From: Erythrobasidium yunnanense
Taxonomy: Eukaryota > Basidiomycota > Cystobasidiomycetes > Erythrobasidiales > Erythrobasidiaceae
Direction of reading: 5' to 3'
NCBI GenBank assembly: GCA_001600175.1
Contig: BCJC01000005.1
Location: forward strand, 662,471-726,470
DNA: 64,000 nt
The notes under the pieces are model-generated. The model ran no database searches and was not told where the DNA came from. It saw only the letters and a list, made by a program, of their open reading frames with translations. The position numbers and the translations under genes were made by a program. Positions 1 to 64,000 of this stretch are shown in pieces (position 1 is the stretch's first letter; every line of letters starts with the position of its first letter).

Positions 1-1
1 A

Positions 2-2583
2 GGAGACGACGAAGACGCCATGGACAAGATGTTCATATTCGATGTGAGAAGCGGCGGTGGGATGGTCTCGAGGACTAACAAATTCCTAAAGCCTGGACAA
101 TGGGTGCGTCGCATCTACATCAATGACAGCATAGTGCACACTCATATGTATACTACAGGACTTGGACAACACCATAGAACGATTCAGGAAGAAGAACGCA
201 CCTGTACGCTATGTGAAAATACTGACTTCAAGCATGAAAGTACTGATTGTACACTTTGTTCGCTACAGCCACGCGTAACTGTGGACGACATCATTGCAAG
301 AAGACAGAACAAAAGACAAGATACAGAAGGCAGCTCCGTGGAAAATGAAGAGGATGATCAAGAAGAATTCGCTGGCTTTGGCAGTGATGGGTCAGACAAC
401 GAAGAAGATGAAGAAGCGTTCTTTGGAGCACAGTCACAAGAAGATGACGAAAATGAAGTGGATGGCGGAGAAGCTGAGCTGAACGAGGACGACGTTAGCC
501 CAGATCTCGGATCAGACGATGTTGCAAAAGAGGTGGAAGAACAGGAGGCAGACTCCGACAGCGAAAAGGACGAAGAAGAAGCAGACGACGATTTTATTTC
601 ACCCTTTGCGGTTCTCGCGAATGCAGCTGGCAATACTTCCGACGCTGAGGACGAAGCTTTGAATTTCCAAGACATTGAGCCCAGCACGTCCACTCTCCCT
701 TCTTCATCCACCTATTTCGGCAAAGCTCCACTTTCACAAGGTCCCCAGATCTCATCCAATGAAGCGCTCTCCGACAAATCCACTCTTCCACCCTTCTCTG
801 CTCTTCCCGGCGCTTCTCTCTCGCGTCCTATCCTTCTAGGTCTATCAAGTATGAACCTCACTACGCCTACACCCGTGCAAGCGAGGACTATCCCCGTTGC
901 TTTATTAGGGAAAGATATCGTTGGATCATCCATTACTGGGTCCGGCAAGACCGTAGCGTTCTGGGTGGGCGTTCTCGAGCGCTTGTTATACAGGGACAAG
1001 AAACAATCAGCTATAAGGGTCGTCGTCATTTGTCCTACGCGAGAACTGGCTGTTCAAGTCCATGGTGTAGGAAGTGGGTTAGCGCGCTATACCGATATCC
1101 GATTCTCGCTCTGCGTAGGAGGACTGTCGCTGAAAGCACAAGAAGCGGAACTGCGTACGAGGCCAGATGTGGTGGTGTGTACGCCGGGAAGACTTATCGA
1201 TCATGTTAGAAACACAGCTTCGTTCAACTTGGAGACGCTGGAGATCTTGATCATAGACGAGGCGGATAGGATATTGGAAGAAGGATTCAGAGACGAATTG
1301 TCCGAAATCATCAATTCATGCCCCCATAATCGACAGACTATGCTCTTCTCAGCTACTATCACAGAAGACATCAACACACTTACTCGTCTTTCTTTAAGGA
1401 AACCAGTGAGGATAGCAATAGATGTCAAAGACACGACGTCCAAGAACCTCATTCAGGAATTCATAAAGATCAAAAACGAGAGTATGCGAACGGCGACATT
1501 GGTTAATCTCGTACAGGAGAGATTCACGGATAGTACAATCATCTTTTTCAGAAGTAAGAAGGGGGCACATTGGATCAAGATCCTCTTTGGACTACTGGGG
1601 ATGAAGGCCGATGAATTGCATGGAAACCTGTCGCAGGAACAGAGGTTGACGGCGCTGCAGAGGTTCAAGGATGGACAAGTCAGCTTCTTGCTAGCTACAG
1701 ATCTAGCGTCCGTACGTTCTTCCTTCCTTGTATATCAGCAGAAACACTCACTGATCTATGACCTGACGCTCAGCGCGGTCTCGATATCCGAGGTATCACT
1801 TCAGTCATCAATTACGATGCTCCAAAGTCATTCGAGATCTACCTGCATCGAGTGGGTCGTACTGCGCGTGCTGGCAAAGCCGGACGCTCCATCACCTTGA
1901 TTTCCGAAAACGACAACGACGAGCGAAAGCTCTACAAGCTCGCCACGAAGTCCACTGGCGTCGGCAAAGAAGACACCGTCACCTTATCCTCCGTCGACAA
2001 TGACAAGATCAGATTACTTGCGAGTGAAATTGCAGAGTTGAAGAGCGAGATCATGGGTGTTTTACAGGAAGAAGCGCAGGAGAAGGAATTGAGAGGCACA
2101 GAGATGCAGATTCAGAAAGGGCAGAATCTACTAGATCATAAAGATGAGATTTATGCGAAACCTAAGCGGACATGGTTCCAGACGGGCAAAGATAAAGCTT
2201 CTGCACGGGAGAAGGGCGCGCGCGAGTGGAGTGATAAGATGGGTGATTCTACCTCGAACATTGGTGCCGGAGGAAGAAGGGATAGGAAAGCACCCCAGCC
2301 GATATTGAACCATAAGCAGAGAAGGAGGAAAGAAGCGCTTGATGAGATCAAGAGTTTTAAGAAAGACGCAGGAAACCAAGGTCCTGGAACTATGGGGGCT
2401 GTCAAAGCTGTAAAGAAAGCAGCGAGACCGACCGCTATTAGACAGTTCAAAGGCGACGATGCGCCATCTGCTGCAGGAGGGGCGGGGAAGAAGAACAAGA
2501 ATAAGGGAAAGAAAGGGAAAGGAGGATATGGAGGTGATAAGAAGAGCAAGTCGTCGTTTAATAGAAGGGAGGGAAGTGATTAG
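2..2583 (+). CDS. DRS1: ATP-dependent RNA helicase DRS1 (DDX27), 5' partial
   Basis: Nucleolar DEAD-box helicase for 60S ribosome assembly (family knowledge). Exons fit at <2-103, 159-203, 269-1711 and 1774-2583. The splices restore two family stretches: the WDLDNT...VDDIIARR segment before the acidic region, and LATDLASRGLDIRG across the last intron (1712-1773). Helicase motifs in order: SITGSGKT (motif I), PTRELA, TPGRLID, DEAD, SAT, FFRSKK, HGNLSQ and [11 protein letters not shown] long Asp/Glu/Ser-rich segment precedes the core. The tail has the PKRTWFQ signature of DRS1 and a Gly/Lys-rich end. The frame is open and acidic back to the window edge, so an ATG at 20 is probably internal. Motif I begins with Ser instead of the usual Ala. 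Confidence 0.93.
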
Positions 2584-2794
2584 GCTTGGATATCGTCGCT
2601 CATCTTGGCTGGCGAAGGACTGTATAAGATTCAACTATGTTGTTATTCCACCTCAGACAAGCTTTCAAGCAAATTGTAAATCGTTATCTCCATCCGCATA
2701 TACCACTCGCCCTTGATTTATCGCTGCTTCTTCAATGTGAACTGCCTGATCTACGGCGTCGTCGCTACCAGTAGCAAGATTCGCGGACGCTACG

Positions 2795-4963
2795 ATGGAC
2801 ATCGCATGGTCACAGGTAAGTGAGATTGAGCTTGCTGGCTTCATGCGACCGTGGTTGAGATCCGGCAATAGAGAGCAGTACAAGCCGTGACTGATCTGAA
2901 CAACAAGATACCTCAAGACTGGAGAGTCGCACCATCAGTACTTGAACAATACCCAATTGGATCAGACATACGACCTTTGGCACGCACATCTGGCATCCTA
3001 ACGGAGGCCGAGCTCGAAATAACCGATACGTCAAAAGATGCAACTCGCTTATTGGCTAGCATAGCAAAGCGTACTTACTCAGCGGAAGAAGTCATCACTG
3101 CTTTTGCGAAGAGAGCTGCTATCGCCCAGCAGGCTATTAGCTGCCTGGCGGACTTCTTCTATGAAGAAGGTCTGCAGCGCGCCAAAGAGCTCGATAAGCA
3201 TCTCAAGGAGACGGGGAAGACTGTTGGCCCACTGCATGGTGAGTTTCCCTGCCCTCGACATAACTCACGAGCTGACAGTTTGGCATTGACAGGCTTGCCT
3301 ATCAGTCTCAAGGTATGATAAGATCGCAATAGCAATTTGAACGTCTCTTATGCTTTCAAGCAGAGCCACTATCACCTGAAGGGGACCATCGCGTCCGCTG
3401 GCTTCTCGAGCTATGTCATATCGCAAGAAACGGCTCATGCCGTCCGAATACTGTATGATGCAGGCGCCGTCTTCTACTGCAAGACCAACCTCCCTCAAGC
3501 TATCATGCATCTCGAGACGCACTCTTTCTGGGGTCTGGCGCGCAATCCGCTCAATACTGCTTTATCCCCAGGCGGAAGCTCGGGTGGTTGTTCAGCCCTA
3601 ATGGCTTTTGGAGGGTCTCCGATGTCTATGGGATCAGATATCGGGGGCAGCTTGCGTCAGCCAGCAGCAAGTACAGGGCTCTGGACCTTAAAAGCAACAA
3701 CAAACAGGATACCCAGGGGTAAGCTTCAAGTACCTTGATTAGCTGCTATACATGAGTCTAACATGACACATACAGGCAACATGTTCGCCATCAATCCTGG
3801 CTTCGACTCCATCCTTGGCGTGCTTGGGCCAATTGGTCGAAGTCTGCAAGATATCGATCTTTTCTTCAAGGTCGTTCTAGGTAGCGAGCCCTGGCGGCAA
3901 GACCATAGTCTGCATCCACTACCATGGCGAGAAATCAAAGGGGAAACATCTGAGAAGCTTCGTGTCGCTTTCATGGAGCACGATGGAGTACTTAGGCCGC
4001 ACCCTCCTATCCTTCGCGGAATAAGGGAACTCCGAAGGAAACTGGGAGCGAGTGAAAGTTTCGAGATTGTCGAGTATGGTAAGGTATCCGGCACCTTGTC
4101 GGGAATGAGCTAGACTGATGGCATACTTAGACACTTCGCTGTATGCGAGTGCGCATGACTTAGCTGTATGTCGCGCCGATACGCATGGATCTTGGCCTAA
4201 TCATTATAACAATGCAGTTCCAGCTCTACTTCCCGGATGGAGGGGCCAGAGTCCGTGATACAGCTGCAGCTGCTGGCGACCCGCTCCTTCCATTGACCGA
4301 ATGGGTCGCGACACGGCCCGACGTCAAAGACCACAGTATTCACGAGCTATGGAAGGTAGCGCATATGTCCATCTAGCTTAGCCGGGAGAATGCTGATTCG
4401 CCTCTATCAAGCTCAATGCGAAGCGGGAGAAGTTCAGAGCCGACTTCTTGAAGCACTGGAATTCCCATAACATAGATGTCTTGATCTGTCCTGCTGCTCC
4501 GCAAGTAGCATCCCAGATTGGAACAAGCAAGTATTGGAAGTAAGTCCGCTTCCATCCGAGATGATCTGTTTCGTCGGCTGACTTGCTATGCCCTAGCTTC
4601 ACATCGATCTGTAAGAGCGGTATATTAGCCTAGATGCGCGTCCTTGCTGAATTGTTAAATCAATCTACAACAGTTAATGTCGTTGACTACCCAGCAGTAG
4701 TGTTTCCAACGGGCTTAGCTGTCGACACGGCTCTGGACGATACAGTCATCTCCACAGCTCTTAGTCAGGCCGATATGGAAGTACAGGGCCTTTGTGGGTG
4801 GTGCCTTCCTTTGGGAAGCTCAGACTGACACCTGGCTGTTTCGCCAGACAACGTGCAAATATACAAGGGCATGCCGATATGCTTGCAAGCGGTCGGTAGG
4901 CGGTGTGAGGATGAAGGACTGATGGACGCCTTGAACATCATCAAGGAATACCTGCCTCTGTAG
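2795..4963 (+). CDS. Amidase (amidase-signature family, acetamidase/FAAH-like)
   Basis: Serine hydrolase of the Ser-cisSer-Lys class that splits small or fatty amides. Eleven exons fit: 2795-2815, 2872-3238, 3293-3312, 3361-3718, 3776-4078, 4131-4165, 4218-4355, 4412-4539, 4597-4610, 4674-4793 and 4848-4963. The catalytic Lys sits in GLPISLK, which is reached only by splicing into a 20-nt exon. The Gly/Ser loop reads SPGGSSGGCSAL and the nucleophile region SDIGGSLRQPA. The C-terminal DYPAVVFPTG stretch is typical of fungal acetamidases. One exon is only 14 nt. The N-terminus (MDIAWSQ, later IPQDWR) matches the usual family start. Substrate cannot be told. It heads a plus-strand run that includes transporters and an oxidoreductase. 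Confidence 0.9.
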
Positions 4964-5566
4964 CTGTTCGTTCAAATATGTGATGTAGAGTGATATGTGA
5001 TGTAGCGGGATGTGAGCCGTCGCGAGTGGCGAGATAAGCGCTCGCAGATGCCTTACTGCGCAATAGTGTGCCCCTCTGCTGCTACCACGTTCCTGAAAAC
5101 GGATTATCGGCGAATTCGATGATGGGCTGAAATAGCCGTTCTTTCTTACCCGTTCACATAGGTGCAGACGACAGTAGTCCTAGAAGAAGGGGTATTGCAA
5201 CGAATAATACAACACCTCTGCGCTCAGTCGGGCGATGCCAAAGGATGCGTTCTGCCAGCTCTCTGGCAGCTCACCCCACATGCCGTCCGCTACGGTACTT
5301 GAGCCTTGCGCACAGCAAGCCTGGACACGGAAGGGAGTCCGGTAGTGATAGCGTTACTGCTATTGCTTGAACGCGCAGCTCTCTAGTCCGTGGTCACCTG
5401 GCTGTCCAAATCCACGATAAGACACGGTACCGTCGGACCCGTGGGATGCAAAATGCGGGGTCTACCAAGGCCGCCATGAAATTCGACTGTTCTGGACTTG
5501 AGGGCCTGGTCACTTCTGCTTCTGACCTGTGTAGCGACTCTTTGACACCTACGTATACGTTACAAC
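4964..5566 (+). other. Intergenic region, amidase to MFS transporter
   Basis: About 600 bp without a supported gene. It should hold the amidase 3' UTR and the promoter of the transporter. Open frames here are short and carry no motif. No tRNA or repeat was seen. Confidence 0.5.
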
Positions 5567-7869
5567 ATGACTGCAAATATTATGCCGCCTAACTCGAGCA
5601 AAGAGGCACCACCACCAGGCATACCCGCTCATTATACGAAAGACTTCCCGCCGGGTACAGAAGTGGTAGATGCAAGCGGGAAAGAAGAGAACATCCATTA
5701 TCCTACGCCCTCCCAGAACCTGAATGACCCCCTCAACTGGTCCCGAAAGTGGAAGGTTTGGAGCATCGTCACATTAATAGCATTACTGACCTGATTAGCT
5801 GTCTCAACTCAGTGGCTCACCAATATCACTTTCCTGTAAGTGTTCACGAAGAGGTCGCGACCGCTAGTTCCGATTCTGACGGGAAACTCAAGATGGTTCC
5901 TGTTCTGGTGCACCTTTCCATATGTCCGTCTAACTTCAACAGGGTGCACCTGATTCAATGCTGAAGGGGATGACCTCGTACAGATCGGGACGACCTCCAT
6001 GTATGCGCCCTTTATAGCAGAGTACGGATATACTGTGGAACAGTGAGTTGTTGCAAGTCAAATCCGTTCACAAAATGGCTTACCTGTGACCTTTCAACCC
6101 GACAGGATCACCTCATTTGTAAGATTTGAACATGAGAGGGCATTTCCGACGCTCTCTGATCGATCTGCATCTCAAGACATCGTATACTGGACTACTAAAT
6201 GGCATAGGGAATGCTAGTCATACTGAGCGTAGACAACACTCTCCTGTACTGACCCTTCTGCACATTAACTAGATCTTCTGGATACCCTTCGCAATGAAGT
6301 ATGGTCGTCGGCCCGCCCTTCTGATCTCGACGTTAGGTACACTCGCAGCTAGTATTTGGTTTCCCTTTCCCACGTCCTATGAGCATAAATTGGCAGCGCG
6401 TAAGTGCCGGCGTGCTTCTGGAATCTCTGCTAGGCAGCTGATATTCTCGGTTGACAGGAATCGTGATGGGATTTTTCGCAGCACCTGTAGAGTGTTTTGG
6501 TCCCATGGTAATCGCGGTCAGTGACTGGACGCAAAGCCATAGCTGCAGAATCCTGAAAGTCCATTCACCAGGATCTGTTTTTCACGCAAGAGCGAAGCAA
6601 GCTGCACTCCATCCTCTTGTGAGTACTTTGGACGACCGAAGAACCCTTTGGCCGGAAGACTGATTGGAAGCTCGTGTAGCATTACGGCGCTATGTGCAAC
6701 AAACATAGGAGGGGCGCTTTCCGGCGGCTTTGCAGACTCCAAGGCCGGCTGGAGAGGCTTCTACTGGTTCACAGCCGCGCTTGTTGCATCTTCTTTCTTT
6801 CTTCTGTTCTTCTTCTACCCAGAGACGTCCTATGGTCGTTCCGCCAAACTGTCTAGCGGCGTTGTCACTCCTCCTCAAGCCGCAGATGAGAAAGAAACAG
6901 GTCAAATCCAGCTCGAAGATGTCGAAGTCAATTCAACCAATCTTGTCGGAAAAGGTCGACCCGACAAGACTCAGAAGTTCGGCCTCATCAAAGTTGACCC
7001 GACATACAATATCGCACAAGCACTGTTCCGCGTCGTGCTCATCATGCCACTCGCTCCGGTATGGATGGCGGCAGGGTGGTACTCGGCTATCAAAGGCAGT
7101 GAGTAGGAGTGTCGCAGGGATTGGAAAAGGAGGCTGATTCGCCCTTGTTAGTCCTGGTCGGCCAGTCGTATGTCGCTGCACAGATCTGGCAAGCACCGCC
7201 ATACAACTTCAGCAACGCTCAAGTCGGAATGACAAATATTCCTGGTGTGAGTGATAGTGATTACCTTGACCAAGTGCCGAGGATGCTGAAAAGAGACACC
7301 ACATACAGATCGTCGGCGTATTCATTGGATGTCTTTCGTTTGGCTGGCTTAGCGACTGGGATCTTGCTCGACGGACGCGAAACAACGGAGGCATCCGGGA
7401 GCCTGAAATGCGGCTCTGGCTGATTATTCCTGGAGTCATCATTGGATTTATCGGTGGTGAAATCTACGGTTATGGTGCCCAGCGCCAATGGCGTTGGGAG
7501 ATCCTGCTCATTGTGGGCGTGACTGTAAGTAGACTTGGAGGCTGTTGAGACTGTGTCCCATGCTGATCAACTGTCCAGCTCAACTTCTTGGGCTTCATTG
7601 GAGCTCTGGTCATAGCGATTTCGTACAGTGTCGACACGTACAATCACCTTGCCGGAGAAATCGGCCTTCTGCTGGCAGTCGTCGCCAATATCTGGGTATT
7701 CGGAATCAGCTTTTTCGCCAACAAGCTGCTGGCAACTGTCGGATTCGGTCTTGGCATCACGTATCTGCAGCTTCCGTGCGCCTTCATGCTCCTCGTTACT
7801 TTTGTCTTCCTCGCTTTCGGCAAGAAGATGCGATGGATGACAGCCAATCATCCCCTTCTCCGGAAGTAG
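5567..7869 (+). CDS. MFS drug/polyamine-type transporter, N-terminus damaged or unresolved
   Basis: Twelve-helix major facilitator of the DHA1 type. Good exons from the second helix on: 5984-6042, 6106-6118, 6208-6216, 6273-6399, 6458-6516, 6572-6618, 6671-7098, 7152-7246, 7309-7524 and 7579-7869. They give the MFS motif KYGRRPALL, ARIVMGFFAAPVE, DLFFTQERS and GWRGFYW, then a long loop and helices 7-12. The N-terminal exon from 5567 includes the usual NLNDPLNWSRKWK. It then runs into an in-frame TGA at 5792-5794 inside the expected first helix, and no canonical splice joins 5750-5830 to 5984 in frame. Either an intron uses an unusual site or the gene has decayed in TM1. Everything downstream looks intact, so any loss would be recent. 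Confidence 0.75.
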
Positions 7870-8086
7870 TAAACTACTTGGAGTGCAGCCTTTCGTCGTT
7901 GGGGGCAAGCTAAGAGGGCTGCCGGGATGGAGATGTACACAGTATGAGGTCTGCTTGAAGAGGTGGAGTAAAAGCATATGTATCGCGATATATAAGGATG
8001 CCAAGGTCTTTAGCGTGTTCAGCGTACTACTTTGGTTGCTTGCTGTTTCCCTTCGACCTTCCCGAGCACCTTGCAGCGCACGATGA

Positions 8087-9610
8087 ATGGATCGACTTGC
8101 AGCGGATCTGGACCAGTATCTGCGACGGTCTGCCTCAGCAAGCAGTGCAGACACGCACTGGCGCCATGTCGCGTTGCGTCTTGTCCGCAGGATCAGAAAT
8201 GGGACCAAGGGAGAGCTTGAGCTCAAAGCCCTTTTGCAAGATCTTCTAGAATCGATGCCAGTCAATTCAGATGCTGCCTTTGATAGGATCAGGACGCAAG
8301 CAACCCTCTTCCTACAGCTTCCTCTCTCTATGAGACCGTCATCCCAAAAGCGCCCGTCATCAGCTCTTCTTGAGCCACCTGCGAAACGCAGTAGGCGTAA
8401 CTTGGAAGATGCTCAACTGCTATACAACTATTTCCATCCTCTCACAAGCTCGGCACTTCCGTCTGTTTCGGCAATGCTTACAGATGCATCAGCAAGCTCT
8501 TCCGCTACAGTCGTTACAATCGGGAACATGCACGACATCTGGCAAATTGCAAAGCCTCTTCTCGCTCCGCACAAAGCACTAGCTGCGAAGATTGCAGAAA
8601 TGGAAGCAGGCTTTAGCGCAGATAATCTATCTCCCTCCGCGACTATCGATGTTCTGGCCAACCTCATACATCTTCTGGGAAAGCTATGTGCTCCTGTACG
8701 CGATTTTGCAGTCAAGGAAGCGTCGGACAGACTGTCGAGCTATCGAGAAATGCTGTCCCTGTATGGCGATGCGAGCAAGGCGCAGGATGCCCTTAAGGCT
8801 GCTCAAGCCTCTGTATATGCACTAGTACAGGAGATGCGGCAGGACTTGAAGGCCTTCAAAGCAGGTTACACAGCTGCTTCGAAGGGAGAAGGCGAGTTAC
8901 GACACGATATGCGCAAGGAAGCGATGAGGCGCGAAAGGGAAGCAGTAACCGAAGTGTATGGCGAGGATGTTATACCAAAGGTAGCTGCCTGGTGTGGCAT
9001 CCCGCAAGACACCCTCGATTGCCGGCAGATAGCAACACGCCTTATTCAGCTGCTCTTCAGCAATCAAGCAATTACCCTGCCAGATGCAACGAAAGTCAGA
9101 GAGATTCAATCTTCTGATCTACCACCCATCTTTCTGCTGGCCGCCAAGCATCTCTTTCGCATGCAGAACGGCTTACAAGCTGTCACAGTCCTGGCTACCC
9201 TTTCGACTTTGGTCCCTCGCAAGTCATCGAAACCAGATTGGGCCCAAAGGGTCTGGACCTTGTTGGAATCTGAGATAGATACGCCTGATATGGCATCTGA
9301 GCACACGAAGGTTGCGAATATCGCGGAGGAAATACTGCTCGCAATCGATAGTAAGGCAGAACTGGACCGCTCAAGAAGGGAGAAGATCAGAAGCCAAGTT
9401 GAGGGTATGGTATCTTTCGAAGATCCCGTCTTCAAGCTGCTGCGTAACAGGCTAGAAACCACCATCATGGCAGGCGTGACAGGCGAAGGAAATGCTGGGG
9501 CTCCCAAAGGCTTCATGGTTGAACCACTACCTGGTCAGATAGTACAGACTGTCGCTAGCCTCAAAAGTATATTGGACTGTGCATATACTTGCTGGGACAT
9601 CCGGACATGA
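8087..9610 (+). CDS. TCP11/SOK1-like protein
   Basis: Intronless, 507 residues. The middle has LGKLCAPVRDFAVKE, close to the signature of the T-complex protein 11 family (Sok1 in yeast, linked to cAMP/PKA signalling). The rest is helical, with a basic Ser/Pro segment near residues 85-105. The family is known; the molecular role is not. It interrupts the run of metabolic genes and uses no introns, unlike both neighbours. A 217-bp gap separates it from the transporter upstream. Confidence 0.78.
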   Translation: MDRLAADLDQYLRRSASASSADTHWRHVALRLVRRIRNGTKGELELKALLQDLLESMPVNSDAAFDRIRTQATLFLQLPLSMRPSSQKRPSSALLEPPAKRSRRNLEDAQLLYNYFHPLTSSALPSVSAMLTDASASSSATVVTIGNMHDIWQIAKPLLAPHKALAAKIAEMEAGFSADNLSPSATIDVLANLIHLLGKLCAPVRDFAVKEASDRLSSYREMLSLYGDASKAQDALKAAQASVYALVQEMRQDLKAFKAGYTAASKGEGELRHDMRKEAMRREREAVTEVYGEDVIPKVAAWCGIPQDTLDCRQIATRLIQLLFSNQAITLPDATKVREIQSSDLPPIFLLAAKHLFRMQNGLQAVTVLATLSTLVPRKSSKPDWAQRVWTLLESEIDTPDMASEHTKVANIAEEILLAIDSKAELDRSRREKIRSQVEGMVSFEDPVFKLLRNRLETTIMAGVTGEGNAGAPKGFMVEPLPGQIVQTVASLKSILDCAYTCWDIRT

Positions 9611-9835
9611 AGGAGTCAAGGGAGATATTTCTACGCTACTTCAGCGCTCTTGTAGTGATAGTATGCACTGCAATTTCTGAAAATGCAGACAACCTCGCAT
9701 AGCTGGTTCTCCGGACCTGAGCGGCAGCTCACTCAGCATGTACCGGCAACATGACGCGCGCTTGTTCCTTTTGACAGAATTGTGTTGCATCTCGACTTCT
9801 TCTTTGCATTTATACAACATCTGCAATACGTCAAG

Positions 9836-11398
9836 ATGGCTTCAGACGAAAGAGAACGCAAGCCTGACACGACTAGTCTGCCATTCCATGATGGGAACTG
9901 TCATTCGGCTCCCAGAACGCTTCCGCCCGTAGGAAAAGACAGCACAAACGTATCCTACTCATTTGACTCACGAAGTAATCACGTATATGTAGCCTGGAAT
10001 ATACCTGCGAGCTCACGCCGATCACCCTAATACACCTCAGCCGGCGCTCTTCAAGACTCTGAAGCTTCGAAATGTCGAGCTCAAGAACAGAATTATTGTA
10101 TCTCCTATGTGCCAATACTCTGCTGCGTCCGGTACAGGCATGCCTTCGAATTACCATCTTGCGCATCTATGTGAGCTCCGCCTTTCTTCGTCGGAAGAAG
10201 GACGGTACTGATGAGCTTCCTGAATCAGCGGCCTTCGCTATGCGTGGATCAGCGCTCGTCTTCACTGAAGCTACATCTGTCTTGAAAAATGGAATGATCT
10301 CACCGGAAGATCTGGGTATCTGGACCGACGAGCATGTCGCGCCTTTCAAGCAGATCGTCGATATCATTCATTCGCATGGTGCACTGGCTGGTATACAGCT
10401 GGCTCATGCTGGAAGAAAAGCTTCTACCTACGCGCCATGGGAGCAAGGCAGTAAAGGCGCATACGTGCCCGAAGAAGGTAAGGGCCAAGCTCGCGCAGAT
10501 CATCGACATCAGCTGATATATCCATATTGCAGAGCATGGATGGAAGAATGTCTGGGGTCCGAGTGCTATACCTTTTGCAAAAGACTATGCCACTCCTCAG
10601 GCCATGACCCTTGATGATATCGAAGAGCTCAAGTCGGCATGGACGGCAGCTGTCAAACGAGCTGATCAAGCTGGCTTTGACGTGGCAGAAGTCCATGCTG
10701 CGCATGGGTATCTCCAAACGAGCTTCCTGAGCCCCATCTCGAACCAGAGGACAGACAAGTATGGTGGCTCCCTCGAGAATAGGTAAGTTTGGGGCGATAT
10801 ACTCTACATTTATAGCGCCTGACGAAGCTACGCTTGTTGTTAGGATGCGATTACCGCTCGAGATTGCCAAAATCACCCGAGATCTGTTTCCCAAACACAA
10901 GCCTGTCTTCGTACGAATCAGCGGGACTGAGTGGGATGCTCGAGGCGAGAAAGCCGAAGACGGCAGCTGGCAAAGCTGGGGTATCGAGCAGTCCATAATT
11001 CTCTGCAAGGAGCTACAAAAGCTAGGAATCGATCTCATCGATGTCTCGACTGGAGGAAACTATAGCGATCAGAAGATCACTCTAGGTCCAGGATATCAAG
11101 TACCCTATGCTGAACAGATCAAGAAAGCTATTCCGGATCTTCCGATCTCATCAGTTGGTCTCATCACGAGTGGACCGCAAGCCAACGATATCATCGAAGA
11201 AGGCAAATCAGATGTGGTCATGCTGGCCAGAGAGCTACTGCGCAACGCAGATTTTGTCTTCGACGCAGCTCAAGGTGAATTTCCTCAGTCGCGCGATATT
11301 ATGACCCAGTTGATTTTCTTTGCTTTCCAGAGCTCAACAGCGTTGTCAAGGTACCCGTGCAGTATGAAAGAGCATACACTAGAATGTACAAAAGCTAG
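9836..11398 (+). CDS. NADH:flavin oxidoreductase, old yellow enzyme (YqjM type)
   Basis: FMN-dependent ene-reductase. Six exons fit exactly: 9836-9928, 9993-10170, 10229-10477, 10533-10782, 10844-11274 and 11331-11398, giving 422 residues. Motifs: NRIIVSPMCQYSA at the FMN site, IQLAHAGRK, the substrate-binding His pair in EVHAAHGYLQTSFLSP, KYGGSLENR, and VKVPVQYERAY at the C-terminus. The residue order is that of the YqjM/xenobiotic reductase branch rather than classical yeast OYE. It lies between two MFS genes on the same strand, which suggests work on an imported or exported small molecule (inference). Confidence 0.92.
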
Positions 11399-11696
11399 AA
11401 ATATGTTTAGAGATATCTCGCGCTGGAACAATATTGCAAAGGTCCGCAGCGAAATACGAAATGCAGAGGGTGTTGTCAACCACTTTACATGCTCCTCACA
11501 TCCTTCTCTCAGCTCTTTGGCATGCCGGATGATCTGTCTTCTTGCTTTGTCATCCGTCAGCCGTTACAACGGTGATAAGCTATTCTTAGCCGCGCGCGCA
11601 AATGACGTTGGACGCTTCCATCTCTCAGCGGGCTGTCTCGAGGCCCTTTACTGTTGTTCCCAAATCATCAAGTAGAGCTGATTGACTGGCTTCGCG

Positions 11697-13885
11697 ATGG
11701 CTCGTAGTCCAGCTGCTGCAGATGCAGAGACGCTGGTCGAGACACAGTCGCCGGAGCATCAACAGATAGCGAAAGCCGATCCAAAGCTAGGGCAAGCTCT
11801 TAAGAAGGAGAATGTTCAAGTTGGTGGTCTCTTAGTACGGCTAGGAAGACAAGCTGACGACTTCTGGCAGGTTTCCGGTACACAAGACGGCGCAATTTAT
11901 CTCAAGAACAGTCCTTCTGATCCATCAGCACCACGCGCTTGGCCCAAATGGAAAAGATACTGTATCGTCGGTCTGGCAGCTTGGACGAATAATGCAAGCT
12001 TCCTGGAAAGTCTTCATAGACAAACAGGCGCGCTAACAGTTATTGTTTGCAGGTCGTAACTATCGGCGTAAACAGCTGGGCACCAGCGACCGAAGAAATA
12101 CAAGAACGCTTTGGCGTGTCATCCGAGATAGGGACCCTGAGCGTCGTTATGTTCGTTGCTGGTTTCGCTATAGGTAAGCTCCTTTCGTCAACATCAGCAT
12201 AATCAGTGATCGTAATCAGTGAGGCTGATGACTTCCTAGGACCGCTGCTGTGTGCTCCATTATCCGAGTTTTACGGGAGAAGACCCGTCTATCTCATTTT
12301 CTGGGCCTTTTACACTGTCTTCTGGATCGGGCTCGCTTTGTCACCTAACATTGGTTCAGTACTTGTCTTCCGTCTTCTGCTTGGTTTCTTCGGCTCCATT
12401 CCCCTTGCGAACGTGGGAGGAATTGTCCACGATCTGTTCACGCAGCACGAGTGCGGATACGCGGTTGCACTTTACGCGCTCAGTAGCACTGACGGTCCCC
12501 CTTTCGGAAATGCTGTTGGAGGTAGGATCATCCTATCTATCGTGCCCATCCGGCCATTCTTTGATACTGAGCGGCGATCTACAGGCTTTCTGGCTCAGCA
12601 ACAAGGCTATAAATGGGTCTGCTGGTTCAACCTTATTCTAGCCGGAGTGATGTGGATTGTACTCTTCTTCTGCCTGCCCGAGACCAGAGATACCATACTG
12701 CTCATGCGCCAAGCCAAGAGGTTGCGTGAAGAGACAGGAAACCAGGAGATCTATGCAGAGCATGAGAAGAGCAGGAACTCCAAAGGCCACTTCTACAAGG
12801 TTTCTTTGGTCAGACCGCTCAAGTTCTTCTGTGAGTAGAAGGGATCCGCCCATTCGACATAGCTGAAAGTGAAAACAGTCACCGAGCCGATCACATATGC
12901 GTGTGCTTTGATCAATGCATAGTGAGCATTGAGCTCGTCAGATATTCGATATCAGCAGCAACTGACAATGACCTTTAGCACCTATGCCATCATATTCATG
13001 GTAAATAGTACTACCGAGATGGTTTGTCAGTGCCGTACTGATGGTGTGATCTAGTCCAACGAAGCTTTCCCCCTCATCTTCGGCCCTGGAAATGGTGGAC
13101 ACGGCTGGACACACACCGGAGTAATCCAACTGACGTATCTAGCCTACGTAGTTGGAGCAGTACTTGGTTTCTGCCTTCAGCCTATTCAGGAGTATTTCTA
13201 CCGCAGAGGATACAAGAACAAGCGAAAGCCTGAGCTGCGATGGGTACTGTCGTGCTATACAGTCGCGCTTATGCCTATTGGCTTTATGATTGGTGAGTTT
13301 GTCGCTTCTGAACGATCTTGCGCACCTCTGACTTAACGTATGCTTGGCCATGTACAGCTGCATGGACATCGTACGCCAGGATCACGTATTTTGGTCCGCT
13401 CATCGGGTTCTGTATCTTTGCAATCGGATTCTTCGGGATTATCAATAGTATACTCAATTACGTGGTGAGCTTTGAAAATCGTCAGACTATCTTGCACAAG
13501 CTGAAAATTGGAGATCTGCCAGGTCGACGCTTGTGAGCCGCACGGACAGTGGATACATTACTTGGCTGATGCTTTCTATAGACGGGCACTTTGCTGCATC
13601 GGCTCTAGCTGCAGTCGTTTCAGTCCGAAACATAGCTGGAGGTGAGCTGGGCTTCGCTTCTCGAAGCGTCGGCCAGAGAGCTCAGTATGAAGCTCTTCTA
13701 TCGCAGCCGGCTTCCCGCTCTTCGCAAGACAGATGTTCGAAAGGCTTGGCAACCAGTGGGCTCTCTTTCTGCTGGCGATGCTGAGCTGCTTTATGGTTCC
13801 TGTCCCATTCTGGCTTTTATACCGAGGAGACAGAGTACGGAAGGCCAGTCCGTACTGCAGAGAGCACTTTGAAGATGAGGAGTAG
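11697..13885 (+). CDS. MFS transporter, polyamine/TPO-like (DHA1)
   Basis: Twelve-helix exporter. Landmarks: VNSWAPATEEI, GPLLCAPLSEFYGRRPVYL (motif A region), RLLLGFFGSIPLANVGG, CLPETRDT, and a C-terminal VRNIAG...MFERLGNQWALFLL. The first intron (11994-12052) starts with GC, not GT: AAT|GCAAGC. Only this donor keeps the frame into VVTIGVNSW. A 10-nt exon at 13523-13532 is needed to read NYVVDAYGHFAASALAAVVS. Further introns follow at 12174-12239 and several places after. The last exon ends at TAG 13883-13885. An alternative in-frame ATG lies at 11682. Likely substrate polyamines or drugs, from the subfamily only. Confidence 0.88.
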
Positions 13886-14074
13886 ATTAGCGGCACGCCG
13901 TCTCCATGTAGCATATCATTCTTGTTGTCCCAGTCAAACCACCCCAATGTATCCGAGAACTGCTTCTTCTATCTCCATTGCGGCCCGATAAATTGAAGCG
14001 CTACTGCTGTCCATTCATATACCCATATTGGATCCCTGCTATACCCACCCGCTCTGTCTCAATAACGAGTGCGC

Positions 14075-16339
14075 ATGTCCAAGTTCCGCCGACCCATCTT
14101 CGTCAACCCTGAGGCTGCCAGCTTCCGGCTAGACTGCTCGCCAGCAGACTCTGAAGCCTTATCACGCTTCCATGCTAGCCTTCCGGACTATGCTCAGACT
14201 CCACTGGTAGCTCTGTCCGACCTTGCGGAAGAGCTTGGTGTGAAAGGCGTCTTCATCAAGGATGAAAGCCAGCGCTTTGGGTTGCCGTCTTTCAAGATTT
14301 TGGGTGCTTCATGGGGCGTCTACCGCGCTCTGTGTACGCGGTTCCAGCTTCCTCTCGACACTCCGCTGCCAGACCTTGCGGAGAAAGCCAAAGATATCAA
14401 GCTGTATGCAACTACAGATGGCAATCATGGGAGAGCAGTCGCAAGAATGGCAAAGTGCCTCAATATTAAATGCGATATCTATGTCCCGAAGACGCTGGAT
14501 ACGTATACTAAGGGTCTCATTGCAAGCGAAGGACCAGAAGTCATCGTCAGCATGGGAGATTACGACTTTGCAGTAAAAGAGGCTTTTGACGCCGCTGGAA
14601 ACGACAAGAACGGCATTCTTATCCAAGATACTGCCTTCGAGGGTTACACCGAGATTCCAGAATGGATCGTTGACGGATATGCTGCTATGCTCAAAGAAGC
14701 AGATACACAGCTTGAAGAGCTTGGTCTACACGCAACGGCAATAGTGACGCCCGTCGGTGTTGGCTCCTTAGCACACGCAGTGGTCAAACATGCCAAAGCC
14801 GCAAATCCTCCAAGAACGGTAGTGGCAGTTGAGCCAGACACCGCCGCTTGTATCCACAAGAGCCTACTTGCTGGAAAAGCCACATCAATCCTCACCTCAT
14901 ACACGACCATGACAGGCATGGAGTGCGGGAGCCCTTCCTCCACAGCGTGGCCAGACTTGCAGAAAGGTCTTGACACTTCCGTAACAATATCGGATTTTGA
15001 AAGCCACCAAGCTTTACAATATCTACATGAGAAGAAGGTCAATGCAGGGCCGTGTGGGTCGGGAACCCTAGCAGGAATTAGGCGTTTAAGAGCCAATTCA
15101 GACCTACTTTCGCCTGATAGCGTAGTAGTACCCCTCTCCACAGAAGGCTATCGACCATACAAGACACCGCTGGATGTCTCGAATGACGATTGTGTCAGGC
15201 TTACTCAGCAACTCGTCAGTATCAACTCAAGCAATGTCACACTATCCGAAGAGCCGGGAGCAGGCGAGGTGGAGATCGCTGGCTTTGTCGCTGCTTGGCT
15301 TGAGCACAGAGGCATCGAAACACACTGGGTGGAGGGAAACCCTGGTCGGCCCTCTGTCATTGGTGTAGTGCGAGGTTCAGGAGGTGGTAAATCGCTAATG
15401 CTGAATGGCCATATCGATACCGTCAGTCTTGCAGGGTACAAAGGAGATGCCCTATCCGGAAGAAGGGTGAAGTATCAAGGCAAGGACGTCATAGAGGGCA
15501 GAGGTGGACAGGATATGAAGGCCGGCGTCGCAGCTGGAATGGCTACCCTCCTCGAGGCGAAGGCACTTGGAGATAAGCTGAAGGGAGATGCCATTTTGGC
15601 TGCTGTTTCAGATGAAGAAGACGCCTCGCTTGGCACGCAGGACATCATCAAAGCGGGCTGGAAAGCAGATGCTGCAATAATCGTGGAGCCTACCGATCTG
15701 AAGGTCGGAGTATCGCATAAGGGCTTCGTATGGATCGAGATCGAAGTGCTGGGTGTCGCTGCACACGGCTCGCGCCCTGCAGATGGAGTGGACGCAATCA
15801 TGAATACGTCTTACGTCCTTGATAGCTTGAGACAGTATTCGAGCGAGCTGCCCACACACGATACCATTGGAAAAGCTTCTCTACACTGTGGTAGGGTACA
15901 CGGTGGCACAGAAACCTCTACCTACCCTGGTTCCTGCAAGATGACCGTCGAGTTCCGCACAATCCCGTTACAAACGCCAGAACAGCTTTTGCAAGACATG
16001 AATCAGATGCTAAAAGACATTTCGCAAAAGCATGCAGAGTTCAAGCATGCGGATCCGAAGCTACTGCTTGATAGACCAGCATACGAGCTGGACATGGACA
16101 GCCAGCTTGCGAAACTAGCGAAAGATGTGCTTGTGACGAAGGACAAAGCAAGGAACGAAGATGTCGTATCTGTGAGCTTCTGGTGCGATGCTGCATTGTT
16201 AGGAGAAGCTGGGACACCTTCGGTTGTCTTGGGACCAGTCGGTGGAGGGCTTCACTCAGAGTACGAATGGGTGGAGGTGGACAGTATCATAGAGACCGAG
16301 AGGAGATTAGTCGCGTTCATGAACAAATTCTGTTGCTAG
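14075..16339 (+). CDS. Fusion of diaminopropionate ammonia-lyase and M20 metallo-deacetylase
   Basis: One intronless 754-residue frame with two enzymes. Residues about 1-365 are a fold-type II PLP enzyme of the diaminopropionate ammonia-lyase type: KDESQRFGLPSFKILG holds the PLP lysine, and ATTDGNHGRAVA, QDTAFEGYTEIPEWI and the GVGSL loop follow. Residues about 370-754 are an M20 peptidase/ArgE-DapE deacetylase: metal ligands and base in NGHIDTV, GGQDMKAG, SDEEDASLGT, VEPTD and GGLHSEYE, plus the lid domain around AAHGSRPADG. All key residues of both halves are present, so both may be active. In E. coli ygeX and ygeY encode these two activities side by side, which suggests linked steps (inference). 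The start codon is ATG 14075. Confidence 0.9.
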   Translation: MSKFRRPIFVNPEAASFRLDCSPADSEALSRFHASLPDYAQTPLVALSDLAEELGVKGVFIKDESQRFGLPSFKILGASWGVYRALCTRFQLPLDTPLPDLAEKAKDIKLYATTDGNHGRAVARMAKCLNIKCDIYVPKTLDTYTKGLIASEGPEVIVSMGDYDFAVKEAFDAAGNDKNGILIQDTAFEGYTEIPEWIVDGYAAMLKEADTQLEELGLHATAIVTPVGVGSLAHAVVKHAKAANPPRTVVAVEPDTAACIHKSLLAGKATSILTSYTTMTGMECGSPSSTAWPDLQKGLDTSVTISDFESHQALQYLHEKKVNAGPCGSGTLAGIRRLRANSDLLSPDSVVVPLSTEGYRPYKTPLDVSNDDCVRLTQQLVSINSSNVTLSEEPGAGEVEIAGFVAAWLEHRGIETHWVEGNPGRPSVIGVVRGSGGGKSLMLNGHIDTVSLAGYKGDALSGRRVKYQGKDVIEGRGGQDMKAGVAAGMATLLEAKALGDKLKGDAILAAVSDEEDASLGTQDIIKAGWKADAAIIVEPTDLKVGVSHKGFVWIEIEVLGVAAHGSRPADGVDAIMNTSYVLDSLRQYSSELPTHDTIGKASLHCGRVHGGTETSTYPGSCKMTVEFRTIPLQTPEQLLQDMNQMLKDISQKHAEFKHADPKLLLDRPAYELDMDSQLAKLAKDVLVTKDKARNEDVVSVSFWCDAALLGEAGTPSVVLGPVGGGLHSEYEWVEVDSIIETERRLVAFMNKFCC

Positions 16340-16580
16340 ACAGAAGAGTACATTGCAACGCCCGACCAGAGTCGGTGTTGGCACGCAAATGTAAGTCAAT
16401 GACGCTTCTACGATTTTCTAGATTACTGACATGCACTGAATGATACACAGAATAATCTAAGTGTCCATTGATTCTATGATGGGATTGTCCATGGTTGATG
16501 GTTCCGGGCTACTCTGTACGCATACTACGACCCATCCTTCACACGCGTCGCCATATGCTGTGCTTGTCGATGTCGGAGAC

Positions 16581-17158
16581 TTAGAATAGTCTGACTGTGC
16601 GGCGGACAGGGGATGCGGGAGAAGGTGTCGCGGAAGGGATGTCGGAGGGCAGAGACGAGAGAGCACCCTCAGAAACGGCGGCAGCAGCGACAGTAGCGTT
16701 GACACAAGTTGCGTTAGGGCTGCCCAATACGACTGTAGGGGCGCCGTAGTTGACTAGACCAGCGCTGTCTCTGATGGACAAGGTGAAATTGGTCTCTGCG
16801 GGCAGGCTGTGTTGGAGAGATAGGTCAGCGTGAAGCCGCGTACTCGTCGAGGTATCAACTCACTCAACAGTCCAGGTGTAGTTGCCTGTCGTGTTTTGCT
16901 GAGGGAGATACTGAAGGGGCAGTGCTGCGACTTGACCAGCTGGAAGAACTGATAGGAAGTAGGGAGGGGTTCCTCCGCTGAAGAGAAGCTGAACAGGCTG
17001 GCATTGGACGGCTACAGGGCTGTTGATGGTCTGGATGGGCGATACGTCAGTAGGTTATGGGAAGATTTTTCGCGTAAAGTGCCTACAGGAACTGAAGAGT
17101 TCTGCGCGTATGCTGCGACGGCGGCGGAGAGAGCAAAGAGTGTGCTGAAGGTCTTCAT
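16581..17158 (-). CDS. Secreted Kre9/Knh1-type Ser/Thr-rich protein
   Basis: Three exons, complement of 17087-17158, 16864-17030 and 16581-16806, giving 154 residues. A clear signal peptide (MKTFSTLFALSAAVAAYAQ) ends before NSSVP. The body has INSPVAVQCQPVQLLFSGG, PPYFLSVLP, a TWTVDLP core and SIRDSAG, the pattern of fungal extracellular proteins of the Kre9/Knh1 N-terminal family. The tail is Ala/Ser/Pro-rich. No hydrophobic GPI tail is visible, so it may be freely secreted or a last exon may be missed. Likely cell wall or extracellular; role unknown. Confidence 0.78.
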
Positions 17159-17620
17159 TGTGTGAATGTTATGTATATGTGGTGAAATGAAGCTCTTAAA
17201 TATCAGGAGGTGTGGAAATCTTTGAAGAAAGAAGAAGAAAGCCTCAAGAGATTTGACGGCTCGTAGAAAATAGCAAAAGCTTGGGTTGAGCTCTTAGTCA
17301 GTCATCAGCATGTCATCGCCCGATGGCTTCTGCGGAGTATTCATGATGAGTGACTGGGGTAAGGGCACAGCATCGTCGGAATTGAGCAGTGGCAAGGGTG
17401 AAAATCCTGACTTGCGGACTGCAAACTGCAACAAGGTAGGGGAATGCGCCAACAAGGGTACTGGTACTGCGAGGATGCAAGGACTAATCGCATTGGCAGG
17501 CTATGCTGCTTTAATATGTATTGCGTCCACAAATGGCGGATCGACTGCGCCTGCTATATCTATGACTACACTTATGTCTATAATGTAACTGTATCAGGCC
17601 CTCATAGGATGAAGTACGCT
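17159..17620. other. Intergenic region
   Basis: About 460 bp between the start of the secreted-protein gene and the end of the first DUF3292 gene. A plus-strand frame at 17310-17588 lacks family resemblance and is not accepted. Probably the promoter of the secreted-protein gene. Confidence 0.5.
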
Positions 17621-20344
17621 TCAGAAGGAATCCCATCTCTGCAGGCAGACAGCCGGTCATTAGCGAGTTCAGCGGATCACAGCTAGTGGAAGAACGGTAC
17701 TGACATTTTGCGAAAGCGCTATCAGTCTGTTGAACATTTCGTCTCTTCTTGGCATAGCCGTCAGAGTAATGTTTTCACCATCGGCAGTCACCAATGACAT
17801 GCCATCGATGATTTCCATCCCAAGACCTCCGCCTAAGACAAGCTTGCTCTTCCAGCCCAAACCCCCTAGCTTCTTCAGCTGAACTATGTCTTGTAATTGT
17901 ATGGAGAACTTGGGATCGAAGTCTTTGGTTCCAGGTAGCTTGTTGTCCTTGACCCAGGCTATACAGGGCGTCGTTGCGGAAGTTGACTGAAGACACGGTG
18001 TAAGAAGCAACATCAGCATGCCTGAGTAGTGGACAAACACAGGCTTTGTGTTGTTCGCCCTCACGCCACTGACTATGAGAGCCCAGCCTTTCTTTCCATC
18101 GTGTCTGCACCTAAACATCGATGGCCCGTCGACATAGTTGCGCTTTCGGAGAACACCTTGTCGTTCTTTCGAGTGCTGACTGCCAGCTTGCGCCTTGACT
18201 CTGTCCGCACCCATGACGGCTGAGACTGTCGTCTTTGCTGTACCCTTGAGGAACCCGAGGAAGCGATGCTTCTTGTGCTTGCCGGCTTCCGTGTTCGTCG
18301 CTGTAGGGCTGTTGTCTTCGACTGCACTCTTGCTCAGATCGTCACCGGCATATTCGTGGTCGTGCGACAGGTCCCGCTCAGCTGTGTCTGGGTTGACGGG
18401 CGGTAGATCATCTTCGAGCGTAGGGGAAGGTGATCGCGTAGGAGCCTCTCCCTCATACTGAGGCGGAGGCGGCAGCGGTGTGTTATGATCTTCGCCAATG
18501 CGAAGCAAAGTCAGAGCTAATTGGTTGTTCGATGGGACTCCCTTGAGCAGCGTGCTGTGTAAAGAAGGCAAGATCAAAGAACGCACTTCACGACATGACG
18601 AGCTCAAACGGCCTACTTCTGAATCAGCAGGAGTTCCTTCCAGTTTGGATAGTTTGTCGTAAACCAATGCCAGCCTTTGCTTATGTATGGCTGGGAGAAG
18701 AAGCCAAGACCCATGAAGAGCGTAGCGCCGCGTGCCATATATTGAACCTTGACAAACATGAAGAGCAATGCCACGGGAAGCAAGATCGCTGCCAGACGGA
18801 TCCTTGGCAAATGTTCGGGGTACGGGTGCGTGGGCGAAAGAGCGTTTGCGAGCCGCTCATAGTTGTCGCAGGCATCTTCGAGACCCCGCATGGTAGGACG
18901 CATAGCTTTCCAGATGGAGTCCACAACCGGGTCCTTCGCTCGTTGTAGATGCTTGTCTTGGCCTCCAGCAGCCTTGTTCTGAGCTTCTCCCCCACTAATA
19001 ATGACGTCCGTAGGATCAGGTATAGCGCTGTCAAGCTTCGTCTTCTTGCTCGACTGATCGTAATCCTTCTCCGGGGCTTTGCCGATGGCGGTGGCAGTCG
19101 CGACGGATGCAATGCCGTTCACGAAGTTGGTAGCCTCATTCTCGACGGCTTCGCCTTTGTGCGCTTCAGAGGCACCGGTTAAGCTTGATCTCAATGTCCG
19201 TAAGCCAGCGTCATCAGACGGCTTCTTAGCAGAGAAAAGTTATATCTTACCTGTCTTTCGAGCCAACTTTGTTACCGGCTTTAGGCTTTTGCAAACCTCC
19301 TGAACTGGCGCTCATCATCGATAGAGGAGCCGGAGGGAAGATGTAGTGTCGAGAAGGAGGGTAGACCATAAGAAGGATGATCAGACCGACCAGCAAAAGG
19401 CCGACTTGTGCGAACAGCCAGAATGTAAAATAGATCTGAAGGCACATAATGCTTTAGCGGAGCGAGGCTGATATCGGCCGAGTCCACTACTCACTGCACA
19501 CCAGGTGGCCGTCCTGTTGAACTCGTTCCATGACCGCACGCGCTGTATATGTTTGAAGAATCCAGCAGCTCCGATGCCCTGATCTCACAACTCAGTCTCG
19601 CAGTCAGGCTGAGATCTAATGCATAACTCACGAAATTGATGTATACCCGCTCTAGATTCGATCTTAGCCTGTCAGGACTGAATTCCTCGTCTTCCGAATT
19701 GACCAGATCCATTTCGAGTTCAGGCCAGAGTCCACGCTTCCTACCGTCTGTTGTAGCTTTGACGTGGTACATCTGCTTGTCAAAGCGTCTGATAACCTTC
19801 CATAGTTCATCATTCTCGATACCTTTGACTGTTCAGGGCGGATAACGACATCAGTCGCTGAGCTTATCGTACTGGACTGCTGCCTACCTAGCTCTTTTGG
19901 CACCTCGTCTGGATGACTCCATGTATTGTAAGTATCTGCATCCAGCGCTTCGGTCTCGGCCGTATCGTGCTGCTTGACGAGACCGCCAGTATCGATATCT
20001 TGAGGCTTGACAGGCTGCGCGTCGAGCTGTTTCTTTTGCTCATGCTGCTCGTTTGTCAGAGTCGCAACGCCGAGTTCTTGCGCTACATGGACATGCGATA
20101 CTCCTGTGCCTTCAACGTAGTCGCTCGCGGCGCCTGTTTTCGCAGCTTCAACCGCAGAAAGGCCGACTGGTCGAGCTGCTGTGGCCGATAACGCTGGGTC
20201 TGATGCCGGAACTACGACTGGAGCTTGAGCTGGTGCTACCGCGACTGCTGGCTGCTGCGCGACATCTCGATGACCTGCCGCTGCTGTTTCTTGGGCCATT
20301 TCTGCGGCCGCAATGTCTGTTCGCGTAGGTCGCGGTTCAGCCAT
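17621..20344 (-). CDS. DUF3292 membrane protein, tandem copy A
   Basis: Fungal integral membrane protein of the DUF3292 family; function unknown. Eight exons on the complement: 19888-20344, 19632-19828, 19495-19578, 19251-19435, 18617-19189, 18074-18554, 17705-17986 and 17621-17638, giving 758 residues. Order: Ala/Pro-rich N-terminus, IENDELWKVIRRFDKQ, helical pair near IYFTFWLFAQVGLL, a second pair near LAAILLPVALLFMFV, a Pro-rich linker, and a C-terminal half with a PH/GRAM-like feel. The last exon encodes only RWDSF. The intron 18555-18616 is absent from copy B, which otherwise has the same exon borders. Head-to-tail with copy B. Confidence 0.87.
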
Positions 20345-20690
20345 GCTAGATCTGAACACTGGCTATGTGTACAATGAAGCTGAAACGAGATGAAAACCAA
20401 GAAAGCAGACCTTTTAAAGTTTTCACAACAGCAGCGCCGACATCATGACATCATGCATTCCGTGAACCGGACATGCTTTGCTGAGGTGAGATTGCTCTGG
20501 TGCTGAAAGCTGACTGCACAATGTCTGTATGGCTCTCGTAAAAGCCGGTAAGATTGCAGCTGACATGTACCTTGGAAGAGTAAACATGGCGAGCAGGAGA
20601 GCACATACAGCTATCGTGTATCGGCTGAATGTATTGCTTCTCCAGCCTATGACCCGTACCAAAGGGCGTATATTATAACTGAAAAAGTCT
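20345..20690. other. Spacer between the two DUF3292 genes
   Basis: About 345 bp. It serves as promoter of copy A and downstream region of copy B. No gene seen. Confidence 0.5.
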
Positions 20691-23307
20691 TCAAAAGGAA
20701 TCCCATCTCTGTAGCACGATATCAATTACTTGCGCTATAGCAAACAGAGAGAAGGCGAACTCACATTCTGCGAGAGCGCTATGAGTCTGTTGAACATCTC
20801 GTCCCTCCGTGCTATATCTTTCAGCGTGATCGTCTCGCCATTGGTCTTGACCAGCCTCATGCCATCGACAATGTCTATACCCATGCCGCTCACTGCAAGC
20901 TGGCTCTTCCAACCGAGACCTCCTACTTTCTTTAGCTCAGCAACATCTGTTAGCTGTACTGAAAATTTAGGCATCGTGTCTTCCGCGCCCGGTAGCTTGT
21001 TATCCTTCATCCAGGCCAGGTAAGGGTTAGTAGCGGAATTTGACTGTAGTGAATGAGGCGGAGCAGTCGTCAGCAATTCTACACCCTAAGGTTTCATCAG
21101 ATTCGCCCAACTAACGATGAGGACCCAGCCTTGCTTTCCATCGCTTTTACACCTAAATGTAGACGGGCCGTCAACATAGTCTTTTCTGCTGGAGATGCTT
21201 TGTCGTAGCTTCGACTGTTGGGTTTCAATCTTTGTCTTGACTTTATCAACATTCTTGACCGCCGAGACTGCTGTTTTCGCTGTGCTCCTTAAGAAGCCTA
21301 AGATTCGCTGCTTCTTCTGCTTGATGCGCCCCTGTTTTGAGTTCTCGTCGTCCATGACGCTCGTCTCCTGATCGCCCTCGATATACTCGTTGTCATTCGA
21401 AAGGTCTCGTGCAGCTGTATCCGGATTGACAGGAGGCAGATCGTCTTCAAGGGTAGGCGATGGTGACCGTGTCGGAGGTTGGCCGATATATTGCGGAGGA
21501 GGAGGTAGCGGTGTATTGTACTTTTCGCCGATACGTAATAAGGTGAGTGCCAGCTGGCTGTTTGATGGAACACCCTTGAGTAAGGTGCGCTGAAGCGATA
21601 TCGAGTCCTTCCAGTCCGGGTGGTTTGTGATGTACCATTGCCACGCTTTGTTCATATAAGGCTGAGAGAAGAAACCGAGTCCCAAGAAGAGAGTAGCCCC
21701 ACGAACCAAGTATTGGGCCTTGACAAACGTAAAGACCAGAGCAATTGGAAGCAAGACTGCTGCCAGTCGGATCCTAGGCAGATGCTGAGGGTAGGCAGAT
21801 GTGGGATCGAGAGCGTTGGCCAAGCGTTCGTAATTATCGCAAGTCTGCTGCAGACCTTTCAAGGCTATCGTTATGAAAGGAGGATGCATGGCTTTCGAGA
21901 TGGCTTGGATAACCGGAGCTTTGGCCGCATCTTCGTTCCTGTTCTGGCCATCCGCGACGTCGTTCTGTGCTTCGTCCACAACAGACGTAACATCCCTAAG
22001 GTCTGGTATGCCATCTAGCGCAGTGTCCTTGCTCGACTCGTTGACGGCAACTGCACTGATGACAGACGCCAGGCCTTTGATGAAGTGCATAGCCTCGTTT
22101 TCGACGGCTTCGCCTTTGTGTGCTTCAGGTGCGCCAGTCAAGCTTGCCCTCAATGTCAGTAAACGCTCGGTAATTGGGCCGGGTCCAGGTGGCGCACCTG
22201 TCTTTCGAGCCTACTTTATCACCTGCTGCAGGCTTTTGCAGGCCTCCAGACGTGGCGCTCACCGCGGCTAGAGGAGCTTGAGGGAAGATGGTCCGCCGCG
22301 AGGGAGGATAGACTATGAGCAGGATCAAAACTCCGAATATCAAAAGGCCGACTAGAGCGAATAGCCAGAATGTGAAGTATACCTGCTCGGGCACACGAAA
22401 GGACATTCAGCATCGTGCGCAAGCAACTTGGCTAAGGTCATTTACCGCACACCAGGTAGCAGTTCTGTTGAATTCGTTCCAGGATCGCACACGTTGTATG
22501 TGCTTGACCACTGCCGCGCCTCCTACACCCTGATCAAACCGTCTCGTACCTCAGCATGCGGGGAATGAAGATGGGAATCGGAGCTCACGAAGCTGATATA
22601 CAACCGCTCTAGATTAAGTCTGATTCTGTCTGGGGTGTAGTCTTGTTCTTCAGAAGCGACCAGGTCCATCTCCAGCTCAGGTCGGAGTCCTCGTTTACGA
22701 CCGTCAGCCGTCGCCTTGACGTGGTAGACTTGCTTATCGAAACGTCTGATAATCTTCCACAGCTCATCGTTTTCGAGACCTCTCACTGGTTCAACGAGAA
22801 GAAGAACGGAGGATGGTAGAGGATCGGCTTATGCACACACGCTCGATTTGTTCAGAGTCAGTACTAACCCAGCTCTTTGGGTACTTGGTCTGAGTGAGTC
22901 CACGTGTTGAAGATATCTGGATCAAAGCTTTCTGCCTCGGCTATGTTGTGCTGCTTCACAAAACCGCCAGTATCGACGTCCTGAGGTCTGTCCGGCTGTG
23001 CTTCAAGCTGTTGCTTTTCTTCATACTGCTCATTTGTGAGTGTTGCAATGCCCAGTTCTTGCGCTACAGATGGATGCGAAACTCCAGTGCCATCGATCTG
23101 CTCGTTTGAGGCGCCTATTTTCGCAGCTTCAATTGCAGAAGTCCCATCTTGATTAGGTACAGCAGGTACAGCAGCTGCGAACGCTGGATCTGCCGACACA
23201 ACGACTGCTGGCGCTGGCGCTGTTGCGTAGGCGGAAAGCTGGGAATCGCGAATCTCTATATGGCCTTTCGGTGTCGTTAGATGAGCCATTTGCGGGGCGG
23301 TAGCCAT
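20691..23307 (-). CDS. DUF3292 membrane protein, tandem copy B
   Basis: Paralogue of copy A in the same orientation. Seven exons on the complement: 22869-23307, 22589-22785, 22446-22529, 22198-22382, 21116-22148, 20765-21043 and 20691-20708, giving 744 residues. Exons 2, 3, 4 and the last have exactly the same lengths as in copy A (197, 84, 185 and 18 nt). Shared blocks include LENDELWKIIRRFDKQ, HIQRVRSWNEFNRTATWCA, a cytosolic SLTGAPEAHKGEAVENEA block and LLKGVPSN. Both copies keep the transmembrane segments and the RWDSF end, so both look functional. The first intron (22786-22868) is longer than in copy A. Protein divergence is clear, so the duplication is not recent. Confidence 0.87.
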
Positions 23308-23566
23308 GATGCTAGTGCTCAATACGCTTTAACGCAACGATACAAGTGAAACTGAAGAGACCTTCAGAGGGCGAATGGAACCGCAACGGAATGACGTGGG
23401 GTTTAATCGATATCCTAATTTTACCCTTCTGTTGTTCTAGCCGGTTGATATATGACAATGGACTGGCGGTCTCCTCAGCGAATGGCTGTCTCTTTGTTAT
23501 TTCCTCGAGAATCGGCATTAACGGCTAATCACGCCCGAACTAGGACCGTATGCCTCTGATATCCAG

Positions 23567-24696
23567 CTACTCATACTTGAAAGTATTGACCAAAGTTCCA
23601 ATACCACCGCCGAAGAAGATTCTCATCTCTTCGCCATCCTTGATGATACGTCTTGGGTTTCGCGCCCAACCAATGCCAGACGGCGTGCCCATCAGGATTA
23701 TTGATCCCTTCTCGAGAGTAGTTCCCTGCGAGAGGTATGAGACTGCTACCTTGCAGCTGAAGATCATGTCGCTGCGAGCATATCACGCTTTTCAGCTTGA
23801 TTAAGTACTGCGAACGTCTGGTTGACCTACGAAGTATTTGACTCCTGCATAACTTCGCCAGCAAGCTCTCCTCGTAGATCTAATTTATCGGGGTCGGCCT
23901 CGCTTGTCCGAACAAGGACGGGCCCTATAGGGCAGGATTCATCGAAGCCCTTGCCGAAACACCTAGACCGTTCCTTAGCCCTGGAGCAGCACAGTGTCAT
24001 GGAATTGCATACCACTGGCTAGTATTGAGCTGTACTTTGCGGTAAGAGATATCGTTGGAAGCTGTAGCTCTGGCGGAAGGCTAAGGTCAGAAAGGTTCTT
24101 GGGCGGTGGGTAAACCGGCTCACCCTAATACGTAATCCAAAGCGTCTTCCTCACTGACGTCTCTGCAGTCTTTGCCGATGATAATCGCCAACTCAGTCTC
24201 AAAGTCCAGCTGCTCATCGAGTCGAGCTGCTTTGGCGACATTGATAACTCCGGGGCCAGTCAGAGCTGTTCGCGGCTTGGCGAACATGATAGGCGCAGAA
24301 GGTAGAGCCATTCCGGACTCGGCGGCATGCGCTGCGAACGAGCTTCAGCCAGAGGACTACGTGGACTTACGCGCGGCAGGCTTACCCTTGTAGTTGAGAC
24401 CCAAACAGCGAATGAAGCTACATTGATCGCGGCTGACAGGAGGAAGAAGCTGGCAGAATAGGGCATATCAATGGTTTCGTTCGGGTAGGAGGGGAGCATG
24501 CATGTCGGACCTTCTTGAGGATAGCTTTCTTGTCGGATACAGTGCCGGTATAGACGTCGCCATCGATGATATTCACTTCGACCTTGCTGCCTTCTGCGAC
24601 AGCGATGCCGACATCTATGGATGAATCGACAGGCTGTCCGAGCTGGACCTTGCCGTTCTCATCTTCGAAGCGCACAAGTCTTTTCCAGGCAGACAT
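23567..24696 (-). CDS. FAA hydrolase family protein (acylpyruvate hydrolase/isomerase-like)
   Basis: Six exons on the complement: 24511-24696, 24386-24449, 24124-24331, 24013-24069, 23831-23962 and 23567-23771, giving 283 residues, the usual length. Mg2+-dependent C-C hydrolase/isomerase fold. The N-terminal part precedes KKLLPPV and RCLGLNYKAHAAESG. The metal site is spread over FETELAIIIGKDCRDVSEEDALDYV. SNDISYR, WCFGKGFDESCPIGPVL and GTPSGIGWARNP follow. Such proteins act in degradation of aromatic or acyl pyruvate intermediates. Substrate unknown. It is transcribed away from the CBS-domain gene. Confidence 0.9.
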
Positions 24697-25806
24697 AGTT
24701 GTATGAGATGGTTAATAGTAGACGAAAGAGAGAGAACGTCCTGGTCCGATCTTATGGATATCCCGAATTCCCGGTCCCACACCGGCAAAAGAGGAGTTTC
24801 GTCAGGCACAATATGTGTAGAGACATTGCCGGAGCACCTCCAACACCGATATACCAGATTCCTTAGCCTCAGAATAACTAGTAACTGGCTTCCGCAGCTC
24901 GCTGACAATGTCAAATTTCCACACTCGACTGACAAGTTAAGCCCCATCGGAAGCCTGGTACTACAGGACAGAAAGATCGTAATGATAGGTGACACATGCT
25001 GATGAGGGAAAGCTGTATCACAGTACGAGCCAAGCACGCGTTCGTAGCATGTCCCACATTTTATAGAATGCACGTGCACATGTCTCCTCCTCACATTACG
25101 CACTTGTTGTAACGTCCAAGGGCATCGACAGGCTTGCATCGACTTCACTTCGCCCTCAATGGTTGGAGACGTTCATAGCTTAATATGGATTCATGGCCAA
25201 AACACGAGCTGAAGGCAGCAAAGGTCCGCATTATCGCTTGATTAGCTGTGACTCATGGGTACAGGATATAGCCGTATATTCACAACCGTTCTTTGTCTGC
25301 CGAGGCTTGAAATACCAGAGAATCTCACAGACTGCTTGTACGACACCGGCTCAAAGCAAGCGCGAGTGTGCTACTAGTTCGCCAGAGTAAGACGCATCAG
25401 TGTTGTACCAGTAGATCTGCTGTGGTATACACTAAGCTGGGCTAAAGTCATGCAGGCTTTTGCGGACAATGGGAGGTCCTGAACAAGAGATGGAGGGGCG
25501 TCTCGCGATGTGCAGATAGAGTGTTCGTATTGCGTTGATACGGCATCCTGCTACCAAGTCTGCGGAGTGCTTAGTCGTAAACTGCACATCCGAGCAACGG
25601 AGTATGGAATAGCCCGCCGCTATAGCAAACCTGTAGAGTTGCTAGTTTCTAGGCATCGAGGCGGCCATCAAGGAGATGCTAGAGTGTTTGATTGTAGAAG
25701 AGCAAGCCAAGTATCCGTCTCCAGTTCTGATGTGACCAAGACGTCCAGCAACAGCTTGCTTTCTTGACAGAATTCCATATACCATCTTCTCGACCGGCGC
25801 CTGCTG
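24697..25806. other. 1.1-kb divergent intergenic region with weak exon-like pieces
   Basis: It separates the divergently transcribed FAA hydrolase and CBS genes. A 65-codon plus-strand frame starts at ATG 25193. A stretch at about 25656-25720, behind a good acceptor (gtttctag), reads IEAAIKEMLECLIVEEQAK and looks coding. I could not join them into one model. A small spliced gene is possible. No RNA gene recognised. Confidence 0.35.
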
Positions 25807-26536
25807 ATGGAGACTCCCAAAGCCTCTGGGAGTCGCTGGCGAGGTGCTTCGATTGACGACCTTCAGCTGCCAGCTGCTTTCGCGCTGCCGGCAAGCGAGT
25901 GCGTTCAGACCGCAAGTGGACAGAGAATCTGGCTGAATCTTGGCGGACTTCCAGAAGCGTTGGTCGTGCGATAGAGCTTGCTACCCAGCGAGACTTCGAT
26001 ACCCTTCCCATCCTGTCGCCAGAGACGAGAAGACCCATAGGATATTGTGTGACAAAAGACCTGCTTTCGCGGCTTGAGGCAGGCAAGCTTCAGCCAGAAG
26101 ATACACTCGCAACGTCCATGAAACGATTCGCGACCAAAAGGGATTACCAGGGTATGCGAAGCAATCGAATTGACAGAAACGAGCCCTGACCCTCCTGCTC
26201 ATGGTTTCTAAGTGATCACGCCAGATACAGGTAAGCTATCTCTGGCTTTGCAGTATTATTAGCACTCTTGCTGATGGTGCTATCGCTGCGCCTAGATCTG
26301 GCCGTCTTGGAGAGCTTCTTCGAACAGCATACTTTCGCCATAGTCACCGGTAAGCCTTTATGTAACCTAATATTTGTAACATACAGCTTATGCATGCCAT
26401 CAGATCCCCAAAGGAAGTTTGTCCTGGCTCTTGTCACAAATGAGGACCTGAGCAAGTAGGTTCCTGGTTATTGCCTTCAGGAAGCTTGGAGTGATGCTTA
26501 AGCCATCATCACAGATTTGCAGAACGCCGGAAATAA
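25807..26536 (+). CDS. Small two-CBS-domain protein
   Basis: Six exons: 25807-25915, 25975-26151, 26213-26230, 26296-26349, 26404-26455 and 26515-26536, giving 143 residues. The product is a stand-alone pair of CBS motifs, a module that binds adenosyl ligands. Visible: RGASIDDLQLPAAF, the start of CBS1 (KLATQRDFDTLPIL), IGYCVTKDLLSRLEAGKL, then VITPDTDLAVLESFFEQ and RKFVLALVTNEDLSKF for CBS2. This is the common small fungal CBS protein; its partner is unknown. One exon is only 18 nt, which needs accurate splicing. Confidence 0.85.
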
Positions 26537-26680
26537 AGATAAAGCGGCTCTCCCAGGTGCATCGATGTGACCCTCGGACAGGCGGCGTTGCTTGTACACT
26601 TGTATCCTGACGGTATCGTCGCATTTGAAGTTGCAAGACCCTTCATATTGTTATGCTACATAATGCTCATATCCCTTCCG

Positions 26681-29600
26681 CTATCCCTTAGCATCCACAT
26701 CCATGCTCTCCCTATACGCCTGCATGAGGGCTTGTATTGTCTGCACAATCTCCACTGCCATCTTACTGCTAGCTACTTCAAAGTCGTAGCGTTTGACGTC
26801 TTTATCCTTCTCTCGCCAGACGACCAGCTTGAAAGTAGACGGCGCCCGCCGGGAGGTTTTGCAGGATGCGACTTGTGAGACATGATACGACGCTGTCCGA
26901 ACAGTTGCACTATTGAGCTTGGTGTCGCTCGGCATAATGTGGATGTAGTCATTGTCAAGCGATAGTATCCTTTCGTGCCTTCCGAGCGGCATTGGCATTT
27001 TGCGCTGGACCAGGTATGACTGAAAGGCCGCTTTAGCGTTATCTTACAAGGCTTTACTTTGCAACTCACTCGGTAGTTGGTGTTTAGGTCGGCTGACGAG
27101 ACATACTTTGGTTGAGGAGGCTCCGACAATCGCTTGAATATAGAAGCTGGCGAGGCGAGCAATCAGGGTGGGCAAAATAAATATGTCAGGCCAACATACC
27201 ATTCGGATTGGTATTATGTAAGCCAGCAAGTTTCGCTCTGGCCTGATTTGTCGAAGCCGTAGTATTGAGAACTGTGTTCTTGCGCTGAAGAGCTAGGTGG
27301 TGCATTCCTTGCAAGCTCTCAACCGTGCGATCGAGCGGTACGACTATCCCTTTGTCTGGTAATGTAAAGATCCAGTCCTTCGGGTTTTCCAAGAACTTCT
27401 TCCTGCATGTCAACTCGACCACATCGGCTAGATACATGTCACTCGGGACTTGCACAGTAGTAGTGATCGCTTCTGGGCCTTTGAGCGGTATTCGAATGCG
27501 TAGATAGACCATCGGAGCCGTCGAACCCGCCATGCTGAAAGATGCTTTCGAAGGTGTGCCAGTGAAGGAGCCACTGTAAATAGAAGCTGCTGTAGGTGCT
27601 CCGCCTCCGAGCGGTAGTATATGAGCGGTAGGTGGAGGTGCTAACGTGCCAGCAGCTACGACAGCTGAAGCTGATGCTTTCTGCTTCTCGATCTTCTTCA
27701 TGATGCGGGATGGTCGACGCTGGATCTGCGAGTCTGATGCTAGATTCTGTTTGGCTGTGTAGGAGCATGAGTTTTTGTCAGATCTCGCTAGAATTCAGGA
27801 AGCAGTATAACCCACCTTGTGCCGGAGTTGCTTCGACAACAGCGAAGCAGGTCCCAAAGCCTTTCGCAGGTCTAGTCCTGTCCGGCGCCGGAAAGTCATC
27901 GTCGACTTCTCCGTCTTCATCCTCGTCCGCAATACGCAAGGTCCAATTCGAGACAGCCAGCTTTTTCTTCGCCTCTTCGTCCTTTTCTTCCCAGTCATTG
28001 TCATTTTCTCCTTTAGCGTTCGGACAGAGCGATGGCATTCTGTCCTCTGCCCAGTACTTCCACAGAGCAGCTCCTATGATTTCCTCGACTACCAAGTCTG
28101 GCTTTAGATTGATCTTGAGAGGTTTTCCACGATCTTTCGAGAAAGGATAGTATATCGTGAATTCAGATTCGCTTTTGGTGGCTCCGCCTCTTCGTGCAAA
28201 GCGGCCTGCAGGTGCCGAAGGTGCAGCCGGCGCGAAGAGAGCCCCGTAAAACTCGTTGAATGGATTTGTTGAGCCGCCGCTGCTTCCAGTCTCCTCAGCT
28301 CGTAGCATGAGCGACAGGGCTGACTGCTTAGGCGCAAGGAAAGGTAGCACCGGCTGCCGACTGATAGGGAAGGAAATGTATGGATCGGTATTCTTCGAGA
28401 CGTGGGGCTGCTTGCTGGCAGAGCGACTAGATGTATCTGCGACACTAATAGAGTCGGTTGCTGTATTTTGTGAAGTCAGGACTTCGGATGGTGGAATTGG
28501 CATAGGAGGGTGTGGGGAAGAAAGAGACTGCTTGGCTGTCTCTAGAGCTGCCTGAGCACTCTTGGACCGCAGATTCAGAGGCTTGACCGGTTCAGTCATG
28601 TTACCATCGTTCTCCTCTTCTTCCTCGTTGGCTCCGTCTCTCTGCGGCGACCCTGTATACTCTGGCGAAAGAAGGTCCGGAGCGCTGACAGGCGAGCTTG
28701 TAAGCGAGCCATTACTCAACATAGACGGTCTCGACTGTCTTGTCTGCAGTGATTTCATGCCAGGACTAGGACTTGTCGATAAATCATGTATGCGTGGCTG
28801 TCTTCCCGCAGTGATGGTGATACTGCTACCTTCGCTCCTCTCTCTTCTCAAAAGTGGCGGCAGATCGCTTTCACGAGACAGAGGCGAGCTAGGCCCGCTC
28901 GCCATAGTTCGAGGCGACATCCTAAGCGAAGCAGATAGCGGCCCGGGCTCTGTCTTCGAACGCTGGCGAGTCCGCAGCTGGGTTGCGGACTTCGAGCGTG
29001 GGAAAGGTAGATTAGAAGCTAGTGGACTGGAAGGAGACATTGGCCTAGATGCGTTTTGCGAGCCTGCTGAACCCGTAGGTGAAATTGGGGGTTTTGGCGA
29101 CCCAGGTTTCGAACGGGCAGATTTGCCTGGAGAAGTGTAGACTGGTGATCCGTTTTGCGTGGGTCCAGTGAGTTCTGGCGAGATGGGTATATCGATGTTG
29201 AGAGGTACACGACCGGATATATTGACTCTGCGTCTGGCACGCCTGCGAGCCGTCTGTGCAGCTTTAAGAGCAGCCGTCGCTGGATCATCGTCATTATTGA
29301 CGCCCGTTTGAGCTTGTCCAGTCTCTGAAAGTACCAAGTTGTCCGTCTCGGAATCCACCAAGTCGAGCCCGTTCTCCGCCGCTTCGGCTATACTGGGTAG
29401 CTGGGACAAGCTGGCGGATGTTGCTAGCTGTGATGCTTCGATGAGACTGCCTTGTAAACCCCGCCTAGGATCAAGAGACTGAACACTGCTATCGAATGAA
29501 GAGACTCCATCCCGATCATGTAGGGAGAAGACGAAGTCATCTTCTTCGTCGGAGGTATTGATCTCTGCCATATCTTCTTCACTGTCTTCTAATCCATCTT

Positions 29601-30598
29601 CTAGAGCTGGACCGAAGGCAAGTTGGCGGTTTGTTGTCGCTTCCTGCTTGGTCGCACGCGAACTAGTCATGCTTGCAGACGTCTCAGTCTCGCCATCATC
29701 CGACATTGCAGATGGACGATATATAGCATCTCGTCTGGAAGCCATAGAATCGGTGGGCGAGTCTTGCGCTGATTGTTGCTGATCGAGGATTTCGGACAAA
29801 GACCGCGTATCGAGGTTGAGGAGATGTCGCGATTTGCGAAAGAGGGAGTGTGCGTTGTCATCGGGTGCAGGCTTGTGTAAAGCAAGCGGGTCTGCATCTT
29901 CTCCTTCGTCGTTGCTGTCCTCTCCTTCTGAACCCGAGTCCGCCAAGGCCGAACTCCTCAGACTTGGACGTGCTGTTCCATCGGGAGATGCTATGATTAG
30001 GTTGGGTAAAGCCGTGCGACCTTGCTGCTGAGTTGAGGCCGAAGTGCCGAAGGACGCAGGATCCGCCTGCCTGGCTGCCTCTAGATGGTGCGGTTTAGGT
30101 TTCCAGCTTGATCTCTTGCCTTTGACACGAGTGCCCGGTCCTTGTCCTGCTGACGAAGCTGATTTTGCGCCATGTCTGCCAACTATAGTCTCCGAGTGCC
30201 TCAGCCCGGACGCCCCTGCTGCTCCTCCTGCATTGGGCTCGTTCCTCTCCCTGTTTCGCGCGTTTGCAGATCTATCAGGTCTTCTGCCACTTAATAGACC
30301 GTCTGCGGCATTGCCAGAGGAGGATGTTGTGGGTATTTCGCCCGGGGACCTCGAGAGCCCGAAATCGAGCTGCGTTTCTGCGGCCAATCCAGCATGAAGG
30401 GCATAGGTAGACAGGGCATATCCTGGTGTTGATTGAACGAGGTGCGCGGTACTTGATGCAGCCAGAGGTGTTTCTAGCCGCAGAAAGGCCAGCCGTAAGG
30501 CCTGGAGGAAGTAGCTGCAACGAGATTAACCAATGATTAGATACTGTATATCTGTATCCTGTTTATGCGACTCGCTCGTTGTCTGTAATCAGCGACAT
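26681..30598 (-). CDS. AVO1: TORC2 subunit AVO1/SIN1
   Basis: Scaffold subunit of TOR complex 2 at the plasma membrane. Five exons on the complement: 30576-30598, 27816-30514, 27200-27754, 27070-27146 and 26681-27019, giving 1230 residues. The 23-nt first exon encodes MSLITDND and joins to YFLQALRLAFLR, the conserved AVO1 start. The join uses a GC donor (GA|GCGAGT; intron 30515-30575). After a long Ser/Pro-rich disordered part, the CRIM domain (about 760-890) shows NPFNEFYG, VVEEIIGAALWKYW and EDGEVDDDFPAPDR. A Ras-binding-like domain (about 985-1065) follows, then the C-terminal PH domain (about 1105-1230), which binds phosphoinositides in this family. All parts look intact. Confidence 0.93.
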
Positions 30599-30788
30599 TC
30601 TCCGCCCATCTCTATCGTCACCTCATACTGTAGCTGGCCTAACTCCAAGGAATGCAATGAACGTCGCTCTCTCTTCAGTACCAACCGCCAGCCAGGTTGA
30701 AATTACATTTCAAGGTCTAGAAGTTGCTTGATACTCCCATCCACGCTCATTACTCGGCCTCCTCGTTACCCTCATCGTTCTCGCAGCC

Positions 30789-31939
30789 ATGCTTTTGTCC
30801 CCAGCCGGGCTGGGCGCGTCCCCGACAGCTTCGACATCGACATCGCACGCTCACACGCTCAGCGGGCTCGACAGAAGGATGCTACATGTACCAACACGAC
30901 CTCCTATCAAGCGTACAGCTTCCACATCGAGCGTCAACGAAATGGGAGAGCTCAACCTGCCCCCTAGCATGCAAGGCAAAGTTAGGAGGAAAGGGTATCG
31001 CAATAGTGAAGATTCAGATAGTATCAGTAGCGATATGGAGCATGATGATGTGGACGATGACATCGGGACGCTCGAGGACTGGGTGCCAGAGAAGGGCGAG
31101 GAGCAAGAAGACGAAGACGATCCATTTAGCGCTACGACTTCTAAGGGCGGTCGCAGTAGCAGCAGCAGAAAGACGAGCTCTAGTATGCTGATGGCATCGC
31201 CGGGATCGAGTCCTACACCTGCGCTATCGCATAGCAGTTCAAAGATGCTCGCCGGTAGCGGCAGCAGTAGAATGGCGCTCGACAGCGATGATGAAGAACG
31301 TGATGATATCGACAACAACCCTTTTTTGGCAAATAATAGTGGTGGACCGCCTAAAGCTCCTAGAAAGCGAGCTGCCGAAAGCAAGCCAAAGGTGTCATAT
31401 GTCTTGTAAGCTGGCCCATCGTCTGTTAGCCCAGTAGCTGGTACTGATGTGTCTGTCGCAGCCGAGGGAAGCGTATCACCTATGATGCGCCTCTGGAATC
31501 GATCTTCCCAGCAGAAGACTCGGACGAAGAAGCTCTTCCTGGCATGCTCTCCGGTCCACGCGTCTTGTTCCCTGCTCCAGCTACTCCCTCCGCTGCTCCT
31601 TCTTCCAAATTACCGAACGTCTCTCCACCCGTCAATGTTCAATCAGCCAGTATCCGCAACATCGAGCTCATGCAGACGCCTCGGCGACAGACGGCTACAT
31701 CAGTCGCAACGCCTGCAAAGGCTGGTCCTCAAGCTGAAATTACAGGCAAGGGAAGACAGAGGGAAGAACCGGAACAACGACGTGTCATTCCACCTACGCC
31801 CGCTTCTCTGCCTCAGAAATCGAGAGAACAGGTCCAGCTGGAGAGGGAGAGGTTTCAGAGCGCCATGAGGGGTTTGCAACATGGAACGGCTTCAAACAGC
31901 AGACATGCAAGACGAGCTGCACCTTATCCTCCTCGATGA
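30789..31939 (+). CDS. Hypothetical disordered protein with YVFRGKRI motif
   Basis: Two exons (30789-31405 and 31462-31939), 364 residues. The sequence is mostly low complexity: basic Ser/Thr-rich start, acidic patches, Ser tracts, then Pro/Ala/Gln-rich. The splice forms VSYVFRGKRITYDAPLESIF, the only ordered-looking stretch, followed by SDEE. I do not recognise the family with certainty. The composition suggests a nuclear or regulatory protein. It is divergently transcribed from AVO1 with about 190 bp between the start codons. Confidence 0.7.
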
Positions 31940-32380
31940 ACTCACTCAACACATACACCTTGGCTGGCGGAGGACTGGTTTCCTCCTCTCTATTCTCTTC
32001 TTTTGCTCATACAATTACGCAAATCTGCGACACCTAAATGTATACACCATAACGATCTCCTATCTATGTGCTCAGTCGTAGTATTCTGTCTCTCACGAAC
32101 TACAGTTCTCGGAATGTATAGCTAGCTTAACCCTTCTTGTCGTTTTGACCCTCGTTGTTGACCGCCTGCCGGGAATCGTTGAACAAAATGTAGATAGATA
32201 GATACATACTCGTCTTTCGATGAAGAGCCAACAGCAAACGCATACGTGTCACAGCGCGTAAAATAGTCGGGCACGGCTAATTATAGTACCGATACTGTCT
32301 CAGACTAGAAAGATGCTGCGCTTGTTGCGCCTTCGCTCTCTTGACTTCTGTTCAATCTCGACTCTTGAAAGCCAACGATC
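31940..32380. other. Intergenic region
   Basis: About 440 bp. It contains a short GATA tetranucleotide run near 32188-32205. Otherwise it is the promoter of the ML-domain gene. No gene seen. Confidence 0.5.
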
Positions 32381-33320
32381 ATGAAAAGCTCAATCTTCCT
32401 GCTCGCCATCGCGGCTTTCGCTTTTCAAGCTGCCCAAGCTGCATTCATCATCAATTTCCTGGACAAGATCCATACAGCGCTCAGCCAGCCTAAAGCTTCT
32501 GCAGATGGATGGCCTATCACGAATCTAAACGGGACTGAGCTCTCGTACACCGTAAAGAGCAAAGGTGACCGAACAGCACGCTATATTTATGTGAGAAAGA
32601 CGGAAGCTGATATGGTCAGTAGGACATACGTATGATATTGGACGTATCACTTCGTTGCACGTCCCGCCCAGGCCTGTAGTCGGCCAGCCTTTCGATGTCG
32701 AGTTCGGCTATGCCAACTCCGTCACTATCGACGTGAGTTGTCTCTCGCCGGGAAATACTTATGTGAGGAGTATCTGATAAGGGTTGGTGTTCAGGAGTCA
32801 GCCTATGCCATCATCAGCATAGCTCTGGGAGAGAACACCGTCTTTAATGCCAAACAGGTCAATATCTGCGAACAGCTGTCAGTCTGGCTCCGTCCTTCCG
32901 GTATGTGTATGTAAGACTTCCACTTATGTGCTATTCGCTCTGCAGTCGCTTGCACTCTGCTTCTGTGCAATGTCCAGTTGAGCCTGGACACCACAAAGTA
33001 CGCGCGTCGGTCACGCTTCCAGCGACCATCCCAAGAGGTGAGCGCGGTCCAGAGATATAAGGAAGTGAGCTGACGTGGGAACTGCGACAGCGCGATACAT
33101 CATCAACATAGATGCTTTCGGTCGGCATCCCGTCCAAGATGGGGAGAAGCCCCTTGCGACATTCAGTATTGACGCCAACTTCCTCTATCATGGAACATGG
33201 TTGGAGTGGTTTGAGAACACATATGTAGCTGCGGAAAGGATGTGGAACAAGGGAATGCGAATGCTGTCAGAGGGCATCCTGCCAAAGAGAACCAAACCCG
33301 GTACCAGAATAGAGCTGTGA
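32381..33320 (+). CDS. Secreted ML-domain (NPC2-like) lipid-binding protein
   Basis: Signal peptide MKSSIFLLAIAAFAFQAAQA, then a beta-rich body: VGQPFDVEFGYANSV, VNICEQL, HSASVQCPVEPGHHKVRA, TLPATIPR and ARYIINIDAFG. This is the layout of fungal phosphatidylglycerol/phosphatidylinositol transfer proteins (MD-2-related lipid recognition). It has an unusually long C-terminal extension past the domain (about 55 residues, rich in Trp, Met and Lys). Probable exons: 32381 to about 32610, about 32680-32732, 32795 to about 32905, 32946 to about 33040, and about 33091-33320. The exact borders of introns 1 and 3 are uncertain because more than one donor fits. Role: vacuolar or extracellular sterol or phospholipid binding (inference). 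Confidence 0.7.
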
Positions 33321-33486
33321 TGTACCAAAGAGATGATGTGTGTACATGTGTTGCGCTGCGAAAAGTGTCCAAGTCTGGGTCGATCGCCTGGAGATCCACC
33401 TCATTGATACCTCACGTCTATTTTGGCTCTTTCGAGCGCAGCGCAGCTTCTTCTCTACTTCTTACCATTCGCAAGTACCTTTCAAG

Positions 33487-35803
33487 ATGCACTACGTGAC
33501 AGGCGACAATGAAGCAGGCCATGCATCCACTACGGTGTATGGAGGAGCCATGGCGCGACAGACCATCCCGCGATACGAAATGAACGAGGAGGAGCTGTCA
33601 GTCGCCGTAGTTCGTCCAGCTTTCAGCAGGCTGATGCGTCCTATCAGGGATCCACGAGCTGCCAAACGCTTCATCGCTGACGAGCTCCAGCTGGTCAGTC
33701 TACAAGTCGGCCCGGAGAGGAACGACGTCAACGCTGAAACTCTGCCGTGATATGCATCTAGGATGGAACACCTGCACTCAATCTAGCAAGCTTCGTCACT
33801 ACCTACATGGTTAGTGATGGATCTCGCAGGATGATCCAGATTTAGCATGCTGAAGATCCATCGATATTACAGGAACCTGAAGCTGAAGAGCTCATGCGAG
33901 ACAGCGAGTTCACTAACGCTTTACTAATGCTTACTTCATGCTGATGTCAACGCGCTGACAGATCTCAACAAGAACTTCATTGACGTGTAAGCTGTCTCCA
34001 GGTCATAGGGGTACGACAAATACTGAAATTCGCCTCCGTATACAGCGAAGAATACCCATCTCTAGGCGACATCGAGTCTCGCTGCGTCAACATCGTCGCC
34101 AAGCTCTTCAATGCCCCTACTTCAGGAGAACATAATGCATTGGGTGTATCGACCGTAGGATCGTCAGAAGCTATCATTCTAGCGGTACTGGCTGCAAAGA
34201 GACGCTGGCAGAAGGCCAGAAGAGACGCCGGTAAAGATACCAGCAAACCCAACTTGGTGATGAACGCTGCAGTTCAGGTAGGTATGCACTCAGACATATC
34301 TTCGGCAAGTACTGACACTCAAGATGTGCAGGTCTGCTGGGAGAAGGCTGCTAGATACCTTGAGTGCGTTTGACCTATCGCACATACCCACACCAGGCTA
34401 AGACGACCATATTTGCAGGGTCGAAGAGCGCTACTGGTTCACCAAGCCCGGCCAATACGCTGCCGATCCCAAAGAGCTGATCGATCTAGTCGATGAAAAC
34501 ACAATCCTAGTATGCGCAATCCTCGGAACAACCTACACCGGCGAATACGAAGACGTACAAGAAATCAACAGACTATTAGAGGAGAAGAACAAGAAGGACA
34601 GTTTGAATGTCCATATTCATGTGGATGCGGCTTCGGGCGGCTTCGTTGCGCCATTCGTCGTGCCGGACTTGGTCTGGGATTTCAGGAACTCGCTCGTCTG
34701 CTCGATTAACACCTCAGGCATGTCTATCTATCAATCAATTCGCTGGTAGAATCAGCTGATCAGTCCCTGTACATAGGACACAAGTACCAGCTGTCAGTCC
34801 ACCTTCGCAACATTGACGCTGGAAAGTGCGAGCTCACCTCGCCTGATCTCCCGCAGTACTTACGCTGGTATTGGGTACCTTGTCTTGCGAGACAAGTCCT
34901 TCTTGCCTGACGAGATTGTCTTTGTAAGTTGCCTTGTTGGCAATGATCATATACAGCAAGACTGACAGTTGCGATACCTAGACCGTCAATTACCTCGGAA
35001 GTCCGCAGATCTCATTCGTAAGCGAACAAGTGCCAAAGCGATGAATTGACGCGCTAATCTTGGTGGGCATTCGCAGACCCTGAACTTCTCGAAGAGCGGA
35101 GTCCAGCTCATCGCCTCGTATTACCAAATGCTTCGATTAGGCAAGAGCGGCTATCGAGCCATCATGTATACCTTGACCGAAACAGCCGACTACCTCAGCA
35201 AGTTTGTCGAAGAGTACGATGGAGGCAAGAAATTCAAGATTATCAGCCAAACGGGTGGAAAAGGTCTTCCGCTCGTTGCTTGGTCGATCAAGCCGGAGAG
35301 CAACACGAAGTGGGATGAGTTCGCTCTGGCTAGAGGCCTGAGACAGAAGGGCTGGATCGTAGGCTGATCTTCTGATCGAGTATTCGATTCAGGTTCGCTG
35401 ACGATCTATATAGGTACCTGCCTACACTATGGCACCTCAGTAAGCTGCGCGATCGCTCCTGGTACATCTTGAGCTAATCTGTGCGATAGTTCCGAAAAGC
35501 TCAAGCTTATGAGAGTGGTCATCCGAGAGGACTTCTCCCGCTCGAGAGCTGAAGCGTTCATTCGCGATCTGACAGGTTCGTTCTAGCTTTCCTTTCTATC
35601 GGCGATGTTGGAAGACTGACGATCGCGCCCCAGCTGCCATCAAGACCCTTGATGAGACCCCGACTCCGGTCTTGGATCATGATAAGGAGAAGAATGGTCC
35701 TAAAGAGAGTGGTGATGAGAAGAAGCCTAACCACAAGCATGCCGTGCACCACGAAAAGCATTCTCTCCGCGGCAAGTATGGTAAGACGCACGCCGTCTGT
35801 TAG
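33487..35803 (+). CDS. GAD1: Glutamate decarboxylase
   Basis: PLP enzyme making GABA from glutamate with use of a proton. Start MHYVTGDNEAG at 33487, followed by TTVYGGAMA and IPRYEMNEEE. Further motifs: LASFVTTYMEPEAEELM, NLNKNFIDV, GVSTVGSSEAIILA, VCWEKAARYLEV, HVDAASGGFVAPF, the PLP lysine in SGHKY, and FTLNFSKSGVQLIASYY. Two of its introns use GC donors: 33904-33961 (ACA|GCGAGT) and 34718-34776 (CAG|GCATGT). Both are needed to keep family sequence. The tail is His/Lys-rich and ends in THAVC, as many fungal GADs do. Usually a stress and acid-tolerance enzyme in the cytosol. Confidence 0.93.
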
Positions 35804-36143
35804 GCTCGCTCAGACAGAGGGAAATAGTGTGATACACTACACTTCTACAATCCGTGAACTGCAGAATGGTCTCTCTCGTTTGCTCGAGAACCTAAGTTAT
35901 CACTTTGTGTGTTGTCGCTATAAATAGACTGTGCCGCGCTGCTCGCTGCAAATTACGAGGAATGCCGTCATTCTCCATCTCGTACTCGCACAACATCAAC
36001 TGATACGTTTCGCCTTGGCCCTTTTTGTAGCTGACTGCCAACACACCTCGACAACGGGCTGAAACGTCTGACACCAAGATCTGGCACGCAGATCAGGGGG
36101 AAACAAACCAAAATATACGAGAATCCCCTGCGTGTAGGCAGCT
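35804..36143. other. Intergenic region
   Basis: About 340 bp. GAD 3' region and the promoter of the cation exchanger. No gene seen. Confidence 0.5.
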
Positions 36144-38769
36144 ATGTCGACTGCGAACGTCAAGCGAAGCAACACGGCCAATGTTGCAGTCTACGTTACG
36201 GAAGGCGCTCCTGGGCAGCACCACAACGGCGTCTCTACTGCTTCGCCAGGACTGATGAATGCGAACGATGAGAATGCGAACGGGCTATCTGGTTCTGCGG
36301 GCCCACCACGACAGGCCACAGGCCACAGTGTCAGACTGGCCGCTCCGGACACGATCAGCAGCAGTGAAGAAGAAGGTACACTTGCAGGACGTCCTACTGC
36401 GAACACTGCAGATCCCGAAAAACATAACCATGCTGGAATTGGCGAGAAACTCAACCACATGCGACATCGAGCAAAGAATCGCGGAAAGTCGGGCACTGCT
36501 TTCGAAAGTACAGATCCTAGTCTGCCACCTGAGAGAAGCGGTTCGATGGGCCCGCGAAGCTTCATGCAAAGAGTCGCGACCGGCTTGACTGAACCGAGAC
36601 CCAAAAGTAAGGCGCATCCGCAGGTCACTGCTGTACCAGCATGTACTTATACTGTTCGCAGTCCGCAAGGAGCCGACCTACAAAGCATCGATGCTTGCGA
36701 TCGCAAAAGCTTCCTGGCTCAATCTGCTCCTTGTCTGCATTCCCGTATCATGGGCCTTACACTTCGCAGGCGTAGACGAAGTGATAGTCTTCGTGTTCTC
36801 GTTCCTTGCCAGTAAGTGGTCGTACCTAGAGCGATGCTATGGCTAAAGCTTCTTTTACAGTCATTCCATTGGCAAAGCTGCTTGGGTTCGCAACTGAAGA
36901 GCTCTCGCTTCGAGTGGGTCAGACGCTCGGAGGGCTGCTCAATGCTACTCTAGGCAATGTAGTCGAGTGCGCCGGCTGTCTAGCCAATTTCGGAGCCTAG
37001 CTGAGCTTGGAATTTCAGATTGATTGTTGCTATCTTGGCTTTGGTAAAGTGCGAGCTTCAGCTTGTGCAAAGTTCGCTTCTTGGGTCTATTCTATCCAAT
37101 CTCCTGCTGGTCTTGGGGTAAGATTGTTTTCTGTTTGGCAACCCCTAATTCCTCGACTTATGCTCTCGTAACAAGCATGTGCTTCTTCGCCGGTGGTCTA
37201 CGATTCTCAGAGCAGTCTTTCGGTGATACTGGTGCTCAGATCAACTCGTCTCTGCTCGTTACCAGCGTAATCGGTGTGTCCTAAGGTGACCCAGCCTAAC
37301 AGCTGCTAGTGGCTAATGATTGCTGCAGCGATCTTGATCCCCGCTGGCTTCCATGCTGCCTTCTCAGGTAACGACCCGAATGAGCAAGCGGACGTTCTAG
37401 CCATGTCTCGTGGAACGGCTGTCATCTTACTGGTAATCTATTTAGGTATGTGTGGGATCTGCGTCATACTGCAGTAGACTAATATGAGAACCAGCCTATA
37501 TGATCTTCCAGCTATGGTCGCACTCGCATCTTTTCGTGGACGGATCAGCGGACCAGGCACCCATGCAGACCCGCAAGATTGGCAAGCACACTATGTTTAA
37601 AGAAGCCAAGAGCGTCAGGAGAGCACAAGCAGCTGCCGGTTCCGCAAGCGGAAACAACCTTGAAGATGGTGCGAATGGGAACCCTGAAGACGAAGAGGAG
37701 GAAGAAGAGCCTTCAATCAATCTATGGAGTTGTATCATCTTACTACTCGCCGTAGGAGCTCTAGTTGGTGAGTACAACTACCTAATTCCGCTTGGCCGAG
37801 CTGACTTTCTCGATAGGTGTCACGGCGGAATGGCTTGTGGACAGTATCAATGGACTCACCGAAAGAGGAGGAATCACAGAACAATGGGTCGGACTTATTT
37901 TGGAGGCCCATATCTTCTCTGCTGTTCCAGTAAATGCTGACTTGCTTTTGCCAATTCTAGGTTGCCAATCGGTGTGTGATTTTTGTTCTTGCTTACTGAG
38001 CATGAGGCTGACTGGATGGCCTTGTTAGTTGGTAATGCTGCCGAACACGTCACAGCTGTCACCGTCGCAGCCAAGGATAAACTAGACTTGTCTATTGGAG
38101 TAGCTGTAGGTTCAAGCATACAGATAGCTTTGTTCGTCATCCCAGGTATGTTCCTATGACTCTCCGCATATTGTAGTCATATTGACATATTTCCTGGACA
38201 TGCAGTGCTGGTTCTGGTGAGAATCGAATCGATCTGGTATTCTCCGGGAGATCGCTAAAGCATCTACTATCGCAGCTTGGATGGGCATTAGATAAGCCAC
38301 TTTCCTTGCTGTTTGATCCACTCGAGAGTGTGATCTTGTTCTTGGTGCGTATTAGAGAGCGAAGCGCATTTCTGGCAAGTACTAACCGTCAGACCAACGT
38401 AGGCCGTGTTACTTGCAAATTACAGTAAGCATGCGCCGTGTGAAGCTTACGTCGTGCAAGAGAGTCAAGTGAGCTGATCTCATTCTTGTAAATTACAGCT
38501 ATGCAAGATTCGCGATCCAATTGGCTGGAAGGTTGGCTCCTGAATAAGTTACCATTCTTTGGCCATGCACAGAACACGCAGCTGACACTGAGTCTCTCCT
38601 CCCCTTCCCCTCCAATACTGAGCGTCTATCTCATCAGTAAGTTCCCCTGGCATGCGCTAGCTGTCTACATCTAGTTTACTTACGCAACGTCTCCCTTACA
38701 GTCGCAGTAGTAGCCTGGTATTATCCCTCCGGTGAAACGCCAGAAGCTCTGCTGCTGCGCTGCAATTGA
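36144..38769 (+). CDS. VCX1: Vacuolar Ca2+/H+ exchanger (VCX1/CAX type)
   Basis: Eleven-helix antiporter loading Ca2+ into the vacuole. A long cytosolic N-terminus (exon 36144-36606) precedes [11 protein letters not shown]. Repeat c-1 reads [13 protein letters not shown] and repeat c-2 reads [20 protein letters not shown]. An acidic DEEEEEEP linker lies between the halves, and [11 protein letters not shown] closes the last helix. Many short introns; all but one can be placed with canonical sites. The exception is near 37893: family sequence requires LILLPIVGNAAE, but no GT or GC donor gives it. The tiny exon GTTGCCAATCG (37961-37971) is part of that join. The last intron probably removes a stretch that is also open in frame. 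Confidence 0.87.
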
Positions 38770-39195
38770 GCACCCTTCGCGCTGCACCCGCCGCCTCCAT
38801 GGCCGGATCTTTTCCTGAATGTAGACTTCCGGTCGGTAGTACTTATCACTGCTTCATCATACACGCGGTACGTTGTAGAACATCTCTTAGTCATGTACGA
38901 GCTCGATCGTCTGCGAGTGCTGCAATTTGGAAGTTTTGTCCACCATGGCAATATGGTCCCCTGGCTGAGAATTTCGATAGCACTTCCTCTATTAGCACTT
39001 ACCTGAGTCATACACATGCGATAAACATCCCGCCGAGAGCTGTAGCGTACTCGACGAAACACCATGAAGTTTGCTTTCCTCGACGTCGACTTGATCGAAC
39101 TATGAGAACCATGTGAGGTATAAAGTAGCGACAAGATGGGTTACTTCATGGTCGTCTCGAAATTGCCGAGGTTCACTTCCAAAAGGGCTTTCTAA
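38770..39195. other. Gene-poor region after the exchanger
   Basis: About 425 bp. A minus-strand frame has a donor-like gtaagtgctaat and a matching acceptor, but no conserved protein results. No firm gene. Confidence 0.35.
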
Positions 39196-39486
39196 CTAGA
39201 TTGAATCGTATATTCGTCGAGCGTGTCTTTCCTCCCACTCTAACGATATCGCGATCAATCTGTATCTGGTAGCACCGTTGCAAGGTCGCCAATGTTTCGG
39301 CATCGTTCGCTCCGCGTTCGCTCCGCGGACAGTGTTTACTTCGCGGACGAAAAGGTTACACTTCTTGAGGGGGCCAGGTCCGTGGTAGAAGTGGGCACGT
39401 AGCATCCCGTCCTTCCAGGTGATGGCCTCGATAGGAGCCGTCTCCGGCAGCGCGGACCTGACGAACACTTCTCGAGTTCCAGGCAT
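39196..39486 (-). CDS. Orphan small protein 1
   Basis: Intronless 96-residue frame starting with ATG at 39486 (MPGTREVFVRSALPE). No signal peptide or known domain. Predicted beta-rich and basic. It may be distantly related to the neighbouring orphan frames (WKDG and RYxL spacing), but this is weak. The coding strand contains a tandem 11-bp repeat (gttcgctccgc, near 39304-39326). Expression is unproven. Confidence 0.35.
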   Translation of the reverse strand: MPGTREVFVRSALPETAPIEAITWKDGMLRAHFYHGPGPLKKCNLFVREVNTVRGANAERTMPKHWRPCNGATRYRLIAISLEWEERHARRIYDSI

Positions 39487-39843
39487 GATATGACTCTATA
39501 GTAGACGATGGCTAAGCGTACCGAAGTACGATCGATAGAGGTGAGTGAGCGAGAGGGATAGAGAGGTATCCTGCAGCGAAGGTCAGCTTTTTGAGCGAGC
39601 TGGCGGCGATGTTGCTTGACAGACGTCAAGAGCCCTTAACAAAGGCGATTGTCGGAAGTCAGCCCTCATTGGTGTGAATAGGAGGTGATATTGAACGTCA
39701 TGCTTGTTTTTATACTCGGATTTTGCGCTATTGAGGAATGGCTGAAGAGCTGCTGCGGAATGTAGATCAGCTCAACTGCTTTGAAGTCCATCGATCCTTG
39801 CACGACTTCGACTATACGTTTACTGGCGACGGTTCCCTCGAAG

Positions 39844-40095
39844 TCAAGGGTAATCTACGATCGGCGTCCTTGCCAGCTGAAAGTTCTGTATGATATGGGA
39901 CATTTTCAACCTCTTGACGTGCTGACAGTCATGCATGGCCGGTGTTCCTGCACTAAGACGATCGACGTCTATGATCGTCACCTGTGATACTGTAGCAGTC
40001 GACAGCTTCGGGTTACTTGCTGTCCTGCACTCCCAGGGCCCAGCGTCGGGGAGGCAGTAAAGCCCATCATTGGTCCAGCTGGCATCAGATAACAA
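39844..40095 (-). pseudogene. Diverged fragment related to orphan protein 3
   Basis: A minus-strand open frame of about 83 codons without a suitable ATG. Its last 40 residues resemble the end of the frame at 40423-40755. DCQHVKRLKMSHIIQNFQL aligns with DCRHIKKLGHSRIEQDYEL, sharing Cys, His, Lys, Leu, Ser, Ile, Gln and the final Leu. The DNA is also clearly similar there. Because the start is missing it is best read as a decayed or partial copy, or as a terminal exon of an unrecognised gene. Confidence 0.4.
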
Positions 40096-40162
40096 GGCGC
40101 GGCTAGCGCACTTGTGTCATGTAGATTGACTAGTTGGATTACCCCCAGGCCTGACCTTTCAG

Positions 40163-40348
40163 CATGCACATTCTGAATCAGCCTACGATCTTTTGCAGGA
40201 CTATACTGTAGGAGCAATAGGGAGGGACCGCATCGGAAACGAGAATGTGGGGATTGGCGGGAGCTTCCACCCTGATCGACGCGTACTTCATGTCCCGACC
40301 AAGCTGTCGTTGGAGAGCGAATCTCACTTTGCTAGTGTTTTCGCCTGA
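40163..40348 (+). pseudogene. Partial, diverged copy of the FA2H cytochrome-b5 region
   Basis: The plus-strand frame opens with HAHSESAYDLLQDYTVG and runs to FHPD. The intact FA2H gene has HAHSESAYDLMQEYTVG...FHPE at about 43538-43655. DNA identity over this roughly 115-bp stretch looks near three quarters by eye, with one small length difference. The copy lacks the heme-binding HPGG part upstream and the whole hydroxylase domain downstream. It begins directly after ctgacctttcag, which looks like an intron 3' end although FA2H has no intron there. The frame stays open to a TGA at 40346-40348. Most likely a relic of local duplication. Confidence 0.7.
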
Positions 40349-40422
40349 CAAGACCGCCATAGGACTGCAGCTACAACAGCACAGGCAGAGGAAGATGCTG
40401 ACTGCGGTGCCGTATAATCGAG

Positions 40423-40755
40423 CTAAGCGTAAGGTCGTTTCACTCTTAATTCGTAGTCCTGCTCGATGCGGGAATGTCCCAGCTTTTTGATGTGTCGGCA
40501 GTCTACACTTAGGACGTATCTCTCTCTAAGTAGCTGAAGCGTTTTCTGCGTGCCGCCTGTATCATTATCGAGGTCTACAGTTGCCGTTTCCTGAGAGTTC
40601 AATTGGTAGACTCCTTGCGTTCCGGCATTGGTCAGGTAGGAGACGCAAGGCTCGCCGCCATCAAAGAATGCTCCTGTCACTGAGGCCCGAGTAGGGCAGA
40701 TGTGTTCGCGACGGGCTGGTGGAGGTGGAACATTGCGTCCGGCACGTCGAGACAT
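40423..40755 (-). CDS. Orphan small protein 3
   Basis: Intronless 110-residue frame from ATG 40755 (MSRRAGRNVPPPPARRE). No known domain recognised. A Pro/Arg-rich start is followed by an apparently beta-rich body and a basic end. Its C-terminal 40 residues resemble the frame at 39844-40095, making this the better preserved of two related copies. It sits 75 bp beyond the b5 relic, on the opposite strand. Confidence 0.42.
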   Translation of the reverse strand: MSRRAGRNVPPPPARREHICPTRASVTGAFFDGGEPCVSYLTNAGTQGVYQLNSQETATVDLDNDTGGTQKTLQLLRERYVLSVDCRHIKKLGHSRIEQDYELRVKRPYA

Positions 40756-41272
40756 GGCTTCTGTCGTATGTAAGTGCAATCGTTTGTTTTATTGAGGTGA
40801 GCGCGTTGCACTGCAATTGCGCGATAGAGATACAGAAGAGAGAGAGGCTGCAGCTTCGAGGCCTGCTTGATGACGGGCGCGAGGCGCTGCTTCCTTGCAA
40901 AGGTCAGGAAAAGAAAAAAGGCATTCGCCGGAAGACCTCCTTAATGTCCATGGGAAGATGAGAAGGTGAGAAGATTTGCTCGTGCCTTTGTCTTGCAGAA
41001 AACGCGATTCATCGACAAGCTACGTGATTGTCTCAATGTGATTATTAGCCGCGTTCAGGATAGGCAAACAAAGACGCTTGAGCGAAGGCTAGCCTGTGGT
41101 AGCGAAGCTCATGCAGAAGTCGACTGAAATAGATGAGGAAGGACAAGATGGAAGACAGGTGGGGAGGGAGCTAACAAGATTTGCGGGTTTGAGTTGGTGT
41201 CGATGGGTAGCGATATAAGTGAAAGGGAAGCGGCAGGTATTCAAGCTGCTGCGCCAGATCAAGCTTGGATAT

Positions 41273-41635
41273 TCAGGCCCAACCCTTCCTCTTCAATTCG
41301 ACGTTGTGAATAGTTGGTCTGGTTGGTCGCCCGGAGTATGTGATCTCGACGTCATAGTAGATTGTTACCTGTTGACATAACTGGTCGTTGTTTCTCTCCA
41401 ATACCACACGCAGACCGATATCGCGCCATTCCCTCTCTAACTTGCCTATGGTGAAAGATAAGCTGAGCTGGTCTACAACCGCTTTGGGCGGCTTAAATTC
41501 ATAAATGCGCGCGTCTCGGTGTGGAAATCTGTAACCGATCTTCAGCGGCTGCATCGTCCAGTTGTGTGGGTCCGGCTGGTAACCAAAGATAGCATATTCG
41601 ACGGGCACCCTGATGGTGGTACCGATAGCAGACAT
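41273..41635 (-). CDS. Orphan small protein 4
   Basis: Intronless 120-residue frame from ATG 41635 (MSAIGTTIRVPVEYAIFGYQ). No signal peptide. The pattern of alternating hydrophobic residues suggests a beta sandwich. The composition (many Arg, Tyr, Ile; few Ser/Thr tracts) looks like real coding sequence. No family recognised and no firm similarity to the other orphans. Confidence 0.45.
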   Translation of the reverse strand: MSAIGTTIRVPVEYAIFGYQPDPHNWTMQPLKIGYRFPHRDARIYEFKPPKAVVDQLSLSFTIGKLEREWRDIGLRVVLERNNDQLCQQVTIYYDVEITYSGRPTRPTIHNVELKRKGWA

Positions 41636-42288
41636 AGTTGAAGCTGTATGAGGAGAGTATTTGTCTTCTGAGTGATTGCTGTAGTTGGAGGATTTGAGGA
41701 GGTGAAAGAGAGAAGGGAAGCAGGCATGCTCCTGGCTTTTTGTGAGCGGGAAGGCGAAGCTTCATAGCAGACATGTAAAAGTCGCCAGATAAAGGTTCGC
41801 TTCGGATATGCTCCCTGGTCACTAGACAATAACATTCTCCGGAATTGCTCCTTCATTTGTCGACGCTGTCAAGGCGGTGCGATTTGCATTTGCTCGAATT
41901 TAGCTCGTTGCTTGAATCTGCACCAATCCGGCCGCAGCGGGTGACAGTACCAGCAGCTGATTCACGAGAGAGCGCTGTCGAGAGAACCACGTTAGCTTAT
42001 CACAAATCGATGAGTTGAGAGCTGACTGACCCTGCTGCTGTGGCCGTTCGTTGTCTCGGAATTGAGACCCAATGGAACTGCCAGGCCATTGCTGAGCGGC
42101 ACATGTCGCTCGTCTCAAGGTCATGTAGCTGATTGACGATGCGCTCCGCCCTCGATGTCCATGCTTATAGTGAACGGCGTATCCTCTGGCCCATAGATAG
42201 AGGTGTTTGATGACCCGACCATTATTGCAGATCTTGTTAGCATAGCTCAGCAGAGATGCATGAACCACTTTGACGAGGCTTGACTCTG
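41636..42288. other. Gene-poor region between orphan 4 and the Fta4-like gene
   Basis: About 650 bp. A minus-strand frame near 41860-42260 can be spliced with a gtcagt...gacag intron, but the product has no recognisable feature. Treated as unassigned. Confidence 0.35.
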
Positions 42289-43131
42289 CTATTCCTCGTC
42301 TTCGCTATCCTCTACTTGTTTCTGTCTTTTCTTGCTCTGCGGCTTTGACAGTAACGTCTGTAGTTGCTCGACGTCCAGCTCGTCGTCTAGAATCGCCAAT
42401 ACACGTTCGTAGTGCGCAGTTCGTTGCTCCAGCAAGCGATGTTTGGTCTTCAGTGCTCTAGTCGAGGCAACCAATTGTGTATATCTATAAGTTAGCGATG
42501 AAAGGGTTAAGCATATGCTGACAAGGGCTCGTAACAAAGCATGCAAAGCATGTAAGCTTACTGCTCGCGCAGCTCCTTGTCGTCGGCCTCAGTATCCGCT
42601 TCGTTTGCTTGTTCAGGCCATGTCGTAGGCAGGCTTTCCAGCCAGTATTCTCTGTGACGGTTGTTGTATGAGTAGGAGGTAGAATGCAGCAGGCGAGTCA
42701 TAGATCACCTGTCTACGCCTATTATACCATCTTCATGATCATCCAAGCCAGTCTGCCCATTTTCGTTCGCGTCGCCTTGTTGTTGCGCTCTTAGATACTG
42801 CAGCTGCTCTGCTATCGCATCCAGCGCCGTGTCCGGGAGTTTCTTCGATCTTGCAGTGACCAGCTGCTTGCTGGAAAGTAAACAAACGAGGTCCACCATC
42901 AGCCAAACTCCATGGGGTCCACAGTCAGCCGTACTTTATCGCTTTTACGGCTTTATCGAGCACTTTCTGGTCAACAGGAATAGCAGAGGAATCGTCTTCG
43001 CGAGCATAATCTTCGCATGCGAGGTCATCCAGTGGAGCATTCAAAGCATCGATCTGGCTCTTTAGGTATTCAGAGGGCACCAGGGAGATGACAGAAGCGC
43101 GCTGATTTCCCTTGTCTTTCATCTTGGTCAT
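42289..43131 (-). CDS. Kinetochore protein Fta4-like (Sim4/CCAN subunit)
   Basis: Four exons on the complement: 42935-43131, 42709-42870, 42562-42651 and 42289-42484, giving 214 residues. The order of conserved pieces matches the fungal Fta4 family: LVPSEYLKSQIDALNAPLD near the start, QLVTARSKKLP, AIAEQLQYL, EYWLESLPTTWPEQ, then a coiled coil (YTQLVASTRALKTKHRLLEQ) and a basic-acidic end. Fta4 is part of the inner kinetochore Sim4 complex. Low sequence conservation is normal for this family. It shares a 200-bp divergent promoter with FA2H. Confidence 0.75.
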
Positions 43132-43330
43132 CGCTGTCGCTGTCCGCGCTCAATCAGGCCACTCACTGCTTGTGACGCCACCAAGGCTGACCGAGGGGAG
43201 GATTGAGCATTTTGTCAGAGTCGCCCATCCTGGCTCTGCACCAACTGAAACGACGAGAAAGGCAGATATTACACAGAATAACGAAACAACAATACATCCC
43301 ACACTCATTACAGCAATAAAGCCAGCGACC

Positions 43331-44490
43331 ATGCCCGCAGCAACAAAGCAGGGCGGCCGCCGTCTGTACACCTTGGGAGACGTCGCACGACACAATAGCA
43401 AGGCATCGTGCTGGGTAGTGCGCAACAACATCGTGTACGATGTGACCAAATTCGTCGAAGACCACCCAGGAGGAGACGATTTGATCCTAGATTGGGCAGG
43501 CAAAGATATCGGAGCTGTCATGGAGGACCCGGTAGAGCATGCACACTCTGAATCAGCCTACGACCTCATGCAGGAGTACACTGTAGGAGTACTAGGGACA
43601 GGAGACAGCATCGTCGACGAGAATATGGAGATTGACGAAGATTTCCACCCTGAAGAGACAGATGCCACTCAGGATTACAAGAAGAACGCTTTCTTGGATC
43701 TGGATCGCCCACTCATCATGCAAGTGTGGTACAGCAATTGGAGCAAAGACTACTACCTTCAACAAGTGCATCAGCCTAGACATCTCCCACAGCCGGCGCG
43801 GCTCTTCGGGCCTTGGTACATGGAGATCCTGACACGCACCCAGTGGTGGGTAGTACCCATGATATGGGGGCCTATTACATTAGGGTTCCTCTACTACTCC
43901 GTCGCGGGCCAGCTCGCACAGGGCGTGACTGCAGGAACAGCTGCGAGCGTTACTTTCGCATGCTGGTCTTTCGGTGTTTTATTCTGGACATTCCTAGAAT
44001 ACACAATGCATCGCTTCCTCTTCCACATCGACGACTACCTCCCAGACCACCAAGCCGCTCTCCTCCTCCATTTCCTGCTACATGGTATCCATCACTACCT
44101 CCCCATGGATCGCTTGAGACTAGTCATGCCTCCCACACTCTTCGCCGCGCTTTCTTTCCCATTCCTGAAGCTGGCACACGCACTCTTCCCTACCAACATC
44201 GCGAACGGTATCATTTCGGGCAGTTATACAATGTATATCTGCTATGATTTGATGCATTACGCCCTGCACCACACAAAAATGCCTCAGTACATGAAGCAGA
44301 TGAAGGTCTACCATCTTCAGCATCACTGGAAGGTTGGCGCGATTTCTTCTGCTATGCGAACATTACTGACGAGTTTCTCAATTGGCAGAACTACGAGCTC
44401 GGATTCGGTGTCACTTCCAAGCTATGGGACTGGGTCTTCAACACACAGCTACCAGCTGAAGTCAAGCCTAGTGCGATCCTACAGAAGTAG
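43331..44490 (+). CDS. SCS7: Fatty acid 2-hydroxylase (SCS7/FA2H), cytochrome-b5 fusion
   Basis: ER membrane enzyme that alpha-hydroxylates the acyl chain of ceramide. Two exons: 43331-44332 and 44389-44490, giving 367 residues. The N-terminal cytochrome b5 domain (about 10-85) has the heme ligand in HPGGDDLIL. The C-terminal hydroxylase domain has the His boxes HRFLFH, HFLLHGIHHYLPMD, HYALHH and HLQHH, and transmembrane stretches between them. The intron (donor GTTGGC) is needed to join HHWK to NYELGFGVTSKLWD, the family end. A partial diverged copy of its b5 part lies upstream at 40163-40348. Confidence 0.95.
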
Positions 44491-44775
44491 GCAGCAGCCT
44501 TGTGTTACCTCCCTGCTGCTTAGCTTTCGCTTGATTTACGACCGCTATGCCATCTCTGCATCTATCAGAGCATCTCTCTCCCTTAATACTAGCTTGTTGT
44601 CCTGAATCCCGTTCTTCGTTTGACTTTCTCTCCTAATCTCCGTTTCAGCATCCTTGTGTCTCGGGAATAGCCCTTTCTTATCTTTTTATAATCCATGCAG
44701 CGTCTTATTTTCAATCACCGAGGCAGCCTCTACCCTGCTTTAGTTTATGTTGCCCTCTTTGCTTTCGCCAACTGG

Positions 44776-46478
44776 ATGGCTCCGTCTCCTGCCCCTACAA
44801 TCTCACAAGCAAACGGCAATTCGCTCTCAAATGTAGTATCGTCGCTCGTTCGCGCGCAGTATGGCCTAGCGACTCGCGAAACAGGCAACGCGGCCGAAGA
44901 CACAGACTTGGACCGTCATGTCGCAGAACTGCTGCTTCAAGAGGCCAAAGAGCGCGAAGAGCGGTCTAAGAAGGAGAATGTAGGATATTGGCGACTTTCT
45001 GACGATGAGGGGTGCGCCTAATTCTCCTCTGCAGCTGGAATCCAGGCTGATGAGTCTGGTAATGGGTATTTAGCGAGCAGAATTACCAGTCCAGGACCAA
45101 CAAACGCTTCTTGAAGAATGTACTGAAGGGCATAGAAGATCACAACGCGCCTCTGATCCGCAAAGAACCTGCGAAACCAGCTTTGGATCTGAATGCTATC
45201 CGGCGCAAGGAGCGAGAAGAGCGTGAGCGACGTACAGGCATCAAGGACTCTGAACGATCCCACAGACGAGGAGATAGAGAGTCATCTGCCTCCACGTCAA
45301 ACAGAGAACAAGAAGCGTCTTCATCAGCATCATCTTTCAGGAAAGATGGGAGGGATATCTCTGTCAAGGGCCCGGGCTTTGCGGCTCGCTCATTCGCGAT
45401 AGGCCTTAGTGGAGCGCTGGGCTCAAGAAGAGAGAATGGAAAGAAGGATGCAGACGTCAAGACTGCTATTGAAGATGCGCGACAGAGAGCAAATGGTGAA
45501 AGTTCAGAGAGCAGAAAGGGCAAAGGCAGAGCCGTTGACAGTGTAGAAGAAGAACACTACGAGTCTGAGCGACGAAGGGACGACAGGAGATCTGCTGCGA
45601 GATCGGAAGATGGTGAAAGTAGACACGCGGAGAGGTCTTCTAGAAAGGATGCGAAGTCTGGCTCGCGAAGTGATAGGAGAAGACGATCACGAAGCAGAAC
45701 CCCTGATAGCGACGAGGAAAGAAGCTCAAGAAGAAGGCGACACCGTGAAGACAGCTACGAGGATAACCGTGATCGCAGAAGGAGAGACTCCCGGCGTCAT
45801 AGAGACGACAGCGATGACGAGGACGCGAGTAGACGAAGGAGGTCAAGAGACCGTAAGATTTCTGACAGAGACACGAAGGACACTGTCCATCCGCCGGCGC
45901 CCCGACATAAACGAAGACGGTCCACTTCAGCTGCATCACAGTCTGAAGGAGAGTCCTCAGCATCTGTGGCGTCTTCAGACACATTCGTCGATGTTTCTGA
46001 ACTTCCCGGCACCGCTGCCGGAACGTCGAAGATGGACAAATACTTCTCCCAAACCTACAATCCTGCCTTAGACGTCTCTTTCACCGACCTCACAGATGCA
46101 AATACGGGGCTCATAGCGGAGGGAAACTTCTCAGAATGGGACAAGATGCTTGCTGTCCTGAAGAAGCGGAAAGAGGACAAAGTATTCGGTGTTTCGAGAG
46201 CGAGGGAGGAGGAGAGGGAGGAGCAGCTCCGGAAACTCGAGAAGAAGAAACGTCATGAAGAACGAGAAGCTAAGAGAGCGCTCAAGAAGGAGAAGAAGCG
46301 GAAGAAGAAGCGCAGGCGAGGGTCGGAAGATGAGGATAGTGAGACTAGCGGCGAGAGCGTAGGGCCGAAAGAGAAAGAGAAGAGTCCTGTCGGAAAGACG
46401 GTCGTCATTGATGGCTTTGAGTATGGAAAGAAGGGAAGCACGAGAGCATGGGATCTCGGCAAGGACGCGATGCTCTGA
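44776..46478 (+). CDS. Arg/Ser-rich nuclear protein
   Basis: First exon from ATG 44776 (MAPSPAPTISQ) to about 44979, then a second long exon from about 45080 to the stop at 46478. The intron could end at more than one AG. The second exon starts with TNKRFLKNVLKGIEDHN, a conserved-looking block. After it comes a long RS/RD-rich region (about 45550-45890), then a conserved MDKYFSQTYNPALD...EWDKMLAVLK block and a very basic coiled Lys/Glu tail. This composition is typical of splicing or chromatin factors. The exact family is not recognised. Confidence 0.75.
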
Positions 46479-46613
46479 CGGGCGTAGCCCATGGGCGAAC
46501 TGTTACGCCTATACAATAGTATCGTATTAATCAAGCCAAGTATCGTGGAAATTCAAGACTGTTGTTGATCTCCCCTTAACTCGCCAAACCATCTTCATGT
46601 TGCTCTGTGCTGA

Positions 46614-48780
46614 ATGGCCTCAAGCAGTGGCAGGAAGCTGATATCTGCCCCTCAACGTATACTTGCAGCGCGTTGGCTGCCTGATGCGAACACCCATGAC
46701 CCATCTGGCTGGCAGGTCATCCTGCGAAATCAAGGCGTCGTTGTTCTCTTCAATCGCAATGACCGCTCATTGGCAGTAGAAGCACCTGCTGTTGCTACTT
46801 CCAATGCATCCATACCTCTGGCTGGCGAAGGTGACAATTTTGAGCGAGAAGATGGACCGGCAGTCGGGTCATGTCCCCTATGCAAGCGACCTTTCCAGGC
46901 CGGATCTAGCAAAGGCTCTATGCCTACCTTCAGTACAAGACGGTCATACAGGCCACTTCTGGCGGTCGAAGAGCCGGATGATGAGGTACTGAGCACCGAT
47001 TACTTCCACCTGCTCGGCGAGTCGCATCATGGCTCTCCCTCCCCAACGCCAGAGCCTTCTCGTCCAGGTACTCCAGAGATAGGCAGTCATCTCGACTCAT
47101 CCTCCTTCTTGGAAGGATACTATTCTCGATTCTTCGTGGAAGTAGCAGACTTGGGTAGAGGCATGACTGGCACGGTGCACCTCTGTCAGCATGTTCTGAA
47201 TGGTAATACACTCGGCTACTTTGCATGCAAGAAGATCCCCGTAGGCTATCCAACCTTGCTCTATCGTGCCTTTTCACTGACAAACAACGCTAGGTTGGTA
47301 ATTCGTCGCCGTCTTTGACGAAAGCGTTGATGGAGATCAAGCATCTGGAAGCACTGAGACACCCAAACATAATCGCTCTGCATCACGTATGGCTGGAGAC
47401 CGCTTCGTTGCACAGAGGTCCGCCTGTTCCCTGTCTCTTCGCTCTGATGGACTACGCGAATGGCGGCAGGTGAGTGACGTACTGACATGTCGAAACATAC
47501 TACTGGATGCTTACGCTGTACACAGCCTCGATGCATATATTCGATCTAGGGGCGGTCTGAAACAACAAGAGTGCTTGGAGCCACAGTCAGCTGAAACGCT
47601 TAAGGCAAGAGCGCGTTCTCGAAGAACGAGATCACGTTCGCCTCTGGCCGATGACGTAAGGGCAGTGCATCTCTTCGGCCTTGAAGAGATCATATCGCTA
47701 TGCAGCGACATCGCCTCAGGTCTAGCTTTTATCCACGGGAACAACCTGCTTCATCTGGACCTTAAAGCAGAGAATATCCTTCTGAATCGAAATCATGAGG
47801 ACTTATCGCTCCTTCCAGTCGCTGTGCTATCCGATTTTGGCTCGGCAGAAGCGCGTAATGCCGTAGCTCGTAAGCTGCGCAGCGGAACGACTGGGACTTT
47901 GGACTATCTGGCACCTGAAGCCTTCCAGACCCTTCCTAACGGACGCGCCCGACCGCACACGGCAGAATTGGATCTTTGGGCATTGGGCCTGGTCATACAC
48001 CTGATCGTCTTCTACGAACTCCCTTACCTGGAAGTGGACGTCGATCGTAGGCAGCAATAAGTAGGCTAATATATCTCTGTCGCTTACATTGTGATACAGG
48101 ATTGACGGAGGAGATCAAAGTATATCAAGGCTACAAGTATCGAGAGAGCCATCATCGGCGACGTGATATTCCCTTTGAGCTGTGCAGTCTCATCGAGCAA
48201 CTCGTCAACATCAATCCCGAAGAACGCCCTCCTGCCGAAAACGTCTACAGAGCGATCCAGTCACTCAAGCTGCCACAGCCAGCAGCGACATCCGTGCCGT
48301 CCACCTTAGCTGCCAAGTCACTCAGTCTGGTCAAGTCAGTCGTGCATGCGCCGAAGGCAGTCAAGGAGGCACCTGAAGCACCAGTTGAACAGATAGTAAG
48401 GACAAGCGGCCTTGAGATGTTTCAGCTGTTGAGCTGATCTGTATGTGGCTAGCAATCTGCTGTTAATGCTGAAAAGGTGTCCAGCAATGCTATAAAATCT
48501 ATGAAGCCATTCTTCTGGCTCTTGTTTAGGGTGAGCGAGCTATGAGGTGTGCATATGCTAGATACTGATGTTTTTACAGGCGATGCTCTTCATGCGTGTA
48601 CACTCCGCACAGTGTCGTCGAGAGGGCACTGTAAGCATGCCTGTATGGATGCTTGTGCTACTGGTCATACTGGCAATGCTTGAGATGGCCCTGCCATCTC
48701 CAAACTGGGTGCTCCTGGTGACTTCAGTCACTTCTTATGCAGTACTGTCCAATTTCCCTGTAGCTTCTGTTATCTGTTGA
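46614..48780 (+). CDS. IKS1: Ser/Thr protein kinase IKS1-like with C-terminal membrane anchor
   Basis: Six exons: 46614-47240, 47294-47469, 47526-48046, 48100-48395, 48477-48530 and 48580-48780, giving 624 residues. The N-terminal part has a CPLCKRPF cysteine pair. The kinase domain starts near 181 with LGRGMTGTVHLCQH. The ATP lysine is in ACKKIPVG, the catalytic loop is HLDLKAEN (Leu in place of the usual Arg), then DFGSAEA, GTLDYLAPEA and LDLWALGLVIH. An insert with Ser/Arg lies before helix E. The end has two hydrophobic segments (about 580-597 and 601-624), so the kinase is probably membrane-bound. This layout fits yeast Iks1. Confidence 0.88.
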
Positions 48781-48922
48781 TGTATCATTTATCCGCGAAC
48801 TGCAAGGAGACCGACAGTCTGTACCTCCGTCTTTCTGGTTCGCGATGGTTGACTATTCACAAACCACTACTATAACCTCAACAGCTATATACAACCTTGA
48901 TAAATTTCATGCTTTCTACGTA

Positions 48923-51071
48923 CTACATTACTATACACTTGTTGTTTAGCTCCAATTCCTCCACTATCTCTGCCTCGATCTCCTTCTTGTTTTCCTTCTC
49001 CTTTGCTTTAATCTCTTTCGGGAACCACAATTTCTGGAAAGACATGAGCGCATGGTCGAGATTGTCTGGGTAGAAGTCTAGTCAGCCGTACTGTCGTGGA
49101 TCGTTCCGGGCGAGAGAATTACCTTTATTCGCCTTAAGCACAACGGGCGCTCTACAAGCTGGACAAGCATCTTGACCGCGCTTCTGCATCTTGACCAGAC
49201 AGCGGACACAGAACTTGTGACTACAGTCCAGTGCAATCGGCCTCCAAGCGATATCGCCGCAAATTAGACATGCGAAGTCGTCGATTTGCGGTATGATGGG
49301 AAGCAGGATCTCCGTAAGCTTCGTAAGCAGGACGTGCGGCAGTGTTGTAAGACCAGCAAAGAGGAGAGAAGTCATTTCTTGCGATGTAACCCGCTTTGCG
49401 AATGCTGCCTGAGCGGTCATTGCCGAGCTGGATTCCGGTGAGTTCCCCAGCTGCAGCTGCTTTTGCTTGTCAACGAATTCCGAGAACTCTTGAGAAGCCG
49501 GAAGGCCAAGACGCTTGTCGTGCTTTTTGAGGATCTTGCGAGCAGCCTCCCGGTTCGCGAAGCCGATTCTACATGGAACATAAGTCAGCGGGCACTACAC
49601 AAGCTGCTGTCTTCGAGAGTTAACTGACCTTTTCAGTTGTAGAAGCTCCTGATTCAGCTGTACAAATTGCTCCAAGCTCTTTCTACTTTCTTTGCTTCGC
49701 ATCTTCTTGGCAAGCTTCCGTCTTCCTACTTGATCTACGAACCAGTCCAGCCTCTTTTCGACCTCAGCTATGCTTCTTTCGCCGCGACTCCGCTCATATT
49801 CGCTTTCAAAAATCTGGGCTTCCACCCACAGCGAGAAGACCTCTCTCCACGAGTAGAGATCATTCCGACTGCGATTCGGGGAGGATGTGGCGGAGACAGA
49901 CTTGGCTAGCAGATTTACTGCATCGAGAAAGGTAGCTTTCTCGGCCTGGAAGAGGGATGCCAAAGCAGAAAGGGCTTGATTGAGGAGCGTGAAGAACTCG
50001 CTGCCATACTCGAGATCGATGACCACTTCGCGATGGTGTCTTCTAGGACGTCTGTGACCGTTACGCTTGCTGAGCTTTGCAGCCCGGAGCGTGGAAGCTA
50101 TACTCGCGGTCTCGTCTCCTTCGGCATCGCCTTCGGAGGCCAAGTCGTATACAGCATCATCAGAAAGTAGGATATCTGGGCCGTCAAGGATGACTGTATC
50201 TGCTTCTTCGCCCTCTTGCTCATCGAGGTCTTCTATGGGTGCGATCGCTGAGCTGCGTGAGCGCGGACTACCAGGTGGTGTAACGAGAGCTTGCGGGACG
50301 ACTCCATTACCATACAGCTTGTCTATAAGGATGTCTTGCTCGCTTTTCGCTATACCAGACGTGCTATGACTGAAATGTACATCGTCTTCCTGGCTATCTT
50401 CTGCCGGATTGTCCGAATGCGACGCATCGACCTCATCGCTTGTGATCTCGGTGATATGCGCATGATCGGCTCGAAGAAGACGATTATAAAGATCTTTGCC
50501 AGCTGAATCTTCTTCCGGTTCTGAGGAAGCGCTTTCGGAGCTGGCTGACGAGAAGACGAGCTTGATCCTGGGTTGGGGATTCTCAGCGGTTCCTGCATTG
50601 GAAGTATCAGCGTTGTTGTCAAAGGAATCCTTGATTCGAGTCCGAAATACCGGCTAGCTGGTACTCTGCTCTCGCACGTGGTTGAGAGTGCTTCTTCTTT
50701 GATCCTCTGGCTTTGGCTTCTTGCAGCTTTCTGAGGGATTTAGGTCTGTTTAGACTGCTCGAAGAAGTAGATTTCGTGATGGCTTTCTTCTGGATGCGAG
50801 TTTCAAGCTCGCTGTCGCTATCGTCTGGACCGACAACTGCGTTGTTCGCGCTGAGAAGCTCCTTGAGCAGCTGGGCGTCCAGACCGACGTTCGCAAGCTC
50901 ATTCTCGATCCTCTTGATGCTCTTCTTCAGCTGCTTGTCTGTTCAGATCCCAAAATGTCAATAAAATCCTGTCTTCAATGCCGCGATGAGCACCCTACAA
51001 TCGATGCTGGCCGCCTGAAACGACTCTGATGTCCCAGAGAGCTCTCGCGCAAGCTGCTGCCCGTACTTCAT
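48923..51071 (-). CDS. SPX-RING E3 ubiquitin ligase with CaaX end
   Basis: Five exons on the complement: 50999-51071, 50651-50938, 49629-50592, 49123-49568 and 48923-49077, giving 641 residues. The SPX domain, which senses inositol pyrophosphates, is split: MKYGQQLARELSG and DYKQLKKSIKRIENEL at the N-terminus, then a long Ser/Glu-rich insert, then EFFTLLNQAL, WREVFSLWVEAQIFES and ANREAARKILKKHDKR. The RING finger (about 538-580) has CLICGDIAWRPIALDCSHKFC and CPACRAPVV. FPKEIKAKEKEN follows, as in fungal RING-14 proteins. The last four residues are CIVM, a farnesylation-type CaaX box. Likely phosphate-linked ubiquitination at a membrane (inference). Confidence 0.92.
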
Positions 51072-51571
51072 TATGCCATGTTGACAGAACTACAAAAGAG
51101 GCGACCCAAAATGGGCATGTATTGGCCAACGTGCGCAGCGCAAAATCTACCTTGACAAGCAGAAGACAGCCGTTGTCATGTCTTCCAAGAGTTATTGGAT
51201 GCTTAGAACACTATCAAAAGCTTGAATGCATGCTTCCGGCCAGATTCAACGGGTCTGAGGTTCGGGAGTCCCTCGGGGTCCGCTGAAACCGACATAACCG
51301 ATTCACCGGCTGTATCATGCTAACAGAGGACATTCTAGCGCTAGGCTTCATACTACGCTGCGATCGCAACGACTGTCGTACAGAGTCCCCATCTTCCAGG
51401 TTGTGGACCTGGCTATGAAGGTCGATCACGCGCCTCAGGTGCTCTTTCCTGCTCCCTTTCGAGTCAACGACATAAACCTCTATCTGCCTTTGTCCCTTCT
51501 CGGCAGTAGTTGACCTCATTGCTGCCCAGATCAACTCTCAAAATCCAGCCCAGCCTCTATCCAGCCGGTAC
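51072..51571. other. Divergent promoter region
   Basis: About 500 bp between the divergent starts of the SPX-RING gene and the first HSF-like gene. No gene seen. Confidence 0.5.
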
Positions 51572-52824
51572 ATGCCACGAACGCGCGGGCGAAGTGTCTT
51601 CCTGACGCGATTATGGCCGTCCGTCCCTGCTACAGTGGCATCAGCATGAGCTTTGGCTGACATTTTGTCCTTCCAGGCTTTTGCCGTATCTATCGCCATC
51701 TATCGCTTGGAGCGTCAGTGGGAGGTATCTCGTAGTACATGACGTAGACGAACTACTCAAATCGCTGCTGGCTGCGGAAATCGTGAGGTCTAGCAAAGAA
51801 GCTTCTCTGGCAAGGCAATTTAGGGTAAGTGGGCCATCTTGTAAGTGAAAGAGCATAAAGGGCACTCACTTCAATCTGCACTAGCTGTACGGGTTCGCTC
51901 GAATACGTTATGTATATCTTAAGCAACTTCCGGAGCTCAGAGACCTACCAAAGAAAGCCTGGGTAATGCACCACCATACTCTGGTTTGTCCAAAGTCATA
52001 CTGAAGACTTGTTGAAAATGCGCTTATCGTACTTTACGTCACTTCAGACTCGAGAGTCCTCTATCGACCGCGTTCAGGCTGAGGTGGCTCTAGCAACTTT
52101 CAGTCAGCCCACCAGGACTAGAGAGACATCACAGTCCGATGAAGTAGCCATGTCACCATCGTGCACTTCCCAAGCGGCCCCCAACATGGACATCGATCTC
52201 GATATCTTCCCCTCTGCTCAGGGAGTGGTAGCAACACTTCCGGAAGAACTGGCCGGTGCTCCACCGCCTCCTATCAACGCCCAATCGTCCGTCGAAGGCT
52301 TTCACTTCGATGTGCCCTCTCACAATGCAGAGTTTTTGGCTCTTCAGCAATTTCTCGAGCAGATGGAGCCGAATGAGGACGCGTCACCCCATGACAGCGA
52401 CCTGACTACGGCAGAAAACGCGTACCTGGATAGATTGCTCGCTGGAGCAAGCGAGACGAACGGCGATGCTCACCCAGGCGGTAGAGAGCGATCTCAATTG
52501 CCAGTCGCTGTCTTTCAGCCTCGCGAGCCTGGAGGTACAGGATGGCAAAGCTGTGAAGTATCTATTTCGCACTATGCATCTGAAACGCAGAGCAGCTGTA
52601 TGGGGTCTGGACTGTCTACTTTTGACTCTCTCTTCCAGGTTGCCCTGTCTGAGCAGGCCAGCTCGGGCCCGGTATACTGGTATCCACCTTCAGACAGGGT
52701 ATCAGCGGTAAGTGACAAGCATCTGATCGGCTTATAAGCTGTAGTGAAGGGTGCCCACTTTTCCGACCCTCGAGTTCAGGTAGTGTCGACTGATAAGAGT
52801 CGCTGCGGCCTTTGTCAAGACTGA
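51572..52824 (+). CDS. HSF-type DNA-binding protein 1 (diverged)
   Basis: Five exons: 51572-51618, 51677-51824, 51885-51962, 52048-52707 and 52780-52824, giving 325 residues. The N-terminal HSF fold is clear though divergent: FLTRLWPLLP, IAWSVSGRYLVVHDVDELL, ASLARQFRLYGFARIRYVY. SFxRQLNxYGF is the usual recognition helix and loop. The remainder is Ser/Glu/Pro-rich and unordered, with no clear coiled coil for trimerisation. If the last intron (gtaagt donor at 52708) is retained, the protein ends at 52737 instead. First of three consecutive HSF-like genes on this strand. Confidence 0.75.
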
Positions 52825-53471
52825 GAACGTGATGAGAGATCAATGCTTGGTAACAGGAACTTGCACCGAACAGATCTCCCTTGGTAGTCTGAGTTCGAGA
52901 TGCCTTGAAGTACCGATGAGAGCGAGATGTCAATAGAGGCGTGTAGTATAGTCATTAGCTCGATGAAAGCAAAGCTCTATGCAGATGCCCTAAGAGTTTG
53001 TATGGCGGGCTACGTTGACTTGGCTTTCGTTTCGTTTCTTTCGCAATCAGGCGACATCGTTTGCAGTCTGGAAGGCACTGCTCATTCCTTCTCTTTCAAT
53101 CCGCATAAGCACGCAGGTTTCGAAGAATCTTCTGCTTGAGCCTAGCCAGCAACTCGTCGGTGTCAGTCTGGAGCAAGCCAGAACCAGGAAAAGCTTGAAA
53201 TCGGGCAGCTCAAGCTGAAGCAGTCAAGGCAAAGGCACAGGAGCTCTTGAAGAATCCCTTTCAATAGTCGCGCCAGTCTTGTGCGCCTCTGAAGCTTGCT
53301 GGGCCTTGAGCGAAGTCAAGGTGCTCCAGAGACAGAGAGCAGCCGAAACTCCTTGGCCATCGTCGGACTGCATAATCTAGGACATTCGTTGGCTTTATGC
53401 TTTGCGGATGAGCAATAGCCCAGATCCGAAGAGCTGAAGACAACCTGTAATCGTTGCCCGAAACAGCAACA
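52825..53471. other. Intergenic region between HSF-like genes 1 and 2
   Basis: About 650 bp. No supported gene. Short open frames on both strands show no family resemblance. Probably regulatory. Confidence 0.5.
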
Positions 53472-54870
53472 ATGTCCAATAAAGGAGCCGACTTCTTCCT
53501 TACCAAGTATGTATCATGTCCTTAAGCAACATGTAGACGCTATATCCTGCTCACTCTGCTATCTCGCTCGTTGCAGATTCTGGACCCAGATTTTGGCGGA
53601 TCCAGGCTGCCGCCATGTCGTTGACTGGGACCCATCTGGCCACTACCTCATCATCTACGACACAGAGCAATTGATGGCAGAGATCAAAGCCCGTTCGGTG
53701 TGCAAGCAGAAAGACTACGACTCCTTCGCCAGACAGCTTAGAGTGAGTACAGTTGATTGACATTGACGCTAGCAGCGGAGCTGACAACGTCCGAACGCTA
53801 CTACAGATCTACAGATGGGGTAGAGTCAAGGAGAACGACAAGGGTTGGAGACCTTGGCCAGACTCGGCCAAAGTCTGGAAACATCCTCGTTTGGTGAGCA
53901 CCTCTACTGCACAGAATTTGAACAAGCTTATTAATGTGACTGCTATTAGACACGCGATTCAGACGTCTCAGATGTCGCTACTATCACCCGAAACGCCCCG
54001 CCTAAGCCGAACAGAGGGCAAGGAGCAACAAACATTTCGGGCATGAGAAGAAAAGCTACAGATGGCCTTGAAGAGATTCCAGTCTCTACTCCGACTCAGC
54101 ACGACCCGTACGCAACCTCCATCCCCGTACCTTCACTCCAAGCTTTACAAGGCAATCCTGCCCAGCTGCCGCTTCCGACTGCTTCTGCGCCTCGAAGCAC
54201 TGCTTCTCCTGCTCCAATGTCATCCCGCCCGAATGGCATGGGATTTGCTCTTCAATTGGCCTCTATGCTGGACGAACAGACCGCCGAATTAGGCCTTCTA
54301 CATACATTCTCTCTGCCTGCAGACGGAGCCGATGGCAGTAACGGAAGTGCTGCTTCTTCCAAGCCTAGATACAGAAGACGTAGAGATCCAGACGATAGCG
54401 ACGAAGAAGACCTGCAAGCGGATGACGACGTCATACTCAGTGCAGATCACCAAGCCGCTTCCAGCTCTCAGAGTCGAGCGGCTGCGACCTCTCATTATAG
54501 AACTTGTAAGTATTGCGTCGCTATTCAGCCACAAGATCCGTTCCGGTTGACATGCTTATCCTATTCCTCTACCCTCTTTCTTCCCGCCTTCCTATTGGCA
54601 GCTGGCATGATACCATACGCCAATCAAGCACATCTTCCGTCCCAATCGACCGCAGCCATCTACGCCCATCATAATGTGGTGGCGACTTTCGATTATTTGC
54701 CTTGGCTCAACCCAGAGAGAGAGAATGTAGTCGCTGCACCAGTCCGTAGCAAGAGTAGCACTAGTACTCCACCTCCCGCGCCCTTGGGACAGCTTACAAA
54801 GTCGGAAGCTAGCCTGGAAACCCAGTCTCTTGAAGAACACTCTCAGTCAGACGATATCATGGTCGAATAG
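53472..54870 (+). CDS. HSF-type DNA-binding protein 2 (diverged)
   Basis: Five exons: 53472-53506, 53577-53742, 53807-53893, 53950-54505 and 54602-54870, giving 370 residues. The HSF fold reads FFLTKFWTQIL, VDWDPSGHYLIIYDTEQLM, DSFARQLRIYRWGRVK, ending in WKHPRL. YGF is replaced by YRW. The C-terminal part is disordered with acidic and Ser-rich tracts and a hydrophobic stretch near LGLLHTFSLP. The last intron (54506-54601) is 96 nt, a multiple of three, and has no in-frame stop. If retained it would insert 32 residues that include a CKYC pair and a hydrophobic run. Confidence 0.8.
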
Positions 54871-55501
54871 TCTTCGGACATGACGGAATCACGTCTACTG
54901 CCCCTCAACTTTACGTTCCGTCTGCTTTCGGACCCTCTGCACTGTCATTGTACGCATTATCGTACAGGCGGCAATTCATGCTGCCCATACCTCCCTGCAT
55001 TCGTTGTAGCTCGTCTCTCACGCAATACATGTGTAGCTTGAGTATGCTAACTCTGTACACCCGATCTGTACTTCTTTCCCGTCCACCACTCCCTCTTCTT
55101 CCCTTCTCTTTCTCGTTGGCCGCGCAACGGTCAACGGTTTCTGTCGAACGTCAAACATCTCACGGGGCGGACTTGCTTGACGACTCCGAACTTCACTCTT
55201 CCATTACCCTCTACCCTCTAGTTCAGTAACTACAGACTGCCTAATGTCGTCGGAGGGCAGACAGTCTGGCTCGCTTACGAGGCGCGTCCAGACTTTACTT
55301 CACTCATGATCGCGGCTCCGGGAGCTTGCGCGAAGCCTCCGCACAGCAGCACAAGGATATGATGTATGCCCTCGCCTGCGCTGGAAGAGACCTCTGGAAG
55401 ACAACGCTGGAAGATGCGCTGCGCCTTAAAGCAGGTGTTCCCCCCACTTTGTCTCTTGCTTTCTCTTTCCTCAGCCAGCATACTCACTTATTCTATTCAT
55501 A
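54871..55501. other. Intergenic region between HSF-like genes 2 and 3
   Basis: About 630 bp, pyrimidine-rich around 55060-55125 as in many fungal promoters. No supported gene. Confidence 0.5.
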
Positions 55502-56495
55502 ATGTTACGGGAGAGATCGTTCTTGAGCCGATTCTGGACGTACGTCATCGGAATGGTAGACGAAGCAGTCCGCATAGCTGATCCGATAATTGTCTTCCCA
55601 GGCTGTTCGATGAGGGAGATGAGCAAGCGAATCGCTTGATTGGATGGTCGAAGAACGGGAAATACTTCTACATTTTCGATACCACCCGCGACCGGGAACA
55701 TCTTACTAGATTAGCTATTGAGCGAGGAATATTACAACGAGCTGGCAATGGTAAAGGGAGAGTTATGAGAAAGACGCCTAAGTATGATAATATATCAAGA
55801 CAATTGCGCGTTCGTGTAAGCAAGACTCTTCCGCTGAAACTTGCTGAGCCATTGTCTGCAGTACTATGGATACAATCGCGATCAGAGCCTGGACAGAGGG
55901 CGAATGATCGCATGGAAGCATTCACATTTGGTCAGTGTCTGTCTCTCAAACCTTTTCGAATGCTGCTGATGCAAAATTGGAAATCCAGAATCGCGACTCT
56001 ACAGCTGCTGAGGTCAAACGCTGGAAATCGAATGCACCATCTAAGAGTAAACAGAGAATTAAGAGCAGCAAGTACGAGCCGCAGCCGTGCCGAGAGGAAG
56101 AAGATGAGAATTATGATGAGGACGAGGAAGGACGAAAGGAGTATTGCCATCTGCGCGAAAGCTTGATCCAATGCACCGAAGACCCAACTCTACCCGAAGA
56201 CAAGAGCAGCAAGCTTATGGCTGTTGATTCAGACATAGCAGAGAAATGGAAGGATCACTCAAGGCTTATCTATGGCGCATCGATGGTGACTTTCGACAAG
56301 CCATTGAAGCTCTACGACCTGGAGAACCTCAGAGAAGAAATGGCTATCGTGGCGTACAAATCTCTTGAAACAGTCTCGGGGGAGGAAGGCGCCTTGCGTA
56401 AGGGCAGCGCGAGCATTGACGAGCAGACACCTTCCCCGACTCTCGCTCCTCCTATCGACTGGAAAGTATTTGACGTGGAAATGGCAGATGATTGA
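55502..56495 (+). CDS. HSF-type DNA-binding protein 3 (diverged)
   Basis: Four exons: 55502-55539, 55602-55809, 55862-55930 and 55989-56495, giving 273 residues. HSF fold: FLSRFWTLF, IGWSKNGKYFYIFDTT, then a long basic loop and YDNISRQLRYYGYNRD, ending in WKHSHL. The loop before the recognition helix is about 25 residues longer than in the other two. The C-terminal part is charged (Lys, Glu, Asp), with an acidic tract near EEEDENYDEDEEG. No recognisable trimerisation repeat. Start MLRERSFLSRFW agrees with a short N-terminus before the domain. Confidence 0.82.
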
Positions 56496-56658
56496 GAGGA
56501 AGTGGAAATGGAAATGGGAAGGCTGCATCGGATCGGAGGTTCAGAGGAATGTGTGAATAGACTGAAGGACAGATGAGACAAAGGACTAAAGGAGAGATGC
56601 AGGTGACGATGCGAATGGAGGAGAGCTATGCTACATGTATCGTAGATTGTTCAGGCGA

Positions 56659-57424
56659 TTAGGCGACGGATTGGAAGGCTGCTTGCAGATCCATCATATC
56701 GCTGCTATCTTTGCCAACGTGGCTATACCTGACTATTCCCGACCTATCTATCGCGAAGCCGCCGTTCGTCTGCCATCTGGAACGAAACCGTCAGCTTCCG
56801 GCTGGCTGAATTAGAGCTAACAGTATACCTTGTTCCGCGTGTAAGGCGGTTCGAGATACCTTCTTTCTGGAGTGCTTTGACTTTCTCGATGATAGAGAAG
56901 TTAATCACGTCGCCCCAACCCAGTTCTCCAAGACCAAAAGCGATGTATACGCGACGCTCCGGATCTCCATGGATTGTGACGTTATCTGGTACATCTTGCT
57001 GTAGCTCCTTGTAGACAAAGTCTTCTAGCTGGGCGGTCGGGACAGAGTGCGTGATAATGATGAACTGGGTAGGAGAATCCTTCCGCTCTTTAGCAAGATC
57101 TATCAATCCCCTTATTTCTAGATAGTAACATGGTCAGTCAAGGTAGGCTTCTGTCATCGAGAAGAATGTCTACCTTTCTCGCAGAAGCTGCATATCCGGG
57201 TAGGTCTTTCAGCATGCCGAAGACGGTCTTTTCAATGTATCGAGAGCATACGGGCATCCCACGTGTCTTGTGAACAGCAGAACAGCGTTCTTCCCATCCG
57301 GCAGAAGTAGCGGTGACGTCGGAGCTTGCTCTCCTACTTTCGGTGCATCTCGCTTCTTCTGATTGAACTGGAAGCTAGGAATCATAGACTCGAGATCATT
57401 CGCTATCCATTGTAGTGTCGACAT
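56659..57424 (-). CDS. Peroxiredoxin-like AhpC/TSA family protein
   Basis: Thioredoxin-fold protein. The start MSTLQWIANDL at 57424 leads to APKVGEQAPTSPLLLPDGK and TRHVGCPFCEKEIRGL, formed by splicing through a 14-nt exon near 57178-57191. The CPFC pair sits at the usual active-site position. Later: FIIITHSVPTAQLEDFV, GLGELGWGDVINF, TRWQTNGGFAID and RYSHVGKDSSDMMDL. This fungal group of AhpC/TSA-like proteins is often annotated as antioxidant enzymes; the true substrate is unknown. Convergent with the third HSF-like gene. Confidence 0.84.
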
Positions 57425-57610
57425 TGTATAGGAAAGACTTGGGTTGCGTAAAGAGCAAAGAGAAGGCAGGCGTACATGACCTATTGTAACAAGCGCGGCT
57501 GTGGCGCGTACTCTGTACATTACTGTTTACGAAGTGCTTGCACCTAGACGTAGACGTACATGTTTGCTGGATTTGTTACGTAAAAAGCGCAATTTACTGG
57601 CTCGTCCCGC

Positions 57611-60459
57611 CTAATAATCCTGTAATTGGATTCGAGTACCTATGTTTTTCCTGGCTGACCTTCTGCTGCTTTTCGTCAACTCGGTGAGCGCATCGTCAAC
57701 GTCACCGTAGAAGCCGTAGCCGAAGTCATTCTCCTCATCATCCGACTCTTTATGACCCAACCCTGAGGACGGCTTCGCATTTGCTTCCCGGTATAGCTGA
57801 AGTAAGATTCTTTGCACTTCCAGCAAGTAAGCTCGAAGGGTGTCGAGATAGCGCTGCGTCTGCAAATGTTTGCTCGAAGCACAGAAAGAAAGGCCATCGT
57901 CCTGTAGAGGCCCTTTAATCAGCTTGGGTATTACATATATAGGAAGTGCCGGCTGACCTTGATGATATAGCCAATACCGAATCCATCTGGCACGACAGCG
58001 CCGAAGCCAAACAGTCTAAGACAAGGGTTACCGCAGTTACTCGTCGACAATGTTGAGTGATTTAAGGTCGCGTATCCAGAGTCTCTGAAGAAAGCAGGTA
58101 GAGGTGCAACTGAACCATTGGTATCTGTGGCTTTGCTCTCGTCCATAGGCCCATTGTCGAGTGCTTCTGCGCCCAAGGAGGGGTTCTTGGCCAGCTGCAG
58201 CATCGCATAGAGCAATCGGTCCTGTCCTAAACCTTTACTTGCTTCTCTACTGATGTCGGTGTGACGCTTGCAGGCTTTGCGCAACGCGTCCATCTTGTCG
58301 CGGTTAGATGCTTCTGCCGAGCAGAATGTCCGGACGAAGTGCACAGACTCCGGTTGTACCGATCTAGTGGATCATTCAGTCAAGCTCTACTTGACCGGTA
58401 TATAATCTCGCCTACCTGATAGCCTCGGTTCGCCCATGTATGAAAGACTTTGTCATTGCTGGCTCGTATGTGCACTCGATGCGCCCGTATAGCGAATAGT
58501 AAGCTGCTTGATAGGCCATTTGTACGACTTTGTTCGGCGTGTAAGCTTATCATCTTAGACATAAGAGGGCAAGTAAACTTACAGGCATCGGGGGAGAAGC
58601 CGTGTCTCGTGATGAAGGACTTGCCATAGCTCTGGAACTCCAGCGAAACGACATCGTTCTGGCAGATGAGATCCGACAGTCTAGTCTCGGCGAAGCGAAT
58701 GCCAGTTCGCAGCTCTGGAGTTAGATTCCATTCCATCTTCTTAGGCTCAGTATCGATTTCCTCCTCCTCTTCATGACTTCCGTTAGTAGTTCCATTTGCT
58801 TTCTTCCCTGCACCGGTAGCGAAAGGAGAGAGCTTGGCTTTGAATAAGGTGGTCGCGTTTGAGTTGATGCTCTTGGCGAAGCGCAGAATGAGCTCGGTAT
58901 AGACGTCGCCGGCATACCGAAGCACGCTGATCGTGTCAAGACAGGACAAAGGATCAGCTTAGCACAGAGATGCTATACCAAAAGGGCCTACGTATGACCA
59001 TCTACGCCCGAATGCTCAAAGTTGATACCAGCAGTCCCGTTTGCAGCAACGATGATCTGTAGCTTCTCGTACCATCGATTCGTACATGTACCGGTCTGCA
59101 CACCTTTCTCAAGGTAGTATGTTCCGCAAAGCATGTTTGCGCAGGTTTCATTCAGGTTCGACGGTGATGAGTCGTCCAAGCAGACTACGAACAACGCGCT
59201 GTCCACCAACTCCACTGCGGCCACCAAGATATCAGCTACAATGTGATGGCTTGAACCTCTATGGGGCAGTGAGTAAGCTTACAGCAAGACCTATTGCTCT
59301 TGTCGTCCCGCAGGCGATCTCGGAGATTTGCCCAGACTTTACGATTCTCAGTCGACAAGACACCCACAGCGCCGGCTGCGACTTGCTGTAGAGGGATCTT
59401 GTCTGCATCTCTGCAGATACCTTCGAGGTTGTTGAGCAGCTCTCGTTCGGTCAAGGCAGGACGATGGCGGGAGTCTAGGACCTGACGGAGATGAGATATA
59501 TCAGCAGAAGCCTGGGAAACTTGATCGAAAGGTGTACCTCGAAGTAATAGAACTGTCCGCGTCGCAATACGACGATATGCTTGGACTCAGGATCGGACTC
59601 CATTTTGCAGCCGGTCCTAAGTAAGCGCACATTAGCCACTGAATCAATTATACTGTGACTGTGGACTGAACGTACTGCGTAGGTATTCTAGCTGTTCCGA
59701 AAAGACGGGCATACTGGTACATATCAAGCGGTGTTCCTCGCATATTGTCTGGCTCCAGCTGCCCCGTTCGCAGATCATGTACAAAGCCTAAACTTGCCAT
59801 GATGAGTCCTACGGCTCTCTGCATCTGCGAACCTCGAGACGGCGTAGGGTCATCTTCGAGGATAAAGAAGGGATTGAGGTTGAGCACGACGGAGTCGGTG
59901 GTGTCTAGGTAGGCAGCATCCCAAAAGGCTTCGATGTACGAGTCTCGCTCGTTGGCGTACTTCCGCAGACGCTTGTCCAGATCTGGACCTTCATTCTGAA
60001 GGAAGTTATCGACGACCTTCTTCGTCTGGGCATGCTCTTCGGGGGCCTATATGTAGTTCAAAGTCAGCTTCGAATACATATCTAGCTGTGTGCAGCTTGC
60101 CTGAAGTCCTTCAAGCGCTCTGAGATAGCGCTTACATGTATCTTGCAGCGGAGGAATGGGAAGCTTGGGCAGATCCGACTGGTACCGCAGGGCTGTGAGA
60201 AATGCTCAGTCTCATGGTCCACATACTTGGACAGCGTTAGATCACGTACTGAGACCACCGCCTAGGTCGTGACGCAACAAGACACGGCAAACCAAGTAAG
60301 CGGGGCATAAGGAAGTTAGACAGCGTCGAGCGTACTGCCTCCTTTGACGGGCACAGCTCCGCCTTTGTCGTCGCTGACTACACGCAGCTTCTCTGATTTC
60401 GGAGCTTCAAGATTGAGCTTCTCGAGCGGCGCCGCAGCCTGCGTTCCATCCGAGGACAT
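57611..60459 (-). CDS. Carnitine O-acetyltransferase (YAT/CAT type)
   Basis: Moves acetyl groups between CoA and carnitine. The start MSSDGTQAAAPLEK at 60459 precedes the family entry LRYQSDLPKLPIPPLQDTCKRYL. Further landmarks: NPFFILEDDP, RRGQFYYFEVLD, NRWYEKLQI, the catalytic His in INFEHSGVDGHT, SFITRHGFSPD, and HGRTEAIRSVQPES (carnitine-binding region). The end has a GFGIGYIIK stretch and an acidic tail DFGYGFYGDVDD. No N-terminal mitochondrial presequence or C-terminal peroxisomal SKL is seen, which suggests a cytosolic isoform such as Yat2 (inference). About ten short introns. Confidence 0.9.
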
Positions 60460-61204
60460 GGTAGGAGTCTTGCAAGCAGAAGTAGATGGGATGTCAGAAG
60501 TCAAGCGCTGTACCAGAGTCTCAACTTCGTTTACTTGAAAGAACCGGAATAGATCGCTCGAATCTAGACACGTGAATTGCGACCCCCCGCGGGAACCTCC
60601 GCAGGCAGATCGTACATTGCTTGCGATTTGCGAGGAAATGGTATGTACAGGAACAAACACAGCAAATACAACGAGCTGCTCGACATGCACCAGGCCTAAG
60701 TCGTCCGCCGATGTAAGACCTGTTCCGTCGGCACACTAACCGGACTTCCGCTGTCCGAATTCTGTGTGTCCGTGTCATTTGCTATGCCATCAACAGATAG
60801 TCCAGCGTTACCGTCACTGTGAGGTAGGTAATGAAGGGCTCTTGTGGTCAGCCAGATTCTGGCCCTCCGCTCCACTTGTCATTCGCATAGCTCTACGCTA
60901 TTCTAGTAGGGGACCACTGATAGCACTCCCAGCATCTTGTCGCTAAGACTATCAGGTGTCGCCATCGACAGGGTATCGGAAAGCTCGCATCCAGACAGGT
61001 CTATCATGTCGATCCATATGTGCTAGCGAGGCAGGAGCTGAATAGATCCAAAGAGGCAGATCAACACCCGATCCTTGTAGCTGATGAGGGTCTTGAGCAG
61101 ATATTGGACGGTGCGACAGTCACCTCAGAAGACTCCTTCTGCAGAGTGGTTGTTTCAGCTCGACCAGCTCGAAGTTTGGGAGACACGCACAGAGGCTATT
61201 ATCG
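60460..61204. other. Unassigned region with possible small spliced plus-strand gene
   Basis: About 745 bp. Between 60780 and 61208 the plus strand offers consistent splice sites (gtaggt...cgcatag, gtaggg...ctatcag) and coding-like pieces, for example IVQRYRHCE, LYAIL and SPSTGYRKARIQT. Alternative frames near 61020-61200 are also open, so no model is secure. The rest is the CAT promoter. Confidence 0.35.
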
Positions 61205-62449
61205 CTAGTCATCCTGTATCACGACGATCCAGCTTGTCCCATTGCCAGCATGCACGCTGTGAATGGATTGCTTATCGTCCGAATTTGGCCAGACTTCTTG
61301 TGGCTCGAATATATCGTCTAGCTGTTCGCCTTGCGATAGATTGCCATGCTCGTTCCAGCCCCATCCATAGACCTTCCTCTGACCATCCACGTCCAGCAGT
61401 GCAAGCACATGCTCTGAGCCGGCCGCTATTTGGACTATCTCTACTCCTTCCAGAAAGTATACTGGCCGTTTCTCGCTCGCCGGCCCTTGTCTGCCAAGTT
61501 GGCCATGCGAATTGTTGCCAAAGGACAACAATGAGCTTCCTTCCGCCGACTTCTGCAGTAAAAAGCTGGAGGACCAGGTGGCATGAACCAAAGTAGACTC
61601 GACCAGTTTCGGCCTGGAGAGTGTGGCTATGCTATCCTTGACACCGACTGACCCTAGCTGTCCTTTCTTGTTGCTGCCGACAAGATGGATGAATCGCTGA
61701 TCTTCCGGCACGAGGCATGTATGATGATGTCCTACCGCCACGCTTGCATATGACTGCGTGCCAGTGAATGCGGCCAGAGAAGCGACTTTCGGCCGTAATG
61801 CAGAAAGGATGTTCAACCTTTCCAGCTGTCCGTGCCGTGCAGAACCCCATCCGGCAGCTTTCCCTAGCCTGTCGAGTGCGACTACATGTCGCGGGCCAGC
61901 TGTAATGCTATCTATCCCGCATGAGCTCGAGAGACAGACTAAATGTGGTCCATCGTGCTGTGGATTGACCCAGCCTCCGAGTTCGCCGTGGTCGTTCGCG
62001 CCCATCGCCATCAAACAGGTGACTGAGGCATCTCTCTTGCTTTCGAGTAAGATATACGAAGTCTCCCAAGCTGCCGCTACATCTTTGACACGAAGATTAC
62101 GAGCCGAGATCGGCAAGCGTGTCCAATCGTCCCCAGGCAAGCTATAAAGCAGGTCTTGTATAGAAAGAGGTGTGAAAGTGAAGTGACAGTCTTGCGAACT
62201 CTTCCCTAGCTGCCGGCAGTAGGAAGCGCCAGCGACAAGTACGTCTCTTCTGTCATCAACCTGAACGAGCATCAAAGTATGGTTCGCCCCGGCGACGATC
62301 TTGACTTTGAGATGATTGAGCTGGCTGTCTTGTACTTCATAGTCGGTTTCCAGCGGGCATAGAGTCCAAGTGTGCGCATCATCGCGGTTGCCGGTCCCGA
62401 GCTGGCCATGAGAATTTGAGCCAGCTGCATAGATGACAAGCTTGGGCAT
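61205..62449 (-). CDS. ATS1: RCC1-repeat protein, ATS1-like
   Basis: Intronless, 414 residues from ATG 62449 (MPKLVIYAAGSNSHGQLG). RCC1-type beta-propeller blades recur: SNSHGQLG, ANDHGELG, SARHGQLE, SNKKGQLG, NNSHGQLG, and GWNEHGNL near the end. Spacing is as in Ats1, the yeast alpha-tubulin suppressor that works in tRNA wobble modification and Elongator-related steps. A longer N-terminal extension would need a non-ATG start and is not used. It shares a 122-bp divergent promoter with MRF1. Confidence 0.86.
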   Translation of the reverse strand: MPKLVIYAAGSNSHGQLGTGNRDDAHTWTLCPLETDYEVQDSQLNHLKVKIVAGANHTLMLVQVDDRRDVLVAGASYCRQLGKSSQDCHFTFTPLSIQDLLYSLPGDDWTRLPISARNLRVKDVAAAWETSYILLESKRDASVTCLMAMGANDHGELGGWVNPQHDGPHLVCLSSSCGIDSITAGPRHVVALDRLGKAAGWGSARHGQLERLNILSALRPKVASLAAFTGTQSYASVAVGHHHTCLVPEDQRFIHLVGSNKKGQLGSVGVKDSIATLSRPKLVESTLVHATWSSSFLLQKSAEGSSLLSFGNNSHGQLGRQGPASEKRPVYFLEGVEIVQIAAGSEHVLALLDVDGQRKVYGWGWNEHGNLSQGEQLDDIFEPQEVWPNSDDKQSIHSVHAGNGTSWIVVIQDD

Positions 62450-62571
62450 ATCGCGCGCACAAGGTAGCTCCAAAGCTGTTCAAGCCGGATGTACCGGAGT
62501 CTTGAAGGTGTTCGTCTTCGGTCAATGTTAGCAAGAGAAAGGGTTGATCTTCTGGCTATTGAAAGTGATTG

Positions 62572-63991
62572 ATGAGTCTGCGAAGATGTTGCTGCCAATT
62601 TGCGCGCAATCGCTACAGAGCTGCTGAGCTCAAGAAGACTACTGGAATATACTCCTCCTCCTCCCTCCGCTATGCAAGCTCTTCGACATCTGCTGGTCCC
62701 TCGACCTCTACCGAAGACAAGCTCGTCAGGCTCGCAAGACAGACGCTCAACAAAGCTAATGCAGAGATCCAAAGCGGTTCTAGCAATGAGATTGAGAGTG
62801 CCAAACGGACGAAACAGCTGGAAGGCCTGAAGCAAGCACTCAAGAACTGGGAGGAAATCTTCAAAGTATGTCGTTCGCACATACTCCTAGCAGAGATAAA
62901 TAAAGCGAGAGCATTGATACGATCCCTAGTGAATGCGCTAGCTCCGCCGAAGTTTGCAGGATGTCCTGGATAACGACAAGGACAAGGAAATGCAAGAACT
63001 GGCAGCAATAGACCTAGCCTCCGTTCGCGAACTGCTCATAGAAGCTTCAGATCGGCTACAAACAGCACTCTTACCGCAAGATGACACCTCTTCCCTTGGC
63101 TGTCTGATGGAAATCAAGGCTGGTGTCGGTGGATCAGAAGCAAGCATATTCGCTGGCGATCTTATGCGAATGTATTCCCGCTATGCGACGAGTAGGCAAT
63201 GGACGAGCGACATCGTCGATGCCTCCGCTGTGGGCGCAACAGGAGGGACCGATGCTTTTCGAGAAGTCATTTTGGAAGTGGATGGTCAGGGCGCATATTC
63301 TGCTTTGAGGCATGAGGCTGGAGTGCACAGAGTTCAAAGAGTGCCTGCGACCGAGACGCAAGGAAGATTGCATACCAGTACGGCATCTGTGATCGTGAGT
63401 GCCAAATTATGCGGTCGTGGCATGCGCTGATAACGATAGCGGCAGGTCTTACCCTCGGGGTCTGAATATGATCCATCTATGGACAAAGTACTGGATGAAA
63501 AGGATGTGAGGGTGGAAGTGATGCGATCAGGCGGAGCAGGCGGCCAGGTCAGCAAATTCGCACTGTATCTAACATAGATTACGCTGACATGCCGATCACA
63601 GCACGTCAATCGAACAGAGTCTGCTGTGAGATTGACGCACATACCCAGCGGCATCACAGTGTCTATCCAAGAAACGCGATCGCAGCATAAGAACCGCGCC
63701 AAAGCGTATCAAGTCCTTCGCGCACGCTTGTTAGCCGTACAGCTCGCCGAGAAAGAAGCTTCCGATCGAGCACAGCGGCGTGCGCAAGTGCGCGGTCAAG
63801 ATAGAAGCGAGAAGATCCGGACATACAATTTCGCGCAAGATAGAGTCACGGATCATAGACTGCCGTTGACGCTTTCGGGCGTGCAAGGATTCTTGGAAGG
63901 CGATAAAGGAACAACGGACATCATGGTCAATGAGCTGCAACAATGGAGCCTGAATCAACAGATAGAAGACCGTCTGGAGGATTCGCAATAA
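62572..63991 (+). CDS. MRF1: Mitochondrial peptide chain release factor 1
   Basis: Four exons: 62572-62865, 62960-63394, 63446-63547 and 63602-63991, giving 406 residues. The N-terminus is basic with Arg and Ser ([20 protein letters not shown]), fitting a mitochondrial presequence. Class-I release-factor features: [36 protein letters not shown], and the catalytic GGQ at 275-277, where an intron falls exactly after the Gln codon. [36 protein letters not shown] and the basic end complete domain 3. It frees the finished chain at UAA/UAG in mitochondria. Confidence 0.94.
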
Positions 63992-64000
63992 GAGAAGCTT

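Follow-up and report, generated by a model that had tools for sequence, protein, structure and literature searches.

A predicted diaminopropionate ammonia-lyase joined to an ArgE/DapE-like M20 protein in one reading frame of the basidiomycete Erythrobasidium yunnanense

Does a fungal genome really encode, in one frame, a complete PLP lyase followed by a complete M20 enzyme, as a preliminary description of this locus had claimed, and what could two such domains do on a single chain? The locus lies on contig 5 of Erythrobasidium yunnanense, within the 64,000-nucleotide stretch that was analysed as a whole (the window; all gene positions of the fungus refer to it).

The fused gene and its surroundings

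The gene is a single reading frame of 754 codons plus stop at 14075-16339 of the plus strand, with neither introns nor an internal stop codon. It begins with the ATG at 14075 and ends with the stop codon at 16337-16339, and the stop-to-stop frame that holds it opens at 14066, nine bases 5' of the ATG. The features discussed below are as follows.

11697..13885, plus strand: gene of an MFS transporter, interrupted by introns in several places (gene limits and introns placed by eye; MFS_1 match on frame 12203-12835)
14075..16339, plus strand: whole fused gene, 754 codons plus stop, uninterrupted
14075..15154, plus strand: diaminopropionate ammonia-lyase (DAPAL) half, residues 1-360 (Pfam, NF006058, AF2 model, matches to solved DAPAL structures)
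14294..14296, plus strand: Lys74, aligned with Lys77 (the PLP lysine) of Escherichia coli DAPAL
14417..14419, plus strand: Asp115, aligned with Asp120 of E. coli DAPAL
14627..14629, plus strand: Asp185, aligned with Asp189 of E. coli DAPAL
15155..15184, plus strand: junction, roughly residues 361-370, of low pLDDT in both half models
15185..16336, plus strand: M20 half, residues 371-754, with the M20_dimer insert at 546-651 (Pfam, AF2, Foldseek)
15410..15412, plus strand: His446, M20 metal ligand position, motif GHIDTV, invariant in 21 rows
15512..15514, plus strand: Asp480, M20 bridging ligand position, motif GRGGQDMK, invariant in 21 rows
15614..15619, plus strand: Glu514-Glu515, general base and metal ligand positions, motif DEE, invariant in 21 rows
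15686..15688, plus strand: Glu538, M20 metal ligand position, motif VEPT, invariant in 21 rows
16253..16255, plus strand: His727, M20 metal ligand position, motif GGGLHSE, invariant in 21 rows

A domain search had been proposed in the preliminary description, and it placed both PALP (residues 38-355; 168.5 bits against a cutoff of 35) and Peptidase_M20 (residues 442-750; 84.1 bits against 24.6) above their Pfam cutoffs, with M20_dimer at residues 546-651 (67.8 bits against 21). With E-values of 2.7e-49 and 1.6e-23, the Pfam matches cannot be due to chance. The claim of one frame with two complete enzymes was thus borne out by the 754 codons and both Pfam domains. When the fused protein was aligned together with unfused relatives, the M20 rows were misplaced, and structures were therefore predicted for each half separately. 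The AF2 models had a mean pLDDT of 92.9 for the DAPAL half and 88.6 for the M20 half; pLDDT fell below 50 at residues 365-375 in the former and 356-369 in the latter. Since both models lose confidence around residues 361-370, a short linker probably joins the halves.

In the genome (20.9 Mb, 10 contigs; four candidates scored), a full-length match was found at the locus of the fused gene only, and a second place gave a partial match of 26 bits. Fungal genes surround the fused gene on contig 5. The intron-bearing MFS transporter gene ends 189 bp upstream, and Sin1/CRIM, Tcp11, SPX and RCC1 domains occur in further frames of the window, consistent with a fungus; given these neighbours, the intron-bearing one just upstream included, bacterial contamination is not the explanation. 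Downstream, at 17669-22210 of the minus strand, lie three consecutive frames that match DUF3292, and their overlapping profile ranges suggest two adjacent DUF3292 genes.

The families of the two halves

The first half is best described as a DAPAL, with the corresponding activity predicted. On the DAPAL model NF006058 (PRK08206) the fused protein scored 279 bits against a curated cutoff of 276, a narrow pass, and it stayed below the cutoffs of the DAPAL subfamily model TIGR01747 (210.6 bits against 274) and of the YgeX equivalog TIGR03528 (217.3 bits against 532.25). Two bacterial partner DAPALs reached 297 and 345 bits on NF006058, and were likewise below cutoff on TIGR01747 (240.8 and 272.5 bits) and on TIGR03528. 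Among solved structures, the lyase half scored 177.8 bits with E. coli DAPAL but 42.2 bits with the top-scoring threonine deaminase, and when its model was searched with Foldseek, 14 DAPAL chains of E. coli and Salmonella ranked ahead of any dehydratase. With DAPAL matches ahead in both searches, a serine/threonine dehydratase was rejected for the first half, and its earlier assignment as a DAPAL was retained. In a 22-row alignment Lys74 and Asp185 were invariant and Asp115 was at least 90% conserved. Asp189 of the E. coli enzyme, the counterpart of Asp185, is taken by us to have a catalytic role. According to an excerpt of PMC4000059, Lys77 and Asp120 are potentially catalytic in E. coli DAPAL, and tags at the N-terminus reduce the activity of DAPAL; in the fused protein the N-terminus of the lyase is free and the M20 partner is attached at its C-terminal side.

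The second half is predicted to be an ArgE/DapE-like M20 protein and not one of the YgeY type. Its best curated model was that of the ArgE/DapE family deacylases, TIGR01910, with 178.6 bits, below the cutoff of 217.6; on the same model three of four bacterial M20 partner proteins passed, at 223-243 bits, and one missed, at 217.4. The YgeY models NF009555 (105.3 bits against 321) and TIGR03526 (76.3 bits against 321.5) were further from being reached, and the suggestion that this half is YgeY-like had to be given up. The best Foldseek matches of its model were DapE (7uoi) and ArgE (7rsf). H446, D480, E514, E515, E538 and H727 (numbered as alignment position plus 355) did not vary across the 21 rows of the alignment, of which the fungal protein is one, in agreement with the earlier statement that all metal ligands are kept; they are presumably the five metal-ligand positions and the catalytic Glu of the M20 family.

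Bacterial gene pairs and the origin of the fusion

When the whole fused protein was compared with plasmids by tblastn, the top matches were bacterial gene pairs, about 40% identical, in which a DAPAL gene adjoins that of an ArgE/DapE-type deacylase (Paenarthrobacter, Streptomyces and Deinococcus). Taken by itself, the M20 half was 39-43% identical to its 11 nearest plasmid records and 33% to the next, and a DAPAL gene lay within about 650 nt in 10 of these 11; in one of the ten, L012, the M20 match is spread over two frames. The exception is Mesorhizobium WSM4875. Its M20 relative (L016, 8956-10134; 43% identical) is preceded by a xanthine-dehydrogenase-type gene set and followed by the gene of a branched-chain amino acid ABC transporter substrate-binding protein. 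Genes of RidA and of an amino acid permease accompany the DAPAL-M20 pair in Paenarthrobacter and in two Streptomyces plasmids; a RidA beside the pair is expected if 2-aminoacrylate is made, and the fungal genome also contains RidA-family matches.

Bacterial and archaeal genomes were then scanned with the DAPAL half, and the best 80 of 565 loci were picked by likeness to it; 78 of these 80 were from Actinomycetota, to judge by their record titles. An M20 gene adjoined DAPAL in 19 of the best 80, in all 19 cases on the same strand and in the order DAPAL then M20. The spacing was within 200 bases in 18 of them (in one of them the M20 match is partial and lies where the contig stops) and 1352 bases in the other. 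No M20 neighbour was found in the remaining 61 of the best 80, some of which end at contig ends. Among 396 Actinomycetota genomes, seven had a match of at least 200 bits to the M20 half, and four of these seven adjoined a DAPAL gene, two in each gene order. All six Deinococcus pairs had M20 before DAPAL, the reverse of the fungal order. In three actinobacteria (L011, L086 and L030) both genes lie in one common frame, separated by one stop, so that the loss of this single stop would give the fungal layout. No bacterial fusion was found among the open reading frames of at least 100 amino acids in 128 loci outside the fungal genome (L011-L127 and L135-L145), searched with both profile models, nor did any single match extend over both halves in the 396 Actinomycetota genomes, 47 of which matched at E up to 1e-40, with the two best candidates per genome scored. 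A search of viral contigs gave no relative of the fused gene. Because relatives of both halves adjoin each other as separate bacterial genes, the pairing is meaningful.

Other neighbours of these genes were also recorded. In two actinobacterial metagenome-assembled genomes (L020, 3473-7246; L030, 3332-7274) the DAPAL-M20 pair lies downstream of an acetamidase/formamidase-type gene, which was assigned by Pfam in L020 and by the same cluster in L030, and putative transporter-like frames are found further upstream. Deinococcus ficus carries a run of M20, DAPAL and hydantoinase/carbamoylase genes (L013, 8980-12535). In Rhizobium ACO-34A (L136, 5899-9283) DAPAL is followed by a Zn hydrolase, which scores above the cutoffs of both the allantoate amidohydrolase and the hydantoinase/carbamoylase models, and by an N-carbamoyl-D-amino-acid hydrolase, with a dihydropyrimidinase nearby; in Shinella (L139, 6004-9610) DAPAL stands in a run with carbamoylase-type or M20 aminoacylase genes, and in Cetobacterium the run is DAPAL, YgeY, D-aminoacylase and SsnA. 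The gene contents of the D. ficus, Rhizobium and Shinella runs suggest a breakdown of ureido- or acyl-diaminopropionate. As bacteria place DAPAL next to carbamoylase- or aminoacylase-type enzymes, it may often work beside an amidohydrolase.

An acquisition from bacteria had been proposed, together with separate phylogenies of the halves, and the trees agreed with it for the DAPAL half and left the M20 half without a robust position. In the DAPAL tree (120 rows, reduced to 106 by similarity and to 57 by hand), the fungal half and 31 actinobacterial rows formed one side of a branch (100/97), a group size that reflects the selection of loci by likeness to the fungal DAPAL half. The far side held 25 rows, namely six of Deinococcus, one of Chlorobi, five plasmid rows from Proteobacteria and a fusobacterium, and 13 of Actinomycetota that come from the 396-genome sample; because these 13 are on the far side, the fungal DAPAL joins one actinobacterial kind and not the whole phylum. 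A grouping with Deinococcus was rejected (p 0.0002), the tested groups having been named after the first trees were known, and the placements of the fungal row inside or beside its 31 actinobacterial companions both stand (p 0.096). In the M20 tree (45 rows, reduced to 40 by score), the fungal half fell in a 36-row group (89/83) with 28 actinobacterial, six Deinococcus and one Mesorhizobium row, the size of which again reflects how loci were selected; the majority of its rows, not all, are paired with DAPAL. Grouping of the M20 half with the outgroup was not rejected (p 0.398; here too the groups were named once the first trees were known, and the 'actino' label in this test took in the Mesorhizobium row L016 by default). 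L099, a duplicate, was excluded from the rows, as were M20 pieces that were short or weak. Both fungal halves are on long branches, and the fused gene is the sole fungal sequence in either tree. The placement of the DAPAL half would fit a transfer from bacteria. The GC, GC3 and codon usage of the fused gene were unremarkable beside those of 11 neighbouring coding pieces, so that composition gave no signature of recent transfer and no support for one; with such native codon usage, any transfer was not recent.

A two-step reading, its alternatives and known systems

Judged from its sequence, the fused protein is probably a one-chain, two-step catabolic enzyme for capped diaminopropionate, derived from an actinobacterial-type DAPAL-M20 pair. 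The C-terminal M20 half, as a two-metal amidohydrolase of the ArgE/DapE kind, would strip the N-acyl or N-carbamoyl group off a capped 2,3-diaminopropionate, and the N-terminal PLP half would then eliminate ammonia from the freed amino acid, the aminoacrylate product giving pyruvate and a second ammonia. Most likely an actinobacterial-type gene pair would have entered a fungal ancestor, the stop between the two genes would have been lost, and the codon usage of the transferred gene would since have become host-like. Two complete domains with their active-site residues in one frame, and the recurrent adjacency of related bacterial genes, are observed; the activities, the order of the steps, the substrate, the transfer and the origin by stop loss are what we infer. 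The consecutive action put forward in the preliminary description gains from these pairs of related proteins and from a published precedent, since an excerpt of PMC12507026 reports the conversion of albizziin to pyruvate with E. coli YgeY and YgeX. Several results were counted against the two-step reading: the M20 half is below the TIGR01910 cutoff and lacks a robust tree position, 61 of the best 80 of 565 DAPAL loci have no M20 neighbour, just four of seven genomes with an M20 match of at least 200 bits among the 396 Actinomycetota have the pair, two of the four in reversed order, as in Deinococcus, and 13 of the 25 DAPAL rows across the branch from the fungal half are themselves actinobacterial. 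The fusion is real and intact, and its two-step rationale is sound. A wider proposal, tentative and somewhat doubtful, is that fungi gained a complete route for the breakdown of capped diaminopropionate from actinobacteria and fused it, with a short linker passing the amino acid between the active sites, as the missing catabolic counterpart to the diaminopropionate chemistry of ascomycetes; if so, the caps would be of plant or microbial kinds, for example a ureido or acyl group or a peptide linkage.

A more specific version of the two-step reading has a ureido group as the cap: with albizziin or 2-ureido-3-aminopropionate as substrate, the M20 half would be a decarbamoylase that takes the place of YgeY but comes from a different M20 subfamily. 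On ureido cleavage, a later commentary (PMC12990295) remarks that groups differ in its order. The coupling of YgeY and YgeX on albizziin (PMC12507026, in the excerpt cited) speaks for it, as do the carbamoylase-type enzymes beside DAPAL in D. ficus and Rhizobium ACO-34A and the Cetobacterium run. However, the M20 half scores better on the ArgE/DapE model (178.6 bits) than on the YgeY models (105 and 76 bits), and the acetamidase/formamidase-type gene upstream of the pair in L020 and L030 could equally indicate acyl or formyl caps. We regard a specifically ureido cap as unlikely. On another reading, which is rather improbable, the substrates of the two halves have nothing to do with each other: the PLP half would remove other amino acids such as D-serine, the M20 half would be a dipeptidase or an unspecific deacylase, and the fusion would do no more than couple their expression. 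M20 and PALP are broad families, the M20 half is under the curated ArgE/DapE cutoff and bacterial relatives of either half occur without the other adjoining, but a like M20 gene adjoins DAPAL in both Actinomycetota and Deinococcus, and in both orders. The long tree branches of both halves might point to a decaying or non-functional fusion, or to a frame that is spliced or processed into separate proteins; against this, the frame of 754 codons is open, the tested catalytic positions are kept, codon usage is native and both halves gave confident AF2 models, which leaves such a state very improbable.

Membership of an E. coli-style reductive uric-acid route, in which YgeX and YgeY act according to the excerpt of PMC12507026, is hardly credible and was rejected on the gene content of the fungus. 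Its genome (20.9 Mb, 10 contigs) gave no match to PF02738 (xanthine-dehydrogenase-type subunit) or to PF01014 (uricase), and matches far under cutoff only to the SsnA and hydantoinase/carbamoylase models. An allantoicase was found on contig 3 in several pieces, and the search can thus detect an interrupted purine gene, though short exons may still escape it. Oxidative purine breakdown may lack its upper part in this genome. With uricase and PF02738 unmatched and SsnA below cutoff, imported or own capped diaminopropionate is a more likely source than uric acid.

Returning to the two-step reading, the existence of the fusion speaks for a connection between the two activities and leads back to a bacterial pair, of a DAPAL and a distinct kind of M20 protein, that is common to Actinomycetota and Deinococcus. 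A literature search by titles and the beginnings of abstracts gave, among the papers listed, no description of a fungal DAPAL, of a DAPAL-M20 fusion, or of the pair of DAPAL and a distinct M20 gene in Actinomycetota or Deinococcus. A simple pyruvate assay with one purified protein could find the capped substrate. The gene also bears on how fungi handle diaminopropionate, the biosynthesis of which in fungi was reported in 2025 (PMC12751119, in excerpt). The Fda3/Fda4 enzymes of Fusarium poae described there likewise concern diaminopropionate, in ascomycetes, but they serve biosynthesis toward a peptide product and are different enzymes, whereas the fusion would serve breakdown.

Of the bacterial systems, YgeX and YgeY of the E. 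coli uric-acid cluster (excerpt of PMC12507026) are likewise a DAPAL and an M20 enzyme acting in succession; they belong to other subfamilies than the fungal halves and are encoded by separate genes, and none of the upstream uric-acid enzymes that were tested was above cutoff in the fungus. The M20-DAPAL pair of Deinococcus has a related M20 protein, up to 44% identical to the fungal half, next to a DAPAL, but its gene order is reversed, and its DAPAL does not fall into the same group as that of the fungus. The pair of Paenarthrobacter sp. YJN-5 (WP_193594531/WP_193594532, DAPAL and ArgE/DapE deacylase) aligns over nearly its full length at about 38-45% identity and, like the fungal gene, has DAPAL before M20 in the same frame, with one stop between them; it gives two separate proteins where the fungus has one chain. 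The fungal gene thus represents a bacterial gene pair in fused form and no novel kind of system.
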